A stretch of DNA of 64,000 nt from Alphaproteobacteria bacterium. Its GTDB lineage: Bacteria; Pseudomonadota; Alphaproteobacteria; Rhizobiales; Beijerinckiaceae. The position numbers and the translations under genes were made by a program. Each line of letters begins with the position of its first letter. Positions within the stretch are counted from its first letter, which is position 1. The stretch covers positions 1-64,000 of the forward strand of contig VGDT01000011.1 of the NCBI GenBank assembly GCA_016869595.1. Direction: 5' to 3'. Shown piece after piece: positions 1 to 64,000 of this stretch. The notes beneath the pieces are model-generated. The model had not been told where the DNA came from. It saw only the letters and a list, made by a program, of their open reading frames with translations, and searched no databases.

Positions 1-105
1 CGCTGGCGGCGCCTCGTGCGAGACTATGAAAAGCGCATCGACGTCTCAAAAGCCATGATCCACGTCGCAATGGGCGGCCTCATCTTGCGAAGGATCGCTC
101 ATTGA
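1..105 (+). CDS. IS5-type transposase, C-terminal end (cut by window edge)
   Basis: The first 34 codons are open up to a TGA and read RWRRLVRDYEKRID, followed by SKAMIHVAMGGLILRRIAH. This matches my recollection of the conserved C-terminus of IS5-family DDE transposases (RRL-RDYE-R, then MIH-AM--L-LRR). The start lies outside the window, so intactness cannot be judged. Confidence 0.75.
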   Translation, partial: RWRRLVRDYEKRIDVSKAMIHVAMGGLILRRIAH

Positions 106-130
106 ACGACATTCTCAAACGGACTCTAAG
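1..130 (+). mobile_element. Right end of an IS5-family insertion sequence
   Basis: The transposase stop is followed within 10 bases by TTCTCAAACGGACTCTAAG (about 112-130), the size and position expected of a terminal inverted repeat. The left end is outside the window, so the repeat and target-site duplication cannot be confirmed. The junction is placed near 130 by inference. Confidence 0.5.
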
Positions 131-224
131 ATATTTGCATTCAGTTAGCTGTCACTATTCAGTCGCGTTCCACAGCCCTTAGAGTAACATCTTTATTATC
201 CCGCCGCTCTCGTGAGAGTAAGCG

Positions 225-1454
225 TTGGGTTTTGGCATTCGTCCGCTAGGCGGCAATTTGGACGTGAAACAGGCGTTGGGTCTCGCGAGCCGCATCTCTT
301 TGAGCCGACGCCAAATTGTCATTGCGGCGACGGTTTTTGGCGCTTTGGCCCTGGTCGGAGCTCTCGTTTATCGGCTGAGCCCGGAAGGGAGTTTCTTCCG
401 AGACGAGACAGGGAGGGCGGCGGACGGGCGGCGCATGACCCCGGTCGTGCGCAAGGGCAAGGCGATATTCATCCCTGATGGGTCGCCCTATCGCGCCCAT
501 ATTGCCGTGGCCCCAGTCGAAATCCGGAACGTCAGCCTCAGTCGCGTCGTGCCCGGCACAGTCGAGGCCGATCCGGCCAGGACGGTTCGCGTGTTGGCGC
601 CCGTCAATGGGCGCGTCAGCGAACTAAACGTCGAGCTTGGCGACAATGTCACGAGGGGCCAGCCGCTCGCGACTATCGATTCGGGCGATCTGGCGCAGGC
701 CGTGGCCGACGCCGAAAAGGCCCGCGCTTCCGCAAAGCTTACCAAGAGCGCCTTGGATCGCGCCACTGGATTGAACAAAGCCGGCGGTCTTGCGCTTAGA
801 GAACTCGAGCAAGCGCAGAACGACTTTCTGCAGGCGACGTCGGAATTGAAGCGCGCCGAAGCCCGGCTCGATGTGATTGGCGACAACAGCAAACTCACCG
901 GCCAGCGTAAGATCACCCTTAACGCGCCGATCGATGGCACGATCACGGCGCTCGATACCGCGCCCGGCGACTTTATCGACAACACAACATCGCCGATGAT
1001 GACCATCTCCAACCTCGATCGCATATGGGTCATCGCCAACGTGCAAGAGAAGGATCTCGCCTTTGTTCAAAAGGGCGAGCGGGTGGAAGTTTCGCTTGTC
1101 GCCTATCCACGCGAGGTATTTCCTGGCAAGGTCGAGATCATCAGCCAATTGCTCGAAGCGGATACGCGCCGCAATAAAGTGCGCATCGCCTTCGACAACC
1201 CGCACGGCATGTTCAAGCTGAACATGTTCGCGACGGTGCGCTTCTTCTCACCGCCGTCGCAACGCGTGGTGGTTCCACGGTCAGCGCTGATGATGGTCAA
1301 TGACGCATCAAGCGTTTTCGTCGAAGTCGCCCCTTGGACCTTCGAGCGAAAGCCAGTCCAGCCCGAAGCCGACATCACTGACGGCACGGTCGTTGTGGGA
1401 TTGAACGCCGGCCAGCGTATCGTCGTGCGCGGCGGGGTCCTCTTGAATGATTGA
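225..1454 (+). CDS. RND efflux periplasmic adaptor (membrane fusion protein)
   Basis: A 409-residue HlyD/CusB-type adaptor that would bridge the inner-membrane pump at 1447 and the outer-membrane channel at 4622. An N-terminal hydrophobic stretch (about residues 28-46) acts as signal or anchor. It is followed by a lipoyl-like half domain (APVNGRVSELNVELGDNV), a coiled-coil hairpin rich in Ala, Glu and Lys (about 150-215), the second lipoyl half (NAPIDGTITALDTAPGDFI) and beta-barrel segments. The start is uncertain: TTG at 225 opens the frame, but GTG at 264, with an AGGCGG about 10 bases upstream, is as likely. The stop overlaps the pump gene by 8 bases, so the two are probably translationally coupled. 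No His- or Met-rich metal-binding segment is visible. Confidence 0.88.
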   Translation: MGFGIRPLGGNLDVKQALGLASRISLSRRQIVIAATVFGALALVGALVYRLSPEGSFFRDETGRAADGRRMTPVVRKGKAIFIPDGSPYRAHIAVAPVEIRNVSLSRVVPGTVEADPARTVRVLAPVNGRVSELNVELGDNVTRGQPLATIDSGDLAQAVADAEKARASAKLTKSALDRATGLNKAGGLALRELEQAQNDFLQATSELKRAEARLDVIGDNSKLTGQRKITLNAPIDGTITALDTAPGDFIDNTTSPMMTISNLDRIWVIANVQEKDLAFVQKGERVEVSLVAYPREVFPGKVEIISQLLEADTRRNKVRIAFDNPHGMFKLNMFATVRFFSPPSQRVVVPRSALMMVNDASSVFVEVAPWTFERKPVQPEADITDGTVVVGLNAGQRIVVRGGVLLND

Positions 1455-4400
1455 GCGCATCGTCGAGTTCTGCCTCAAGCACCGCGTCGGCGTAACTCTG
1501 GCTACAGCGCTCATCTTTGCGTTTGGCGTCTATTCATGGACTCAGCTCAAGATCGAAGCCTATCCTGAGATTGGCGACGTGACGGTGATCGTAACGACCA
1601 AGGCGACGGGCCTGGCCGCCGAGGAGGTTGAACAGCAGATTACCGTGCCTTTGGAGCGCGCGCTCGCGAGCACGCCGGGACTTCTCACCATCCGCTCGAC
1701 GAGCACCTTCGCGCTGTCGCTGATCACGATGGTGTTTAAGGACGGCGTTGAGGACTACTGGGCCCGCCAACGCGTGTTGGAACGCCTCGCGCTCGTCTCG
1801 CTGCCTGCCAATATTCAACCCGCGCTCGGTCCGCTAACCGGTCCGACCGGCGAAATTCTCAGATACACTCTGGAATCCGACGCGAAAAATATCGAGGAGT
1901 TGTCGGAAATCCAGCGCTGGATTGTCATCCCTGCGCTCAATCAGGTCCCCGGCGTCGCAAGCGTCGCCAATTTCGGCGGCGTCACGCGTCAGTTTCAGCT
2001 TCAGCTCGATCCGGTCGCGATGCAGCGCTACGGGCTTGGATTGACAGACGTCACCAACTCCATCGTCGCAAACAGCGCCAGCGCCGGCGGCAGCCGCATC
2101 ACGCGGGGCGAACAATCTTATGTCATTCGCAGCATCGGCCTTGTCCGCACTAAGGAGGACCTTGGAAATATCGTCATCGCCGAGCATGGCGGCGTGCCCG
2201 TGCTGACCAAAGACGTCGGGACGCCACGCTACAGCGCACAAGAGCGCGAAGGCATGCTCGGCAAGGATTACAACTCGAACGCCATTCAGGGCGTCGTGCA
2301 AATGCTGAAAGGCGACAACGCCACGGTCGTTTTGAAGTCGGTGCATGACAGAATTGATGAGCTGAATGCTCAACTCGCGCCGCAAGAGGTGAAAATCGTC
2401 CCCTACATGGACCGCAACGAACTCGTTCAACTCACGGTCTCGAAGGTGGCGCATACCGTGACGGAGGGCATTGTCCTCGTCGTCGTTGTCTTGATGCTTT
2501 TTCTCGGCAGCCCGCGCAGCTCGCTCGTCGTTGCGGGGACGATTCCGCTGTCTCTGGCCTTTGCCTTTATCCTGATGAATTTCACCAAGCTGCCAGCGAA
2601 TCTTCTATCCCTTGGCTCGATCGACTTCGGCATTATCGTCGATGGCGCGATCATCGTAACGGAATCGATTCTCAGACTGCGAGAGCACAACCCCGACCGC
2701 GAGCTTCAAGTCGTTGACGTTCAATTCGTCGTCGGCCAGGTGGTGCGGCCGATCTTCTTCGCCATAGTCATCATCATCGCCGGTTATGTGCCGCTCTTGG
2801 GATTGGAGCGCGTCGAGGCCAGACTCTTTGCGCCCGTCGCCTACACGATCGCCTACGCTCTCATCGGGGCCCTGCTATGCACGCTGATGCTCGTGCCCGG
2901 CCTCGCCTATATGGCGCTGCGCTATCCATCGAAGCCCTTTCACAATCGCGTGCTCGAATGGATGGAAAAGCGCTACAAGGAAGCGCTCTATCGTTGCCTG
3001 GAGCAGCCAGCGATCATCTACGTTACGACGGCGCTCGCGATTTGGGGCGTCGTCGTGGCCGGCGGAACGGTGGGCCGCGACTTTCTGCCCAATCTCGATG
3101 AAGGCTCGCTTTGGCTGCAGGTGCAGATGCCGAGCGGCATATCCTTCGAGAAAGCGTCCGATATGGCGAGCGATTTGCGCAGCGCCGTCATGGAGTTTCC
3201 TGAGGTCTCCTACGTCATCACCCAGATCGGCCGGAACGATGATCGCACGGATCCCTGGACGACGAGTCATATCGAAGCGCCCATAGGCCTCAACCGCTAC
3301 GACTCGTGGCCCGAACATGAGACGAAGGAACAGTTCATCGCAAAGCTGACCAAGCGCCTCAATCAGCTTCCAGGAATGGATATCGGCGTAAGCCAGCCGA
3401 TCATCGACAACGTCAATGATCTCGTCAGCGGCGCGCACAGTGCGATGGTGGTCAAGATTTTTGGCGAGGACCTCAAGGAGACCCGTCGTATTGGCAACGA
3501 GGTCGTCGCCGCTCTGAAGACGGTGAAAGGCACGACTCAGACATCGATCGTCCAGGAGCCGCCGATTCCGCAGATTGCCTTCCACATCGATCGCGCCGCA
3601 GCCGCGCGCTACGGCATCAATGTTTCCGACGTTTCGAATATGATCCAGATCGGAGTCGGCGGCGCCTCCATCGGACAAATCTATGTGAACGATCGCAGCT
3701 ACGACATGACGGTGCGCTTCCCGCTTCAGTCGCGCAGCAGTCCGGAAGAGCTCAGCGATCTTTTGGTGAAAACTTCCTTGGGCGCACAGATACCCTTGTC
3801 GGCGATATCAAAAATCTCATTGCAGAACGGAGAAAGCGCCATTTCGCACGAGAAGACGAAACGCGTGCTTACCGTTCGCCTCGACTATGCCGACCGCGAT
3901 CTCAGCTCATATCTCGCCGAGGCGCAAAAGAAAGTCGCGGAGACCGTTTCATACGACAAGCAGGCCAACGCCATCGTTTGGAGCGGAAAATTTGAAAATC
4001 AACAACGCGCGCAGGCGCGGCTGACGATCATCGTCGGCGTCGTGCTGCTGCTGATGCTGCTGATCCTTTACATCGGCTTCGCCAAGCTAAGAAACGCGCT
4101 GCTCATCCTCGGCGTGGTGCCGCTCTCGGCGCTCGGCGGCCTGATCTTGCTGATCGTGACGCGCGAGACGCTCAATGTTGCGACGGGCGTGGGATTCTTG
4201 GCGCTTTTTGGCGTCGCCGTGCAAAACGGAATTATCATGGTGTCGCATCTCAATCGCGTTACCGCGGTGCATGTCGCCTCAGCGCGCGCGCGACGACCGG
4301 GCATGGAGGCGAGCGACGAGATTGTCGGTGATGAGCGCGCGAACTTTCGCGATCAGGTTCTTGAAGGCGCAGCGGAGCGCTTCCGCTCTGTGCTGATGAC

Positions 4401-4611
4401 GTCCGCGGTGCCGATGGTGGGCATGCTGCCTGCGGCGCTCGCGACAGGCGTCGGCAGCGACGTTCAGCGCGGCCTCGGCACGGTGATCGTCGGGGGGCTG
4501 TTGGCGGCGACCGGTTTGATCCTCTTCATTATCCCGACGCTGCATTTTGTCATAGAACGTTTTATGGAAGGGCGCATGAGCGGCAGCGCCAACGAGATCC
4601 TCCGGGTCTGA
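1447..4611 (+). CDS. Heavy-metal-type RND efflux pump (CusA/CzcA family)
   Basis: A 1054-residue inner-membrane proton antiporter of the HME-RND class, full length for the family. It starts with a classical first membrane helix. The HME signature SIDFGIIVDGAIIVTE in TM4 (about residue 395) carries the acidic residues used for proton relay in CzcA/CusA. Two large periplasmic loops and a second block of six membrane segments (about 860-1040) follow. The substrate is not evident from sequence: copper/silver or divalent cations are typical of the family, but no CopZ, CusF or metal regulator lies nearby. It forms an operon with the adaptor before it and the channel after it. Confidence 0.93.
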   Translation: MIERIVEFCLKHRVGVTLATALIFAFGVYSWTQLKIEAYPEIGDVTVIVTTKATGLAAEEVEQQITVPLERALASTPGLLTIRSTSTFALSLITMVFKDGVEDYWARQRVLERLALVSLPANIQPALGPLTGPTGEILRYTLESDAKNIEELSEIQRWIVIPALNQVPGVASVANFGGVTRQFQLQLDPVAMQRYGLGLTDVTNSIVANSASAGGSRITRGEQSYVIRSIGLVRTKEDLGNIVIAEHGGVPVLTKDVGTPRYSAQEREGMLGKDYNSNAIQGVVQMLKGDNATVVLKSVHDRIDELNAQLAPQEVKIVPYMDRNELVQLTVSKVAHTVTEGIVLVVVVLMLFLGSPRSSLVVAGTIPLSLAFAFILMNFTKLPANLLSLGSIDFGIIVDGAIIVTESILRLREHNPDRELQVVDVQFVVGQVVRPIFFAIVIIIAGYVPLLGLERVEARLFAPVAYTIAYALIGALLCTLMLVPGLAYMALRYPSKPFHNRVLEWMEKRYKEALYRCLEQPAIIYVTTALAIWGVVVAGGTVGRDFLPNLDEGSLWLQVQMPSGISFEKASDMASDLRSAVMEFPEVSYVITQIGRNDDRTDPWTTSHIEAPIGLNRYDSWPEHETKEQFIAKLTKRLNQLPGMDIGVSQPIIDNVNDLVSGAHSAMVVKIFGEDLKETRRIGNEVVAALKTVKGTTQTSIVQEPPIPQIAFHIDRAAAARYGINVSDVSNMIQIGVGGASIGQIYVNDRSYDMTVRFPLQSRSSPEELSDLLVKTSLGAQIPLSAISKISLQNGESAISHEKTKRVLTVRLDYADRDLSSYLAEAQKKVAETVSYDKQANAIVWSGKFENQQRAQARLTIIVGVVLLLMLLILYIGFAKLRNALLILGVVPLSALGGLILLIVTRETLNVATGVGFLALFGVAVQNGIIMVSHLNRVTAVHVASARARRPGMEASDEIVGDERANFRDQVLEGAAERFRSVLMTSAVPMVGMLPAALATGVGSDVQRGLGTVIVGGLLAATGLILFIIPTLHFVIERFMEGRMSGSANEILRV

Positions 4612-4621
4612 CAGCTAGCTT

Positions 4622-6175
4622 ATGAGCGAGAAGAGCCATAGATGCAGGCAAAAAGCCGTCGCCGCGCCAGTGCTGCGCGCGGCGGCGCTTGCAGGGCTCG
4701 CGGCGACGCTCTCGGGCTGTTTGGTCGGTCCCGATTTTGTTCAGCCGCCGGCGCCGGAGGCGCCGCACTTTACTCCGGAAAAAACAGCCTCCCCAGGTCT
4801 GGGCCAGCATTTTGCCGAGGGACGCGACATCCCGGAGGATTGGTGGACGCTCTTTCGGTCAAAGCCTCTCGACACGTTGGTTCGCGAAGCGCTCGATCGT
4901 AATCCTTCGCTCGAGGCGGCGGAGGCGGGGATTCGCATCGCCTATTTCACCGCCGAAGCGCAGAGGGGCGTGCTCCTGCCCCAGGTCGGGATCCTCGCCA
5001 ACGAAAGCCAAAACCTGCAGTCGAACAATCGGGCGCTCGGCGCAATTAACCAGTCGATCTTCAACCAGTACTTTCCAAGCCCCTACAACATTGTCACCGG
5101 ACAACCGACCCCGAGCCTCGCGACGACCAATCCAAACGCGCCTTACGGCCTTTTCTTGAAACAGCTTTCGATTAGCTATGCGCCGGACATTTGGGGGCTG
5201 AACCGGCGGAACATCGAGTCGCTCGAGGCGCAAACCGAACAGGCGGCGTTCCAGATAGAGGCGGCGCGTCTGGCGCTCACGTCCAATGTCGTCGTCGCGG
5301 CCATTCAGGAAGCTTCGATCCGCGGACAGATCGAGGCGACAAAAAACATCATTGCGATCCTGAAGGACTCCCTTGAAATCCTGAAGCGACAATATTCCTT
5401 CGGCTCGATCGCCAAGGCGGATGTCGTCGCCCAGGAGGCGGCGCTCGCGCAGGCCGAGCAGGCCCTGCCGCCGCTCGAAAAGCAGCTCGCGCTGCAGCGC
5501 GACCTTCTGACCGCTCTGGCCGGCCGTCTTTCCTTCGAAGAGATCGAGCAGAAATTCAACCTCACTCAACTGAAGCTGCCGGTGACAGTTCCGGTGAGCG
5601 TGCCCTCGATGCTTGTCGAGCAACGTCCCGACATTCGCGCAGCGGAAGCCAATCTGCATGCCGCGACCGCCGCTGTCGGCGTCGCCCGCGCCGCTCGGTT
5701 GCCGAACATCACGCTCTCCGCCAATCTGGGCGTGAGCGCCTTTCATGTCGCGCAGCTCTTCGCCCCGGGAACAGGCTTGTACACGCTCGCCGCGAACGCC
5801 GCGCAGCCGCTTTTCGACGGCATGACGCTATTGAACAAGGAACGTTCGGCCGTCGCGGCTCTGGAGCAGGCTGATGCGCAATATCGCAGCACGGTCGTTA
5901 ATGCGTTCCAGAATGTCACTGACGCGCTGCGTTCCTTGCAGTCGGACGCCAAGGCGGTCGAAACCGCGCGTAAGAGCGAAGACGCCGCCAAACGCAGCCT
6001 TGATATCGTGCGCATGCAATTGAAGTATGGACAGGTCTCTCAGATCGCCGTGTTCACTGCGCAGCGACTCTATTTCTCGGCCTCGCTATTGCGCGTGCAG
6101 GCTGAAGCGACGCGTCTCGCCGACACGGCGGCGCTTTTCATGGCGCTTGGCGGCGGCTGGTGGAACCGCGAGTAA
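4622..6175 (+). CDS. RND outer-membrane channel lipoprotein (NodT/TolC-like)
   Basis: A 517-residue outer-membrane factor completing the tripartite pump. The N-terminus has a basic stretch, a hydrophobic run and a lipobox (TLSGC, Cys about residue 33), followed by VGPDFVQPPAPEAP, typical of NodT-family lipoproteins. Two long helical repeats rich in Ala, Gln and Glu form the alpha-barrel halves. It begins 10 bases after the pump gene stop. Its last 16 bases overlap the next reading frame if that frame starts at GTG 6160. Confidence 0.9.
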   Translation: MSEKSHRCRQKAVAAPVLRAAALAGLAATLSGCLVGPDFVQPPAPEAPHFTPEKTASPGLGQHFAEGRDIPEDWWTLFRSKPLDTLVREALDRNPSLEAAEAGIRIAYFTAEAQRGVLLPQVGILANESQNLQSNNRALGAINQSIFNQYFPSPYNIVTGQPTPSLATTNPNAPYGLFLKQLSISYAPDIWGLNRRNIESLEAQTEQAAFQIEAARLALTSNVVVAAIQEASIRGQIEATKNIIAILKDSLEILKRQYSFGSIAKADVVAQEAALAQAEQALPPLEKQLALQRDLLTALAGRLSFEEIEQKFNLTQLKLPVTVPVSVPSMLVEQRPDIRAAEANLHAATAAVGVARAARLPNITLSANLGVSAFHVAQLFAPGTGLYTLAANAAQPLFDGMTLLNKERSAVAALEQADAQYRSTVVNAFQNVTDALRSLQSDAKAVETARKSEDAAKRSLDIVRMQLKYGQVSQIAVFTAQRLYFSASLLRVQAEATRLADTAALFMALGGGWWNRE

Positions 6176-7665
6176 GACTCTCATGGCAGGATGCGACAAG
6201 AGCCGGTGATGAATTGAAAACCGAAGACGCGATAGTCGAGCTCCGCGAACTTCGAGATGACGTCGCGTTGCTGCGTGACGCTGTGTTGCGCCAAGGCGAG
6301 GCGCGCCTTCTGGAGTGGGGCGTGACAGGGGAGGGGGCGTGCAATCTGGCCTATTATCTCGCTCTCCGCAGCCACGATTTGTTGGCGCTTCAATTGCGCC
6401 TCGCCGCTTATGGCCTTTCCTCGCTCGGCCGCAGCGAAGCGGATGTTATGCCTGCTCTCAACGCGCTGCTGGCGACCCTCTGCAGACTGTGCGGCGAACA
6501 AGCGGAATATCCGCCGGTCAACGCGATGCGCGCCGGCGAGGATGTGCTGAATCGTTGCTGCGATCAGATGTTCGGAGAAAGTAACGGCGCGCGCCACTCT
6601 CGCATCATGGTGACGCTGCCCAGCGAAGCCGCCGCGGATTTGGGCCTCGTCTCGGCCCTGCTCGACGCCGGCATGGATTGCGCCCGCATCAACTGCGCGC
6701 ATGATGATGCTGTCGCCTGGAACCGGATGGTCGACAATGTCCGCGCCGCTTCACGGCGTCTTGGCCGAACTTGTATGGTCATGATGGACATCGCAGGGCC
6801 GAAGCTGCGAATAGAGGCCGTACACGCGCCGGAGAAATATCGCTTACATGTGGGAGAGCGTCTGCGTCTTGTCCCCCATCTCAACCGGCGCAGCGGGTCC
6901 CTGGCTTTCTCGGTCAATTTTCCGCAGGTCATTGCGCAATTGCGGCCCGACGCGGAGATATCTTTCGACGACGGCAAGGCGACGGGTCGGATCGTCGCTG
7001 TGAATGAAGAGGGCGCGGAGCTCGAAATCATCGCAGCTCGGGAGAAGGGCCCGCGGCTGAAACCCGCTAAAGGCGTGAATTTCCCTTCGATCGACCTAAA
7101 GCTTTCGCCGCTGACGTCCAAGGATTTGGTTGACCTCGACTTCGTCGCCCATTCGGCGGATCTGGTCGGCTTTTCATTCGTTCAACGTGTCGAAGACGTC
7201 CTCCAGCTGCAAGCAGAACTCGCCTCGCGGCGTGGGGAAAAACCTGCACAAACGCTTGTCCTCAAGATCGAAACGCCGCTTGCAATCCGTAACCTCCCAC
7301 GCCTGATCGTCCAGTCTGCGGCCCGGCATCCGACAGCCGTGATGATCGCGCGTGGCGATCTTGCGGTCGAGGTCGGCTTCGCGCGCCTCTCTGAGATGCA
7401 GGAGGAAATTCTGTGGCTGTGCGAGGCCGCGCATGCGCCCGTGATCTGGGCGACCCAAGTTCTTGACCAACTCGTCCATGAAGGCGTGGCCAGCCGGGCC
7501 GAGACCACCGACGCGGCGATGGCGCAGCGCGCAGATTGCGTCATGCTCAACAAAGGCGACTATCTGCCACAAGGCGTGCGTTTCCTGCAGGATGTGCTCG
7601 TCCGTATGGAACGCCACCACTCCAAGAAATTCGCCCGGCTCGCAAAGCTGCATGCGTGGTCGTGA
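6160..7665 (+). CDS. Pyruvate-kinase-like barrel protein
   Basis: A 501-residue protein. The first ~140 residues match no domain I recognise. The rest resembles the TIM barrel of pyruvate kinase: ARINCAHDD, a DIAGPKLR strand, FSFVQRVEDV, the KIE motif in LVLKIETPLA, the metal-site segment ARGDLAVEVGF and a WATQVLDQL helix, then TTDAAMAQRADCVMLNKGDY. The separate C-terminal regulatory domain of ordinary pyruvate kinases is absent, since the frame stops about 35 residues after LNKGDY. The GTG start at 6160 overlaps the efflux channel gene by 16 bases, so it may be co-transcribed with the pump. The barrel residues look intact, but real pyruvate kinase activity is unproven. Confidence 0.72.
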   Translation: MEPRVRLSWQDATRAGDELKTEDAIVELRELRDDVALLRDAVLRQGEARLLEWGVTGEGACNLAYYLALRSHDLLALQLRLAAYGLSSLGRSEADVMPALNALLATLCRLCGEQAEYPPVNAMRAGEDVLNRCCDQMFGESNGARHSRIMVTLPSEAAADLGLVSALLDAGMDCARINCAHDDAVAWNRMVDNVRAASRRLGRTCMVMMDIAGPKLRIEAVHAPEKYRLHVGERLRLVPHLNRRSGSLAFSVNFPQVIAQLRPDAEISFDDGKATGRIVAVNEEGAELEIIAAREKGPRLKPAKGVNFPSIDLKLSPLTSKDLVDLDFVAHSADLVGFSFVQRVEDVLQLQAELASRRGEKPAQTLVLKIETPLAIRNLPRLIVQSAARHPTAVMIARGDLAVEVGFARLSEMQEEILWLCEAAHAPVIWATQVLDQLVHEGVASRAETTDAAMAQRADCVMLNKGDYLPQGVRFLQDVLVRMERHHSKKFARLAKLHAWS

Positions 7666-7728
7666 GTCCTTATGTTTCCGCTCATCGTCACGAAGTCGCA
7701 GCAGCCTTACCTGCGAGAACAGCTCGAA

Positions 7729-8208
7729 ATGACCAAGCGGAGCGCCGGAATTCTGTTGTTTCGCCATATCCATGGTTTGGCGCAGGTTCTCCTGATCCAT
7801 CCGGGCGGTCCCTATTGGCGGCGCAAGGACGAGGGCGCCTGGTCGATTCCGAAAGGACTGTTTGAGGAGGGCGAGGAGCCTCTGTCGGCCGCCAAGCGCG
7901 AATTTCTGGAGGAGACTGGAACGACGCCTCACGGCGTCTTCATCGAACTCGGCGAATTTCGTCAGCCGAGCGGCAAGCTGCTGATCGTATGGGCGCTCGA
8001 GGGCGATTTCGATCTCGCGTCGTTCAAGAGCAACACATTCCGAATGGAGTGGCCGCCGAAGTCCGCGCGTTTCGAAGATTTCCCAGAGGCGGACCGCGCG
8101 GAATGGTTCGACGCTGAAAAGGCTGCGCGCAAAATCACCAAGGGGCAGCGACCGATTCTGGACGCTCTTTTCCAGCTGCTCAGTTCAACGCCACGCGCGA
8201 CGGTCTAA
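7729..8208 (+). CDS. NUDIX hydrolase
   Basis: A 159-residue small NUDIX protein. The Nudix box is complete: G-LFEEG-E followed by EPLSAAKREFLEETGT, with the REFLEE metal ligands present. The N-terminus MTKRSAGILLFRH is typical of the family, so I use ATG 7729. The frame is open from ATG 7672, which would add 19 residues with no better ribosome site. It probably cleaves a nucleoside-diphosphate-linked substrate; which one cannot be told. It follows the pyruvate-kinase-like gene closely on the same strand. Confidence 0.82.
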   Translation: MTKRSAGILLFRHIHGLAQVLLIHPGGPYWRRKDEGAWSIPKGLFEEGEEPLSAAKREFLEETGTTPHGVFIELGEFRQPSGKLLIVWALEGDFDLASFKSNTFRMEWPPKSARFEDFPEADRAEWFDAEKAARKITKGQRPILDALFQLLSSTPRATV

Positions 8209-8280
8209 TCGGCTGCCGCAAGCGGCGGTGCCTTTCATGGCGTCGGGCGTCGGCTGGAGGCTGGAGGCGGCTATCACCCG

Positions 8281-8613
8281 TTAGCTCAAGCGCTGCCAGC
8301 TAAGAACGTCGTCGCTGACGATGCTGGCGTGATTACGGCCGTGATTGACTGGGAGTGCTGCGCCTCCAACGTCGCCCTCTATTGGGATCTTTCGGTCGCG
8401 CTCCATGATTTGTCAGTCGACGCCAAGCAGGAATTTCTGATGGGCTACGGCATGAACGAGAATAAAATTCGCGAAATCGCGCCGCTCATTAAGGCGATCA
8501 ATCTCATCAATTACGCGCCCTATGTGGAGCGGGCCGCCGAAGAAAGAGACCGGGCGCGGCTTGAACAATATCGGACGCGCCTGTCTGGCGCGCTGGATTT
8601 ATATTTGCTCTGA
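8281..8613 (+). pseudogene. Remnant of an aminoglycoside-phosphotransferase-like kinase (C-terminal part)
   Basis: The frame continues in phase after the NUDIX stop and contains PAKNVVADDAGVITAVIDWE, which matches the catalytic and metal-binding end of APH-type kinases (H-D-HP-NV then DDG-I-VIDW). It then reads through a typical C-terminal helical region. The N-lobe and the first half of the catalytic loop (HGD-H) are missing, and no good start with a ribosome site exists. The longest start-to-stop reading is GTG 8329 (94 residues). I read it as a decayed 3' fragment. Confidence 0.6.
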
Positions 8614-8787
8614 GCAATCCCTTCGGCTTTGAGCTCCGAGGAACAATCGGCCGTCAGACAAACTGGGGGCTAGCGACCCACGAAAATGACCTTTGCAACG
8701 CGACCTCATCAACGTCGTACAACTCGGCGATTGTAAAGACCCGAAGCCGTCTTTCCCACAGAACGGCAGTAGACTAGGCTTGCGGGT

Positions 8788-10140
8788 ATGCGCGACGCAC
8801 TAGGATATCCGCTGCCGGTCGAGATCACGAGCCGGCGAGCCATGTTCGATGCTGCGCCAGATCTGCTGGTGCATGGCCAGTGGGTTTGCTTGAATATCCA
8901 ACCTGACGTCACATGGCCGGTCCGTCCCCAATCGTTGAGATTTGCCGATCACCGCGTTTGGATCATTCCAATCACGCTTGAGGACTATCCGGGAGTGGCG
9001 ATCAATCATCCACCGGAGATGACGCAACAGGAAGCGGAAAGCATTCTGTACCGGTTTCTGAGCGTTCTTTCTTGGCGGGAGAATGCGGGTATTGCCGTTG
9101 CGTATCGAACTGGCGGCAACCTGCCGCGTATGATGGGCCTTAATAAAAACGTGGGATTTGCGATCCGCGGTGAGTTCGATTTCACCGAGGTCATTTGTCC
9201 GGAAGAGGAGTCACCTCGGATAGCCCTAGCGCTGATGCGTGAAGCCCGTAGCCTTAACCATTACGGCTACGCCTTCCTGTCGCTTTGGCGAATTCTTGAA
9301 CTTGCTTATCCCGACGGGCGTGTCCGCACCGATTGGATGGAAGCGACGCTCCGGTCATTGAACGGCTTCGGTGTGCAGGAGGCGTTGGCGACCGTCGCGG
9401 CCCAGGGCATCACGGATATTGGCCGCCACCTGTTTGCATCAGGGCGCTGCGCGATTGCGCACGCTACGGGTCAGCCGATCATCAATCCCGACGATCCGCG
9501 TGACGCGCTTCGGCTTTATGGCGAACTCCCGCTCGTGCGCGAATTGGCCATCCGGGCAATCGAGGAACGCTTTGGCATCGATACGCCGTCGACCGAATAC
9601 GCTAAGCATCTCTACGAGTTGCGCGGCTGGAAGGATGTGCTAGGCCAGCCATTGATTGCGGCCATTTACGCCGGAGAGGAGCCTCAGACTGACCAAATGC
9701 TCGATCTACCGCCCATTCACGTGCGGTTGCGCGAATGTTCGTCCTACGGGCCACTGGAGAAGATGATCCCGGAGCGTATCGAGCAGCAGGGTCAGGAACT
9801 GTCGATGGTTTACAAATCGACAGATAGCCTCGTGCAGATACATTTTCGGCTGGCGCTAACGGAAGAGCGGCTAAAGTTTGATCTTTTCAACGGGCTATAT
9901 ATTCACGAGGACGGCTCGGTCGCCGCGGCTGAGCACCGGCGCGAGATCCAGCGCTTTTTCCGAGATTATATGCTGAACGGCGAATTGCAGATGTGGAACG
10001 CGGACACCGGCGCACTGCTATCGCGGCTGGACGCATATCTCCCGCTTAACATGATGGTCGATCTCGATGCCTGCAACGCTAATATCGCGGCAGCGGAGGA
10101 AGAAGTAGAGCGCCGTCTGGCTCAGCTTCAACAACTATGA
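8788..10140 (+). CDS. Hypothetical protein, possibly MauJ-like
   Basis: A 450-residue soluble protein with no membrane segment or signal peptide. I do not recognise a catalytic motif. A central segment (LFASGRCAIAHATGQPI, then NPDDPRD and a PLVRELAIRAIEE helix) recalls, from memory, proteins annotated as methylamine utilisation protein MauJ, whose function is not established. The pattern of an SGR-AIAHA segment in an all-helical C-terminal half also resembles abortive-infection or HEPN-type proteins. No mau genes lie nearby. It is an isolated gene just before a tRNA gene. Confidence 0.6.
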   Translation: MRDALGYPLPVEITSRRAMFDAAPDLLVHGQWVCLNIQPDVTWPVRPQSLRFADHRVWIIPITLEDYPGVAINHPPEMTQQEAESILYRFLSVLSWRENAGIAVAYRTGGNLPRMMGLNKNVGFAIRGEFDFTEVICPEEESPRIALALMREARSLNHYGYAFLSLWRILELAYPDGRVRTDWMEATLRSLNGFGVQEALATVAAQGITDIGRHLFASGRCAIAHATGQPIINPDDPRDALRLYGELPLVRELAIRAIEERFGIDTPSTEYAKHLYELRGWKDVLGQPLIAAIYAGEEPQTDQMLDLPPIHVRLRECSSYGPLEKMIPERIEQQGQELSMVYKSTDSLVQIHFRLALTEERLKFDLFNGLYIHEDGSVAAAEHRREIQRFFRDYMLNGELQMWNADTGALLSRLDAYLPLNMMVDLDACNANIAAAEEEVERRLAQLQQL

Positions 10141-10168
10141 TGGCGATGCCACGCACAGGGGCGCAGAT

Positions 10169-10258
10169 TGGCGGAAGGGGTGGGATTCGAACCCACGGTG
10201 GAGTTGCCCCCACGCCGGTTTTCAAGACCGGTGCCTTAAACCGCTCGGCCACCCTTCC
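10169..10258 (-). tRNA. tRNA-Ser (anticodon UGA)
   Basis: Read on the minus strand, this folds as a class II tRNA. The acceptor stem is GGAAGGG/CCCTTCC, the anticodon loop CTTGAAA gives UGA, and there is a long variable arm. The T arm is GTGGG-TTCGAAT-CCCAC. The 3' CCA is encoded (TGG at 10169-10171 on the plus strand). The body without CCA is 10172-10258. Confidence 0.95.
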
Positions 10259-10310
10259 GCGTCGGACGTGATATAGCACGCGTCGCACTTTTCGCGACCG
10301 GGATTTGCGC

Positions 10311-10757
10311 GTGCCGCTCTATTTCGCCTATGGCTCAAACATGGACGCCTCTGCAATGGCGGCGCGCTGTCCGCGATCGCGGCTCGTCGGGCGAGGGCGG
10401 CTTGCGGGTTATAGGACGATTCTCATGGCTTCGGGCTTTGTCAGCGTCGCGCCGGACCGCCGCATGAGCGTTCACGGCGTGCTGTGGGACGTCGCGGTCG
10501 GTGATGTCGCGGCGCTTGATCGCTACGAAGATGTCACTCGCGGACTTTACGCCAAGAAAAACTTCCCCATCCTGCGCAAACCATTCGGCTCGGTCCGCGC
10601 GCTGACCTATGTCGGCGCGCGGCCGGACCTCGGCGCGGCGCCTCGTGGCTATTTCGATGGCGTCATCGCCGCGGCGCGCGCGCAGGCGCTGCCCGGCGAC
10701 TATATTGACTATCTCTCCGGTCTGCTTTCCATCCACCAATCAGGGCGCCGTCCATGA
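10311..10757 (+). CDS. Gamma-glutamylcyclotransferase-like (AIG2 family) protein
   Basis: A 148-residue protein with the family's N-terminal signature YFAYGSNMD, and later GVLWDV and ALDRYEDV, where the glutamate sits in the expected active-site strand. I choose GTG 10311, giving PLYFAYGSN directly after the initiator; TTG 10305 is the alternative. The stop overlaps the panC start (ATGA). The substrate is probably a gamma-glutamyl amine or peptide. Confidence 0.8.
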   Translation: MPLYFAYGSNMDASAMAARCPRSRLVGRGRLAGYRTILMASGFVSVAPDRRMSVHGVLWDVAVGDVAALDRYEDVTRGLYAKKNFPILRKPFGSVRALTYVGARPDLGAAPRGYFDGVIAAARAQALPGDYIDYLSGLLSIHQSGRRP

Positions 10758-11611
10758 ATGCGCAAGTTCCTGTCATCGGCGCGATCGACGAACTGCGCCG
10801 TTATGTTCGCGCGCATCGCGACGCCGGCGAGCGCATCGGGCTTGTGCCGACGATGGGCGCGCTCCATGCAGGCCATTTGTCGCTTGTGGAGGCGGCGCGT
10901 CGCGTGGCTGACCGCGTCATCGTCACCATCTTTGTCAACCCGGCGCAGTTCGGCCCGAATGAAGATTTCGCGCGCTATCCCCGCACGCTTGCGGCAGATG
11001 TCGAGAAGCTTTCGAGCGTCGTCACTGATCTCGTCTTCGCGCCTTCGGTCGAAGAAATCTATCCGCCGGGATTTGCGACGAAGGTTATGATGGACGGGCC
11101 CGCGCGCGCCGATCTCGAAGACCGATTTCGACCGACGCATTTTTCCGGCGTCGCGACGGTGGTGACGAAACTGCTCAACCAAGCGCATGCCGACGTCGCG
11201 GTCTTCGGCGAGAAGGACTATCAGCAGCTCATGGTGATCAAGCGGCTCGCGCGCGATCTCGACATCGCGACTGAAATTCTCGGCGCGCCGACGTTGCGCG
11301 AGGCGGACGGCCTCGCCATGTCTTCGCGCAACGTCTATCTCTCGCCCGAGGAGCGCGAGCGCGCAAAGGAACTTTGCGCCGCGTTGAGAGAAGCGGCGCG
11401 CCGCATCCTTAACGGCGACGACATGGGCGCCACAACGGCCAATGCGCGCGCCGCGCTTGCCGAAGCGGGCTTTGACGTCGACTATCTCGAAGCCCGCAAT
11501 GCGGAGACGCTCGCCTCCGTCGAAACTCTCGACGACGGTCCGATTCGTCTGCTCGCGGCGGCGAAGCTCGGCGCCACGCGGCTTATCGACAATATTGCGG
11601 TTGAACCATGA
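10754..11611 (+). CDS. panC: Pantothenate synthetase
   Basis: A 285-residue enzyme joining pantoate and beta-alanine with ATP in coenzyme A biosynthesis. The HIGH-type motif appears as GALHAGHLSLVEAA, the ATP loop as FGEKDYQQL and the KMSKS-equivalent as LAMSSRNVYL. Length is normal. The start overlaps the preceding stop by 4 bases, and the acylphosphatase gene overlaps its end by 4 bases, so a coupled operon is likely. panB and panD are not in the window. Confidence 0.96.
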   Translation: MNAQVPVIGAIDELRRYVRAHRDAGERIGLVPTMGALHAGHLSLVEAARRVADRVIVTIFVNPAQFGPNEDFARYPRTLAADVEKLSSVVTDLVFAPSVEEIYPPGFATKVMMDGPARADLEDRFRPTHFSGVATVVTKLLNQAHADVAVFGEKDYQQLMVIKRLARDLDIATEILGAPTLREADGLAMSSRNVYLSPEERERAKELCAALREAARRILNGDDMGATTANARAALAEAGFDVDYLEARNAETLASVETLDDGPIRLLAAAKLGATRLIDNIAVEP

Positions 11612-11907
11612 GCAATCGGGAAATCATCCGCCTGTTCATTGAGGGCCGCGTGCAGGGCGTCGGTTATCGCGCCTTTCTCGTTCGCGAGGCCCTTGCGCTC
11701 GATCTCACGGGGTGGGCGCGCAATAGGCGTGACGGCGCCGTGGAGGCGATCGCCTCAGGACCGCGTCCGGCGCTCGAAGCGTTGATCTCGGCGGCGCGGC
11801 GTGGTCCAAGGCTTGCGCGAGTCGACGCGGTGCGAGAAGAACTGGCTGATGAAGCGGCGCTCGTCGAATTCTGCGGCGCCGGATTTTCCGTCGCTCCTGA
11901 CGCGTGA
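11608..11907 (+). CDS. acyP: Acylphosphatase
   Basis: A 99-residue acylphosphatase. The phosphate-binding signature GRVQGVGYRAFL, with its catalytic arginine, and the WARNRRDGAVEA strand, with the catalytic asparagine, are both present. It overlaps panC by 4 bases and lies 15 bases before aroE. Confidence 0.93.
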   Translation: MSNREIIRLFIEGRVQGVGYRAFLVREALALDLTGWARNRRDGAVEAIASGPRPALEALISAARRGPRLARVDAVREELADEAALVEFCGAGFSVAPDA

Positions 11908-11922
11908 TCGGGAGACGATGAC

Positions 11923-12765
11923 GTGACCAACAGCCACCGCTTTGTTCTCGCCGGAGTTATGGGCTGGCCGATCGCGCATTCGCGCTCGCCGAAGATTCAT
12001 AATTACTGGTTCGCGCAATATGGCGTCGAAGGCTGCTATGCGCCGCTGCCGGTCGAACCCGGACGGCTCGAGGCGGCGTTGCGCGCCATGCCAGCGCTCG
12101 GTTTCGCCGGTTGCAATCTCACCATTCCGCACAAGGAGACGGCGCTTCAGTTTCTCGATCGTGTGGACGAGTCGGCGGCGCGGATCGGCGCCGTCAATTG
12201 CGTCGTTGTCGAAAGGGACGGCGTGCTGATCGGACACAACTATGATGGCTATGGCTTCGTCGCCTCTCTACGCGAGGCCGCGCCATTTTGGCGGGCCGAA
12301 AGCGCGCCTTGCGTCATCATCGGCGCTGGCGGCGGCGCCCGCGCGATCGTCGACGGGTTGCTCGAGGCGGGCGCGCGAGAGATTCGTTTGTTCAACCGCA
12401 CTTTGGCGCGGGCCGAAATTCTTGCCGCCGACTTCGGGCCGCGCGTGGCGGCGCTTCCGTGGGACGAACGTGAAGCGGGGCTCGCGGGGGCAGGACTAGT
12501 CGTCAACGCGACCAGTCAGGGAATGATCGGCCAGCCGCCGCTCGATCTATCTCTCGCCGAATTGCCGCGATCGGCGCTCGTCGCCGATATTGTTTATGCG
12601 CCTTTGGAGACGCCGTTATTGGCGGCCGCCCGCAAACATGGCGCAACGCCCGTCGACGGGCTTGGCATGTTGCTTCATCAGGCGCGCCCGGCGTTTCGCG
12701 ATTGGACCGGCGTCATGCCGGAAGTCACGCCGGAGTTGCGCGCCATGATCGTAGCGACGCTGTAA
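11923..12765 (+). CDS. aroE: Shikimate dehydrogenase (NADP+)
   Basis: A 280-residue shikimate dehydrogenase. The N-terminal substrate site is GWPIAHSRSPKIHNYW, the catalytic lysine sits in TIPHKETAL, the Rossmann motif is GAGGGARAI, and NATSQGM follows. It starts at GTG 11923 with a GGGAGA ribosome site about 8 bases upstream. A strong hairpin follows the stop codon. Confidence 0.95.
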   Translation: MTNSHRFVLAGVMGWPIAHSRSPKIHNYWFAQYGVEGCYAPLPVEPGRLEAALRAMPALGFAGCNLTIPHKETALQFLDRVDESAARIGAVNCVVVERDGVLIGHNYDGYGFVASLREAAPFWRAESAPCVIIGAGGGARAIVDGLLEAGAREIRLFNRTLARAEILAADFGPRVAALPWDEREAGLAGAGLVVNATSQGMIGQPPLDLSLAELPRSALVADIVYAPLETPLLAAARKHGATPVDGLGMLLHQARPAFRDWTGVMPEVTPELRAMIVATL

Positions 12766-12772
12766 AATGGAG

Positions 12773-12802
12773 AGAGCGTCGCGGTTCTCGCCGCGACGCT
12801 CT
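12773..12802. terminator. Bidirectional hairpin terminator between aroE and phasin genes
   Basis: A perfect 12-bp stem (AGAGCGTCGCGG / CCGCGACGCTCT) with a 6-base loop lies between two convergent transcription units. There is no long T-run after it on the plus strand, so it may act as a barrier rather than a classical intrinsic terminator. Confidence 0.65.
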
Positions 12803-12822
12803 TCACACGCGACTATTAACGC

Positions 12823-13278
12823 TTACGCAGCACGCGCGCCGTAGAGCGGCGCGATGGAGACAGTCAACATACGTTGCGCGAGCGAGAACAGTTCGTTCGA
12901 ATGACGCAGCAGCGTATCGAACCGTTCGCTCATGAAATGCGACTGAAGATTTGTAACTTCGTCGAGCGTTTTGGCCTTGGCGAGCCGTTCCGCGAAGTCG
13001 AGAACTGCGGTGGCGTTCTCGGCCCAAAGGTCGATGGACTTCTGCGACCAGATCGCCGGGTCAAATTCCTCGGCGCCCGCCGACTTTATTTCTACGGCGA
13101 CCGCAAGGGCTGTTGACGGAGCCGACGCAATCGACGGCTTCTGCACTTCGATTATAACCGGCGCCGGCTCGGCGCTGACAGCTCCGCTCGCCAGGGGAGC
13201 CGCGTCCGTCTCCACAGAAGCCGCGCGTTTGGTTTCCGGAAGCTTGGACTTGGGGGGACTGTTCTGCGGATTGGCCAT
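12823..13278 (-). CDS. Phasin family protein
   Basis: A 151-residue phasin-like protein. The N-terminal ~65 residues are Ala/Pro/Ser-rich and low in complexity. The C-terminal part is an amphipathic helical phasin core with Ser-Phe-rich repeats (AVLDFAERLAKAKTLDEV, LQSHFMSERFDTLLRH). It should coat polyhydroxybutyrate granules. The ribosome site GGGAGAA precedes ATG 13278. It lies 14 bases after a second phasin gene, probably in one operon. Confidence 0.85.
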   Translation of the reverse strand: MANPQNSPPKSKLPETKRAASVETDAAPLASGAVSAEPAPVIIEVQKPSIASAPSTALAVAVEIKSAGAEEFDPAIWSQKSIDLWAENATAVLDFAERLAKAKTLDEVTNLQSHFMSERFDTLLRHSNELFSLAQRMLTVSIAPLYGARAA

Positions 13279-13292
13279 TGAACTTCTCCCAG

Positions 13293-13646
13293 TTAGGACT
13301 TCGTCGAGCGCTGGAAGGTCGCGCCAAGCTCCTTGGTCTGCTCTTGGATCGTCTTTAGCTGCGCCTGCACGAACTCCGACTGAAGCTTGAAAACTTCCTG
13401 CGGATCCTTGGCGTGGACGAGTTTCTGAGCGAGATCGAAGGCCGCGTTGACATTGGCTTCGGCGAAGGACAGAGCCTTTGTGCTGACGTCCTTAGCGCTC
13501 TGCAGCCCAAACGGAACATCGGCAGAAGTGTCGAGCGCCTTCTGCGCCGCTCCTGCGAAACCTTCAAAAGCCTTGCGCGCCTGTTCGACGCTTTTTTCAG
13601 CGAAATCGCGGACTTCCGTAGGAATTTGGTAGATCGATTCGACCAT
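13293..13646 (-). CDS. Phasin (polyhydroxyalkanoate granule protein)
   Basis: A 117-residue phasin of standard length, with the sequence core ALSFAEANVNAAFDLAQKLV then AKDPQEVFKLQSEFVQAQL, the classic Phasin_2 pattern. A strong ribosome site (GGAGGTG) precedes the ATG, as expected of an abundant granule-coat protein. First gene of the phasin pair. A candidate PhaR operator lies about 120 bases upstream. Confidence 0.92.
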   Translation of the reverse strand: MVESIYQIPTEVRDFAEKSVEQARKAFEGFAGAAQKALDTSADVPFGLQSAKDVSTKALSFAEANVNAAFDLAQKLVHAKDPQEVFKLQSEFVQAQLKTIQEQTKELGATFQRSTKS

Positions 13647-13956
13647 GGCGCACCTCCGTGCCGTGAAAAAGAAACTATCGCCGCACTAAACCACATCACC
13701 ACTCGCGGAGCGCCCAGCCCAAACGACGATCCGGCGAGTCGAGCCATCCTGACTCATTTTATGCTGCAATGCAATAAATTTGTGCGCCGCAGCAGGAACA
13801 ATTCACCCTTTATCGGAGAAATGCGTCGAAATCCGTTCAACGCTCATAGACCTCCCGTAAGGCCGCGATTAACTTGATGGCGTTTCCGTGAGCGTTGAGC
13901 CGACGAGACGCCTAACAACGCGGCGAACGAGACCGTCAGGCAGAGGCGGTAGGCAA
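13647..13956. other. Intergenic region with divergent promoters (phasins / histidine kinase)
   Basis: This 310-base gap separates the phasin operon (minus) from the histidine kinase (plus). It has an AT-richer core (about 13750-13800) holding a candidate PhaR site and, on the minus strand, a TAAAAT that could be a -10 element. The frame of the kinase is open from GTG 13888, so part of this may be coding if that start is used. Confidence 0.5.
13764..13774. promoter_or_regulatory. Candidate PhaR operator upstream of phasin genes
   Basis: The sequence CTGC-AAT-GCAA differs by one base from CTGC-N3-GCAG, which I recall as the PhaR-binding site in Paracoccus. It sits close to a TAAAAT on the minus strand upstream of the phasin genes. 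Repression of phasin genes by PhaR is well known; its use here is inference. Confidence 0.4.
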
Positions 13957-16194
13957 ATGGGCGATTCGCAGCAGGAGCTCGAAGAGGGCGCGCGCGCAGC
14001 TGCTTGCGTCGCCGCGGACGCTGCATTTTCCGCCCTTGACGCCTCCGGCGCGCCCGTCATCGTCGCAAGTGGCGATCCGCTCCGCGTCGCCTTTATGAAC
14101 GATCCGGCTCGCGTCCTCTTTGGCGAAGACGCAGCACGAATGGGCGATCTCCTGTTTCGCGGCGATGATCCGGGCTCTCGGCGATTGGTTGAGGTTATCT
14201 CGGCGCTACGTGAGAGCTCCGCCCTACGCCTGGAGCGTTTGCGCGTGCGCTTTTTGGGGCAGGCGCAGATCGTCACTGTTCTTTGCCGGACCCTCGGGGA
14301 GGAAAGCGGCGGCTATTTTCTCATCGCCGCGCTGGGGGTGCGGCCGGATGCGCCCGCCGATGATCAGCGCCCGACTGCGGCCGCGGACGCCATCAGCGAA
14401 GAAACGGCGGAGCTTCGGCGTCGTCTTGCGGCCCGACACGGCGCCCGTGCGCCGCGATTTCTTTGGAGGACGGATGCGGAGGGGCGCTTCATCGATGTGA
14501 GCCACGCGCTCGCCGACGTTCTCGGTGAAGCCGCCGCCGACATCTTAGGCCGCTCAGTGAAGGATGCGTCTCAGGCGTTCGCTCTCGATCCCGCGTTCGC
14601 GCGCGCCGTCGCCTCGCACCGAGCATGGAGCGGGGTAGAGGTCGAGTGGCCGTTAGAAGGTGGATACGTGCCGACGACTCTCGGCGCTCTGCCGCTGAGG
14701 AATTCGGCGCAAGGGTTTTTCGGTTATCAGGGATATGGCGTCCTGCATCTCGACCGCGCTCGCGTGGCGGCGCCAGTGGCGGCAGCCGGGTCTCAGCACG
14801 AGAACCCCCCGGACTTGCCGGCTGATAACGTCATTATGTTGCGCGCGCCTTCGTCCACGCGCGTCGCTTCCGATGCAGCGGAAGCGCTCAGCTCAAGCGA
14901 ACGCCTGGCTTTCGACGAAATCGCGCGTGCGCTCAAGGAAGGCAGTTCTGTCCTTTCCCAAGCGGACGCCGCCGGGGATGCCGACCGCCAACCGGCGACG
15001 ACGTTCGGGAGCAACCGCGAACTTATCGCGCGGGGTCCTGAGCAAAGCGCTTTGGCGCTCGCCCGAGCGCTTGAAGAAAAACTTGCGCGCGCGAAGTCGG
15101 AGAATGCGCTGCTTAGCGGGGCCTTCGATCTTTCTCGCGCGCCGCTGGCGATTATGGCCGTGGATGCGACGATCATCAGAGCTAACGCTCAATTTGCAGC
15201 CTGCTTTGGCGCCGATGTCAAAACGCTTGTGAACCGCAACCTCGTGTCTGTTCTTAGCCCCTCCGACGCGCAAACCTTGGCGCAGCATCTTACCGCTTTT
15301 CGCCAGGACGCGAGCGCGCGGCTTCCGCTAATAATGTCGCCGCGGGGCGGCGGCTTCCCCCTCGACCTCACGCTGCGCCAGCTTCCGGTTGAAGGAAAGC
15401 CGACGATTCTTGTTTCCGTCGAACTACGAGAGGACGCTTCTTCAGACGAGCGCGCGATTGAAGCGGCGCGGTTCGCCGCCGAAAGCGCCAATGCGGCGAA
15501 ATCAGATTTTCTCACCCGCGTCTCACACGAGATTCGCACGCCGCTGAACGCCATCATCGGCTTTGCCGAAGTAATGATGGAGGAACGTCTCGGGCCGCTC
15601 GGCTCTCCGCGTTACAAGGAATATTTGAAAGACATGCACGCCTCCGGCGCGCATGTCTTGTCGCTCGTTAACGATCTTCTGGATCTCTCCAAGATCGAAG
15701 CGGGGAAGATGGAGCTTTCCTTCGCGCGCGTCGACGCCAATGCAGTCATCGCCGAATGCGCATCGATTATGCAGGCGCAGGCCAATCAGGGGCGCGTCGT
15801 CATACGGCTCGCGCTTGCGCCGGGACTGCCGTCGCTATGCGCCGACGCGCGCTCACTCAAGCAGATCCTTCTCAATCTTCTGTCGAACGCGGTAAAGTTC
15901 AACGAGCCGGGCGGACAGGTCATCATTTCAAGCGCGCTGAATGACGCCGGCTCTGTCATCATTCGAGTCAAGGACACCGGCATTGGCATGTCGGAGGAGG
16001 ATGTCGCAACCGCCTTGGAGCCGTTCCGACAGGTGGACGCTTCGCGCGGGGCGAGCGGCACGGGGCTTGGATTGCCACTAACGAAGGCTCTTATCGAGGC
16101 GAACCACGCCTCCTTCAGCATCGAGAGCCGTCGCAATGAAGGCACGCTGATCGAAATCGCTTTCCCGCCGCCGCAGGTTCTCGCGGCGGAGTAA
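13957..16194 (+). CDS. PAS-domain sensor histidine kinase (PdhS/DivJ-like)
   Basis: A 745-residue cytoplasmic kinase without membrane segments. A PAS-like domain lies around residues 175-260 (FIDVSHALADVLGEAAADILG), a helical linker follows, and a second PAS lies around 385-480 (APLAIMAVDATIIRANAQF). The H-box SHEIRTPLNAIIGFAEVMME has the phospho-acceptor His about residue 524, followed by the N-box NLLSNAVKFN and G-boxes VKDTGIGM and GTGLGLPLTKAL. The stretch after the H-box (RLGPLGSPRYKEYLKDMH) resembles PleC/DivJ/PdhS cell-cycle kinases. I use ATG 13957, with AGGCGG 7 bases upstream; GTG 13888 would add 23 Arg-rich residues. No response regulator is adjacent. Confidence 0.85.
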   Translation: MGDSQQELEEGARAAACVAADAAFSALDASGAPVIVASGDPLRVAFMNDPARVLFGEDAARMGDLLFRGDDPGSRRLVEVISALRESSALRLERLRVRFLGQAQIVTVLCRTLGEESGGYFLIAALGVRPDAPADDQRPTAAADAISEETAELRRRLAARHGARAPRFLWRTDAEGRFIDVSHALADVLGEAAADILGRSVKDASQAFALDPAFARAVASHRAWSGVEVEWPLEGGYVPTTLGALPLRNSAQGFFGYQGYGVLHLDRARVAAPVAAAGSQHENPPDLPADNVIMLRAPSSTRVASDAAEALSSSERLAFDEIARALKEGSSVLSQADAAGDADRQPATTFGSNRELIARGPEQSALALARALEEKLARAKSENALLSGAFDLSRAPLAIMAVDATIIRANAQFAACFGADVKTLVNRNLVSVLSPSDAQTLAQHLTAFRQDASARLPLIMSPRGGGFPLDLTLRQLPVEGKPTILVSVELREDASSDERAIEAARFAAESANAAKSDFLTRVSHEIRTPLNAIIGFAEVMMEERLGPLGSPRYKEYLKDMHASGAHVLSLVNDLLDLSKIEAGKMELSFARVDANAVIAECASIMQAQANQGRVVIRLALAPGLPSLCADARSLKQILLNLLSNAVKFNEPGGQVIISSALNDAGSVIIRVKDTGIGMSEEDVATALEPFRQVDASRGASGTGLGLPLTKALIEANHASFSIESRRNEGTLIEIAFPPPQVLAAE

Positions 16195-16264
16195 GCCGAC
16201 CATTCTATGGATCAGGAAATATTGTCGCCGCTCGGCGAAAGAAGAGCTGAAGCTGATCAGCTCA

Positions 16265-16319
16265 GTCCGTTGGCGCAATAACGCCAGCGTTTACGCTGGG
16301 CTGCTGCCCGCCAACGGAC
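16265..16319. terminator. Large palindromic element with inner hairpin
   Basis: An 11-bp perfect outer stem (GTCCGTTGGCG at 16265-16275 with CGCCAACGGAC at 16309-16319) encloses a second perfect stem-loop, CCAGCG-TTTA-CGCTGG (16284-16299). It lies between the kinase stop (plus) and the small peptide gene (minus), where a bidirectional terminator is expected. It is more elaborate than needed for that, and there is no T-run at either side. Confidence 0.5.
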
Positions 16320-16353
16320 CGTATTGGACGTAAAACGTCCTGATTTCTTGAAC

Positions 16354-16431
16354 TTACTTGCCCATCCGCATCGCGACGAGAGCGCCGCCGATGACGATAG
16401 CGAGCATGAGTCCCGGGATCAGATACTGCAT
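16354..16431 (-). CDS. Small membrane peptide (25 residues)
   Basis: A 25-residue peptide beginning MQYLIPGLMLAIVIGG and ending in ALVAMRMGK. One membrane helix fills nearly the whole length and the C-terminus is positively charged. A very good ribosome site, GGGAGGAAAAT, directly precedes the ATG, which is the main reason to call it real. The function is unknown. Single-helix peptides of this size often modulate a membrane partner, but no partner is indicated here. Confidence 0.6.
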   Translation of the reverse strand: MQYLIPGLMLAIVIGGALVAMRMGK

Positions 16432-16651
16432 ATTTTCCTCCCACGTTGCGCCAGCCAGTGGCTCTTTTTTCCGGCTTCGCCGCGATACAGCTTCACCAAA
16501 GGGGACAGTCTTTGTCAAGCGCCGCTACGCCCTATTTGTGCGGGTTTGCGCCGATCTTGGCCGGGCCGGATCAGTCGAGCGCCGCGCATTGCCGACGCGG
16601 CGCAGTTGCTCCAATCTGACGGGCCACGATGAGAGGCGACTCGCATTCTGC

Positions 16652-17428
16652 ATGACCCCCGTGTCCCGCGCCATCGATCTTAACGCCGATCTCGGGGAAG
16701 GCTTCGGCCATTGGCGCATGGGCGATGATGACGCCATGCTCGACATTGTGACGAGCGCGAATGTCGCCTGCGGTTTCCACGCCGGCGACCCCGACATCAT
16801 GGCGACGACATTTGCGCGCGCCAAGGAAAAGCTAGTCGCCGTCGGCGCCCATGTGGCCTTTCCCGATCTCGCGGGGTTTGGCCGGCGCGCATTGCCGATG
16901 AATGCACGGGAGATCGAACGCGCCGTCGCCTATCAGCTTGGGGCGGCGCAGGCGCTCGCGGTTCTGAGCGGGCATCGGATTACGCATGTGAAGGCGCATG
17001 GTGCGCTCGCCAATATTGCCGAGCGCGACGCCGATGTTGCGAACGCGATCGCCCGGGCCGTCGGCGGCGTCGACTCGTCGCTCGCATTGCTGGCGATCGC
17101 GCTATCCGAGCAGACGCGCGCCGGCGCACGCGCAGGCTTGCGCGTCGTCAACGAAATCTTCGCCGACCGCGCCTATTTGGACGACGGGCGGCTGCAGCCG
17201 AGATCGCAAGAAGGCGCGGTTATTGAGGATATTGAAAGAGCCTGCGCCCGTATGCGCGACATGCTCGCGAACGGCGGCTTAAGGACCGTCAGCGGCAAGC
17301 TTTTGCCTACCGAGATCGATTCGATCTGCGTTCATGGCGACGCGCCGCTCGCCGTTGAAATGGCGCGTCGTTTGCGAGGATCGCTCGAACGCGAGGGCTG
17401 GAAGCTGCGCGCCTTCGCAGGAGCCTGA
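16652..17428 (+). CDS. pxpA: 5-oxoprolinase subunit A (LamB/YcsF family)
   Basis: A 258-residue LamB/YcsF protein, the subunit of the ATP-dependent 5-oxoproline hydrolase PxpABC. The family start is diagnostic: IDLNADLGEGFGHWRMGDDD then ANVACGFHAGDP. The frame is open upstream to 16358, but that portion is unlike the family. ATG 16652 gives the family's normal length. It is 5 bases before pxpB and forms a pxpABC operon that returns 5-oxoproline to glutamate. Confidence 0.93.
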   Translation: MTPVSRAIDLNADLGEGFGHWRMGDDDAMLDIVTSANVACGFHAGDPDIMATTFARAKEKLVAVGAHVAFPDLAGFGRRALPMNAREIERAVAYQLGAAQALAVLSGHRITHVKAHGALANIAERDADVANAIARAVGGVDSSLALLAIALSEQTRAGARAGLRVVNEIFADRAYLDDGRLQPRSQEGAVIEDIERACARMRDMLANGGLRTVSGKLLPTEIDSICVHGDAPLAVEMARRLRGSLEREGWKLRAFAGA

Positions 17429-17433
17429 CCGCA

Positions 17434-18171
17434 ATGGAATATGAGACGCCGCGCTTTCTCGACTGCGGCGAGGCGGCGCTGTCAGTAGAGTTTGGCGACA
17501 GCGTCGATCCCGCAATCAATGCGCGCGTACTGGCGCTCGACGAACGTCTTCACGCCTCGGCGCTGGCGGGCCTGCGCGAAACGACGCCTACCTATCGTGC
17601 GCTCTTCCTGCGCTACGAACCGCTCGAGATTTCGCGGGACGCGCTGATTGCGGCGATCCAAGGTCTCATCGATTCCGGCCAGGCGAACCCTTGCGACTCG
17701 CAAACCGCCGTACGCTGGACCATCCCTTGCTGTTACGACCCAGAGTTTGCAGAGGATATCGTCGAGGCTGCAGAGCTGCTCGGGCAGACGGCGCGGTCGC
17801 TGGCGCAGTTGCACGCCGGCGCAGACTATCGCGCGTATATGTATGGGTTCGCGCCGGGCTGGTGCTATCTCGGCGGATTGCCCGACGCGCTCGCGATTCC
17901 GCGGCGCACGAGCCCTCGCGGGCTAACGCCGCAAGGCGCGACGCTGATCGGCGGCGCGCTTTCCCTGATCGCCGCCAATCCCATGCCTACCGGCTGGTAT
18001 GTCATCGGGCGAACGCCAGAGCGCATGTTCGCGCTGGACCGCGACCCGCCTTTTCTCATAGCGCCGGGCGACGCTGTGCGCTTCGAACCTATCGACCCCG
18101 AGACATTCGGGATGCTCGATGCGAGGGCCTTGGCTGGCGAGACGGTGGCGCGCCGCGAGACCCTAAAATGA
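17434..18171 (+). CDS. pxpB: 5-oxoprolinase subunit B (KipI-like)
   Basis: A 245-residue allophanate-hydrolase-subunit-1 domain protein. Typical landmarks are DCGEAALSVEFGD, YMYGFAPGWCYLGGLP and the Pro/Arg-rich RRTSPRGLTPQGATLIGG. Its stop overlaps the pxpC start (ATGA), so translation is coupled. Confidence 0.93.
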   Translation: MEYETPRFLDCGEAALSVEFGDSVDPAINARVLALDERLHASALAGLRETTPTYRALFLRYEPLEISRDALIAAIQGLIDSGQANPCDSQTAVRWTIPCCYDPEFAEDIVEAAELLGQTARSLAQLHAGADYRAYMYGFAPGWCYLGGLPDALAIPRRTSPRGLTPQGATLIGGALSLIAANPMPTGWYVIGRTPERMFALDRDPPFLIAPGDAVRFEPIDPETFGMLDARALAGETVARRETLK

Positions 18172-19166
18172 GCGCGCGGCTTCTTGTCGACGCCGCCGGG
18201 CCCGGAGTCACCATTCAGGATCAGGGACGATTTGGACTGTCGCGCTACGGCGTGACGCCTGCAGGACCGATGGATGTTGGCGCCTATCTGGCCGCGACGC
18301 GCGCCGCCGGCGCTAACAGCGCGATCGAAGTTTCGCTGGGCGGCGCGGCGTTTCGGGCGGAAGGCGCGACGCTTTGCGTGGCGGTCGCGGGAGGCGATTT
18401 CGACATCCGGCTTGACGGCCGGCCGCTGCCCTCGGCCTGCCTGCTGCCGCTTGCCGAGGGCGCGCGGCTCACGCTACGCGCCGGTTCATCGGGGGCGTGG
18501 TGCTATGTCGCCGTCGGCGGAACGCTCGACCTGGCCCCAACGCTTGGCTCGCGCGCAACGCACGCCCGTTCCGGCCTCGGGCCGAAGCCGCTCGTGGCCG
18601 GCGAGGCGTTGACTTTCGCGGAGGCGGCCCCGCCGCCTCTTGAACCGCTGGCCTTGACCGCGCCTTGGCTCGCTTCGAGCGACGCGCCGATGCGACTGCT
18701 TCTCGGGCCCCAGGACGATTATTTCGCGCCGGAGGAGATTGAGGCCTTTCTGAACGCGCGCTGGCGCATCGGCGCGCGCAGCGACCGCATGGCCTATCGG
18801 CTCGAAGGTCCGACGGTCCGACACAGGCGCGGACACGACATTGTCTCGGACGGCGTCGCCATGGGCGCGATCCAAATTCCAGGTGACGGCGCGCCGCTGG
18901 CGCTCATGGCCGATCGTCAGCCGACCGGCGGCTATCCGAAAATTGCGACGGTGATCGGCCCCGATCTTGGCCGGCTGGCGCAGCTGCGTCCCGGGGAAGA
19001 CCTTTCCTTTCGCGCCGTGGATTGGGACGAGGCGGTCGCCGCCCGGCGTGACTATTTCGCGGCGATCGAGGCCGGGCCGAAGCGCGAGCCTTTATCCGCT
19101 GAGATGACCACCGAGTCGCTGCTCGCTGAAAATCTCGTCGGCGGCGTCGTCAATGCGAAAGACTGA
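18168..19166 (+). CDS. pxpC: 5-oxoprolinase subunit C (KipA-like)
   Basis: A 332-residue allophanate-hydrolase-subunit-2 domain protein. It begins with the family pattern DAAGPGVTIQDQGRFGLSRY followed by GVTPAGPMD, and later has LLGPQDDYF and a DGVAMGAIQIPGDG segment. ATG 18168 is chosen because it overlaps the pxpB stop. It is convergent with the next gene, with no spacer at all between the stops. Confidence 0.93.
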   Translation: MSARLLVDAAGPGVTIQDQGRFGLSRYGVTPAGPMDVGAYLAATRAAGANSAIEVSLGGAAFRAEGATLCVAVAGGDFDIRLDGRPLPSACLLPLAEGARLTLRAGSSGAWCYVAVGGTLDLAPTLGSRATHARSGLGPKPLVAGEALTFAEAAPPPLEPLALTAPWLASSDAPMRLLLGPQDDYFAPEEIEAFLNARWRIGARSDRMAYRLEGPTVRHRRGHDIVSDGVAMGAIQIPGDGAPLALMADRQPTGGYPKIATVIGPDLGRLAQLRPGEDLSFRAVDWDEAVAARRDYFAAIEAGPKREPLSAEMTTESLLAENLVGGVVNAKD

Positions 19167-20006
19167 CTATTCCGCGGGCTCTTTGATCTCGGCGACGAGC
19201 GCAGCCGGTTTCACAGTCAGGGCGGGCGCTGCGGCGACGGCCGCCTTTGCGGCCGCTTTGCGCCGCTTCCACCACTTATAAAGCATCATCCACCACGGAT
19301 CGCCGACATGAAGGTGATAACGCAGCGGCGTCTTGATGATGGCCAACACCAGTCCGATCGAGAACAGGCACCAGACCGCGGGCCACTCATTGATGTTGCC
19401 CGTCGTCAGGCTGGCGAGAAACGGACCTGCGACCCAGGAGAACAGGATGAAGCGCCAGCTGCCGTAAAGCGAAGGGATGTAGAAGGCCATCAGCGGATAT
19501 TCGATGTAGCCGCGCCCGAGATAGGCATTGTCCGCCATCGAGTTGCCGAGTCCGTTCGTCGGCAGCAGCCAGGCGATGTGCCATTCGCCGCGCACCGTGC
19601 AGAGCACGTCGCCGCAGAGCGGCCTCCCCAAGGCGCAGTGACCCGCCCAGGAGAAGGGATAGAGCTGGAGCAGCATGGCGATGGCCGCGACGAAACAGCC
19701 GAAATAGGCCCAGGGCGCGATGATGCGGGCGCTGTCCTTGGGCATGAAATAAAGCGCGACGGCGTTAATGAAGAAAGGCTGGAACGTTATGTGGAGATAA
19801 CCAAACATGGTCATCAACTGATTTAGCGGCGAGTCGCATTGGTTTAAGACGGAATAGGCGACCGCCTGAAGCGATTCCATGCTGGCGAAATAGAGAAGGC
19901 AGACCCAGAGGGCGAGCGGTTCCGGGTCCTTCTTGAGCGCCGAATAGGCCGCGCCGGCGATCCCCGTCGCCGCCAACACCGTCGACGCCTCTCCACTCCA
20001 GCACAT
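19167..20006 (-). CDS. Polytopic membrane protein (DUF5765-like)
   Basis: A 279-residue inner-membrane protein with about seven or eight hydrophobic helices, starting MCWSGEAS as in DUF5765 proteins. Conserved cysteines are scattered in loops (CALGRPLCGDVLCTVRGEWH). The C-terminal ~45 residues are Lys/Ala-rich and cytoplasmic. I use the inner ATG at 20006, with GAGGAAA upstream. The longer frame from 20045 adds 13 basic residues. Function unknown. Confidence 0.75.
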   Translation of the reverse strand: MCWSGEASTVLAATGIAGAAYSALKKDPEPLALWVCLLYFASMESLQAVAYSVLNQCDSPLNQLMTMFGYLHITFQPFFINAVALYFMPKDSARIIAPWAYFGCFVAAIAMLLQLYPFSWAGHCALGRPLCGDVLCTVRGEWHIAWLLPTNGLGNSMADNAYLGRGYIEYPLMAFYIPSLYGSWRFILFSWVAGPFLASLTTGNINEWPAVWCLFSIGLVLAIIKTPLRYHLHVGDPWWMMLYKWWKRRKAAAKAAVAAAPALTVKPAALVAEIKEPAE

Positions 20007-20091
20007 TCGAGCATTTCCTCTTTTCTTGTCTGCGACCCGATACACTATCCGCCGGGCGGGTCAAAGCCCCGAAGGCCGAAAGCCTTTGCGT

Positions 20092-20529
20092 TCAAGCTGA
20101 AGCGTCGGGCGAGAAATCCGCCGGCGCCAGCTCGAAGCCTGAGAATTCGAAACCCGGCGCGACGGTGCAGCCGACAAGGGACCACTCGCGCGGTCCTTGG
20201 CCGAGGCTTTTCGCCGACTGCCACACGCCTGAAGCAACCACGGCTTGCGGCCGCTCGCCGGCCGCGAGCGCCGGGCCGAGACGCACGACTTCGGTTCCAA
20301 TCTTAAGCTCCAGCGGAGCCCCGGCGTAGAAGTGCCAGACTTCGGCGGCGTCGACGCGATGCCAGTGAGATATTTCGCCGCCCGGAAGCAGATAGTAGAT
20401 CGCCGTCGAGGCGGCGCGGTCGCCGGTCGACGAGGAATCGCGAAAGGTCTGCCGATAGAAGCCGCCCTCGGGATGCGGCGCGAGATCGAGAAGCCGTACG
20501 ATCTCCTCAGTCGAAAGCGCGCCTGTCAT
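20092..20529 (-). CDS. Cupin-fold protein (DUF985/cupin_5)
   Basis: A 145-residue cupin_5 protein. Landmarks are LAPHPEGGFYRQTFRD, a tyrosine-rich strand TAIYYLLPGGEISHWHRVDA, EVWHFYAGAPLEL and the C-terminal GCTVAPGFEFSGFELA. Its start overlaps the gloB stop by 4 bases, so the two are co-transcribed. Substrate unknown. Confidence 0.87.
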   Translation of the reverse strand: MTGALSTEEIVRLLDLAPHPEGGFYRQTFRDSSSTGDRAASTAIYYLLPGGEISHWHRVDAAEVWHFYAGAPLELKIGTEVVRLGPALAAGERPQAVVASGVWQSAKSLGQGPREWSLVGCTVAPGFEFSGFELAPADFSPDASA

Positions 20530-21302
20530 GTGGTGAAATTGTTCTTGCGCTCGCGCATCGTCGCGAAGACGGCGGAAGGGTCAGCGCCCTGCATGCCCAT
20601 CGCAGCCATTATGCTTGGATCCTCGACCCGCAAAAACGGATTTGTGGCGTTCTCGAGCGCGATCGTCGTCGGCAGGGTAAACTTTCCCGCCTTGCGCAGG
20701 TCGGCGACGGTTTGTGCTCGCGCGCGCAGCACCGAATTGTCCGGGTCGATGGTGAGCGCGAATTTGGCGTTGGCCTGCGTATATTCATGGCCGCAATAGA
20801 CCTGCGTTTCACCGGGCAGATCGGCGAGCGTTTCGAGAGTGAGATGCATCATCTCCATGGTGCCCTCAAAAACGCGGCCACAGCCAAGCGAAAACAGCGT
20901 GTCGCCAACAAACAGGATTTCATCGTCTTCGAAGTAATAGGCGATGTGTCCGAGCGTGTGGCCGGGCGTTTCGATAACTCGAGCGCGCGCTTCGCCAACC
21001 TCCACCACGTCGCCTTCTGAAACCGCGCGATCGAGCGGGGGAAGGCGATGCGCATCCTTGGCGGCGCCGATCACCTTCATACGCGGATAGCGCGCCTTGA
21101 GCGTCTGCGTTCCTTGCACATGATCCGCGTGATGATGCGTCAGCAGCAGATGCGTCAGGGGCCAGCCCCGCCGATCGGCTTCGTTGGCGATCGCTTCGCC
21201 GTCCGGCGCGTCGACGCTCGCGGTCGCGCCGAGCTCCGGCTCATGCACGAGCAGGCCGAAATTGTCGTTAAGGCAAATGAACTGCGCGACTTCCAAGGCC
21301 AT
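20526..21302 (-). CDS. gloB: Hydroxyacylglutathione hydrolase (glyoxalase II)
   Basis: A 258-residue metallo-beta-lactamase-fold enzyme that hydrolyses S-lactoylglutathione. The binuclear metal motif is present as THHHADHVQG, followed by ETPGHTLGHIAYYF, FVGDTLFSLGCGR and YCGHEYTQANAKF, which is diagnostic of glyoxalase II. It is divergent from a methyltransferase gene, a common alphaproteobacterial arrangement. Confidence 0.94.
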   Translation of the reverse strand: MALEVAQFICLNDNFGLLVHEPELGATASVDAPDGEAIANEADRRGWPLTHLLLTHHHADHVQGTQTLKARYPRMKVIGAAKDAHRLPPLDRAVSEGDVVEVGEARARVIETPGHTLGHIAYYFEDDEILFVGDTLFSLGCGRVFEGTMEMMHLTLETLADLPGETQVYCGHEYTQANAKFALTIDPDNSVLRARAQTVADLRKAGKFTLPTTIALENATNPFLRVEDPSIMAAMGMQGADPSAVFATMRERKNNFTT

Positions 21303-21411
21303 GGGGCGTCATCTCCTGGCGCGATGGCTTATCATAAATGCGCTTCGCCAAAAAAGACGATCCGCGGCTCGAACGCCTCGCTTCGTCTTGCGCCATTAAT
21401 CGATTGCGTTG

Positions 21412-22167
21412 ATGATCGACGCCATGCTCGACGTCGTCGATTTGCGGGCCTTTTACGATACGGCGCTTGGTGAGGTCGCGCGCCGCCTGGTGTCCCGGCT
21501 GGTGCGCGCGCGCTGGCAGGATCATGCTGGGCTGCGCGTGCTCGGCCTTGGCTATGCGACACCCTATCTCGACGATTTTCGCGAGAAGGCGCAGCGCGTT
21601 CTCGCCTTCATGCCGGCGACACAGGGCGTCGTTCACTGGCCGCTCGATGGGCGCTCCGCCTCGGCTCTCGTGGAGCCCTCGATGACGCCGCTGCCCGACG
21701 CGAGCATGGATCGCATCCTGATCGTGCATGCGCTCGAGACGGACGATCATCCGCATGATCTGCTTGAGGAGATCTGGCGGATTCTTGCGCCCGGCGGCCG
21801 CGTGCTGATCGTCGCGCCGAGCCGCACCGGACTTTGGGCGCGCGTCGACACGACGCCCTTCGGACAGGGCCATCCTTATTCGCGCGGCCAGCTGCAGCAA
21901 TTGTTGCAGGCGGCGCAGTTCCTGCCGCTTTATTGGGACGAGGCGCTTTACGTGCCGCCATTCCAGCGCGCGTCGCTGCTGCGCTCGGCGCCCGCTTTTG
22001 AGCGCATCGCCGGCCGCTTCTCGCTGCCGGGCGGCGGGGTGCATATCGTCGAGGCGACAAAGCAACTCTATCGCCCGGTGACGCGCCGCGCCGTGCGTCG
22101 CTTGCCCATCGAACTCGAACCGGCGATGGAGCCTGCAGGCGCCGAGCCGGGGCTCGAAGGAGTATAG
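21412..22167 (+). CDS. SAM-dependent methyltransferase-like protein
   Basis: A 251-residue class I methyltransferase-fold protein. The motif I strand is modified (RVLGLGYATPYL), followed by MDRILIVHALETDDHP, EIWRILAPGGRVLIVAPSR and a C-terminal basic tail. ATG 21412 or 21424 could be the start. It faces away from gloB. The function is unknown; the Gly-rich SAM loop is poorly kept, so it might be regulatory rather than catalytic. Confidence 0.75.
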   Translation: MIDAMLDVVDLRAFYDTALGEVARRLVSRLVRARWQDHAGLRVLGLGYATPYLDDFREKAQRVLAFMPATQGVVHWPLDGRSASALVEPSMTPLPDASMDRILIVHALETDDHPHDLLEEIWRILAPGGRVLIVAPSRTGLWARVDTTPFGQGHPYSRGQLQQLLQAAQFLPLYWDEALYVPPFQRASLLRSAPAFERIAGRFSLPGGGVHIVEATKQLYRPVTRRAVRRLPIELEPAMEPAGAEPGLEGV

Positions 22168-22199
22168 TTCAGAGCATTGCACTAACTCACCAAGCTATT

Positions 22200-22772
22200 T
22201 TAAGGCGAGCGGCCGAAGTCGGCGGGGCCGCTGTCGGATGCGTCGCGAAACGGCATAGTGACAGGCGTCGCCTGCGCGCGCGATCGGCCCTTGGAAGCGA
22301 TCCACCGCAAAAATCTCACCCACAAGGACCATTTTCGGATCAAGGGCGCTTGACCGAGCGAGGCTTGCGCCTGAGCGAGCGAATCCTCAAGCAACGCATC
22401 GTGCAAGGGACGATAGAAGACCGGCCAAGACAACAGGGCCGGGCCATGCGCAAGCATCTCCAAAGTGTGTCGAAGGACGCACCTCTGCGTGGTAAGACTG
22501 ACGACTTCATAGCCGTGATGGCCATCGAACCCTATTGGCCCAGTGAATTGAAATCGGATGCTCCGCCCAGGGGCATACGCCTGCACGACATAGCGAATTG
22601 GTCCGTGTCCGCCGATTGCGCCGACTTGCAGGGGGCGATCAAACTCCATCCGAGGCCAGGCGCCGCCCGGCCAGAGAGCGTCTTCCTGCAAGGACAATGT
22701 ATCGATGAGCGCGCCTGCCTGCTCTGAGGGCGCCAACAGTTCTCGCTCGTGTATGTTGAGAACCTTCACCAC
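22200..22772 (-). CDS. SRPBCC-like ligand-binding protein
   Basis: About 190 residues. The pattern DRPLQVGAIGGHGPIRYVV, ..GRSIRFQFTGPIGFDGHHG and CVLRHTLEMLAHGPALLSW fits the START/SRPBCC fold. The start is uncertain: the frame opens at 22814, but tandem GTG codons at about 22772 and 22769, with AGGAT upstream, fit better. The C-terminal ~40 residues are basic and look unstructured. Function unknown. Confidence 0.6.
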   Translation of the reverse strand: MVKVLNIHERELLAPSEQAGALIDTLSLQEDALWPGGAWPRMEFDRPLQVGAIGGHGPIRYVVQAYAPGRSIRFQFTGPIGFDGHHGYEVVSLTTQRCVLRHTLEMLAHGPALLSWPVFYRPLHDALLEDSLAQAQASLGQAPLIRKWSLWVRFLRWIASKGRSRAQATPVTMPFRDASDSGPADFGRSP

Positions 22773-22844
22773 CCAGATCCTGCTTGTACGAGACGCAGAC
22801 CGCGAGCTGATCAAACTCGGCGGCTTTTTCCATAGCTTCGCATG

Positions 22845-23528
22845 TCACCGCCGGCCGAATTCGACCCTCACGCCGAACGACTGCGCCAGGAACAAGGCGC
22901 CATGGACCAGTCCAGTTTCGTCGATGCCGTGGCCGAGACGCGCCGAGAGATGCCATTGCGTCGGAACGCCCAAGTCGGCGAGCGCATTCGCCGACATGAG
23001 CAGCGCCTCGACGGGGATCATTTCGTCTTCTTCGCCGTGCGCGAGCAGGACCGCCGGCGGTTTCTCATAGGCCGTCGGCTCTTGGTCCGCATGCGCCGGT
23101 CCGAGCACATAGACGCCCGAATAGCCGAGGATCGCGCGCGGCGCGCGCCTGCGGCGCAGCCCCGTGTGCAGCGCCATCATCGTGCCCTGGCTGAATCCAA
23201 CGAGCGCCAGCGCTCTATCGTCAAATCCGCGCTTGGCGAGCTCTTGGTCGAGAAAAGCGTCGAGAGTCGAACGCGCGGCGACGCAGCCGCGCCAGCGTTC
23301 CTCCGGATCGCGCATGGTCAGCGGAAACCATTGTCGGCCGGTCGGCGATGCGGCGCATCGCTCAGGCGCATTCGGCGCGACAAAATCAGCGTCGGGAAGG
23401 AAGGCGCGCCATTGACGGCCGATCTCTATGAGATCGGCGCCGTCGGCGCCATAACCATGAAGAAAAACGACAAGCTGCTTGGGCTTGCCGGAACGCGCCT
23501 GTACCCTTGGACCGTCGATCGCCGCCAT
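22845..23528 (-). CDS. Alpha/beta hydrolase (phospholipase/carboxylesterase family)
   Basis: A 227-residue esterase of the Abhydrolase_2/YpfH type. Features are the oxyanion strand VVFLHGYGADGADLIEIG, the nucleophile elbow LVGFSQGTMMALH with the catalytic Ser, an acidic residue around LLAHGEEDEMIPVE, and the catalytic His in ARLGHGIDE. Length fits the family. The SRPBCC-like gene follows 72 bases downstream. Confidence 0.88.
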   Translation of the reverse strand: MAAIDGPRVQARSGKPKQLVVFLHGYGADGADLIEIGRQWRAFLPDADFVAPNAPERCAASPTGRQWFPLTMRDPEERWRGCVAARSTLDAFLDQELAKRGFDDRALALVGFSQGTMMALHTGLRRRRAPRAILGYSGVYVLGPAHADQEPTAYEKPPAVLLAHGEEDEMIPVEALLMSANALADLGVPTQWHLSARLGHGIDETGLVHGALFLAQSFGVRVEFGRR

Positions 23529-23607
23529 ATGCCCGCGCCCTTCCGTCGCTTCGATGCGCTGGAAGGTTTATGCGCGAAGGGCGGCGCCGGCGCAACGGCG
23601 CGCAATG

Positions 23608-23718
23608 TTAGTAGGTTTTTACAAGAAACGAGACGATCTTGAACGCGTAAATGCAAGCGACTGCGAGCGTGCTGTGCTTTACCATGGTCATGGCGAGATA
23701 AATGTGATCAGGCCTCAT
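23608..23718 (-). CDS. Small membrane peptide (36 residues)
   Basis: A short frame encoding MRPDHIYLAMTMVKHSTLAV, then ACIYAFKIVSFLVKTY. One hydrophobic helix is flanked by basic residues. GAGGG sits 6 bases before the ATG, which is why I prefer it to the in-frame ATG at 23730 or the long open frame from 24102. Function unknown. Confidence 0.4.
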   Translation of the reverse strand: MRPDHIYLAMTMVKHSTLAVACIYAFKIVSFLVKTY

Positions 23719-24105
23719 TAAAACCCTCATAATCGCACGCAACCGCTGCGCGCCGGCGATCGCATCAGGAGCGACATTCAAATGAGACGGTTGCTTTGCG
23801 AAACGTCGCGCGGCCTGCGTCTCCAACAGGCTCCCGCAAGAGGCGCGCCACGCGCCGTCGGTTCGATTGCGTCGGTTCGCCGCAGGCAAAGCCGAATGTG
23901 TTCGATCGAACCCTTCGCGGGCAGGTAACGTTCGACGAGGCGCTGGGTCAAGCAAACCGAACTGAGAATTGCCGCTTCGCGACAATATGTCACCGAAGCG
24001 ACATTGTTGAACAACACGCTCAAAAACGGCTGGCGAATTCGCCGAAATGCGCCAGATGGCAATGACTAAACCCATCGTCCACGGGAGCAAAAGGAAGCTC
24101 ACGCT
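23719..24105. other. Gene-free stretch before DUF2905 gene
   Basis: A 387-base stretch with open frames on both strands whose translations have no recognisable domain and a composition unlike a protein. Apart from a probable promoter and the GGAAGC ribosome site for the gene at 24106, I see nothing in it. Confidence 0.4.
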
Positions 24106-24306
24106 ATGGCCAAGTTTCTCATCATCGCGGGGCTCGTGATGATCGGCGTTGGCGTCCTGTGGATGGTGGGCGAGCGGTTTGGCCTTGGACGATTGCCCGG
24201 CGACATCGTCGTCGAACGCGGCAATTTTCGCTTTTATTTTCCGCTCGCGACGTCGCTCATTTTGAGCGTCGTGATCAGCCTGCTGTTGTGGCTATTCAAT
24301 CGATAA
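24106..24306 (+). CDS. Small membrane protein, DUF2905
   Basis: A 66-residue protein with two membrane helices separated by the conserved loop GLGRLPGDIVVERGNFRFYF, which defines DUF2905. The ribosome site AAAAGGAAG lies upstream of ATG 24106. Function unknown in the family. Confidence 0.9.
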   Translation: MAKFLIIAGLVMIGVGVLWMVGERFGLGRLPGDIVVERGNFRFYFPLATSLILSVVISLLLWLFNR

Positions 24307-24365
24307 GCGCTCTTTGACAATTTGACGCAGTCGTCTCCTAATGCCGCCGAAATCAGGAGACGCGT

Positions 24366-25154
24366 GTGCCCGAATTATTCAAGTATCTGTCCGTCACGCA
24401 AATGGCCCTGCTGTTTTGTCTCGGCTCCCTGGCCGTCGCCTGGCTTGGCGTTCTTCTTTCTCGGCGGCTTGCGCACGCGTGGATACATGGGCGGCGCAAC
24501 GCCAATGAAATGATCGGTCTGACGTTGGCCGCCTTTTCGACGCTTTACGGAATCCTGCTGGGATTGCTCGCGGTCGAGGCCTATCAGGATTTTTCTTCCG
24601 TTCAGGACATCGTCTCTAAGGAGGCGCTGGCGATCGCCGCCCTTCATCATGATTTCGAAGGCTTTCCGCAGCCGACGCAGGGCGAGCTTCAAGAAAAGCT
24701 GCGTAGCTATGCGCGCGAGGCGATCGACGCTGTCCATCCGCCGGCCGATGTTCCTCAGGACCCCCATTCGCGTTCGCCTGGATTGAGGGCGCTCTTCGCG
24801 CAGGTGATGAGTTTTCAAGCCAAGCTGAAAAGCGAGGAAATCGTTCAGGCCGAGACGTTCGGTCGATTGAACACGCTTGTTGAGCATCGCCGCTATCTCA
24901 TCGCCGCCGGCGCGAATGGCATTCCGAAGGAGCTCTGGCGGGTCGTGTGTCTGGGTGGACTCTTGTTGATCAGCCTCATGTGCATCTTCGACATGGAACT
25001 CCATGTCCATATGATCCTCAGCGGCGCCATGGCGCTGTTTCTCGGCTCGGCAGTGTTTTTGATCGCCGCGATGGACAATCCGTTTAACGGCGGAATGACG
25101 GTTGATTCAGGGCCACTCGAAGCTGTGCTGGCGACTTTCTCGGAGGCGCGCTGA
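24366..25154 (+). CDS. Bestrophin-like/DUF4239 membrane protein
   Basis: A 262-residue protein with two N-terminal helices (about residues 10-32 and 55-75) and two C-terminal helices (about 185-240). Between them is a charged helical region with [20 protein letters not shown]. This layout, with [20 protein letters not shown], matches DUF4239 proteins. GTG start at 24366 with AGGAG just upstream. Function unknown. Confidence 0.83.
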
Positions 25155-25162
25155 GGCGTTTC

Positions 25163-25239
25163 TGGCGGTCCCGAAGGGATTCGAACCCCTGACCTTCGGT
25201 TTAGGAAACCGCTGCTCTATCCTGCTGAGCTACGGGACC
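25163..25239 (-). tRNA. tRNA-Arg (anticodon CCU)
   Basis: On the minus strand the acceptor stem is GGTCCCG/CGGGACC, the D arm carries AGCTCAGCAGGATAGAGC, the anticodon loop TTCCTAA gives CCU, and the T arm is CAGGG-GTTCGAATC-CCT. CCA is encoded (TGG at 25163-25165 on the plus strand). Confidence 0.95.
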
Positions 25240-25637
25240 GCGCGCGCCCCTGTTTAGCACAGCGCGCTTCTTAAAAAAATTCCGTTGCACGCTGTTCGGC
25301 AGCGAACTCGCGCGACATCGTTACTGATGGAAAGACTTCCGCCAATGCGGCGATACGTTCGCGGACGCCGAGAATGCCGTCGCGATATCGCCGCTTATGT
25401 TTCGATGGCGCGATGCGTCGATCATCACCCTCCCGCCGTCAGCATGAGGCATGGGAGTTGCGCCTTCCAAGGATAGATCGGGCAAGTCGCCCGGCTCGGC
25501 CAGCCGGTTTGAAATCCTTGAAATATTCGGCGCAGCCTGGAGGGGATATGCTAATGTGAAGCCCGTGCGGGGTCGCTGTTTTGTGGGCTAGGGTATGCGG
25601 CTCTAGCAGAGTACCGCACGCCTATGGACTCCGGCTC
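25240..25637. other. Gene-free stretch upstream of the LysR regulator
   Basis: A 398-base region between tRNA-Arg and the LysR gene. Short open frames exist, but none has a domain or a ribosome site. It should hold the promoter of the regulator. The regulator frame is open from 25581, so the last 57 bases could be coding if an upstream start is used. Confidence 0.4.
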
Positions 25638-26537
25638 GTGATCGAAAAGCTTGAATTCCTGATCGCCGTCGCCAAAGAGAAGAGCTTCTCGCGCGCGGCG
25701 GAGATTTGCGGCGTCACTCAGCCCACGCTTTCGGCCGGCATAAAGCACCTCGAAGACTCGCTCGGCGTGCTGCTCGTCAACCGTTCCTCGCGCTATCACG
25801 GCCTCACCGCCGAAGGCGAGCGCGTGCTCGACTGGGCGAAGAGGATCGTCGGCGACGCGCGGGCGATGAGGCAGGAAGTCCGAACCCTCAAGGAAGGTCT
25901 TACCGGCCAGTTGAAGATTGCGGTGATACCGACGGCGCTGGGCATCGTCTCGGCGCTGACCACGCCCTATCGCGAGAAACATCCAGGCGTTCGTTTTTCC
26001 GTGATTTCCGCTTCGTCGAGCGAAGTGCTGACGATGCTCGACAATCTTGAGATCGACGCCGGGATTACTTATCTCGACAACGAGCCGCTCGGGCGCGTAC
26101 GGACGGTGCCGCTGTGCTCGGAGCGCTATCGGCTCTTGACCTTCGCAGACAATCCGCTTGGCGACCGGGAGCGGGTGACGTGGGCCGACGTTGGCCGCAT
26201 CGATCTCTGTCTGCTCACGCCGGATATGCAAAACCGTCGCATTATCGAACGGCTCATCCGCAAGGGCGGCGCGGAGCCCGCGCCGATCCTGGAATCGAAC
26301 GACGTGATCTTGCTTTTCGATCATGTGAAATCCGGCCGCTGGGCGACTGTACTGCCGGAAAAGCTTGTGAAGACGCTGAACGTGACGGCGCCGTTGCGAT
26401 CAATCCCCATCGTCGAGCCGGAGGAGGTTCATGAAATCGGCCTTGTGGCGCCGCAGCGCGAGCCGGTGATCCCTCTGGTGGCCGCCCTGGTCTCCGAGGC
26501 GAAGAAGCTCGCGGAAAGGCAAACATTTGGAGATTAA
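25638..26537 (+). CDS. fdsR: LysR-type regulator of formate dehydrogenase (FdsR-like)
   Basis: A 299-residue LysR-type activator. The winged helix-turn-helix is at residues 1-60 (FLIAVAKEKSFSRAAEICGV then TQPTLSAGIKHLEDSLG), and a periplasmic-binding-like effector domain follows from about 90. GTG 25638 gives the standard N-terminus; the frame opens earlier at 25581. It is directly upstream of the fds operon on the same strand, the position of FdsR in Cupriavidus-type operons, where formate acts as inducer. The assignment rests on position. Confidence 0.8.
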   Translation: MIEKLEFLIAVAKEKSFSRAAEICGVTQPTLSAGIKHLEDSLGVLLVNRSSRYHGLTAEGERVLDWAKRIVGDARAMRQEVRTLKEGLTGQLKIAVIPTALGIVSALTTPYREKHPGVRFSVISASSSEVLTMLDNLEIDAGITYLDNEPLGRVRTVPLCSERYRLLTFADNPLGDRERVTWADVGRIDLCLLTPDMQNRRIIERLIRKGGAEPAPILESNDVILLFDHVKSGRWATVLPEKLVKTLNVTAPLRSIPIVEPEEVHEIGLVAPQREPVIPLVAALVSEAKKLAERQTFGD

Positions 26538-26619
26538 TAGGTTTGCCCTATCGCGTCACGAAGGGTCGCTATTGATCGCGCCCTGGATTTCCGGCACTGT
26601 TCTCAGAATTAATCTAAAA

Positions 26620-26646
26620 AGGGCGGTCCTATAAGCGTAACGCCCT
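26620..26646. promoter_or_regulatory. Inverted repeat in the fds leader
   Basis: AGGGCG (26620-26625) and CGCCCT (26641-26646) form a perfect 6-bp inverted repeat with a 15-base spacer containing CTATAAG, a possible -10 element. It lies 17 bases before the fdsG start. It could be an operator for the LysR regulator or a leader hairpin. Confidence 0.35.
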
Positions 26647-26663
26647 GGACTGAAAGGGAAGAA

Positions 26664-27137
26664 ATGGCTGGCGCTGCTCAGTATAGCGACGAGCGCGCGC
26701 GGGAGATCATCGCCGCCCATATGGGTCTTGAAGGACCCGCGATGCCTATTCTGCACGCGATTCAAAAAGAATTCGGCTATGTGCCGGACGCCGCCGTTAA
26801 GCAAATGGCCGAGGCGCTCAATATCTCGCGCGCCGAAATGCATGGCGTGGTCACCTTTTATCACGACTTCCATCGCGCCCCGCATGGTCGCCATACGTTG
26901 AAGATCTGCCGCGCCGAATCCTGCCAGTCGATGGGCGCCGAGCGACAGGCGCGGGCATTTCTTGACAAGTTGAAGCTCGACTGGGGCGGCACGACGCCGG
27001 ACGGCGCGTTGACCGTCGAGCCGGTCTATTGTCTGGGCCTGTGCGCGCATAGCCCTTCCGCGCTTTACGACGGGGAGCCGATCGGCTGCGTCGATTCTGA
27101 AAGGCTCGACGAAATCGCCGCGGAGGCGCGCGACTGA
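26664..27137 (+). CDS. fdsG: NAD-dependent formate dehydrogenase, gamma subunit
   Basis: A 157-residue NuoE-like thioredoxin-fold subunit with a [2Fe-2S] cluster. The four ligands appear in CRAESCQSMGA and CLGLCAHSPSA. GAAAGGGAAGAA precedes the ATG. The stop overlaps the fdsB start by one base. It passes electrons within the soluble Fds complex that oxidises formate to CO2 with NAD+. Confidence 0.96.
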   Translation: MAGAAQYSDERAREIIAAHMGLEGPAMPILHAIQKEFGYVPDAAVKQMAEALNISRAEMHGVVTFYHDFHRAPHGRHTLKICRAESCQSMGAERQARAFLDKLKLDWGGTTPDGALTVEPVYCLGLCAHSPSALYDGEPIGCVDSERLDEIAAEARD

Positions 27138-28687
27138 TGGCCAAGGTATACATCCCGCTGGATATGGCCGCCGTCGCGATGGGCGCCGACAAGCTCGCCG
27201 CCGCCGTCGCGAAAGAAGCCGCCGCCCGCGGCGAAAACATCGAGATCGTCAGAAACGGCTCGCGTGGAATGCTCTGGCTCGAACCCCTGATCGAGGTGGA
27301 GACTCCCGCGGGCCGTGTCGGTTATGGGCCGGCAAAGGTCAAGGACGTCGCGTCGCTGTTCGACGCCGGCTTCCTCGCCGGCGCCGCGCATGCGCTGAAC
27401 ATCGGGATCGTCGACGAACATCCCTGGATGAAGAAGCAGAACCGCGTCACCTTCGTGCGCTGCGGCGTGATCGATCCGCTGTCGGTCGCCGAATATGAGG
27501 CGCATAACGGGTTCAAGGGCCTCAAACGCGCCTTCGAGGTCGGACCCGCGGCCGTTGTGGAGGAAGTCACCAAGTCGGGCCTGCGCGGCCGCGGCGGCGC
27601 GGGCTTTCCGACCGGCATCAAGTGGAAGACGGTGGCGGACTGTCCGCCCGGCCAGAAATACGTGGTGGTCAATGCCGACGAGGGCGATTCCGGCACTTTC
27701 GCCGACCGCATGATCATGGAGGGCGATCCGTTCTCGCTGATCGAAGGCATGCTGATTTGTGGATACGCCGTTGGCGCTTCCAAGGGCTATGTCTATCTGC
27801 GCTCCGAATATCCGATCGTCGCCAAGGTCTTCCAGGCGGCGATCGAGACGGCGCATGAGGCGGGCTGGCTCGGTAAGGACATTAAGGGCTCGGGTTTCGA
27901 CTTCGACGTCGAATTGCGCATTGGGGCCGGGGCCTATGTCTGCGGCGAGGAGACCTCGCTGCTCGAATCTCTCGAAGGCAAGCGCGGCATCGTCCGCGCC
28001 AAGCCGCCGCTGCCGGCCCATGTTGGTCTCTTCGGCAAGCCCACGGTTATCAACAATGTGCTGTCCATGGCCACGATACCGATGATCATGGAGAAGGGCG
28101 CCAAGCATTACGCCGATCTGGGCGTCGGCCGCTCGCGCGGCACCATGCCGCTGCAGATCGCCGGCAACGTCAAATATGGCGGTCTCTTCGAGACGGACTT
28201 CGGGATTCCGCTCGGCGTGGTCGTCAACGAGATCGCCGGCGGCACCCGCTCTGGTCGTCCCGTCCGCGCGGTCCAGGTCGGCGGCCCGCTGGGCGCCTAC
28301 GTTCCGGTGTCGCTTTTCGACCTTCCGATCGACTACGAGGCGTTCGCCGCCAAGGACAGCCTGATCGGCCATGGCGGCCTCGTGGTTTTCGACGACACTG
28401 TCGACATGTCCTGGATGGCGCGCTTCGGCATGGAGTTCTGCGCCATCGAAAGCTGCGGCAAATGCACGCCCTGCAGGCTCGGCTCGACACGTGGCGTCGA
28501 AACGATCGACAAAATTCGCGACGGTCTGAACGTCGCCGCGAACATCGAGCTCCTGAAGGATCTTTGCCACACGATGAGGTTTGGCTCGCTCTGTGCATTG
28601 GGCGGCTTTGCGCCCTATCCGGTCGAGAGCGCGCTTCGCCATTTTCCTGAGGACTTCCGCAAGCCGGCCCTTGAAGCCGCTGAGTGA
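27137..28687 (+). CDS. fdsB: NAD-dependent formate dehydrogenase, beta subunit (NuoF-like)
   Basis: A 516-residue flavoprotein carrying the FMN and NAD site. The FMN/NAD motifs are LRGRGGAGFPTGIKW, ADEGDSGTFADR, GAGAYVCGEETSLL and the [4Fe-4S] site SCGKCTPCRLGS. It has the N-terminal thioredoxin-like extension (about residues 1-115) that distinguishes FdsB from plain NuoF. Ends 10 bases before fdsA. Confidence 0.96.
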   Translation: MAKVYIPLDMAAVAMGADKLAAAVAKEAAARGENIEIVRNGSRGMLWLEPLIEVETPAGRVGYGPAKVKDVASLFDAGFLAGAAHALNIGIVDEHPWMKKQNRVTFVRCGVIDPLSVAEYEAHNGFKGLKRAFEVGPAAVVEEVTKSGLRGRGGAGFPTGIKWKTVADCPPGQKYVVVNADEGDSGTFADRMIMEGDPFSLIEGMLICGYAVGASKGYVYLRSEYPIVAKVFQAAIETAHEAGWLGKDIKGSGFDFDVELRIGAGAYVCGEETSLLESLEGKRGIVRAKPPLPAHVGLFGKPTVINNVLSMATIPMIMEKGAKHYADLGVGRSRGTMPLQIAGNVKYGGLFETDFGIPLGVVVNEIAGGTRSGRPVRAVQVGGPLGAYVPVSLFDLPIDYEAFAAKDSLIGHGGLVVFDDTVDMSWMARFGMEFCAIESCGKCTPCRLGSTRGVETIDKIRDGLNVAANIELLKDLCHTMRFGSLCALGGFAPYPVESALRHFPEDFRKPALEAAE

Positions 28688-28697
28688 GGTAGCCGCC

Positions 28698-31577
28698 ATG
28701 ACGCTCATTAAGGAAATCGATTACGGCACGCCCGAATCAAAATCCGAGAAACTTGTGACGCTGACCATCGACGGGAAGAACGTCACCGTGCCCGAGGGCA
28801 CGTCGATCATGCGCGCGGCGATGGAGATCGGCACGGAGATCCCCAAGCTCTGCGCGACCGACAACATCCAGGCCTTCGGCTCTTGCCGACTCTGCGTCAT
28901 CGAGATCGAGGGCCGTAACGGCACGCCGGCCTCCTGCACCACGCCGGTCGCGCCGGGCATTTCCGTCAAGACGCAGACGCCGCGACTCGCCGCCATCCGT
29001 CGCGGCGTGATGGAGCTTTATATTTCCGACCATCCGCTCGACTGTCTCACCTGCGCGGCCAATGGCGACTGCGAGCTGCAGGATATGGCGGGCGCAGTCG
29101 GTCTGCGGGACGTCCGCTATGGCTATGACGGCGCCAATCACGTTTTCGCTCGCAACAGTGGCGAAGCGAATTTCAATTGGAGGCCGAAAGACGAGTCGAA
29201 CCCCTATTTCAGTTACGATCCGTCCAAGTGCATCGTTTGTAATCGTTGCGTGCGCGCCTGCGAAGAAGTGCAGGGCACCTTCGCGCTAACCATCTCCGGC
29301 CGCGGTTTCGACTCGCGCGTTTCGCCGGGCATGGACGAAGCCTTCATGGAATCGGAATGCGTGTCCTGCGGCGCCTGCGTGCAGGCTTGTCCGACAGCGA
29401 CGCTAATTGAGAAGTCGGTCATCTCCGTCGGTCAGCCCGAGCATTCCGAAGTGACGACCTGCGCCTATTGCGGCGTCGGCTGCACCTTCAAAGCCGAAAT
29501 GCGCGGCGAGGAAGTCGTCCGCATGGTTCCCTGGAAGGAAGGCAAGGCCAACCACGGCCATAGCTGCATCAAGGGCCGCTTCGCCTATGGCTATGCCCAT
29601 CACGGCGACCGCATCCTCAATCCGATGGTCCGCGAGTCGATCAATGAGCCCTGGCGGGTTGTCTCGTGGGACGAAGCGATCAGCTTCGCCGCCGCCCGGC
29701 TGAAAGCCGCGCAAGAGAAATACGGAAAGAATTCTGTCGGCGTGATCACCTCGTCGCGCTGCACGAATGAGGAAAGCTACCTCGTCCAGAAGCTCGCGCG
29801 TCAAGGTTTCCGCAATAACAACACCGACACCTGCGCGCGCGTCTGCCACTCGCCGACTGGATACGGTTTGTCGCAGGCGTTTGGCACGTCCGCCGGCACG
29901 CAGGATTTCGACTCGGTTGATGACGCCGACGTCATTCTCGTCATGGGCGCCAATCCGACCGACGCGCATCCGGTGTTCGGCTCGCGCATGAAGAAGCGTT
30001 TGCGGGAAGGCGCCAAGCTGATCGTCATCGATCCGCGCCGCATCGACCTCGTGAAGTCCCCACACATCAAGGCGGACTATCACCTTCCGCTCAAGCCCGG
30101 CGCCAATGTCGCGATGATCACGGCGCTGGCGCATGTCATCGTGACCGAAAATCTCGTCAATCTCGATTTCGTGAAATCGCGCTGCGACTGGGACGAATAT
30201 CAGGATTGGGCGGAATTCGTGGCGCTGCCGAAGAACAGTCCCGAGGCGCTCGAAAGCGTGCTCGGCGTGCCGGCCGCCGACATTCGCAACGCTGCGCGTC
30301 TCTATGCGACGGGCGGCAACGCCGCGATCTATTACGGCCTCGGCGTCACCGAGCATGCGCAAGGCTCGACGACGGTCATGGGGATCGCCAATCTGGCGAT
30401 GGCGACCGGCAATCTCGGCCGGCGCGGCGTCGGCGTAAATCCGTTGCGCGGTCAGAACAATGTGCAGGGCTCCTGCGATATGGGCTCGTTCCCGCATGAG
30501 CTGCCGGGCTATCGCCATATCTCCAACGATGCGGCGCGTCAGGCGTTCGAGAAAGATTGGGGCGTTTCGCTCGATCCGGAGCCCGGCCTGCGCATCCCCA
30601 ACATGTTCGACGCGGCGATCGAAGGCGTGTTCAAAGGACTCTATGTCCAGGGCGAAGACATTCTGCAGTCCGACCCCGATACGAGCCATGTGTCGCGCGC
30701 GCTGGCGAATATGGACATCGTCATCGTGCAGGATCTCTTCCTGGTCGAGACGGCGAATTACGCGCATGTCTTCCTGCCGGGCGCGACATTCCTCGAGAAG
30801 GACGGCACCTTCACCAACGCCGAGCGCCGCATTCAGCGCGTCACCAAGGTGATGTCGCCGAAGAACGGCTATGCGGATTGGCAAGTCACCCAGCTTCTCG
30901 CCAACAAGCTCGGGCTCAATTGGAACTACACCAACGCAAGCCAGATCATGGACGAAATCGCGCGCCTGACGCCGTCCTTCGCCGGCGTGTCGTTCAAGCG
31001 ACTCGAAGAAGTCGGTTCGCTGCAATGGCCGGTCAACGCAGACTCGCCGGACGGCATGCCGATCATGCACATCAATGGCTTCGCGCGCGGCAAGGGCAAA
31101 TTCGTCATCACCGAATATGTCCCGACCGATGAGAAAGTGGGGCCGCGTTTCCCGCTGCTGCTCACGACTGGGCGCATCCTGTCGCAATACAATGTCGGCG
31201 CGCAGACGCGGCGAACCGAGAACACCCAGTGGCATCCTGAGGACGTTCTCGAAATTCATCCGCATGACGCGGAAGATCGCGGCGTGCGCGACGGCGACTG
31301 GGTGAAGATCGCGAGCCGGGCCGGCGAGACGACGCTGCGCGCCAAGATCACGGATCGCGTCGCGCCGGGCGTCGTCTATACGACGTTCCATCATCCGACC
31401 ACTCAGGCCAATGTTGTCACGACCGACAATTCCGACTGGGCGACCAATTGTCCGGAATATAAGGTGACGGCCGTTCAGGTCTCGACCACGAACGGGCCGA
31501 CCGATTGGCAGCATCAGTATCGCGAGCTGACGGAGCAGAGCCGTCGCATCGCGAGCGCGATCGACGCGGCGGAATGA
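28698..31577 (+). CDS. fdsA: NAD-dependent formate dehydrogenase, alpha (catalytic) subunit
   Basis: A 959-residue molybdenum/tungsten bis-MGD enzyme. In order: a [2Fe-2S] domain (CATDNIQAFGSCRLCVIE), a His-Cys cluster region (DHPLDCLTCAANGDCELQ), two [4Fe-4S] clusters (CIVCNRCVRACEEV, CVSCGACVQACPTATL), a third in CAYCGVGCTF, and the active site DTCARVCHSPTG. Cys383 is the metal ligand and His384 follows it, matching Cys386/His387 of the Rhodobacter capsulatus enzyme. It contains no Sec codon. ATG 28698 is chosen; the frame opens at 28581 inside fdsB. Its stop overlaps fdhD. Confidence 0.97.
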   Translation: MTLIKEIDYGTPESKSEKLVTLTIDGKNVTVPEGTSIMRAAMEIGTEIPKLCATDNIQAFGSCRLCVIEIEGRNGTPASCTTPVAPGISVKTQTPRLAAIRRGVMELYISDHPLDCLTCAANGDCELQDMAGAVGLRDVRYGYDGANHVFARNSGEANFNWRPKDESNPYFSYDPSKCIVCNRCVRACEEVQGTFALTISGRGFDSRVSPGMDEAFMESECVSCGACVQACPTATLIEKSVISVGQPEHSEVTTCAYCGVGCTFKAEMRGEEVVRMVPWKEGKANHGHSCIKGRFAYGYAHHGDRILNPMVRESINEPWRVVSWDEAISFAAARLKAAQEKYGKNSVGVITSSRCTNEESYLVQKLARQGFRNNNTDTCARVCHSPTGYGLSQAFGTSAGTQDFDSVDDADVILVMGANPTDAHPVFGSRMKKRLREGAKLIVIDPRRIDLVKSPHIKADYHLPLKPGANVAMITALAHVIVTENLVNLDFVKSRCDWDEYQDWAEFVALPKNSPEALESVLGVPAADIRNAARLYATGGNAAIYYGLGVTEHAQGSTTVMGIANLAMATGNLGRRGVGVNPLRGQNNVQGSCDMGSFPHELPGYRHISNDAARQAFEKDWGVSLDPEPGLRIPNMFDAAIEGVFKGLYVQGEDILQSDPDTSHVSRALANMDIVIVQDLFLVETANYAHVFLPGATFLEKDGTFTNAERRIQRVTKVMSPKNGYADWQVTQLLANKLGLNWNYTNASQIMDEIARLTPSFAGVSFKRLEEVGSLQWPVNADSPDGMPIMHINGFARGKGKFVITEYVPTDEKVGPRFPLLLTTGRILSQYNVGAQTRRTENTQWHPEDVLEIHPHDAEDRGVRDGDWVKIASRAGETTLRAKITDRVAPGVVYTTFHHPTTQANVVTTDNSDWATNCPEYKVTAVQVSTTNGPTDWQHQYRELTEQSRRIASAIDAAE

Positions 31578-32401
31578 CAGAAACGCCATCGCCGACCCTT
31601 CGAGTAGAATGCTTGGCGCGCCGTCACGATGTGACGGCGCGTTCTTCTCGCGTGATCCCCGAGGAGACGCCGATCGCCTTCACCTATGGCGGCGCCACCC
31701 ATGCGGTGATGATGGCGACGCCGGCGGATCTGGAGGATTTCGCGATCGGCTTCGCGCTCACCGAAGGGCTGATCGACTCGCCGGAGCAGGCGGGCGACGT
31801 CGAGATCATCGCCTCCGACGCCGGCATTGAGCTGCGCGCTTGGCTCAAGGGCGGACGGCAGGAGGCCTACGCCGAACGTCGCCGTTCGATGGCGGGACCG
31901 ACAGGCTGCGGTCTCTGCGGCATAGAGAGTCTGGAGGCGGCGACCCGCGTTCTGCCGATGCTCGACAATGCTTTAGAAGTGCGCGCCGACGCTTTGATCG
32001 AGGCGATGGAGCGTCTTCCCTCAGCTCAGAAATACAATCAGGACACGCGCGCCATTCATGCCGCGGCCTTCTGGAATCCGGTCTCCGGCGCGCTGATCGC
32101 GCGCGAAGACGTCGGCCGCCACAACGCCCTCGACAAGCTCGCGGGCGCCTTGACGCGTCAGGCCATCGCCGGGACGCAGGGCGTCGTGTTGATGACAAGC
32201 CGCGTTTCCGTCGAACTCGTGCAGAAGGCGGCGCGCATGGGCGCGCCGATCATCGCCGCCGTCTCCGCGCCGACCGCGCTCGCCGTACGCAACGCGCAAC
32301 ACTGCGGCATGACGCTCGTCGCGGTCATGCGCGGCCGAGACTTCGAAATCTTTACCCATCCGGGACGCATCCTCGAACAGGTTTCCGCACATGTCGCATG
32401 A
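31574..32401 (+). CDS. fdhD: Formate dehydrogenase sulfurtransferase (FdhD/FdsC)
   Basis: A 275-residue FdhD-type protein that transfers sulfur to the bis-MGD cofactor of the formate dehydrogenase and so activates it. The catalytic cysteine pair is in GPTGCGLCGIES; EDVGRHNALDKLAGA and MTSRVSVELVQKAARMGAP are diagnostic. It starts at ATG 31574 overlapping the fdsA stop, and overlaps fdsD by 11 bases. In fds operons this gene is also called fdsC. Confidence 0.95.
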   Translation: MTETPSPTLRVECLARRHDVTARSSRVIPEETPIAFTYGGATHAVMMATPADLEDFAIGFALTEGLIDSPEQAGDVEIIASDAGIELRAWLKGGRQEAYAERRRSMAGPTGCGLCGIESLEAATRVLPMLDNALEVRADALIEAMERLPSAQKYNQDTRAIHAAAFWNPVSGALIAREDVGRHNALDKLAGALTRQAIAGTQGVVLMTSRVSVELVQKAARMGAPIIAAVSAPTALAVRNAQHCGMTLVAVMRGRDFEIFTHPGRILEQVSAHVA

Positions 32402-32663
32402 CTCGGTCGATAAGCTCGTCAGAATGGCTAACCAGATCGGAAAGTTCTTCGTGGCTCAGAAGCATCCCGAAGGCGTTGCGAGCATGACGGATCATTTGAA
32501 GAAGTTTTGGGACCCGCGCATGCGCGACGCGATTATCGCTCATGTCGATCACGGCGGCGCTGGGCTTGATCCGATCGCGATCGAGGCGGTGAAGCGCCTC
32601 AGACATCGAGCCGGCGCCGCCGCTTCGGGATTGCGCCCCGGCGAGGGCGGCGCCGACGGCTAA
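32391..32663 (+). CDS. fdsD: Formate dehydrogenase delta subunit
   Basis: A 90-residue FdsD protein with the family core KLVRMANQIGKFFVAQ and DHLKKFWDPRMRDAIIAHVD, then an Ala/Gly-rich tail. Small accessory subunit needed for a stable, active complex in other bacteria. Last gene of the operon. Confidence 0.95.
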   Translation: MSHDSVDKLVRMANQIGKFFVAQKHPEGVASMTDHLKKFWDPRMRDAIIAHVDHGGAGLDPIAIEAVKRLRHRAGAAASGLRPGEGGADG

Positions 32664-32769
32664 ACGCCTTCGTCCTTTCGCGCCCACAACAACATTGGAT
32701 GTCCGCGCTTGTGTCGCATAGGTCTGAAGTCTTGATGCAGCGACGCCAAATAATTCTTAAGCTGACTGA

Positions 32770-33291
32770 ATGATGACCGATCAGATTTGTCCCTGCCGCG
32801 CGATGGACGCGCAACAGCAGCTCGCCTATTCGGCCTGCTGCGCCCCTTACATCGAACGAAGAGCGCCGGCGCCCACCGCCGAAGCGCTGATGCGCTCGCG
32901 CTACACCGCCTTCGCGGTCGGCGACATCGATTATCTTGTCGACACCTTGGCGCCAGAGTCGCGTTACGATTTCGACCGCAAGGCGATCACGCATTGGTCG
33001 CGCAGCTCGCAATGGCTCGGTCTCGAGATTCTGTCGACGGAGCAGGGGCAGCCGGGCGATGAAAGGGGCTACGTCGAGTTCGTCGCGCATTTTGCCAGCG
33101 AGGGAGAGCGCTATGCGCACCGAGAGCGGTCTTTGTTTCGGCACGAGGCGAACGATGGCCGCTGGTATTTCCTCGAAGAAGCCAATCGCAAGAACGCGCC
33201 GATCGTCAAGGGCAAGCAGACGGGGCGCAACGATCCATGTCCCTGCGGCTCCGGCAAAAAATTCAAGAAGTGCTGCGGCGCCGCCACGTGA
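32770..33291 (+). CDS. YchJ-family protein with SEC-C metal-binding motif
   Basis: A 173-residue UPF0225/YchJ protein. The N-terminal cysteine motif CPCRAM...[10 protein letters not shown], the central [18 protein letters not shown] domain and the C-terminal zinc-binding SEC-C tail ([19 protein letters not shown]) are all present. Two ATG codons are in tandem at 32770. Function unknown. Confidence 0.92.
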
Positions 33292-33347
33292 AGCTGGGCT
33301 TGCATCGCTTTAATCAAACTCAGCGAAATTTCGCATCGCCAAGGTCT

Positions 33348-33372
33348 GGAACAAAGCGGCTCCGCCCACGTT
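33348..33372 (+). promoter_or_regulatory. EcfG-type general stress promoter (exact consensus) before csbD
   Basis: GGAAC at 33348-33352, a 16-base spacer and CGTT at 33369-33372 match the alphaproteobacterial EcfG/RpoE2 consensus GGAAC-N16/17-CGTT exactly. The expected start of transcription is about 30 bases before the CsbD gene. Confidence 0.75.
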
Positions 33373-33411
33373 TTGCCGGCGTGAAACATTCCTAACCTCG
33401 GAGCATGGGCG

Positions 33412-33612
33412 ATGGATTGGAATCGCGTCGAAGGCAATTGGAAACAGTTCAAGGGCAAGGTGCGCGAGAAGTGGGCCCAGTTGACCGACGACGATCTCGC
33501 TCGCATGGACGGCAAGCGCGAGCAATTCGAAGGCATTCTTCAGGAGCGCTATGGCGAGGGGCGGGATCGCATCCGCGAAGAAGTCAACACCTGGCTCAAG
33601 ACTCTCAACTGA
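33412..33612 (+). CDS. CsbD-family stress protein
   Basis: A 66-residue CsbD-like protein: MDWNRVEGNWKQFKGKVREK, then WAQLTDDDLARMDGKREQFE and a GRDRIREEVNTWL helix. This is the typical proteobacterial YjbJ/CsbD form, often strongly induced in stress. An exact EcfG-type promoter lies upstream. Biochemical role unknown. Confidence 0.93.
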   Translation: MDWNRVEGNWKQFKGKVREKWAQLTDDDLARMDGKREQFEGILQERYGEGRDRIREEVNTWLKTLN

Positions 33613-33672
33613 GCGCCAGCTTTCAAAGCGTCGCGGGCTTAGGCGCGCGATGCTTCTCCGCCGGCAGGCGTC

Positions 33673-33882
33673 CTACTCGGCCGGCCGAGATAGTCGCGCA
33701 AGCAGGTCCTGCACCTCATCCGGCATGGGTTCGCGGAGACTGTCCTCATACAGCTGGCGCAGTTCCACCATCAATTGGGCGGTGAATCCGAGCAGCGACA
33801 GATGCGACGCTGTGTCCTTTCTCTGCTCGGTTAGCGTTCGCCGTCGACGTCCCGGCGTGTCATGTTCAACCTTCTTTTCCAT
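33673..33882 (-). CDS. NepR-like anti-sigma factor
   Basis: A 69-residue protein. After a basic N-terminus it carries LMVELRQLYEDSLREPMP followed by DEVQDLLARL, matching the NepR pattern (L-x2-LYdd-v-EPvPd-f-dLL-xL) as I know it. NepR binds the sigma factor EcfG until phosphorylated PhyR titrates it. AGGA precedes ATG 33882. Neither ecfG nor phyR is next to it, so it may be a second, orphan NepR. Confidence 0.6.
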   Translation of the reverse strand: MEKKVEHDTPGRRRRTLTEQRKDTASHLSLLGFTAQLMVELRQLYEDSLREPMPDEVQDLLARLSRPAE

Positions 33883-33959
33883 TTCGAAGTCCTGGCGCGG
33901 GGGTCTGGTATGAGAGTCGGCAATTCAACAAGAGGTGAGAGGTTTTCATTCCTGAATTC

Positions 33960-33985
33960 AACAATATGAGCGGCCAAAATGTTCC
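33960..33985 (-). promoter_or_regulatory. Near-consensus EcfG promoter before the NepR-like gene
   Basis: On the minus strand: GGAAC, 17-base spacer, TGTT (one mismatch in the -10). It lies about 80 bases before the NepR-like start and faces away from the ku promoter. Confidence 0.45.
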
Positions 33986-34021
33986 CGCCACGGCCAAACT
34001 TGTTCTTTATTCGGCGGAAGC

Positions 34022-34046
34022 GGAACGAGGCGCTCAAACAGACGTT
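34022..34046 (+). promoter_or_regulatory. EcfG-type general stress promoter (exact consensus) before ku
   Basis: GGAAC at 34022-34026, a 16-base spacer and CGTT at 34043-34046 match the consensus exactly. The ku start is 31 bases downstream of the -10, a normal leader length. Confidence 0.75.
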
Positions 34047-34077
34047 ATTCCAGACGTCCATGTTTTAGGGGGTCGGG

Positions 34078-34884
34078 ATGGCGCCGCGGTCCTTCTGGAA
34101 GGGCTATCTGAAGCTTTCGCTCGTGACCTGCCCGGTCGCGATGACGCCGGCCACTACGGAAGGCGAAAAAGTCCGCTTCCATATCCTTAATCGAAACACC
34201 GGCAATCGAGTCGTCAGCCAATATGTCGATTCGGTCACCGGCGCGCCCATCGGCGAAGACGACGCCGTGAAAGGCTACCCCCGCAGCGAAGACGACTATG
34301 TGCTCTTGGAGGACGAGGAACTCGACACCTTAAGTCTCGAAAGCACGCGAACGATCGATGTCGACACATTCGCCCCGGCGGCGAGCATCGACTGGATCTG
34401 GTTCGACAAGCCGCATTATCTCATCCCCGACGATCCGATCGGCGTCGAGGCCTTTTCAGTCATTCGCGATGCGATGAAAGCGACAGGCACGGTCGGGCTC
34501 TCGCGCCTCGTGATGTATCGGCGCGAACGCGCCGTGATGATCGAGCCGCGCGACAAGGGTTTGATTTTATGGACGCTACGCTTCGCCGACGAAGTGCGCG
34601 ATCCTAACGACTACCTTGACAAAATTCGCGCCGAAACGCCGAACGCGAAAGCTTTCGGCCTGATTTCCAAATTGATCGAGAAGCGCAAGAGTCATTGGGA
34701 CCCTTCGATGACTCAGGATTCTGTCCAAGCTCAGTTGCTCGACATCATTTCCGGAAAAAAGAAGGAGCGCACATCCGCGCGCGGCAAGAAACAGGCGCCC
34801 GCGACTCCGAGCAACGTCGTCAACATCATGGATGCGCTTCGCAAGAGCATCGATGCGGAAAAGCGCAGTTCGAAGCGCCGCTAA
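34078..34884 (+). CDS. ku: Ku DNA end-binding protein (first copy)
   Basis: A 268-residue bacterial Ku core: APRSFWKGYLKLSLVTCPVA, RVVSQYVDSVTGAPI, the KGYP.EDDYVLLEDEELDTL segment and WDPSMTQDSVQAQLLDIISG near the end, with a Lys/Arg-rich C-terminal tail that would aid DNA binding and LigD recruitment. The ribosome region GGGGGTCGGG precedes the ATG. It is convergent with ligD and their stop codons overlap by 4 bases. Confidence 0.95.
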   Translation: MAPRSFWKGYLKLSLVTCPVAMTPATTEGEKVRFHILNRNTGNRVVSQYVDSVTGAPIGEDDAVKGYPRSEDDYVLLEDEELDTLSLESTRTIDVDTFAPAASIDWIWFDKPHYLIPDDPIGVEAFSVIRDAMKATGTVGLSRLVMYRRERAVMIEPRDKGLILWTLRFADEVRDPNDYLDKIRAETPNAKAFGLISKLIEKRKSHWDPSMTQDSVQAQLLDIISGKKKERTSARGKKQAPATPSNVVNIMDALRKSIDAEKRSSKRR

Positions 34885-37442
34885 GTTTTCTTCTTCCGAC
34901 CTGGTTTGGAGGGTTCGATCGCCGCCGCCGCCTGTCGAAAGTCGGCCCAGGGGTCGCTCTTCAGAGAATCAAGGCGCGCCAGAGTCTTCGCGATCGTGAA
35001 ATAGGCAGGTCCAATCGCCGGACTGAGTTCGTCCCAGGCGAGCGGAACCGATACGGAAGCGCCGGGCCGCGCGCGCGTGGAGTAGGGGGCGACAGCCGTC
35101 GCGCCGCGTTGATTGCGCAGATAATCGACCAGTATCTTTCCCCGACGCTTCGACTTGGTAATCGTCGAAACGAATCTGCCGGGACTGTCTTTTGACATGG
35201 CGTCGGCGATGCTTTTGGTGAACGCCTTCACCTGCGGCCATTCCGCTTTGGGCTTAACGGGCGCCATCACATGGAGGCCCTTTCCGCCCGATGTTTTTAC
35301 GAAGGCGGTGAGACCGAAGTCTTGAAGTCGGACCTTCGTTTCTTCAGCCGCCGCAATGACTGTTTCCCATTCGACCTGCTCGCCGGGATCGAGATCCATG
35401 ATGATGACGTCGGGACGCTCCCAGTCCGACGCTGTTGAGCCCCAGGGGTGAATTTCCAAGGCTGCTGATTGAACAAGCGCGATCAGGCCGTTGAGATCCT
35501 TGATGCTGAGCAAGGGCTCTTCTTCGGACTCCTTGGGATCGTCGATCAGCACGATGTTGGGATCGATGCCTTTCCAGGCATGTTTTTGGAAGAATGTCTC
35601 TCCGCCGACGCCGTTTGGGCAGCGCAGGAGCGCGAGCGGACGATTGACGATGAAAGGCGCGATGTAGCGCCAGACTTCGGCGTAATAATCTGCGAGCCCC
35701 TGCTTGGTTACGCCCTGATCGGGCCAATAGAGCCGATCTGGATGGGTGAGCGTCACGGCGCTTTTCTCCACTCGCGCCGCCGCTAGCCGCTCCATGGCCG
35801 GCGCAATCTCACGGACGACGTCGCGCGCTTGCTTGTCATCGCGCAAACCGCGAAAGGAAGCGTGTCGAAGAACCTGATCCGCCGTCCAGCCGCGAAATTC
35901 CACCTCGGCCACGAGTTCAGGACGCACATAGCGCACATGGCGCGCCGCCTCCGTGCTCAGGCGCGCGCTGAAAGGACTGGAAGGCGTGCGCATTGGATCG
36001 AGCTTCGTGAAAAGCTCATGCGCCATGTCGGCCGTGAAACCGGTGCCGACACGCCCGACATGACAGAGAACCCCGTGCTGATAGACGCCGAGCACGAGCG
36101 CGCCGATCGCGCGTCGCGACACCGTCGAGGGCGTATAGCCGGCAATGACGAACTCCTGCCGCGCGAAGCATTTCGCCTTCACCCAGCTCTTCGCGCGTCC
36201 GGAGCGATAGGGCGAGTCTCGCAGCTTCGACACCACGCCTTCGAGGCCAAGCCGGCAGGCATGAGACAGAACGACAGCGCCGCTGTCTTCGAAATGAACG
36301 CTCAGGCGAACCTTATTGCCGTTCTCTTCTCGGAGAAGCCTTTGGAGCATTCCCTTGCGTTCGAGCAGTGGCGCGCCGCGCAGATCATAGCCGTCGAGGT
36401 AAAGAAGATCGAAAACCCAATAGACGAAGCGGTCGCTGCGCCCCGCGCTCAAATCCGCCTGAAGCGCCGAGAAATCCGACGCGCCCGAACGCGTCTCGAC
36501 AACGATTTCACCGTCGATGAGAGCGGAACCCAAAGGCAGCGCGCGCAGCGCCGAGACGATCTCGTCGCCAAACTTCTTCGTCCAGTCGAGGCCGCCGCGC
36601 GAAAGCAGCCGCACTCGGCCCGCCTCAATGCGCGCCTGCACCCGATAGCCGTCGAATTTGATCTCGTGAATCCATTCCTTGCTTATCGGCGCCACGCCGG
36701 CGCTCGCCTGCATCGGGACGATGAAATTTGGCAGTTGAGCCTTCTTTGCGCCGCTTACGAGCGACGGCTCCATGTCCCGCGCGAGCGCTTGCTTCGTTGC
36801 GACGGCGCCTGTCTTGACCGACCGGGATGTGGCGGCCTGCTTTGGCGCGGCGCCTTTCTTCGTGGGCCGTTTCGACCGACCTTCCGCGACATCGCCGATC
36901 GTGTGTCCGGTTTTCACCGAGCGCGGCATTTCTTCGAGTATGTCTTCGTCATCAGGCGCTCGCGCATATTCATCATCGCTTTTGATGAGAAGCCAGTTGT
37001 CGTGCTTCTCGCGCGGCTTTCGCGCCATGCGGACGAGATGCCAGCGCCCGCCGAGCTTCTTGCCGCGCAATTCAAAATCGAGGTGGCCCTTCGCATAGCC
37101 CTTGTGCGGGTCGCCGTCCGGAATCCAGACGCCTTTGTCCCAAACGATCACTTCGCCCGCGCCATATTGGCCCTCGGGAATGACGCCTTCAAAATTGCGA
37201 TAGTCGAGAGGATGGTCTTCGACATGGACGGCAAGCCGCTTTTCGCCCGGCACAAGGCTTGGACCTCTCGAGACGGCCCAGCTTTTCAGAACGCCGTCCA
37301 TCTCTAGGCGAAGGTCGTAATGCAGACGCCTCGCGGCATGTTTCTGGATCACGAAGCTGTGGCCGGTCTTTCGGCCGCCTCGCCCCTGTGGCTCGCGGGT
37401 CGTGGAGAAGTCACGCTTCTTGCGATAGTCGGCGAGGGACAT
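34881..37442 (-). CDS. ligD: ATP-dependent DNA ligase D (multifunctional NHEJ enzyme)
   Basis: An 853-residue LigD with three domains in the order phosphoesterase, ligase, polymerase. The phosphoesterase domain (about residues 25-150) has HAARRLHYDLRLEMDGVLKS. A Lys/Thr-rich linker follows. The ligase domain (about 235-540) has the nucleotidyl lysine in EIKFDGYRVQ. The polymerase/primase domain (about 560-840) has THPDRLYWPDQGVTK and DLDPGEQVEW with metal-binding Asp residues. It is 6 bases after the second ku gene on the same strand, so the two are co-transcribed. Confidence 0.96.
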   Translation of the reverse strand: MSLADYRKKRDFSTTREPQGRGGRKTGHSFVIQKHAARRLHYDLRLEMDGVLKSWAVSRGPSLVPGEKRLAVHVEDHPLDYRNFEGVIPEGQYGAGEVIVWDKGVWIPDGDPHKGYAKGHLDFELRGKKLGGRWHLVRMARKPREKHDNWLLIKSDDEYARAPDDEDILEEMPRSVKTGHTIGDVAEGRSKRPTKKGAAPKQAATSRSVKTGAVATKQALARDMEPSLVSGAKKAQLPNFIVPMQASAGVAPISKEWIHEIKFDGYRVQARIEAGRVRLLSRGGLDWTKKFGDEIVSALRALPLGSALIDGEIVVETRSGASDFSALQADLSAGRSDRFVYWVFDLLYLDGYDLRGAPLLERKGMLQRLLREENGNKVRLSVHFEDSGAVVLSHACRLGLEGVVSKLRDSPYRSGRAKSWVKAKCFARQEFVIAGYTPSTVSRRAIGALVLGVYQHGVLCHVGRVGTGFTADMAHELFTKLDPMRTPSSPFSARLSTEAARHVRYVRPELVAEVEFRGWTADQVLRHASFRGLRDDKQARDVVREIAPAMERLAAARVEKSAVTLTHPDRLYWPDQGVTKQGLADYYAEVWRYIAPFIVNRPLALLRCPNGVGGETFFQKHAWKGIDPNIVLIDDPKESEEEPLLSIKDLNGLIALVQSAALEIHPWGSTASDWERPDVIIMDLDPGEQVEWETVIAAAEETKVRLQDFGLTAFVKTSGGKGLHVMAPVKPKAEWPQVKAFTKSIADAMSKDSPGRFVSTITKSKRRGKILVDYLRNQRGATAVAPYSTRARPGASVSVPLAWDELSPAIGPAYFTIAKTLARLDSLKSDPWADFRQAAAAIEPSKPGRKKKT

Positions 37443-37448
37443 GCAAGG

Positions 37449-38306
37449 TCAACTCGCTTTTCGGCGTGTCGTGGCCGCCTTTGTCTTGCGCGCCGCCGTC
37501 GCCCCCTTCTTGGCAGGCTTGCCGCTCTGATCCGATAGAGCCGCGCTCTCGCGGAACGCCTCGAGCAGATTGATGACCTTGCCTTCACGCGCCTTGCGCG
37601 GCGGCGCGATGGGCTTTCCTTCGAGCTTCGCCTTCACGAATTCAGCGAGCGCCTGTTCATAACGGTCTTCGAACTTAGACGGATCGAAGGTTCCTCTCTT
37701 CGTGTCGATGATGTGCTTGGCGAGTTGAAGCATCTCGCCCTGTATCCTGACGTCGGGCACTTCGTCGAACGCCTGTTGCGCGGATCGCACCTCGTAGTCG
37801 AAACTTAAGGTGATCACGAGAAGACCCTCGCCATAGGCGCTAATCAGAACTGTGCGGGAGCGCCTGAAGAGCACCGCTTTGGCGATGGCGGCGACCTTAT
37901 TCTTGCGCAGGCCCTCCCGTATCAGAACGAAAAGTTCGTTCGCGTCGCTTTGCGACGGCGAGAGATAGTAGGGCTTGTCGAAATAGACGTTGTCGATTTC
38001 GTCCAAGTCCAAAAAGGCGTCAATCGTTAGAGCCTTGTCGCTCTGGGGCCTCGCCTGCGCGATCTCCTCGGGCTCTAGAGTGACATATTCGTTTTTGTCG
38101 ACCTCATAGCCTTTGATTTGATCGCCGGATTCAACCCGCTTTCCAGTCTCGCTGTCGACAAATGTCCGTCGCACGCGATGGCCAGTCGCCCGGTTAATCG
38201 TATGAAAGGCGATCCTGTCGGATGTCGAAGTCGCGGAATAGAGCGCTACCGGGCAGGTGAGCTCAGCGATCTTGAGAGAGCCTTTCCAATTCGCTCTCGG
38301 GAGCAA
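37449..38306 (-). CDS. ku: Ku DNA end-binding protein (second copy)
   Basis: A 285-residue Ku: PRANWKGSLKIAELTCPVAL, RRTFVDSETGKRV, YEVDKNEYVTLEPEEIAQ and a Lys/Ala-rich C-terminal tail ending in KAATTRRKAS. It is clearly different in sequence from the copy at 34078, so not a recent duplication. The start appears to be TTG 38306 with GAGGTG upstream, since the first codons align to other Ku N-termini. It sits between a holin-like gene (42-base gap) and ligD (6-base gap). Confidence 0.93.
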   Translation of the reverse strand: MLPRANWKGSLKIAELTCPVALYSATSTSDRIAFHTINRATGHRVRRTFVDSETGKRVESGDQIKGYEVDKNEYVTLEPEEIAQARPQSDKALTIDAFLDLDEIDNVYFDKPYYLSPSQSDANELFVLIREGLRKNKVAAIAKAVLFRRSRTVLISAYGEGLLVITLSFDYEVRSAQQAFDEVPDVRIQGEMLQLAKHIIDTKRGTFDPSKFEDRYEQALAEFVKAKLEGKPIAPPRKAREGKVINLLEAFRESAALSDQSGKPAKKGATAARKTKAATTRRKAS

Positions 38307-38348
38307 CGCACACCTCGTACGCTCGCGCCGTTGGCCACGGCCATGGCA

Positions 38349-38846
38349 TTACGCTTCTGGAGCCCCTGTCCTGTCAAGCTTTTCCGCAAGTTTCGAGGCG
38401 ACCATCAAGCCTAATGCAGCGCCGATGATCAGATGAAGATTAGGTCCGACCCGCTCGGCGACGGTCTTGGCCGCGACCGGGGCCAGCGACGCGATGGATT
38501 TAACCATGTCGCTATTCGACTTTAGAAATTGGTCGGCCAGCGCCATGGCTGAGAGGCCTTGCGCTTCGAGTTCGGCTGCCGCAGTCTGCGTTTCATCAGG
38601 GCGTGCTCGCCGGCTCGCGATTGCGAAATAGACAATGATGGCAAGAAAGACGAAGACTCCGGCGATCACGAGATTTCCAACGATCTCGCCCCAAATCTCC
38701 GTCGCATAAGCATGGGCGGCCGCTGTCGCGAAGCCGAGAGCGAACAAAGCGAGGATGACGACGATCGCGAAACGCGACGCCCCTCGCATCGCATTCTCGA
38801 TGGTTTCGTCAACCCGGCGGAATATCGGATCCAGGAACATGGTCAT
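38349..38846 (-). CDS. Holin-like (phage holin superfamily) membrane protein
   Basis: A 165-residue protein with an N-terminal amphipathic helix, two membrane helices (about residues 26-48 and 58-78), a charged middle region and a weak hydrophobic segment near the end (about 138-155). The layout fits the Actinobacterial holin-X-like proteins that are common in stress loci and are not phage-derived. It follows the DUF883-like gene by 9 bases. Confidence 0.65.
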   Translation of the reverse strand: MTMFLDPIFRRVDETIENAMRGASRFAIVVILALFALGFATAAAHAYATEIWGEIVGNLVIAGVFVFLAIIVYFAIASRRARPDETQTAAAELEAQGLSAMALADQFLKSNSDMVKSIASLAPVAAKTVAERVGPNLHLIIGAALGLMVASKLAEKLDRTGAPEA

Positions 38847-38855
38847 CGCCTAAGA

Positions 38856-39176
38856 TTAGCTGCGGCCTTTCCACATCGCGCCGACCAAAAATCCGCCGGC
38901 GACGGCAAGCAACAGTGCGGTTAACGGCTGCTCGCGCACGGCATCTTCAACGGTCGTCCTAAAACCTTCGGTCGCGGTTCTCGCCTTCTCTGCAACTTCG
39001 CGGGACTGCTGCGCTACGGTCGCCAGAGCGGCGTCGGCCTTATCCATCGTTTCGTCCATTCGGGCGCTCACGTTTTCGGCAATCGAGGAGGCCTTAGCGG
39101 CGGCGTTTACGGACGCCTTGCTGATGGCGTCCTGCGCCTCTTGAGCCTTATTCGTGAACTGCGATGTTACGCTCAC
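38856..39176 (-). CDS. DUF883 (ElaB/YqjD-like) membrane-anchored protein
   Basis: A 106-residue protein: a long Ala/Lys/Glu-rich coiled helix (residues ~5-78), then REQPLTALLLAVAGGFLVGAM and a basic end. The REQP followed by a single C-terminal anchor is the signature of the ElaB/YqjD family, which in E. coli is stationary-phase and inner-membrane bound. First gene of a probable operon with the holin-like gene, ku and ligD. Confidence 0.8.
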   Translation of the reverse strand: MSVTSQFTNKAQEAQDAISKASVNAAAKASSIAENVSARMDETMDKADAALATVAQQSREVAEKARTATEGFRTTVEDAVREQPLTALLLAVAGGFLVGAMWKGRS

Positions 39177-39217
39177 GTCCGCTTCTCCGCTCTTACTGCC
39201 GCGCTGGGCGTATACTG

Positions 39218-39242
39218 AACTTGCGGATTGCTCGATTGTTCC
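39218..39242 (-). promoter_or_regulatory. Near-consensus EcfG promoter before DUF883-holin-ku-ligD
   Basis: On the minus strand: GGAAC (plus 39238-39242), 16-base spacer, AGTT (plus 39218-39221), one mismatch from consensus. The DUF883-like start is 41 bases downstream of the -10. No other EcfG-like site is found within the four-gene unit. Confidence 0.5.
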
Positions 39243-39504
39243 TGCATGCTGTGCTTTCGCTCACGCTATTCAGGAAGATGGATTTCGTGCTGGGGGAACA
39301 AAATGGACGGACCGAAAGCCGAGCGCAGCTTCATGTTAAAGGAGGCCAACAGCTCGGGCGCGCGCGATCCCAGCGCCTGATCTTCAATCGTCTGCATCTG
39401 CAAGTTAAGCGTCGATGAAGCAGGGAAATTTTACGCCGACGTAACTTGGCGGGAATAGCCAATACTCCAATGCCGGCCGGAGGCCGCCGGCAAAGCGCGA
39501 GTTG
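39243..39504. other. Gene-free stretch between stress genes
   Basis: 262 bases between the promoter of the DUF883 unit and the stop of the CsbD-like gene (gene-free total 328 bases from 39177). A 25-codon frame at about 39303 follows GGGGGAAC but shows no protein-like pattern. I see nothing else. Confidence 0.4.
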
Positions 39505-39891
39505 CTACAGTTCTCGAAAGATGTCCTCTCCACCCTCAGCGAGCTTCGCCTCGCCGATTGATTTTTGAAATTCTCCAACAACGATCTGAGCCAGTCCAGC
39601 GAGCGCGAGACTAGGCGACTGCGTGGCCATGCCGAGAGTCAACTTGGTCTTGCCCATGGCTTGATTGGCGTAGCCGCGCATCTGATCCGTGGTGCCCGAC
39701 TGCACGATGCTGTCGAGAGCCTCCCGCATCGAATCCTTGACTTGAGCGACCGAGTAACGCGCCCGCGCCGGTGGGTCGATATCACTTGGATTTTCCGCGG
39801 ACAGCGCCGATGAATTCAAGGCCTCGCCGCTACTGAATTTTTCGCTTGTGCAGACAGGACGGTCGCTGCCTGCGTCAGTAAATGCAACCAT
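39505..39891 (-). CDS. CsbD-like protein with N-terminal extension
   Basis: A 128-residue protein. The last ~65 residues carry the CsbD-type spacing of Gly and Lys/Glu: DQMRGYANQAMGKTKLTLG and LAGLAQIVVGEFQKSIGEAK. The first ~60 residues are a Ser/Pro-rich extension not seen in ordinary CsbD. A near-consensus EcfG promoter lies upstream. Assignment to CsbD is by pattern only. Confidence 0.6.
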   Translation of the reverse strand: MVAFTDAGSDRPVCTSEKFSSGEALNSSALSAENPSDIDPPARARYSVAQVKDSMREALDSIVQSGTTDQMRGYANQAMGKTKLTLGMATQSPSLALAGLAQIVVGEFQKSIGEAKLAEGGEDIFREL

Positions 39892-39914
39892 TGATTACGC
39901 ACTCCCAAAACTCA

Positions 39915-39947
39915 ATTCCGGCGTCCGGCCACGCCGGGCGCCGGAAT
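39915..39947. repeat. 33-base palindrome in the CsbD-like leader
   Basis: ATTCCGGCG-T-CCGGC, loop CAC, GCCGG-G-CGCCGGAAT. All bases pair except one T/G position, which would be a U-G wobble only in plus-strand RNA. It sits between the predicted EcfG -10 (39951) and the gene start (39891), so it may be at the very 5' end of that mRNA or overlap the transcription start. Confidence 0.6.
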
Positions 39948-39950
39948 AAC

Positions 39951-39976
39951 AACCGATGGGAGAGTTCTAATGTTCC
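39951..39976 (-). promoter_or_regulatory. Near-consensus EcfG promoter before the CsbD-like gene
   Basis: On the minus strand: GGAAC (plus 39972-39976), 17-base spacer, GGTT (plus 39951-39954), one mismatch. The gene starts 59 bases downstream of the -10. Confidence 0.45.
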
Positions 39977-40054
39977 GAGCGATGAGCCTATTGCGCAGCT
40001 CGAGGCTCCGGAGGGTGAAAGAAAAAACTTTAAGAATGGAACAGAACTCGCGCT

Positions 40055-40612
40055 TTACTTGAATGGCTTGTCGACATTGGGCGGCAGCGCGACGTGAAAG
40101 CCCTGATTGATCGCCGAAAACATTTGGTAGAAGCCAGATAACACGACGAGTTCGACAAAGCCTTTGACGCCGAGCGTCTTGATAGCTTCGTCCTGAATGC
40201 GCTGCGGAATGTTTTGCCAGGACAATGTTGAAGCCAGCACTTTGGCGACGATGTCATAGGGCGCAGCCGCGACCGCGCTCACATCTTCGCCGCGTTGCAA
40301 GGCGGCGATAAGCGACGATGGAACGCCTGCCGCTTCGGCATGCTGAATGTGATCGACCCATTCGAAGGCCGCGCCCGTTCGTCGAGCCACGGACAGCACG
40401 ACGAATTGATAGACATCGCGCGGCAGATGGCCCTCGAACTTCAGGTAATAGCCGAGATCTTCGATCTTTTCGCAAAGCTGCGGATGATTCATCAGTGCGG
40501 CGTAGGGGCCGCCGAAGCCTGCGCCTTGGGATTTCCGCCTTGCGACCATGCGGTCGTAGCGCAAGCGATCTTCTGGCGAAAGCGTTGAAGGATCGAAAGG
40601 CAGTTGAGCCAT
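40055..40612 (-). CDS. Carboxymuconolactone-decarboxylase-family protein
   Basis: A 185-residue all-helical protein of the CMD/AhpD superfamily: VARRTGAAFEWVDHIQHAEA with the family's conserved Glu and His, then ALQRGEDVSAV. There is no CxxC pair, so it is not an AhpD-type peroxidase. It begins 10 bases after the TPP-enzyme gene, suggesting the two work together. Substrate unknown. Confidence 0.82.
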   Translation of the reverse strand: MAQLPFDPSTLSPEDRLRYDRMVARRKSQGAGFGGPYAALMNHPQLCEKIEDLGYYLKFEGHLPRDVYQFVVLSVARRTGAAFEWVDHIQHAEAAGVPSSLIAALQRGEDVSAVAAAPYDIVAKVLASTLSWQNIPQRIQDEAIKTLGVKGFVELVVLSGFYQMFSAINQGFHVALPPNVDKPFK

Positions 40613-40622
40613 CGGCGCTCTC

Positions 40623-42347
40623 TCACTCGTGATAGGAATAGGCCGCGATGGCGTCGGCCCAGTCCTTCACCGGCGTCGTAAAGGCCTTATCGGCTTTAAC
40701 GTCGATGAGGCAGGGGCCCTCGCCCTGCAGCGCTCTTTCGAAAGCGCCGGGGAGATCGTTAGGAGAGCGCACAGTTTCCGCGCGAGACCCCAAGGCTCGC
40801 GCAAAACCGGCCCAGTCGTGGTCAGGCAATCGGGTCAGTTCGTCGGGCGTCGGCCCCAGTCCATGGGCGCGCAGCCAGACATTGCCAAGCGCCGCATTGT
40901 TGATGACGACGTAGACGACGGGCAGCTGGTAGCGCGCGGCAGTGGCGATTTCCATGCCGCCCATGCGCATGCAGCCATCGCCTGTAATGACCGCTACGCG
41001 GCGGCGCGGCTGTGCGCACTGGACGCCGATCGCCGATCCGATCGCCCAGCCCATCGGGCCGAGATTGGTGGCGGAAACATAGGTTCTGGGTTCGTAAGCT
41101 TCCCAGTAATGGCCGGCGAAAGCGCGATGCGCGCCAGAGTCAACAACCAGAACGCCGTCGCGCGGGAACGCCTTCCTCAACTCGCGAATAATGCGCGCCG
41201 GATGAATCGGAACGGCGTCGCTCTCGCAGTTTTCCGGATCCTGCAGGCGGGGCTTGGAGCGAATTTCAGAAACCCAAGCGTCGCGTGCGGAGAGCGTCGG
41301 CTCGAGATACCCGCGCAACTTATCGCTTTGGTCGAGAAGAAAGCGAAGATAGGCGCCGCAGCTGCCGACAATGCCGCCATCATGGACATGTGTTCCGATC
41401 GCGGAGGGAAGCAAATTCACGCAAATCGACGCATCGGGTTTCACCTGCAGCGCCCAATGCATCGTGTCGCGCTCATTCAGTCCCGATCCTAAGATGATCA
41501 GGAGATCGAGCGACGGGTCCGTCAGGGCGGCGCGCGCGTGGTGCGTCCCCGCATAGCCGAATACGCCGAGCGAAAGCGGATGATTCTCCGGAAAGACGCC
41601 TTTGCCGCGCAGCGTCGTCGCGACAGGAATGCGCCAAAGCTCGGCGAATTCCTTCAGCGCGCTAGCGGCGTTTGAATGTTCGACTCCGGCGCCGGCGAAA
41701 ATTGCGATTTTGACGGGCGGCTTGCCGTCGGGTCCGGCTGAAAAATGCTTTAGAGACGCCTCGGCGGCGGTCATCGACAGCGCGTTGTAGTCCACCAACG
41801 CCCGGTCAATCGGGGAATGACTGACGGAAAGCTCTGCGGCCAGGCAGTCTCCCGGCAGCGACAGATGAACCGGCGCGGCGGGCCGGGTCCGCAGCTGCAA
41901 CAGCGCATGTTGAAACAGATGCGGCATATTCCTCGGATTGTCGATCGAAGAGGAATAGCGCGTCAGCGGCTTCATGACCGTGACGTCGTCCAGCGTCTGA
42001 GGGCTCGCGTCTTGAAACACGCCCAGCCCCTCGAGAACCGTCGCCACCTCGCCGCTCATCAGAAGAAGCGGCGAGCCGTCGGTCTGCGCGGTCGCCACCG
42101 CGGTGACGGTGTTGGTTAGACCGGGTCCGCCGATGCAGAGCGCTGCGCCGAAATTTCCGCTCGCCCGCGCATAGCCGTCAGCCATATAGGCGGCACCGCC
42201 TTCCTGCGCGGCCACGATCGGCGTAAGCGCCTTCTGCCTTCCCAAAGCTGGCAGAAAGGGATCGACGAGCCCGCCCGGCACCATGAACAAATGGTCGAGT
42301 CCTTCGCTCGCCAGCGCCTCGAGGATGAAATCGACCCCTAGCGGCAT
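40623..42347 (-). CDS. Thiamine-diphosphate-dependent enzyme (acetolactate-synthase-like)
   Basis: A 574-residue three-domain TPP enzyme. The N-terminal domain has the cofactor-activating Glu in AAQEGGAAYMADGYARA. The middle domain is FAD-fold-like (about 190-340). The C-terminal domain has the metal/TPP motif GDGCMRMG...VINNAALGN. I use ATG 42347, preceded by GGAG, which gives the standard family N-terminus; the frame opens 43 codons earlier at 42476. It could be a decarboxylase, carboligase or C-C lyase; the substrate cannot be told. Partner gene: the CMD-family protein downstream. Confidence 0.82.
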   Translation of the reverse strand: MPLGVDFILEALASEGLDHLFMVPGGLVDPFLPALGRQKALTPIVAAQEGGAAYMADGYARASGNFGAALCIGGPGLTNTVTAVATAQTDGSPLLLMSGEVATVLEGLGVFQDASPQTLDDVTVMKPLTRYSSSIDNPRNMPHLFQHALLQLRTRPAAPVHLSLPGDCLAAELSVSHSPIDRALVDYNALSMTAAEASLKHFSAGPDGKPPVKIAIFAGAGVEHSNAASALKEFAELWRIPVATTLRGKGVFPENHPLSLGVFGYAGTHHARAALTDPSLDLLIILGSGLNERDTMHWALQVKPDASICVNLLPSAIGTHVHDGGIVGSCGAYLRFLLDQSDKLRGYLEPTLSARDAWVSEIRSKPRLQDPENCESDAVPIHPARIIRELRKAFPRDGVLVVDSGAHRAFAGHYWEAYEPRTYVSATNLGPMGWAIGSAIGVQCAQPRRRVAVITGDGCMRMGGMEIATAARYQLPVVYVVINNAALGNVWLRAHGLGPTPDELTRLPDHDWAGFARALGSRAETVRSPNDLPGAFERALQGEGPCLIDVKADKAFTTPVKDWADAIAAYSYHE

Positions 42348-42575
42348 TCTATGCTCCAGTTCAGGATCGTCGCGCCGCCGTGGGGCGGGACGGTCTTTAT
42401 CGCTGGCAAGCATATAGTCGAGCGAAAGCTTCGCGATCAATGGACGATTTGAGCCTTGGAAGCCTCTAAGTTCCAAAAGCGCGACCGCGGCTGCCGACCG
42501 CTTACGTGAATAGGTTCGATCGGGTTGGGTCGAAATGCCTAGGTTCCCAGCGGATGACCCACCAAGGGATGACGC

Positions 42576-43364
42576 TCAGCTTTCTTTTTCGTCGATCTCG
42601 CGCAAGCCATCCGACGCAAGCGTCTCGGCTTCTTCCTTGAGCTCCACGCCGGTCAGCTTGCGGCGGCGGGCTTCGTTGCAAAGATAGAGAAGCTTTCGCG
42701 CCGCCTCGTCATAGGTCAGTCCCTGCGGACGAATATTCGAGAGGCAGTTGCGCTCGGCGTCGGTGCGGCCGACGCGAGGCGCAAAAGTGAGATAGACGCC
42801 CAGGCTGTCGGGCGAGGAGAGCCCGGGCCGTTCGCCGATGAAAACCGCCACTAGTCTTGCGCCAAGCGTTTCGCCGATATCGTCTCCGAGCGCGACGCGG
42901 CCCTGTTCGGCGAGAACGATCGGCGCGATCATCCATGAATGTCGATCGAGGGAGTGCAGCGTCTTTTCGAGGAGAGGAATTGCGTGCCGATCGATGGCGC
43001 GGGCGGATAGGCCTTCGGCGATGACGAAGGCAAGATCGTAGTCGCCCGCTGCAGATTTCAGCCGCTCGCGGGACTCATCGTCCAGTCTTCGGCCAAGATC
43101 CGGGCGCAGCAGAAAGCTGCGCCGATCGCGGGCAGCGCTTCTTACGCAAACAACTTTTAACCCGCGTGAAGTCAGGTCGCCAAAGAGGGATTCGGCGTCG
43201 AGCCGCTCTTCAACCGCGTCTCTTGCCTCGGCGTGCGCCAGTTGAAAGTCCAAAGTGGCCCGCGTGGTCAGCGCCGCTCCGGCGCGCGGCAGGAAAATTC
43301 TCGCAGGCGTCGCCGAACGCAGTTTCGAGATCATGTCGAGAGGCGTCGGACGACGATCGGCCAT
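42576..43364 (-). CDS. eutC: Ethanolamine ammonia-lyase, small subunit
   Basis: A 262-residue EutC: TRATLDFQLAHAEARDAV, DYDLAFVIAEGLSARAIDRH, VFIGERPGLSSPDSLGVYLT and ERNCLSNIRPQGLTY are diagnostic. ATG 43364 follows the eutB stop after 2 bases; the frame opens inside eutB. With EutB it forms the coenzyme-B12-dependent lyase giving acetaldehyde and ammonia. Confidence 0.95.
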   Translation of the reverse strand: MADRRPTPLDMISKLRSATPARIFLPRAGAALTTRATLDFQLAHAEARDAVEERLDAESLFGDLTSRGLKVVCVRSAARDRRSFLLRPDLGRRLDDESRERLKSAAGDYDLAFVIAEGLSARAIDRHAIPLLEKTLHSLDRHSWMIAPIVLAEQGRVALGDDIGETLGARLVAVFIGERPGLSSPDSLGVYLTFAPRVGRTDAERNCLSNIRPQGLTYDEAARKLLYLCNEARRRKLTGVELKEEAETLASDGLREIDEKES

Positions 43365-43366
43365 TC

Positions 43367-44746
43367 TCAGGCTCTTTCGAGAAGCGGCGCAAATGACGCG
43401 GGAACCGCTTGTCGCTGTATTTCGCCCTGCGTGTCCGTCAGGCCAACATCGGCGAGCCACTGCGCGAATTCTGGAGCGGGCGCCAGATCGAGCATGTGCC
43501 GCACAGCAAGCACGTCATGGTAGGACGTGCTTTGGTAATTCAGCATCACATCGTCCGCGCCAGGCACGCCCATGACATAATTGACGCCAGCGACGGCGAG
43601 AAGAGTCAGCAGATCATCCATATCGTTCTGGTCGGCTTCCGCGTGGTTGGTGTAACAGACGTCGCAGCCCATTGGCAGTCCAAGCAGCTTGCCGCAGAAG
43701 TGATCTTCGAGCGCCGCTCGCGTGATCTGTTTGCCGTCGAAGAGATATTCTGGCCCGATAAACCCGACCACGGTATTGATCAGCAGAGGCTCGAATATCC
43801 GTGCGACGCCATAGGCGCGCGCTTCGAGCGTCTGCTGATCGCAATTCCAGTGGGCGTTCGCCGAAAGCGCGCTTCCCTGGCCGGTTTCAAAATACATGAC
43901 ATTGTCGCCGATCGTTCCGCGGTTTAACGCGAGCGCCGCCTCACGCGACTCACGCAGCAAAGCAAGGTCGATCCCGAAGCTTGAATTGGCGGCTTGCGTT
44001 CCGCCAATCGACTGGAAAACGAGATCGACGGGCGCCTGCCGCTCCATGAGCTGCAGCGTCGTCGTGACATGAGCGAGGACGCAGGATTGCGTCGGAATGT
44101 TCAATGTCTCGCGCAGTTCGTCGAGAAGGCGCAAGAGTTCATAGCATTGTTCCGGATTGTCGGACGCCGGATTGACGCCGATGACCGCATCGCCGTTGCC
44201 GAGGAGAAGTCCGTCTATCGCGCTTGCCAGAACGCCGCGCGCGTCGTCGGTCGGATGGTTTGGCTGAATGCGGGACGAAAGTCGGCCGCGCAGGCCCAGC
44301 GTATTGCGAAACCTGGTGACGACGCGGCGCTTGGCGGCGATGAGGATCAGGTCCTGGTTGCGGCAGATTTTTGAGACCGCCGCAACCATTTCGGGCGTGA
44401 GCCCGAAGGTTAGAGCCGTAAGCGTTTCCTGATTGGCAGCGTCTGACAGAAGCCAGTCGCGAAATTCGCCGACAGTCAGCGAAGCGATCGGCGCAAAGGC
44501 TTTACGATCGTGGCTGTCGAGGATCAGTCGCGTGACCTCGTCCTCTTCGTAAGGAACGAGCGCCTCGTTCAAGAATGTGCTGAGGGGTAAATCCGCAAGG
44601 GCCATCTGCGCCGCGACCCGTTCGGCGGCGCTTGTCGCGGCGATTCCGGCCAGGCAGTCTCCGGAACGCAGCGGAGTCGCCTTCGCCATCAGCGCTTTTA
44701 GGTCCGGGAACCTGTAGCTCGTGCCGCGAATCGTCGTCGCATACAT
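43367..44746 (-). CDS. eutB: Ethanolamine ammonia-lyase, large subunit
   Basis: A 459-residue EutB of normal length, with LTFGLTPEMVAAVSKICRNQ, RIQPNHPTDDARGVLAS, GVNPASDNPEQCYELLRLL and a C-terminal GMPMGCDVCYTNHAEAD-like region (LGLPMGCDVCYTNHAEADQN). GAGGTC precedes the ATG. No carboxysome-like shell genes, eutA reactivase or eutE are in the window, so this is the simple, shell-free form. Confidence 0.95.
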   Translation of the reverse strand: MYATTIRGTSYRFPDLKALMAKATPLRSGDCLAGIAATSAAERVAAQMALADLPLSTFLNEALVPYEEDEVTRLILDSHDRKAFAPIASLTVGEFRDWLLSDAANQETLTALTFGLTPEMVAAVSKICRNQDLILIAAKRRVVTRFRNTLGLRGRLSSRIQPNHPTDDARGVLASAIDGLLLGNGDAVIGVNPASDNPEQCYELLRLLDELRETLNIPTQSCVLAHVTTTLQLMERQAPVDLVFQSIGGTQAANSSFGIDLALLRESREAALALNRGTIGDNVMYFETGQGSALSANAHWNCDQQTLEARAYGVARIFEPLLINTVVGFIGPEYLFDGKQITRAALEDHFCGKLLGLPMGCDVCYTNHAEADQNDMDDLLTLLAVAGVNYVMGVPGADDVMLNYQSTSYHDVLAVRHMLDLAPAPEFAQWLADVGLTDTQGEIQRQAVPASFAPLLERA

Positions 44747-44909
44747 AGCCGACCTCGAACGATCTTGACTTAAGGCTATGACGCCTACGCGACCATGTCA
44801 CCTTGCGGCCCACAGGGTTTTCCCCAGCGCCCATCGCAGGCCCATGGCCATTGCGTGAAAGCTACGTATATTAGCTTAGCCAGAGATAGCCTTGTTGCGC
44901 CGGGAGCCC

Positions 44910-45800
44910 ATGTCAGCCCAAACCGACGACCCGGAAACTCTGATCCGTGCGCTTCCACTCTGGCGTGGGCCGATCGATATTGCGCCGTTGCTCGGTGGCA
45001 TCACGAACAAAAATTATATCGTAACGGATGGCGACCGGCGCGTCGTCGTTCGCCTTGGCGGCGACATTCCGGTTCATGGCGTGATGCGCTTTAATGAATT
45101 GGCGGCGAGCAGGGCGGCGGGAGCGGCCGGCGTTTCGCCGAAGGTTCTTTGCGCCGCGCCCATGGCGATGGCGCTCGAATATATTCCCGGCCAAACCTAT
45201 GAGCCGGAGGACGTGCGGAAGAAGCGCACGCGCTGTGTCGATCTTGTCAAGCGCGTTCATCGCGAAGTCGCGCGGCATTTACGCGGGCCGACCCTCGCTT
45301 TCAATGTCTTTCATATCATCCGCGACTACGCTCACACGCTCGTCGAGGATCGGAGCCGAATATCGCAGCGATTGCCGGGCTTGCTCGCGGCGAGCGAAAT
45401 TCTGGAAACGGCCACTGGCCCAATCGATCTTGTTTTCGGCCACAATGATCTTCTCGCCGCCAATTTCATCGATGATGGGCAGCGTCTCTGGCTCGTCGAT
45501 TGGGACTATGCGGGGTGGAATACGCCGCTGTTCGATCTTGGCGGGCTCTCGTCCAACAATGGCTTCAACGTCGCCGACGACAATGCGATGCTTGAAGAAT
45601 ATTTCGAAGCGCCTCCAACCGATGCGCTGCGCCGCCGTTTCAAGGCGATGCTGTGCGCCTCGCTCTTGCGCGAAACGCTTTGGAGTCTTGTCTCCGAAAG
45701 TCGATCGACGATCGATTTCGACTACGTCGCTTATTCTGATCAAAATATGACGCGCTTCACTGACGCGTGGAACGCTTTCCAACAGATGGAAAAAGCATGA
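44910..45800 (+). CDS. Choline/ethanolamine-kinase-like phosphotransferase
   Basis: A 296-residue APH-fold kinase. The nucleotide loop GGITNKNYIV matches choline-kinase-type proteins. The catalytic loop is DLVFGHNDLLAANFIDDGQR and the metal motif LVDWDYAGWNTPLFDLG. GGGAG precedes ATG 44910. It is divergent from eutB and overlaps the flavoprotein gene (ATGA), which points to an amino-alcohol substrate such as choline or ethanolamine. Confidence 0.85.
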   Translation: MSAQTDDPETLIRALPLWRGPIDIAPLLGGITNKNYIVTDGDRRVVVRLGGDIPVHGVMRFNELAASRAAGAAGVSPKVLCAAPMAMALEYIPGQTYEPEDVRKKRTRCVDLVKRVHREVARHLRGPTLAFNVFHIIRDYAHTLVEDRSRISQRLPGLLAASEILETATGPIDLVFGHNDLLAANFIDDGQRLWLVDWDYAGWNTPLFDLGGLSSNNGFNVADDNAMLEEYFEAPPTDALRRRFKAMLCASLLRETLWSLVSESRSTIDFDYVAYSDQNMTRFTDAWNAFQQMEKA

Positions 45801-48244
45801 CTGGCCTCCCGCGAAGCGCGCAGATCGTCGTCGTCGGAGGGGGCATCGTCGGCTGCTCAGTCGCCTACCACCTCGCCAAGCGCGGCGTGGAAACACTGCT
45901 GCTTGAGCGCCATCAACTGACGTCGGGTTCGACATGGCATGCAGCCGGACTGATCGGTCAGTTGCGGACCAACGCCAATATCACCAAGCTCCTCGGCTAT
46001 TCTGTAGAGCTCTATAATCGGCTTGAGGAAGAGACGGGTTATGCCACCGGGTGGCGTCGCAACGGGGGCTTGCGCCTCGCCTGCAACGCCGACCGATGGA
46101 TCGAAGTCAAGCGACAGGCCACTTCCGCAAGAAGCTTCGGACTGGAGATGCAACTCCTGAACGCCAAGGAGGCGCAAGCGCTCTGGCCGTTGATGAATGT
46201 CGACGACGTCGTCGGCGCGGCCTTCCTCCCGACCGACGGACAGGCGAATCCCTCAGACATCACGCAGGCGCTCGCGAAAGGCGCGCGGCTTGCCGGCGCG
46301 AAGCTGATCGAGAACGTCGCCGTCACGGATTTCATCATCGAGGATGAACGCGTGTGCGGCGTCGTCACGAGTGAGGGCTCGATCGCTTGCGAGAAGCTGG
46401 TGCTCTGCGCCGGCCTGTGGACGCAGCCACTCGCTGCGCGCGCCGGCGTCGCCGTTCCGCTCTCCGCCGTGCATCACCAATATATCCTGACCGAAAAGAT
46501 CAACGGCGTGACGAGCGATCTGCCGACGCTGCGCGATCCGGATCGGCTGACCTATTACAAGGAGGAGGTCGGCGGTCTCGTCATGGGCGGTTATGAGCCC
46601 AATCCCGTGCCTTGGTCATCTGGCGTTGTGCCCGAGGATTTCGCCTTTCGGCTTCTCGAAGACGATTGGGATCATTTCGAGCCGATCATGGATCTTGCGC
46701 TTGGGCGCGTGCCGGCGCTCGCAGAGGCGGGCGTCAAGCAGATGATCAACGGCCTCGAAAGCTTCACGCCCGACGGCAATTGGATGATCGGCGAAGCGCC
46801 GGAAGTGCGCAACTTCTTCGTCGGCGCCGGCTTCAACGCCTTCGGCATCGCCTCTGCAGGCGGCGCCGGTATGGCGCTCGCGGAATGGGCGGCCGACGGC
46901 GAACAGCCGTTCGATCTCTGGCCCGTCGATATCCGCCGCTTCGGCGCGCCACATAGGGATCCTTCTTGGGTGCGCGTGCGAACGCTGGAAGCATATGCAC
47001 GCCATTACAGCATCGCCTGGCCTTTCGAGGAGTTTACGTCGGGCCGTCCGCTGCGGCGCTCGCCGCTATACGATCGGCTCAAGGCGAAGGGCGCGTGTTT
47101 CGGCGAGAAAATGGGCTTCGAACGGCCCAACTGGTTTGCGGATTTGCGGGCAGGCGAAGAACCGCGGGATCGCTATTCTTTCGGCAAGCCGGGCTGGTTC
47201 GACGCGGTCGGAAGAGAGCATCGCGCGTGCCGGGAGGCGGCGGCCCTTTTCGATCAGACGAGCTTCGCCAAGGCGCTCGTCGTCGGCAAAGACGCAGAAG
47301 CGGCGCTGTCCTGGATCGCCGCGAACAATGTCGCCAAGCCGGCGGGCGCCGTAACCTATACCCAGTTGTTGAACTGCAAAGGCGGCATTGAATGCGATCT
47401 GACGATCACGCGATTGGCCAAGGACCGCTTCTATGTGGTGACTGGGACGGCCTTCGGAACGCATGACTTCGACTGGATCAGGCGGTCGATTCCTCAAGGA
47501 ATGGACGCAACGCTGATCGACGTCACCTCGGCGAATGCGGTGCTGGCGTTGATGGGACCGCGCGCACGAGAGATACTTGTATCTTGCTGCGATGATGATT
47601 TTTCGAATGCCGCCTTCCCTTTCATGAGCGCCCAAGAAATTCGTTTGGCGGGCGCGCCAGTGCTGGCGATCCGCGTCACTTATGTGGGCGAAATCGGCTG
47701 GGAGCTTCACGTCCCTGTCGATTTCGCCGTTTCGGTCTATGACGCGCTATGCGCGGCCGGCGCGCCATTTGGACTTGTCGACGCAGGTTACAGGGCGATC
47801 GAATCTCTCCGTCTAGAGAAGGGTTACCGCGCCTGGGGTTCCGATATTGGTCCAGATCATACGCCGCTAATGGCAGGTTTAGGTTGGGCCGTAAAAATGA
47901 AATCTGGCGCCCCTTTTCAGGGGAGAGAAGCGCTCATCGAGGCCGCTGGCGCTCCTTTGCCGCGCCTTCTTGCGGGTTTCACCGTCGATGAACCTGATGC
48001 TGTTCTGCTCGGGCGCGAAACGATCTATCGCAATGGCGAGCGTGTCGGTTGGCTGTCGAGCGGCGGATATGGATATTCGATCAGGAAGGCGATCGGCTAC
48101 GGCTATGTTCGCAATGCCGACGGCGTCGATCCGACATTCGTGCTGTCAGGAGAATATCAACTCGAAATTGCCGGCGAACGTCGGCCGGCGAGCGCCTCTC
48201 TTTCGCCGTTCTATGATCCGAAGGGCGAACGCTTTCGCGCGTGA
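45797..48244 (+). CDS. Dimethylglycine/sarcosine-dehydrogenase-like flavoprotein
   Basis: An 815-residue two-part enzyme. The N-terminal FAD oxidoreductase (residues 1-~390) starts IVVVGGGIVGCSVAYHLAKRG-like (dinucleotide fold) and keeps SGSTWHAAGLIGQLR, where the His is the covalent flavin site in mammalian DMGDH. The C-terminal GcvT/aminomethyltransferase part (about 430-815) has the folate-binding FLPT/GEIGWELHVP pattern. It probably demethylates an N-methyl amino acid and hands the carbon to tetrahydrofolate. Translationally coupled to the kinase gene before it. Confidence 0.88.
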   Translation: MTGLPRSAQIVVVGGGIVGCSVAYHLAKRGVETLLLERHQLTSGSTWHAAGLIGQLRTNANITKLLGYSVELYNRLEEETGYATGWRRNGGLRLACNADRWIEVKRQATSARSFGLEMQLLNAKEAQALWPLMNVDDVVGAAFLPTDGQANPSDITQALAKGARLAGAKLIENVAVTDFIIEDERVCGVVTSEGSIACEKLVLCAGLWTQPLAARAGVAVPLSAVHHQYILTEKINGVTSDLPTLRDPDRLTYYKEEVGGLVMGGYEPNPVPWSSGVVPEDFAFRLLEDDWDHFEPIMDLALGRVPALAEAGVKQMINGLESFTPDGNWMIGEAPEVRNFFVGAGFNAFGIASAGGAGMALAEWAADGEQPFDLWPVDIRRFGAPHRDPSWVRVRTLEAYARHYSIAWPFEEFTSGRPLRRSPLYDRLKAKGACFGEKMGFERPNWFADLRAGEEPRDRYSFGKPGWFDAVGREHRACREAAALFDQTSFAKALVVGKDAEAALSWIAANNVAKPAGAVTYTQLLNCKGGIECDLTITRLAKDRFYVVTGTAFGTHDFDWIRRSIPQGMDATLIDVTSANAVLALMGPRAREILVSCCDDDFSNAAFPFMSAQEIRLAGAPVLAIRVTYVGEIGWELHVPVDFAVSVYDALCAAGAPFGLVDAGYRAIESLRLEKGYRAWGSDIGPDHTPLMAGLGWAVKMKSGAPFQGREALIEAAGAPLPRLLAGFTVDEPDAVLLGRETIYRNGERVGWLSSGGYGYSIRKAIGYGYVRNADGVDPTFVLSGEYQLEIAGERRPASASLSPFYDPKGERFRA

Positions 48245-48253
48245 CCGCTGCTT

Positions 48254-49498
48254 CTATGCTTCGAGCCGCTGGTCGGCGCCTGCAGCAGCGTCACTCACGT
48301 TGCGCGGCGCGTTAAACGTGGAGATGGTTTCCTCGACGGCGTCGAGCGCAAGATCGAGGTCGTTTTGAGAGATGACAAAAGGCGGCGCGAGCCGAACGAC
48401 CGTTTGATGCGTGGAAGTCGTCAGCACGCCTTTATCGAGTAAGTCTTCGCAAACGTCTCGCGCGCTCGCGTAACGCGGGTCCAACTCAACGCCGGCCCAC
48501 AGACCGCGTCCGCGAACGTCCTTGATTGCCGGCAAGCGCATGGCGTGTAACCGTTGCAACATTCTCGCGCCGAGCGCTTGGCTGCGCTCGACCAGTCGCT
48601 CGTCCTGAAGGACGTGAAGCGCTTCGAGTCCGATAGCGGCGGCGAGAGCGTTGCCGCCAAAGGTAGACCCGTGCGAGCCGGGCGTGAACACGTCCATCAC
48701 TTCGCGCTTTGCGACGAAGGCCGAAACCGGCAGCACGCCGCCGCCGAGCGCCTTCCCGAGCGTGACGCCGTCAGGGACGATATTCTCATGCTGGAAGGCG
48801 AACCACGTCCCGCTGCGCCCCAATCCAGACTGAACTTCGTCCAACAGTAGCAAAATGCCGCGTTCATCGCAGAGTCGGCGCAGTCCTGCGAGCCAACCAT
48901 CGGGCGGCACGATCACGCCCGCCTCGCCCTGGATCGGCTCTACGAGAATGGCTGCAGTGTTTGGGGTAATGGCGGCTTCGAACGCCGCGACATCGCCAAA
49001 CGGCGCCGCGCGGAAGCCCGGCATGAACGGACCAAACCCGTCCCGATATTCGCTTTCGGAAGAGAAGCTGATGATCGTTGAGGTACGGCCATGGAAATTG
49101 CCTTCGGCGACAATGATCTCTGGACTGGCGATCCCTTTTACTCGGTTGCCCCAGCGACGCGCCGCTTTGATCGCCGTCTCGACGGCTTCCGCTCCACTGT
49201 TCATTGGCAGCGCGACGTCGAGCCCCGTCAGCTTGCAGAGCTCTTCAAGAAAAGGTCCGAGCCTGTCATTGTAAAAGGCGCGGGAAGGCACAGCGAGCCG
49301 CTGCGCCTGCTCGGCAAGTTTTGCTAGAATTCGGGGATGAGCGTGACCGAGGCTGACAGCCGAATAGGCGCTCATCATGTCGATATAGCGCCGACCTTCC
49401 ACATCCCACAGATAGGCGCCCTGTCCGCGCGTAAGCATGACGGGCAGGGGATCGTAGTTTCGAGCGACGTGTGGGTTCCTGAACTCCGAGCTGTCCAT
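48254..49498 (-). CDS. Class III aminotransferase (ornithine/lysine delta- or epsilon-type)
   Basis: A 414-residue PLP enzyme very similar in motifs to ornithine aminotransferase: YSAVSLGHAHPRI, LPMNSGAEAVETAIKAARRW, ILLLLDEVQSGLGRSGTWFA and the PLP lysine in GVTLGKALGGGVLPVSAF. The start is uncertain; ATG 49498 gives a normal length, ATG 49564 adds 22 residues. It is divergent from an ALDH7-type dehydrogenase, so a role on the epsilon-amino group of lysine is as plausible as ornithine. Confidence 0.85.
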   Translation of the reverse strand: MDSSEFRNPHVARNYDPLPVMLTRGQGAYLWDVEGRRYIDMMSAYSAVSLGHAHPRILAKLAEQAQRLAVPSRAFYNDRLGPFLEELCKLTGLDVALPMNSGAEAVETAIKAARRWGNRVKGIASPEIIVAEGNFHGRTSTIISFSSESEYRDGFGPFMPGFRAAPFGDVAAFEAAITPNTAAILVEPIQGEAGVIVPPDGWLAGLRRLCDERGILLLLDEVQSGLGRSGTWFAFQHENIVPDGVTLGKALGGGVLPVSAFVAKREVMDVFTPGSHGSTFGGNALAAAIGLEALHVLQDERLVERSQALGARMLQRLHAMRLPAIKDVRGRGLWAGVELDPRYASARDVCEDLLDKGVLTTSTHQTVVRLAPPFVISQNDLDLALDAVEETISTFNAPRNVSDAAAGADQRLEA

Positions 49499-49625
49499 AT
49501 CCGAGAGCTTTTTGCGCGCATCCGCATTAGATAGATGCGTGCGGACATTTGCGTGATTATGCATACATAGGCGGATGCAACGACGGCGCCAGCCGCGTAA
49601 GCTTAGGCGAACAACGGGAGTTGAA

Positions 49626-51164
49626 ATGGAGGCGCGCGTTCTGCATGCCGATATTGCCGCTGAAACCGCGGCTCTTCTCCGTAATTTCGGGTTGGAATCG
49701 CAGACGTTTGAGAGCGGGTCGCTGACGACGCGTTCGCCGATCACTGGCGAGACAATTGCGCGGGTCGAGACCGCCAATTCGGGGATGGTTCAGCAGACCA
49801 TCGCGCGCGCCGAGGATGCGTTCCGCGTCTGGCGCAATATTCCAGCGCCGCGCCGAGGCGAATTCGTGCGCTTGCTGGGAGAAGAGCTACGAGCGGCTAA
49901 GGCTGAGCTTGCGCGTCTTGTCACAATCGAGGCTGGCAAGATTACGACGGAAGGTCTCGGCGAAGTTCAGGAGATGATCGACATCTGCGACTTTGCCGTT
50001 GGCCTGTCACGCCAACTGCACGGGCTGACGATCGCCACCGAACGCCATTGTCACAGGATGATGGAGACATGGCACCCACTCGGCGTCACGGGCGTGATCA
50101 CCAGCTTCAACTTTCCGGTCGCCGTCTGGGCCTGGAACGCAGCGCTTGCTCTGGTCTGCGGCGATGCCGTGGTTTGGAAGCCTTCGGAAAAGACGCCGCT
50201 GGTCGCGCTTGCGACGCAAGCGCTGGTCGAGCGTGCGGCCGCGCGTTTTGGCGATGCGCCGGAAGGGCTTTCAAACCTGCTAGTCGGCGGGCGGGACCTC
50301 GGCGAGGCATTAGTCGAAGACGCGCGGGTTCAACTTGTTTCCGCGACTGGTTCGACGGCGATGGGCCGGGCGATCGCGCCGCGGCTTGCGCAACGCTTTG
50401 CTCGATCGATCCTCGAACTCGGCGGCAATAACGCTGCCGTTGTTTGCGCCTCGGCGCCGCTTGATCTCACTGTGCGAGCGATCGCATTCGCGGCGATGGG
50501 CACGGCGGGTCAGCGATGCACGACATTACGCCGGCTCATTGTGCATGAAGACGTCTATGACGATCTTCTTGCTCGGTTGCGGCAAGCCTACGCCTCCATT
50601 TCGGTTGGCGATCCCAGAGACGGCGCTTCGCTTGTCGGTCCTCTCATCGACCGAGACGCCTATACGGCGATGTGCGCCGCGCTCGACGAAGTCCGCAAAG
50701 CGGGGGGCGTCATCCTCGGCGGAGACCGCGTATTAGCGGAAAAATATCCCGACGCCTTCTACGTGCGACCGGCGCTGGCAGAAATGCCGAACCAAACCGA
50801 GGTCGTGCGGCGCGAAACATTCGCGCCGATCCTGTATGTGATGAAATTTCGCAGCCTCGATGAAGCGATCCGATTGAATAACGATGTCGCGCATGGTCTC
50901 GCATCGGCGATCTTTACTGCGCGTCTTGACGAAGCCGAGCGCTTCATGGCCGCCGACGGATCGGATTGCGGCATTGTGAATGTGAACATCGGACCGTCCG
51001 GCGCTGAAATTGGCGGCGCCTTCGGAGGCGAGAAGGATACCGGCGGCGGCCGCGAAGCGGGGTCCGACTGCTGGAAGGCCTATATGCGCCGCGCCACCAA
51101 TACGATCAATTATTCGGGCGAACTGCCGCTAGCGCAGGGCGTTAAATTCGATTTGGAGACTTAG
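49626..51164 (+). CDS. ALDH7-type aldehyde dehydrogenase (probable L-aminoadipate-semialdehyde dehydrogenase)
   Basis: A 512-residue dehydrogenase of the antiquitin (ALDH7) type. Landmarks are the NAD fold with TSFNFPVAVWAWNAALALVC, KPSEKTPLVALA, the catalytic Glu in ILELGGNNA and the catalytic Cys in AGQRCTTLRRLIVHE, and the ALDH7-like ending with NVNIGPSGAEIGGAFGGEK. GGGAG precedes ATG 49626; the frame opens at 49575. In Pseudomonas this type (AmaB) oxidises piperideine-6-carboxylate/aminoadipate semialdehyde in lysine breakdown. Confidence 0.87.
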   Translation: MEARVLHADIAAETAALLRNFGLESQTFESGSLTTRSPITGETIARVETANSGMVQQTIARAEDAFRVWRNIPAPRRGEFVRLLGEELRAAKAELARLVTIEAGKITTEGLGEVQEMIDICDFAVGLSRQLHGLTIATERHCHRMMETWHPLGVTGVITSFNFPVAVWAWNAALALVCGDAVVWKPSEKTPLVALATQALVERAAARFGDAPEGLSNLLVGGRDLGEALVEDARVQLVSATGSTAMGRAIAPRLAQRFARSILELGGNNAAVVCASAPLDLTVRAIAFAAMGTAGQRCTTLRRLIVHEDVYDDLLARLRQAYASISVGDPRDGASLVGPLIDRDAYTAMCAALDEVRKAGGVILGGDRVLAEKYPDAFYVRPALAEMPNQTEVVRRETFAPILYVMKFRSLDEAIRLNNDVAHGLASAIFTARLDEAERFMAADGSDCGIVNVNIGPSGAEIGGAFGGEKDTGGGREAGSDCWKAYMRRATNTINYSGELPLAQGVKFDLET

Positions 51165-51239
51165 CCTCTACTTCGTTTCGCAATGATTTTCTGGCGTGGA
51201 CGAGCTACATAGGGCAAGCATCGATCGCTCGGAGCTGCG

Positions 51240-52637
51240 ATGAACAAGTCTCCAGTTTCCGCTGACGCCATTCGGGCGATGTTCGCCTCGGCGATGTCGG
51301 ACATGTATCAGGCCGAAGCGCCGCAATACCGCGCGATGAAAGCGCTCGTCGCAGACGTTAATCGGCAAACGCTTGCCAACGACCCGCAGCTCGAGCGGCG
51401 CCTTGCTGAGAGCGGGGAACTCGAACGACTCGACGTCGAGCGCCATGGCGCCATACGTGTTGGGACGGCCGAGGAGCTGTCGACGCTGCGTCGCCTCTTC
51501 GCGATCATGGGAATGGCGCCGGTCGGCTACTATGATTTGTCGGTCGCCGGGATTCCGGTGCATTCGACCGCATTCCGCCCGGTCGGCGAAAGCGCAATGC
51601 GTGTTAGCCCATTTCGCATCTTCACCTCGCTTCTCAGACTGGATCTCATCGCCGATGCAGAAGCGCGTGAGATGGCGGCAAAGATTCTCGCTCAACGCGA
51701 CATTTTCACGCCGCGCTGTCGGGAGCTGATCAATCTTTTTGAAAGACGCGGGTTCGACGATGAAGAGGCGCGCCAATTCGTCGTTGAAGCGGCGAAGACA
51801 TTTCGCTGGAACGGGCAGGCGAGGGTCTCATCGGCTGTCTATCAGAAGTTCTATGCGACGCATCCGCTGCTCGCCGACATTGTTTGTTTCAAAGGGCCGC
51901 ATATCAATCATCTCACCTTGCATGCGCTCGATATCGACGCCGCGCACCACGCGATGGCGGCGCGCAGTCTGAGTCCGAAATCGATTGTCGAAGGGCCGCC
52001 GCGTCGTCGCTGTCCGATTCTCTTGCGCCAGACGAGCTTCAAGGCGCGTCCCGAGCCTGTCGAATTTATCGAGGAAGACGGCCGGCGTGCGACAGGCGCG
52101 CATACCGCGCGTTTCGGCGAGATTGAGCAAAGAGGCGCGGCGCTGACCGCGAAGGGACGCGCGCTTTATGACAGGCTTCTCGCCGAAGCTCAGGCCTCTG
52201 TTCCGCTTGCGGCCGACGGCGCCAATGCGCGGGCATACAATGAAGAGCTGGGGCGGCGCTTTGCGGCGTTCCACGACGACTATGAGACGCTGCGACGCGA
52301 AAAGCTCGCCTTTTTCCGTTATTCGGCCGATCCGAGCGCGAGGACAGGGCAGCCTGCGTTTCCTCCTTCGTTGGACGATCTCCTGCAGACCGGAGCTCTG
52401 CGCGCTGAGCCAATCCTTTACGAGGATTTCCTGCCGGTCAGCGCCGCCGGCATCTTTCGCTCGAATCTTGGGGACCATGACGGAGAAGAATTCAGCGCGG
52501 GCGCCGACCGACGCGCCTTCGAGGCGGCGCTCGGGGCCCCGGTTCTCGACGAAATCACGATCTATGAGGCGGCGGAGAGGCGGTCTTTGGCCGCAAGCCT
52601 CAAGGCGCTCGGCCTCGATAGCGTCGCCGCTCTTTAA
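51240..52637 (+). CDS. hglS: 2-oxoadipate dioxygenase/decarboxylase (HglS, DUF1338)
   Basis: A 465-residue DUF1338 protein. In P. putida this non-heme iron enzyme converts 2-oxoadipate to D-2-hydroxyglutarate. ERHGAIRVG (His69) and GPHINHLT fit the metal-ligand histidines I recall for that enzyme (His70, His226), and GIPVHSTAFRPV is conserved nearby. It lies directly after the ALDH7-type gene, which supports a lysine catabolic role. Confidence 0.85.
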   Translation: MNKSPVSADAIRAMFASAMSDMYQAEAPQYRAMKALVADVNRQTLANDPQLERRLAESGELERLDVERHGAIRVGTAEELSTLRRLFAIMGMAPVGYYDLSVAGIPVHSTAFRPVGESAMRVSPFRIFTSLLRLDLIADAEAREMAAKILAQRDIFTPRCRELINLFERRGFDDEEARQFVVEAAKTFRWNGQARVSSAVYQKFYATHPLLADIVCFKGPHINHLTLHALDIDAAHHAMAARSLSPKSIVEGPPRRRCPILLRQTSFKARPEPVEFIEEDGRRATGAHTARFGEIEQRGAALTAKGRALYDRLLAEAQASVPLAADGANARAYNEELGRRFAAFHDDYETLRREKLAFFRYSADPSARTGQPAFPPSLDDLLQTGALRAEPILYEDFLPVSAAGIFRSNLGDHDGEEFSAGADRRAFEAALGAPVLDEITIYEAAERRSLAASLKALGLDSVAAL

Positions 52638-52740
52638 CCGGAAAAAACGCCTTGAGCGGATATTGGCGCGGCGGAAACCAGCCATAACTGAGGAGTAGGG
52701 CGCTCAACGCACTTGAGAGCCACCGCGGCATCGGAAGGGC

Positions 52741-53733
52741 ATGCGATCTATTCTCGTCACCGGCGCGCTTGGCCAGATCGGCGCCGAGCTGACGCCGGCG
52801 TTACGCGAGCGATATGGCGCGACGCGCGTCGTCGCCTCGGATCTCTCCGAGGCGCAGCCAGCAGACGACTCCTATGAGCGCCTCGATTGCGTCCAGGCCG
52901 AAGCGGTCGCCGATTTGATCGAGCGACGCGACATTGGCGTCATTTACCACCTTGCAGCGCTTCTTTCCGCGGTGGCTGAAGACAGGCCGCAAGATGCCTG
53001 GAACGTCAATATGAGCGGTCTCTATAATGTGTTGGAGGCCGCCCGGCGCTTTGGCTGCCAGGTATTTTTCCCAAGCTCGATTGCGGCTTTCGGCCCCTCG
53101 ACGCCGCGTCGTCGCACGCCGCAGGCGACAATCCAAAGGCCGACGACGATTTACGGCGTCACCAAGGTCGCGGGAGAATTGCTGTGCGATTATTACGCGA
53201 CCCGGTTCGGCGTAGACACGCGCGGGCTGCGCCTGCCGGGTCTCGTCTCTTGGGCGGCGCCGCCGGGCGGCGGCACGACCGACTATGCCGTCGAAATGTT
53301 TCACGCCGCCGTTCGGCGCAAGCGCTATTTCTGCTTTCTCGCCGCGGAGACGCGACTCGACATGATGTATATGCCGGACGCCATACGAGCGATCATCGAC
53401 ATCATGGAGGCCGACCCTCAGCGTCTGCGATTTCGCAATGCGTATAACGTCACCGGCATGAGCGTCACGCCGCGCGAGATCGCCGCCGAAATTCGCAAAC
53501 ACGTTCCGTCCTTCGAGGTCGACTACCGCATCGACCCATTGCGGCAGGCGATCGCCGATTCGTGGCCGCAGTCGCTCGACTCTGGCGCGTCGCGGGAAGA
53601 TTGGGGTTTTAGCCCACGCTTCGATCTCGCCGCCATGACGCGGGACATGCTCGCGCGTCTTGGCGAGACGACAGGTCCATTTGAGGATCCAATTTCAGAT
53701 GAGGTTGAAAATGCCAACGCACGGTTTGGCTAA
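52741..53733 (+). CDS. L-threonine 3-dehydrogenase, SDR type
   Basis: A 330-residue extended-SDR enzyme. The nucleotide loop is GALGQIGAELTPAL, the active site YGVTKVAGE, and there is a typical LPGLVSWAAPPGGGTTDYAVE segment as in the short-chain threonine dehydrogenases. Its end overlaps the kbl gene by 23 bases, which strongly supports threonine as substrate: Tdh makes 2-amino-3-oxobutyrate, which Kbl splits. Confidence 0.87.
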   Translation: MRSILVTGALGQIGAELTPALRERYGATRVVASDLSEAQPADDSYERLDCVQAEAVADLIERRDIGVIYHLAALLSAVAEDRPQDAWNVNMSGLYNVLEAARRFGCQVFFPSSIAAFGPSTPRRRTPQATIQRPTTIYGVTKVAGELLCDYYATRFGVDTRGLRLPGLVSWAAPPGGGTTDYAVEMFHAAVRRKRYFCFLAAETRLDMMYMPDAIRAIIDIMEADPQRLRFRNAYNVTGMSVTPREIAAEIRKHVPSFEVDYRIDPLRQAIADSWPQSLDSGASREDWGFSPRFDLAAMTRDMLARLGETTGPFEDPISDEVENANARFG

Positions 53734-54961
53734 GGCGCTTGCTGCGCAACTCAATGAACTTTCGGATGCGGGGTTGCTTAAACGCGCGGAAAGCGTCCTC
53801 TGCGGCGTTATTGCGCCGCGCGACGGCTATGGCCCACGCTTTCTCATCGAAGGCGAAGGCGACAAGCCGTTTCTGCGCATGAACGCCAATAATTACCTTG
53901 GCATGTCGTTGCGAGAAGAGGTGGTCGCCGCAGAGGAAAAAGCGGCAGCGAAATTTGGCGCCGGGCCCGGCGCCGTGCGCTTCATCAGCGGAACCTGGTC
54001 GCCTCATGTCGCGCTGGAGCGCCGGCTCGCCGATTTTCACTCTCGTCCGGATGCGATTATTTTTTCGTCCGCCTATGCCGCGATCATGGGCCTCATTCCT
54101 CAACTTGTCGGCAAGAAGACTGCTGTCATTAGCGATGAGCTCAATCACAATTGCATCATCAATGCGATCTCTCTTGCGGCGCCTGAGGAAAAGCGAATCT
54201 ACAAACATCTCGACATGGGCGAACTCGAGCGATGTCTCGACGAGGCGGCAAAATCATGCAACCGCGCCATCATCGTGACTGACGGCGTGTTCAGCATGCG
54301 AGGCGATCACGCGCCGCTGGACCGTGTCATGTCGCTGGCGCGCAGTCGCGATAACGCTTTTCGGGAGGGGGCGATCGTCGTCGTCGATGATTCGCATGGC
54401 GTTGGCGCTCTCGGGGCGACTGGGCGCGGTACGGAAGAATATACGCATGCCGGCCCCGTCGATATTCTGGTGGCGACGCTTGGCAAGGCCTTCGGCGTCA
54501 ACGGCGGCTATGTGGTAGGCGACGAAATCCTCATTCGCTACTTGCGCGAGCGCTCGCCCTTTTACGTCTACTCTAATCCGATCACGCCAGCCGAGGCCGC
54601 CGCGGCGCACCAAGCGATCAATGTTCTAGACAGCTCTCAGGGCCTGTCTTTGCTTGAGCATCTGCGGGCGATGACCGCGCGCTTCAAGGCGGGGCTGATC
54701 AGACTCGGCTTCGAGACGCTGCCCGGGGAGCATCCGGTCGTGCCTCTGGTCACGCGCGACAGCGCTCGCACATTGGCGATCGTCGCCCATCTGCGCCGCC
54801 GAGGCGTTTTAGTGACCGGCCTGACCTATCCCGTCGTGCCAAAGGGGGACGAGGAAATTCGCTTCCAGATCAGCGCGGACCATACGGCCGCCGACATCGA
54901 CGCCGCCCTGGAGACGCTGGCCGAGATGGCGGAGTCAAAAGCCTCGGCTGCGAGCAACTGA
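53711..54961 (+). CDS. kbl: Glycine C-acetyltransferase (2-amino-3-ketobutyrate CoA ligase)
   Basis: A 416-residue alpha-oxoamine synthase: NANNYLGMSL, GTWSPHVALERRLADFH, VTDGVFSMRGDHAPLD, and the PLP lysine in LVATLGKAFGVNGGYV. ATG 53711 is preceded by GAGG; the frame opens at 53660. It yields glycine and acetyl-CoA from 2-amino-3-oxobutyrate. A KBL over other family members (ALAS, BioF) is favoured by the tdh neighbour. Confidence 0.9.
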   Translation: MPTHGLAKALAAQLNELSDAGLLKRAESVLCGVIAPRDGYGPRFLIEGEGDKPFLRMNANNYLGMSLREEVVAAEEKAAAKFGAGPGAVRFISGTWSPHVALERRLADFHSRPDAIIFSSAYAAIMGLIPQLVGKKTAVISDELNHNCIINAISLAAPEEKRIYKHLDMGELERCLDEAAKSCNRAIIVTDGVFSMRGDHAPLDRVMSLARSRDNAFREGAIVVVDDSHGVGALGATGRGTEEYTHAGPVDILVATLGKAFGVNGGYVVGDEILIRYLRERSPFYVYSNPITPAEAAAAHQAINVLDSSQGLSLLEHLRAMTARFKAGLIRLGFETLPGEHPVVPLVTRDSARTLAIVAHLRRRGVLVTGLTYPVVPKGDEEIRFQISADHTAADIDAALETLAEMAESKASAASN

Positions 54962-55030
54962 GCTTCAGCGCTCTATTTCTACTGTGGCGGCGCCGCCTGG
55001 TCGCTCCCAGGGAGAGTCAAGGACGTGGCA

Positions 55031-56347
55031 ATGGATAGCGCGCGTTATCATAAGGCCAGCATCGGCAACCGCGTGCTTCAGCCGGAAACGCTGATGCTGG
55101 GCTACGGCTACGACCCGGCGCTGTCTGAAGGGTCGGTCAAGCCGCCCGTATTTCTGACGTCGACTTTCGTGTTTCGAACGGCGGAAGACGGGCGCGACTT
55201 CTTCGACTATATGGCCGGCCGTCGTGCGCCGCCCGAAGGCGAAGAAACCGGTCTCGTCTATTCGCGCTTTAATCATCCCAATTTAGAGATCGTCGAGGAC
55301 CGTCTGGCGATCTACGAGCATGCGGAGTGCGGTCTCGTCTTTTCCTCGGGCATGTCGGCCATCGTCACGACGATTCTCGCATTCGTGCGTCCGGGAGAAA
55401 CGATTTTACGCAGTCGTCCGCTCTACGGGGGAACGGAAGTTCTCATTGATAAAACTCTGGCGCCCTTCGGAATAACCGGAGTCGGCTTCACCGACGGGCT
55501 CGATGAAGAAAACATCCGAGCGGCTGCAAAGCGCGCGATGGACATCGGGCGCATCGCGCTGATCTTTATCGAGACGCCGTCCAATCCGATGAACAGCCTC
55601 GTTGATATCGCGCTTGTGAAGCGAATGAGCGATGAGATTGCGACGAGGCAAGGTTCCGAGCCGATCATTTGCTGCGACAACACGCTTCTGGGTCCCGTCT
55701 TTCAATCCCCGCTGCGGCACGGCGCCGATCTGTCGCTCTATTCGCTCACTAAATATGTTGGCGGACACAGCGATCTCATCGGCGGCGCCGTCGTCGGCTC
55801 TTGCGCGCATCTCAAAATAATTCGGGCGATGCGCAGCGCCATCGGCACACAGCTAGACGCGCATTCCTGCTGGATGCTCGGCCGCTCGCTGGAGACCCTG
55901 TCCTTGCGCATGAACCGGGCTGCGGAGAACGCCGGGATCATCGCGAATTTTCTCGCGGGCCATCCAAGAGTGGCGTGTGTTCACTACCCTCCGCTGCTTC
56001 CGCCCGGTCATCCTCAGCGCTTGTTGATGGAGCGCCAGTCGACTTCGGCTGGCTCAACCTTCTCCTTTGAGCTTTTCGGCGGACAGGCCGAAGCCTTCGC
56101 CTTTCTCAATCGACTGCAGATTTTCAAACTCGCCGTCAGCCTGGGCGGCACCGAATCCCTGATTTGCCACCCGGCGACGACAGTGCATTCGGGACTGACC
56201 GAAGAGGCTCGCCAGGAGATCGGGATCACGCCGGCGCTTGTTCGCGCCTCGATTGGCATTGAACATCCAGATGATCTGATCGCCGATCTGACGCAAGCTT
56301 TGGTTGAAGGGGCGCCGGCGCGGCTAAAAGCGGAAGCGTCACGGTAG
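55031..56347 (+). CDS. PLP-dependent Cys/Met metabolism enzyme (cystathionine gamma-synthase family)
   Basis: A 438-residue gamma-family PLP enzyme with [44 protein letters not shown] and the PLP lysine in [17 protein letters not shown]. Length is slightly above the ~400 usual for the family. ATG 55031 is chosen (GTG 55025 is in frame). Methionine gamma-lyase, cystathionine gamma-lyase or O-acylhomoserine sulfhydrylase activity cannot be separated from motifs; in a catabolic island a lyase is more likely. Confidence 0.85.
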
Positions 56348-56423
56348 GCCCTGTTAAATGCGGCGGTGTAGACATATTTACTCAGTCATCTTTTATGGTC
56401 CGAAATCGAGCTGAGGCTTGACA

Positions 56424-56756
56424 ATGAGAGTAGTCAAAGAAGTGCGAGACGACCGGACGGTTTTGAGCGTCCAGGAAGACCGTATCGATGCCCACAACTC
56501 CGGCGACCTCAAGAATGTAGTTCTGAAAACGCTCGAAGGCGGCGCGCAAAACGTGGTGATCGACCTTGCGAGAGTGCAGTTCATCGACAGCTCGGGTCTG
56601 GGCGCTCTGCTCTCCGGCTATAAGAACGCAAATTTGCGCTCCAGCGGGTTTGCTTTGGCTGGTTTACAGCCGCGCGTAAAGTCGATGTTTGAGCTGACGA
56701 GGTTGCACAGAGTTTTCGACATTTATCCAAGCCTGCAGCTGGCGCTGAGCGCCTGA
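56424..56756 (+). CDS. STAS-domain anti-sigma factor antagonist
   Basis: A 110-residue SpoIIAA/RsbV-like protein. The phosphorylation loop is RVQFIDSSGLGALLSGYKN, with the acceptor serine about residue 57. The ribosome site GAGG precedes ATG 56424. It lies 13 bases before the RsbW-like kinase. When dephosphorylated it should bind that kinase. Confidence 0.92.
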   Translation: MRVVKEVRDDRTVLSVQEDRIDAHNSGDLKNVVLKTLEGGAQNVVIDLARVQFIDSSGLGALLSGYKNANLRSSGFALAGLQPRVKSMFELTRLHRVFDIYPSLQLALSA

Positions 56757-56769
56757 ATGGGGAGGGGCG

Positions 56770-57204
56770 GTGATCGAAATGTGCGAGACGGTGGTCAATC
56801 TGGACATCGTCGTTCCCAATCAAACGCGATATCTGCGTTTTGTTGGCGCGATCGCCGAGCAACTCGCCAAGGAATTAGACGTTCAGGAGGATAAACGCGA
56901 CACTCTCGCTTACCATTTAAATCTTGCGCTGACTGAGGCTGTCGCCAACGCGATTCAATATAGTTCCGCAGTGAATGCGAAGGACTCGGTCCGAATCTGC
57001 CTTTCCGTCGAAGACGCCTATCTTTCTGTACGTGTTTTCGACCATGGCAGAGGCTTCGATCTCGCTGCTGTGCCGACGCCTGACTTCGACGAGCTTCGCG
57101 AACGCGGCCGCGGTATATTCTTCATCCGTTCCGTGATGGACTCTGTCCAATATCGCAAGACGGATTCGGGGAATGTGCTCGAGATGCGCAAGAAAATCGC
57201 TTAG
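56770..57204 (+). CDS. RsbW-like anti-sigma/serine kinase (GHKL ATPase)
   Basis: A 144-residue HATPase_c_2 protein: N-box LNLALTEAVANAIQYSS, G1 VFDHGRGFDL, G2 ERGRGIFFIRSVMD. GTG start with GGGGAGGGG upstream. It would phosphorylate the STAS partner and sequester an unknown target. No sigma factor gene is beside it, so the output could be a non-sigma protein. The glutamate dehydrogenase frame overlaps its end by 32 bases if ATG 57173 is used. Confidence 0.9.
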   Translation: MIEMCETVVNLDIVVPNQTRYLRFVGAIAEQLAKELDVQEDKRDTLAYHLNLALTEAVANAIQYSSAVNAKDSVRICLSVEDAYLSVRVFDHGRGFDLAAVPTPDFDELRERGRGIFFIRSVMDSVQYRKTDSGNVLEMRKKIA

Positions 57205-60200
57205 CCGATTGCCTCCCGTGCTGCACACTCCGGAAATATTGGCGCCTGAGATACCTCGCCCCGCCGATTGGGATGCGGCGGCGGATCGCTTTCTGCGTCG
57301 CGCGAGTCGCCGAGTAGGGTTTGAATTGCCCACTGACATGCTTCGCGCGCTGCCGAAACCCTATCGCTATCTCGTTCCCGCTGCTCGGGCCGCTCGCGAT
57401 ATCGCACTCATTGCGCTTAACGAAGACGACGAGCGCGAGATCGTTGAGCTTCGCCCGCTGCGTGGCCCGCGGGCCGGCGAAGCCGCCTACGAAATTCGAT
57501 TGATTGGCGGGAAGGAGCGCGCACTCGACGAACTCCTGCCGATGCTGCAGAACATGGGACTGCGGGTGGCGGATCAATTACTTTTTAAACTCAATCTCAG
57601 AGTAGGGGCTTGGTTCATACGAAGTTTCATCGTTGAACCCGCAACGTCGAGCATGGCGAGCATGGCGCGGTCTCGCGCTCGACTGTTGGAGGCGCTCAAA
57701 GCAACCCTCTCAGCAAAGGTTGAGAGCGACGCACTGAACGGTCTGGTGTTGGGCGCTCAGCTCGATTGGCGTCAAATTGATCTCTTTCGCGCCTACTGTA
57801 ACTACTATCAGCAGCTCGGCGTGCGGGTCGAGCGGGCCCGCATCTATCGCGCGCTGTTGCGCAGTCCGGCGTCCGTCGAACTTCTATACCGCTATTTTGA
57901 AGCGCGGTTTACCCCGGATCGGGGTGGGCGCGACTCGTTCCAGACCGAGCTCGACGTCCTTACGCCCATCAGGGCGCAGCTCGTCGACGTTCTGGATAAG
58001 GTTGTCGATAGCAGCGACGATCGCATTCTGCGCGACCTCTTCAATCTCATTGACGCGACGGTGCGCACAAACTTCTATTTTTCCGGCGATTGGGCGCGCA
58101 ACTTCATTGCTCTAAAAATCAGTAGTCTGGGCGTATTCAACATGCCGCCGCCAAAACCCATGGCGGAAATCTATGTTCACTCCCCGTCGATGGAAGGGAT
58201 ACATCTGCGCGGCGCGAAGGTTGCGCGCGGCGGCGTTCGCTGGTCGGACAGACCAGAGGACTTTCGCAGCGAAATACTCGCATTGATGCAAACGCAGATG
58301 ATCAAGAACGCTCTCATTGTGCCGCAGGGCGCAAAGGGCGGCTTTGTTCTGAAACTATCTTATGCGGACGCGGCGCAGCGACAGCGACTGGGCAAAGAGG
58401 CCTATTGCCAGTTTCTGCACGGTCTTCTCGATCTCACCGACAATTTGAAGCATACAAAAATCGTTCGGCCCCCCGAGCTCGTTGCTTACGATGACGCCGA
58501 TCCTTATCTCGTCGTCGCGGCCGACAAGGGCACGGCCACCTGGGCTGACATCGCCAACCAAATATCCCAATCCTACGGCTTTTGGCTCGGCGACGCCTTC
58601 GCCAGTGGCGGCGCGCATGGCTATCACCACAAGCGGTTGGGCATTACTGCGCGCGGCGCTTGGGTCTGCGTCAGGCGCCACTTTCGCGAACTCGGTCGCA
58701 ACATAGATGCCGGGCCATTTACCGTGGTCGGCGTCGGCTCTATGGATGGCGACGTCTTCGGCAATGGAATGTTGTATACGCGAAACATCAGGTTGCTTGG
58801 CGCGTTTGACGGTCAGTACATTTTTCTGGATCCAAACCCTGATCCGCTGGCGTCCTTCGGCGAGCGGCGCCGTCTGTTTGAATTGCCGCAGTCGACGTGG
58901 CGCGACTACAACCCAGCGTTAATCTCGCAAGGCGGAGGCGTTTATCGGCGCGACGCCAAGGATATTTCGCTAAGTCCAGAGGTGCGGGCCTGGCTCGGCG
59001 TGCGCCACAGCACGACGGATGGCGAAGCGCTTGTTCGCTGGCTTTTAACGGCGCCCGTTGACCTTTTGTGGATGGGCGGCGTTGGCACTTACGTCAAGGC
59101 GAGTTCGGAGACGAATGAGAGCGTCGGCGATCGCGTCAACGATGACGCTCGCGTTGATGCGCTGCAGCTTCGCGCGAAAGTCGTCGGAGAGGGCGCTAAT
59201 CTCGCGTTCACCCAGCGGGCGCGCATCGAATATGCGTTGAAGGGCGGCCGCATCAACACTGATGCGGTCGACAATTCGGCTGGCGTCGATCTCTCCGATC
59301 ACGAGGTGAATTTGAAAACATTGCTGCGTGCGCCACCGGATGAAAACGCGCCAAAACTTAATGACGCCAACGGTCTTCTCGAATCTCTGACCGAGGAAGT
59401 TTGTGCGTCCGTATTGCAGGACAATGACCAACAGAGTCTTTGCCTATCGTTGGATCGCGTGCGCTGTCGCGCCAATTTGGATCCATTTATGGATCTTGCC
59501 GAGCAACTGGAGAACGCCGGCTATATCAATGCGTCGGCAGAAGCGTTTCCCACGCGCAAGGATGTATCTGCCCGCGAGACGAAGGAATTGACGCGGCCGG
59601 AACTGGCTTTGCTCATGGCGAGTTCGAAGCTCGCGCTGAAGCAGAGGCTGCTCGAAGACGAATCCTTCCTGCAAGGATCCTGGGCCAATGATTTTCTCGC
59701 CAGCTATTTTCCTGAGTATGTGCGGTCACATTTTCCAGAGCAGATCAGAAGCCATTCGCTCGCGCGGGAAATTGCCGTCACGGTGATATGCAACAAGGTG
59801 ATCGATGAGGCCGGCGTGCGTTTTCTTCTGCTCGGCGAGGGATTGGTTCCCACCCTACTGAGCTACGCAGCGAAACTCTATCTCTCCTTTGATGAAATTT
59901 TTGAGGGTGATAGATGGCGTGCAGCCTTTCGCGCACGGAATGATTTAGAGGCTGCGCGCGAATATGGTCTGTTCCTCCAACTCCAAGACGCTTTGGCCTA
60001 TATGTGTCACTGGGCTATGCGGCGCGGATATCGCCTGAGTCCAGACGATGAGGAGATCGAGCGGTGGCGTTCCGATCTAAGTAACTATCGTGAGCGCGTT
60101 GAGGCGGGCGAACCCGCGCGCGAGCAGTCCCTGGGGGAGCCCTATTTCGATCGGCTGGGAAATTTTCCGTTCCTTGTCGCGCTAACCCGCGAGTCTGGAG

Positions 60201-60628
60201 AGGACATGCGCGTGGCCGGCACTTATTTCGATCAGGCCGCGAATCTTTTCGGACTGCAGAAGCTCACTGCCTTTTTAGAGGATGTGAAGCCAAGAGACCG
60301 CTGGGAGCAGCAGCTGCAGTCCGCGCTTGATGCGCGGATGAGGGATGCGTCTGCGCGCATTGCGTCCATGCAATTACTCAACGGGGTCAGCGACGCTCGA
60401 ACATTGTTCCGTAACGTTGGCCTTGAATTTCGTCTTGCTGGGCTTGAGCGGCTGGCGTTCAAACTCGAAGCCGCGCCCTTTACGACGCTGACGCCTATCG
60501 CGGCCTTCGTCGCCGAGTTGAACGCACTTGTCGACGCATGCGACGCCGCCTACCGCAACCATTCCGGCAAGCGCGCGAAGGGAGCGCGAAGCGGCCGGCG
60601 CATCTCGGCGCAAGCAGGAGCTTCGTAG
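57173..60628 (+). CDS. NAD-dependent glutamate dehydrogenase, large type, lacking the usual N-terminal region
   Basis: Up to 1151 residues. It matches the large NAD-GDH family: LFRAYCNYYQQLGVRVERAR, MAEIYVHSPSMEGIHLRGAK, RGGVRWSDRPEDFRSEIL, the catalytic-lysine segment PQGAKGGFVLK, DKGTATWADIANQI, GVGSMDGDVFGNGML and LLWMGGVGTYVKA. The ~1600-residue L-GDH180 enzymes have another ~450 residues with ACT-like regulatory domains in front, absent here. The length is nearer the L-GDH115 class. The start is ATG 57173 or GTG 57218; neither has a good ribosome site. It lies between an RsbW-like kinase and its probable phosphatase. Confidence 0.88.
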   Translation: MCSRCARKSLSRLPPVLHTPEILAPEIPRPADWDAAADRFLRRASRRVGFELPTDMLRALPKPYRYLVPAARAARDIALIALNEDDEREIVELRPLRGPRAGEAAYEIRLIGGKERALDELLPMLQNMGLRVADQLLFKLNLRVGAWFIRSFIVEPATSSMASMARSRARLLEALKATLSAKVESDALNGLVLGAQLDWRQIDLFRAYCNYYQQLGVRVERARIYRALLRSPASVELLYRYFEARFTPDRGGRDSFQTELDVLTPIRAQLVDVLDKVVDSSDDRILRDLFNLIDATVRTNFYFSGDWARNFIALKISSLGVFNMPPPKPMAEIYVHSPSMEGIHLRGAKVARGGVRWSDRPEDFRSEILALMQTQMIKNALIVPQGAKGGFVLKLSYADAAQRQRLGKEAYCQFLHGLLDLTDNLKHTKIVRPPELVAYDDADPYLVVAADKGTATWADIANQISQSYGFWLGDAFASGGAHGYHHKRLGITARGAWVCVRRHFRELGRNIDAGPFTVVGVGSMDGDVFGNGMLYTRNIRLLGAFDGQYIFLDPNPDPLASFGERRRLFELPQSTWRDYNPALISQGGGVYRRDAKDISLSPEVRAWLGVRHSTTDGEALVRWLLTAPVDLLWMGGVGTYVKASSETNESVGDRVNDDARVDALQLRAKVVGEGANLAFTQRARIEYALKGGRINTDAVDNSAGVDLSDHEVNLKTLLRAPPDENAPKLNDANGLLESLTEEVCASVLQDNDQQSLCLSLDRVRCRANLDPFMDLAEQLENAGYINASAEAFPTRKDVSARETKELTRPELALLMASSKLALKQRLLEDESFLQGSWANDFLASYFPEYVRSHFPEQIRSHSLAREIAVTVICNKVIDEAGVRFLLLGEGLVPTLLSYAAKLYLSFDEIFEGDRWRAAFRARNDLEAAREYGLFLQLQDALAYMCHWAMRRGYRLSPDDEEIERWRSDLSNYRERVEAGEPAREQSLGEPYFDRLGNFPFLVALTRESGEDMRVAGTYFDQAANLFGLQKLTAFLEDVKPRDRWEQQLQSALDARMRDASARIASMQLLNGVSDARTLFRNVGLEFRLAGLERLAFKLEAAPFTTLTPIAAFVAELNALVDACDAAYRNHSGKRAKGARSGRRISAQAGAS

Positions 60629-60632
60629 CGAG

Positions 60633-63227
60633 ATGGAAACGCTCGCCGCAGATCGCGCCATTCTCGACGCTTTCGATGAGGCGCTTTGCGTGCTGGAGTC
60701 CTCAGGCGCCTTACGATCTATGAACCACGCCGCCGAGCGTCTGACAGGCTATTTCGAGAGCGAGCTTCGCGGCCGCTCGTTCTTTTCACAGCTTGTCGCG
60801 CACGACGACGGTAACGGCGAACCTTCGTGGCCGACGCATGCCCGCGAGCGGCTGTCCTTGCGCATTCGACGCAAGGATAAAACGATGATCGACGTGCGCT
60901 GCGAGATCGATCCGCTTGCTGGCGGCGGCGGCTCATTGCTCAAACTGCGCCCGATTGGCGAAGGGCTGAGCGAGACGGACGCGCTCGAAGACATCAAGGA
61001 AAAGCTCGAAACAATCTTCGGCGGCATGGTCGGCGGTCTCGTGGTGATCAACGAGGCCGGCGACATATTGATGTTCACCAAAGGCGCGGAGAGGCTCTTT
61101 GGCTACCGCGCCGACGAAGCGCTCGGAAAGAACGTCAAAATATTAATGCCTTCGCCTTATCGCGAGGCGCATGACAGCTATCTCGCCGCCTATAGGGAAA
61201 CCGGGGTCAAAAAGATCATCGGCATCGGCCGCGAGGTCGTGGGGCGGCGAAAGAACGGCACAACCTTTCCGATGTATCTGTCGATCGGCGAGATCTGGCT
61301 CAAGGGAACGCGCTATTTCGTCGGCGTGACCTATAATCTGACCCGGCTTAAACGCGCCGAGGATCAGCTGCTGACGCTTTCCGCCGCCGTCGACCAAAGT
61401 CCGATCGCGGTGATGATCACCAATAAGGATGGCGAAATTGAGTATGTGAATAGCCGTTTCGCAACCCTTACCGGTTATCCGCCGCATGAACTCATCGGCC
61501 AAAACCCGCGCATGCTGCAATCGAAGCGGACCGAGAACGACCAATATCGGCGCCTTTGGGAAAGCATTCACGCCGGCGTCGAATGGCGCGGACAGATTCA
61601 GGACCGCAGAAAGGACGGCAAGCTTTATTGGGCCTCGGAAATCATCTCGCCCCTTCGCGACGCGAATGGCGAGATCACCCATTACCTCGCGATCCAACAG
61701 GACATCACCGAACAAAAGCGCGACAAGGAGGCGCTGTTTGAGAGCGAACAGCGCTTCCGGCAGATCGCCGACATGGCCGGCGAATGGCTTTGGGAGCAGG
61801 ATAAAGACGGCCGCTATACCTTTAGCAGCAGCGCGGTTGAGGACGTGTTGGGGATGACGCCCCAGGAGGTCCTCGGCAAGAGCTATCTTGATCTCTTCGC
61901 TAAGGAGCCTGCAAGCGACGCGGTCGCGAACAGGGGGCGGAGCCCCATCGCCTCGCGCCGGCCGTTCCACCGGGTCGTGAATCACTACCGCCATAAGAGC
62001 GGCGGCGACGTCTACACCGAGTCGACCGGCGCGCCCGTGTTCGACGAGGGCGGCCGACTCATCAAATGGCGCGGCGTCGACCACGACATGACAGCGCGCA
62101 AAAAGTTCGAGGACGAGCTGCGCGTGCGCAACCGCGCCATCGAATCCGTCCCCATCGGCATCGCCATTTGGGATGCGCAGGCACCGGGCGTTCCGAACAT
62201 TTACGTCAATCCGGCGCTGAGCCGGATCACCGGCTTCGCGCGCGAGGAGCTGCTCGGGCACAGCATGCATCTGCTGCAGGGGCCGGAGACCAATCTCGCG
62301 GCGCTCGAAGAAATCCGCGTCGCCATCGCTGAACGGCAAAGCTGTCAGGTGACGGTGAAATTCTACCGCAAGGACGGCTCCCCCTTCTGGGACGAACTGC
62401 TCATCTCGCCGGTCGCCAATGAGGCGGGACGAATCACTCATTTCGTCAGCGTTCACGCCGACATTTCCGATCGGCGCCGAGTCGAAGAGAGTCGTCACGA
62501 ACTCGAAATCGCCAAACACATTCAGCTGTCGCTGTTGCCGAGCGCGCCGCTGCGCACGCCGCACATGGAGATCGCCGGAATTTGCGTGCCGGCGACGCAT
62601 GTCGGCGGCGACTATTTCGACTATTTCGAGAATGCCGGCGTCGCGGATATCGTCATCGCCGACGTTTCCGGCCATAGCGTCGGCGCCGCGCTGATCATGA
62701 CGGAAGTGCGCAGCACTTTGCGCGCCGAGACGCGGCGGCCGAACAACGGCTTGAGCGGCCCGGCCGAACTGCTGCGTGATCTCAATGCGCTGCTGCATGA
62801 GGATCTGTGTGCGGCCGATATCTTCATCACGATGTTCTATTGCCGCTTCCTGCCGCAGAGGCGACTGCTGCAATACGGCAACGCCGGCCAAAATCCGCCG
62901 CTGCTGTTGCGCGCGGGGCATTCGGACTGCGCGCAGCTTGACGCCGATGGTCTGGTGCTTGGCGTCAAGCGCGAGGTCTTTTTCGAGGAGCGCAGCATCG
63001 AACTCGCGCCGGGCGACAAGCTCATGCTCTACACCGACGGAATCACCGAGACGCAAAATCGCCAGGGCGAATTCTTCGGGTTGGAACGCCTCTGCAACGC
63101 CTTCAGGCAGTATCGCGATCTGCCGCCCGAAGCGCTCATCAAGGCGGTGCTCGTCGATGTGCGCGCTTTCCGCGGCGGAGCGCCAGCGACGGACGACGTC
63201 GCCATGGTGGTGGCGGAAGCGCGCTGA
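60633..63227 (+). CDS. Multi-PAS SpoIIE-type phosphatase with FixL-like heme PAS
   Basis: An 864-residue cytoplasmic PP2C-type phosphatase. PAS1 is at ~10-105. PAS2 (~125-235) is FixL-like: REAHDSYLAAYRETG, then KKIIGIGREVVGRRKNGTTF and PMYLSIGE, with the heme-ligand His at 180 and the signal Arg at 200. PAS3 is at ~250-360 and PAS4 at ~370-490. PAS5 (~500-620) is LOV-like but has GHSMHLLQG with Met545 in the cysteine position. The SpoIIE phosphatase domain (~640-864) has GGDYFDYF, DVSGHSVGAALIM, YTDGITET and ATDDVAMVV metal sites. ATG 60633 has AGGAG upstream; the frame opens inside the dehydrogenase gene. It probably dephosphorylates the STAS protein. Confidence 0.9.
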   Translation: METLAADRAILDAFDEALCVLESSGALRSMNHAAERLTGYFESELRGRSFFSQLVAHDDGNGEPSWPTHARERLSLRIRRKDKTMIDVRCEIDPLAGGGGSLLKLRPIGEGLSETDALEDIKEKLETIFGGMVGGLVVINEAGDILMFTKGAERLFGYRADEALGKNVKILMPSPYREAHDSYLAAYRETGVKKIIGIGREVVGRRKNGTTFPMYLSIGEIWLKGTRYFVGVTYNLTRLKRAEDQLLTLSAAVDQSPIAVMITNKDGEIEYVNSRFATLTGYPPHELIGQNPRMLQSKRTENDQYRRLWESIHAGVEWRGQIQDRRKDGKLYWASEIISPLRDANGEITHYLAIQQDITEQKRDKEALFESEQRFRQIADMAGEWLWEQDKDGRYTFSSSAVEDVLGMTPQEVLGKSYLDLFAKEPASDAVANRGRSPIASRRPFHRVVNHYRHKSGGDVYTESTGAPVFDEGGRLIKWRGVDHDMTARKKFEDELRVRNRAIESVPIGIAIWDAQAPGVPNIYVNPALSRITGFAREELLGHSMHLLQGPETNLAALEEIRVAIAERQSCQVTVKFYRKDGSPFWDELLISPVANEAGRITHFVSVHADISDRRRVEESRHELEIAKHIQLSLLPSAPLRTPHMEIAGICVPATHVGGDYFDYFENAGVADIVIADVSGHSVGAALIMTEVRSTLRAETRRPNNGLSGPAELLRDLNALLHEDLCAADIFITMFYCRFLPQRRLLQYGNAGQNPPLLLRAGHSDCAQLDADGLVLGVKREVFFEERSIELAPGDKLMLYTDGITETQNRQGEFFGLERLCNAFRQYRDLPPEALIKAVLVDVRAFRGGAPATDDVAMVVAEAR

Positions 63228-63474
63228 GGACAGCGCGGCCAAAAGCGGGCGCGCGAAAATTTCCCGCCGCCGTGAGGCGCGGGGGCGAGCGGTCCGGGAC
63301 GCCCCGGCTGTCGCTTGGCCGCAGCGCAAAGGCGCTTGCGTGATTCGCGCGCGTCAGAAAGACAGGCTCGCTCGCCACGTCGAATGACAGCGAAGGTCGT
63401 GCTGCTCCCCTTGACGCGCCGCTGGCGCAACCAATTTCTTTCTCATGTGCCCCAGCGCTAGCGAGGGTAAGAAA

Positions 63475-63786
63475 ATGGCCATTTATCGCGTTCGTGAAGT
63501 CAAATTCATTGAGACCGAAGGCGGACATGTCAAGCTGAAGCCGCTGCGCGAATATGAGCGCGAGTCGTCCGACGCCGCCAGCGTCATCGCCGAGGTCAGC
63601 CGCTTTTTCGAAATGGAATTGAGCAGCCCGAAGGCGCTCGACGTCGTCGATTTCGACGAGGTGATCGTCCTCGACGAAAAGGGCGACGTCATTGCGCGCT
63701 TCGGCGTCGCCGATTTCTGGGAGAAGGAATGGAACGCCGTCGCTGCTAAAGGCGACGTTGCCCATCCGCTGGCGCGCTCGGCTTAA
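63475..63786 (+). CDS. Hypothetical small protein
   Basis: A 103-residue acidic protein, MAIYRVREVKFIETEGGHVK..., with alternating strands and helices, an RFFEMELSSPKALDVVDFDE region and no membrane segment. GAGGG precedes ATG 63475. I do not recognise the family. Confidence 0.65.
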   Translation: MAIYRVREVKFIETEGGHVKLKPLREYERESSDAASVIAEVSRFFEMELSSPKALDVVDFDEVIVLDEKGDVIARFGVADFWEKEWNAVAAKGDVAHPLARSA

Positions 63787-63808
63787 TCGGGCGCGCCCAG
63801 CTGCGTCG

Positions 63809-63836
63809 AGCGCCGCCACGCAAGGGCGGCGGCGCT
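63809..63836. terminator. Bidirectional hairpin between convergent genes
   Basis: AGCGCCGCC (63809-63817) pairs perfectly with GGCGGCGCT (63828-63836) across a 10-base loop, in the 66-base gap between two convergent stop codons. Confidence 0.6.
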
Positions 63837-63852
63837 ATTCATCAGCGATTGA

Positions 63853-64000
63853 TCAGCTTCGTCCGCATGTATTGATGACGACCTCGACGCGACGATTCTT
63901 CGCGCGTCCTTGCGGATCGTCGGAGCCATCGGCGTTCTGGTTCGGCGCGACAGGTTTGCTCTCGCCATAGCCCTGAGTCGCGAGAATGTCGGGCGAAAGG
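63853..64000 (-). CDS. OmpA-family protein, C-terminal end (cut by window edge)
   Basis: The frame reads LSPDILATQGYGESKPVAPN, then QNADGSDDPQGRAKNRRVEV and VINTCGRS before the stop. GYGESKP-APN and NRRVEVVI are the classic end of the OmpA peptidoglycan-binding domain. The N-terminus is outside the window. Confidence 0.88.
   Translation of the reverse strand, partial: LSPDILATQGYGESKPVAPNQNADGSDDPQGRAKNRRVEVVINTCGRS

Follow-up and report, generated by a model that had tools for sequence, protein, structure and literature searches.

A predicted FixL-type heme PAS domain on a SpoIIE phosphatase in a Methylocystis partner-switching gene cluster

The phosphatase encoded at the end of the cluster analyzed here carries five PAS domains, and the sequence, predicted fold and conservation of the second of these (PAS2) strongly support the view that this domain is a heme PAS of the FixL type, attached to a phosphatase of the partner-switching kind. 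Taken together with the observed order of the genes (Table 1), these features make a heme-gated partner switch the best explanation of the locus, and one that we regard as fairly probable. All coordinates refer to the window, that is, to the complete stretch of 64,000 nucleotides of alphaproteobacterial DNA under study (contig VGDT01000011.1, positions 1 to 64,000).

Table 1. Features of the predicted partner-switching cluster in the window.
Feature	Coordinates	Strand	Basis and remarks
STAS protein, anti-sigma-factor-antagonist type	56418..56756	+	Start TTG 56418 or ATG 56424; PF01740 1.5e-20; DSSG phosphorylation motif
RsbW/SpoIIAB-like HATPase kinase	56770..57204	+	PF13581 1e-25
NAD-glutamate dehydrogenase (GDH), 1151 aa, without N-terminal ACT/PAS segment	57173..60628	+	PF05088 3.9e-214
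Five-PAS SpoIIE phosphatase, 864 aa	60633..63227	+	ORF list, translation, Pfam domains
PAS1	60633..60986	+	Residues 1-118; poorly conserved
PAS2, predicted FixL-type heme PAS	60987..61352	+	Residues 119-240; sequence, model, tree
His180 codon, counterpart of BjFixL proximal heme ligand His200	61170..61172	+	Alignment, model; 32/33 homologs
Arg200 codon, counterpart of O2-contacting Arg220	61230..61232	+	Alignment; 27/33 homologs, Gln in 6
PAS3, flavin-type	61353..61724	+	Residues 241-364; best PDB sequence match 3ewk
PAS4	61725..62108	+	Residues 365-492; weak LOV-like matches, best 4e-9
PAS5, LOV-like without photoactive Cys	62109..62483	+	Residues 493-617
Linker, PAS5 to phosphatase domain	62484..62552	+	Most conserved segment of the protein
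SpoIIE/PPM phosphatase domain	62553..63224	+	PF07228 1.2e-49

The original prediction held that PAS2 resembles the heme PAS of Bradyrhizobium FixL, and this is borne out by an alignment to BjFixL that covers the whole domain without gaps at 49% identity. The residue correspondences first drawn by eye stand in this alignment for His180 and Arg200, as well as for Ile195 and the LSIGE pocket residues Leu216 and Ile218, which are the counterparts of FixL Ile215, Leu236 and Ile238. Structural comparison with FixL, which the prediction had put forward as a check, agrees with it: the top 13 structural rows for the predicted PAS2 model are all FixL heme domains, with DosP next, and His180 sits in helix 60-74 of the model, matching His200 on the equivalent FixL helix. 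Sequence comparison likewise places PAS2 far nearer FixL than DosP (E-values of 3e-31 vs 3e-15). The pocket is well kept among homologs of the phosphatase, with Ile195 and Leu216 present in all 33 and Ile218 in 27, the other six having Val. Two paralogs depart from this pattern: Tyr occupies position 180 in L042 (L056/L042), and a more distant paralog of 40% identity (L043/L057) keeps the His, with Met in the position of the Arg and Pro in that of the Ile. The combination of this sensor type with a SpoIIE-type rather than a kinase output was also correctly anticipated, for the protein ends in a PF07228 domain, contains no histidine kinase and scores 186 bits against the FixL equivalog model, whose cut-off is 850.

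The replacement of FixL Arg206 and His214 by Ala and Lys, noted in the prediction as a departure from FixL, is likewise confirmed (Ala186 and Lys194), and the 33 homologs share it, with Ala, Ser, Asn or Thr at the first place and Lys or Arg at the second. According to the sections of PMC10765370 available to us, these two FixL residues contact the heme propionates, O2 inhibits the kinase of BjFixL R206A significantly less, and the same variants of SmFixL still display heme and O2 spectra, with autoxidation in air. Hence, heme and gas binding would be expected in PAS2, along a signal path that may differ from that of FixL. A sample of 20 other loci with FixL-like PAS domains (L144-L163) shows R, H, N, A, S or T at the position of Arg206, and all of them keep the His; since these loci were picked by matches to PAS2 itself, what they can tell is limited to the conservation of His, Ile and Arg, and their heme binding is itself putative. 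Because of this variation, the Arg206 and His214 contacts were not taken as defining a FixL-type heme PAS. As for Arg220, which interacts with bound O2 in the same sections of PMC10765370, the six homologs without it could still bind heme, since a heme domain of BjFixL R220A has been crystallized (PDB entry 1y28, titled as its met-heme structure).

In a phylogenetic tree, a single clade (100/99) unites thirty PAS2 sequences and adjoins the group that holds BjFixL (fork 89/82, not starred). The same genome encodes a separate FixL-like histidine kinase (G000:C40, L065:3392-4708, + strand) that scores 373.7 bits against the FixL model, again under the cut-off of 850, and whose PAS keeps the His, Arg and Ile. 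Derivation of PAS2 from this kinase is not supported, as the PAS of L065 falls outside the PAS2 group in the tree.

In the output part of the phosphatase, Asp660, 663, 677, 802, 854 and 855 are kept in all 33 homologs, and the linker preceding the phosphatase domain has 10 invariant columns out of 23 and a mean identity of 0.83. The boundaries of PAS1 to PAS5 were set by us, with the phosphatase domain taken from about residue 641. Mean pairwise identities over PAS1 to PAS5 are 0.434, 0.727, 0.707, 0.660 and 0.685, so that PAS2 ranks highest with PAS3 a close second, and PAS1, without a single invariant column, is the most variable. These figures refer to 33 of the 35 distinct homologs found, after dropping a 425-aa frame without PAS2 (L038) and the 40% identical paralog (L043); two further proteins (L039 and L040), 30% identical over the phosphatase part only, were left out. 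The nearest named records belong to Methylocystis, with that of strain sp. B8 at 94% identity, and on this basis we assign the window to that genus. No ortholog was found in other genera at E 1e-100 among 143 genomes of the family, and the phosphatase is the sole SpoIIE match in its own genome. Its frame remains open upstream (60528-60632) as far as a TTG at 60528, within the end of the GDH gene, and ATG 60633 is the assumed start.

A different domain might nonetheless be the one that drives the phosphatase, be it PAS3, sensing redox state through a flavin, or PAS5, leaving the heme of PAS2 a minor or structural part; we consider this unlikely. Such a reading can draw on the near parity of PAS3 and PAS2 in conservation, on the missing propionate contacts of PAS2, and on the resemblance of PAS3 to flavin-type PAS domains, since a PDB sequence search matches it to 3ewk, LOV chains and NifL (2gj3). 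The first of these chains we take to be the methanotroph sensor MmoS. The reading is opposed by the persistence of the PAS2 ligand residues in homologs down to about 52% identity and, as regards PAS5, by the place of the photoactive Cys, which is occupied by Met, Leu, Val, Pro or Thr in all 33 homologs; the window protein lacks several of the LOV flavin-contact residues as well. A classical LOV blue-light sensor in PAS5 was ruled out by the absence of this Cys. More distant copies keep Asn, Asn and Gln at the flavin-contact places of PAS5 that have been lost in the clade of the window. Given the flavin-like character of PAS3 and the LOV-like character of PAS5, neither of which entered into the original prediction, the phosphatase may combine several inputs. 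The chances are smaller still that PAS2 is free of heme, having retained the FixL fold and some of its residues in order to receive another signal or simply to aid dimerization. Resemblance in fold and sequence is by itself no proof of a cofactor, and the Ala and Lys substitutions, the Gln at the Arg220 place in six homologs and the Tyr of one paralog all fit a heme-free domain. Yet His180, Ile195 and Leu216 are almost invariant, the Arg206 place is also changeable in the His-bearing FixL-like loci, and the SmFixL variants at that place keep their heme and O2 spectra in the portion of PMC10765370 cited above. We favor a heme-binding PAS2, although the replaced propionate contacts and the Gln substitutions do argue against a faithful copy of FixL signaling.

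The rarity of this architecture was gauged against 40 long-frame proteins picked from the 83 SpoIIE matches listed outside Methylocystis in 297 genomes of the order. A PAS2 profile matched none of these 40, even at E 10. A Pfam scan of 19 of them revealed HAMP, Cache, CHASE2 or nothing known in place of PAS domains; as none of the 19 has any PAS, this control speaks to how unusual the architecture is in the order and not to the frequency of heme-like PAS domains.

The genes upstream of the phosphatase supply the other components of a partner switch in a tightly packed arrangement, with 13 bases between STAS and kinase genes, a 32-base overlap between those of kinase and GDH, and 4 bases from the GDH stop to the phosphatase ATG. 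The DSSGLG motif of the STAS protein is present in 29 of 29 cluster copies and the ATP-site boxes of the kinase are recognizable in 30 of 30. The nearest solved chain to the kinase is RsbW (6m36, E 6e-6), although the kinase scores below the thresholds that NCBIfam sets for true RsbW and SpoIIAB. Among 13 HATPase_c_2 matches in its genome, the kinase alone is strong (90 bits), with 31 bits for the runner-up. Relatives of the kinase at E 1e-8 occur in 6 of 398 genomes of the phylum, two of them Methylocystis, and GDH is absent from the flanks of about 1.5 kb in the other four.

In the mechanism that we propose, PAS2 would bind heme through His180, and the ligation or redox state of this heme (set by O2, or possibly NO or CO) would be relayed along the PAS chain by its helical linkers. 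On receiving this signal, the SpoIIE phosphatase would dephosphorylate the STAS protein encoded upstream. The dephosphorylated STAS protein would capture the RsbW-like kinase and so free the partner that the kinase holds. Heme binding, gas control with its sign, and STAS dephosphorylation are here inferred; that O2, NO or CO would govern the switch, and that the STAS protein encoded at 56424 would be its target, are reasonable proposals. The available text of PMC12143880 describes how linker-driven dimerization lets PAS and other sensor domains drive phosphatases of this kind.

The cluster is largely maintained wherever the phosphatase occurs. Of 36 genomes of the genus, 28 contain the phosphatase, and in 27 of these the STAS, kinase and full GDH genes lie directly upstream; the contig of the remaining one (G011, L033) starts inside GDH. 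Counting individual copies and including the window, GDH sits between the partners in a full cluster in 29 of 34 cases, is reduced to a fragment in two (L033 and L045, the latter amid apparent transposase genes) and is absent beside three (L048, where the kinase is kept, L056 and L057). The last three are additional paralogs of the phosphatase, located on smaller contigs (137-299 kb) in two genomes, G032 and G021. The full clusters comprise 12 diverged copies with GDH proteins of 49-61% identity; the 17 close copies have an adjoining CGS gene, which is absent upstream of the 12 diverged ones, within flanks of 2.6-3.8 kb. In the eight genomes of the genus without the phosphatase, two of them 98-99% complete and six 59-89%, a GDH match is also absent at E 1e-30.

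The GDH enclosed in this cluster, which did not figure in the original prediction, is itself peculiar. Its catalytic domain is complete (PF05088 positions 3-496 of 497), and its alignment to the 180-kDa mycobacterial enzyme (7a1d) begins at residue 502 of 1611 in the latter. According to Pfam, all that remains of the N-terminal half is the final helical motif together with a portion of ACT3. In the portion of PMC8175468 available to us, that N-terminus is described as three ACT-like domains and one PAS-type domain, proposed to be metabolic sensors. The truncation is common to the 29 cluster copies, whereas we read the N-terminus as 440-650 residues longer in 17 of 19 GDHs sampled across the class, the remaining two being frame-split or incomplete. 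A survey of 289 genomes of the class gave matches in 175, and most of the frames listed span about 1550-1800 aa; a few other short frames are listed (e.g. G483, G614 and G685), and the nearest short frame elsewhere (G534, 1207 aa) looks like part of a longer gene that is divided between two frames. No second GDH of this family was found in the same genome. Of 192 columns invariant in the 19 class GDHs, 38 are kept neither by the window protein nor by more than 90% of the 29 Methylocystis copies, and 12 of these (one a gap) are kept in none of the 29. These changes count against an active enzyme, and the activity of this GDH is only putative.

Gene order, joint absence, the missing sensor half of GDH and the lack of a SigB/F-type member among the seven sigma factors typed suggest GDH as the client of the switch, its ACT/PAS sensing having been lost and moved in trans to the heme-PAS phosphatase, STAS protein and RsbW-type kinase, a proposal that we advance tentatively and regard as doubtful. 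The classical clients of RsbW-type kinases are sigma factors (SigB/F). The genome contains eight Sigma70_r2 matches, of which seven exceed the cut-off and were typed as RpoD, two sigma-32 types, two that we take to be EcfG-like, another ECF and one methanobactin-type factor; none of the seven scores above the SigBFG threshold in the list of its 25 best families. The methanobactin-type factor (G000:C33, L082:892-1782, - strand) is an ECF sigma with a C-terminal match to methanobactin precursors at residues 268-296 (NF040705, TIGR04071), a type of fusion already named by NCBI. An ECF sigma, a transcription factor or some unlinked protein could instead be the client, with GDH merely co-transcribed, perhaps because it is needed under the same condition, and we judge the prospects of this alternative to be about even. 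Beyond the precedent of sigma factors as clients, it rests on the three of 34 Methylocystis phosphatase copies without an adjoining GDH, one of which retains the kinase, and these three copies are the main result against GDH as the client. It must nonetheless contend with the position of GDH between the partners in 29 copies and its overlap with the kinase gene in the window, with its retention in the 12 diverged clusters, with the joint absence of phosphatase and GDH in eight genomes out of eight, and with the failure of all seven typed factors to qualify as SigB/F-type.

Heme PAS domains on kinases and c-di-GMP enzymes, PAS-driven PPM phosphatases and a globin-heme partner switch are already known, the last from the accessible text of PMC4976288. 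A heme PAS built into the phosphatase would be a junction of a new kind. Such a junction fits the exchange of sensor domains between kinases, cyclases and PPM phosphatases outlined in the sections of PMC12143880 at hand. PAS2 shares with the FixL proteins of Bradyrhizobium and Sinorhizobium the counterparts of His200, Arg220, Ile215, Leu236 and Ile238, and departs from them in its SpoIIE output, in the Ala/Lys pair and in being one of five PAS domains. Like E. coli DosP, a heme-PAS c-di-GMP phosphodiesterase, the phosphatase would join a FixL-like heme PAS to a non-kinase output, albeit a different one. Bacillus RsbP/RsbU follow the same plan, in which a helical linker connects a sensor domain to a PPM phosphatase that works together with STAS and RsbW-type proteins, as set out in the same sections of PMC12143880; a heme-type PAS, a GDH gene in the cluster and typed sigma factors without a SigB/F member set the present system apart. 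Heme-based O2 sensing in a partner-switching pathway, predicted here, has its parallel in the stressosome of Vibrio brasiliensis, where, in the accessible text of PMC4976288, the heme resides in the globin domain of RsbR and acts on the kinase RsbT instead of lying in a PAS inside the phosphatase. For a regulator protein acting on a large NAD-GDH, as conjectured here, there is a precedent in GarA, which inhibits the mycobacterial 180-kDa enzyme in the available portion of PMC8175468, GarA being a putative substrate of the kinase PknG in that of PMC5448819; the protein families are different, and the mycobacterial GDH retains its N-terminal sensor half. Neither a heme-PAS SpoIIE phosphatase nor a partner-switched GDH was found in the open-licence literature, which is weak evidence of absence.

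Methylocystis is a genus of methane oxidizers, and methanotrophs require oxygen to oxidize methane. If GDH were the client, the switch would tie oxygen directly to glutamate breakdown and provide a clear case of partner switching on an enzyme. Whether O2 is the relevant ligand could be judged from the clade with Gln in place of Arg, which amounts to a natural experiment. In Methylocystis sp. Sn-Cys (L034, 121-4186), and in no other of the loci searched, the cluster directly follows what we interpret as the mmoY, mmoD and mmoC genes of the soluble methane monooxygenase.
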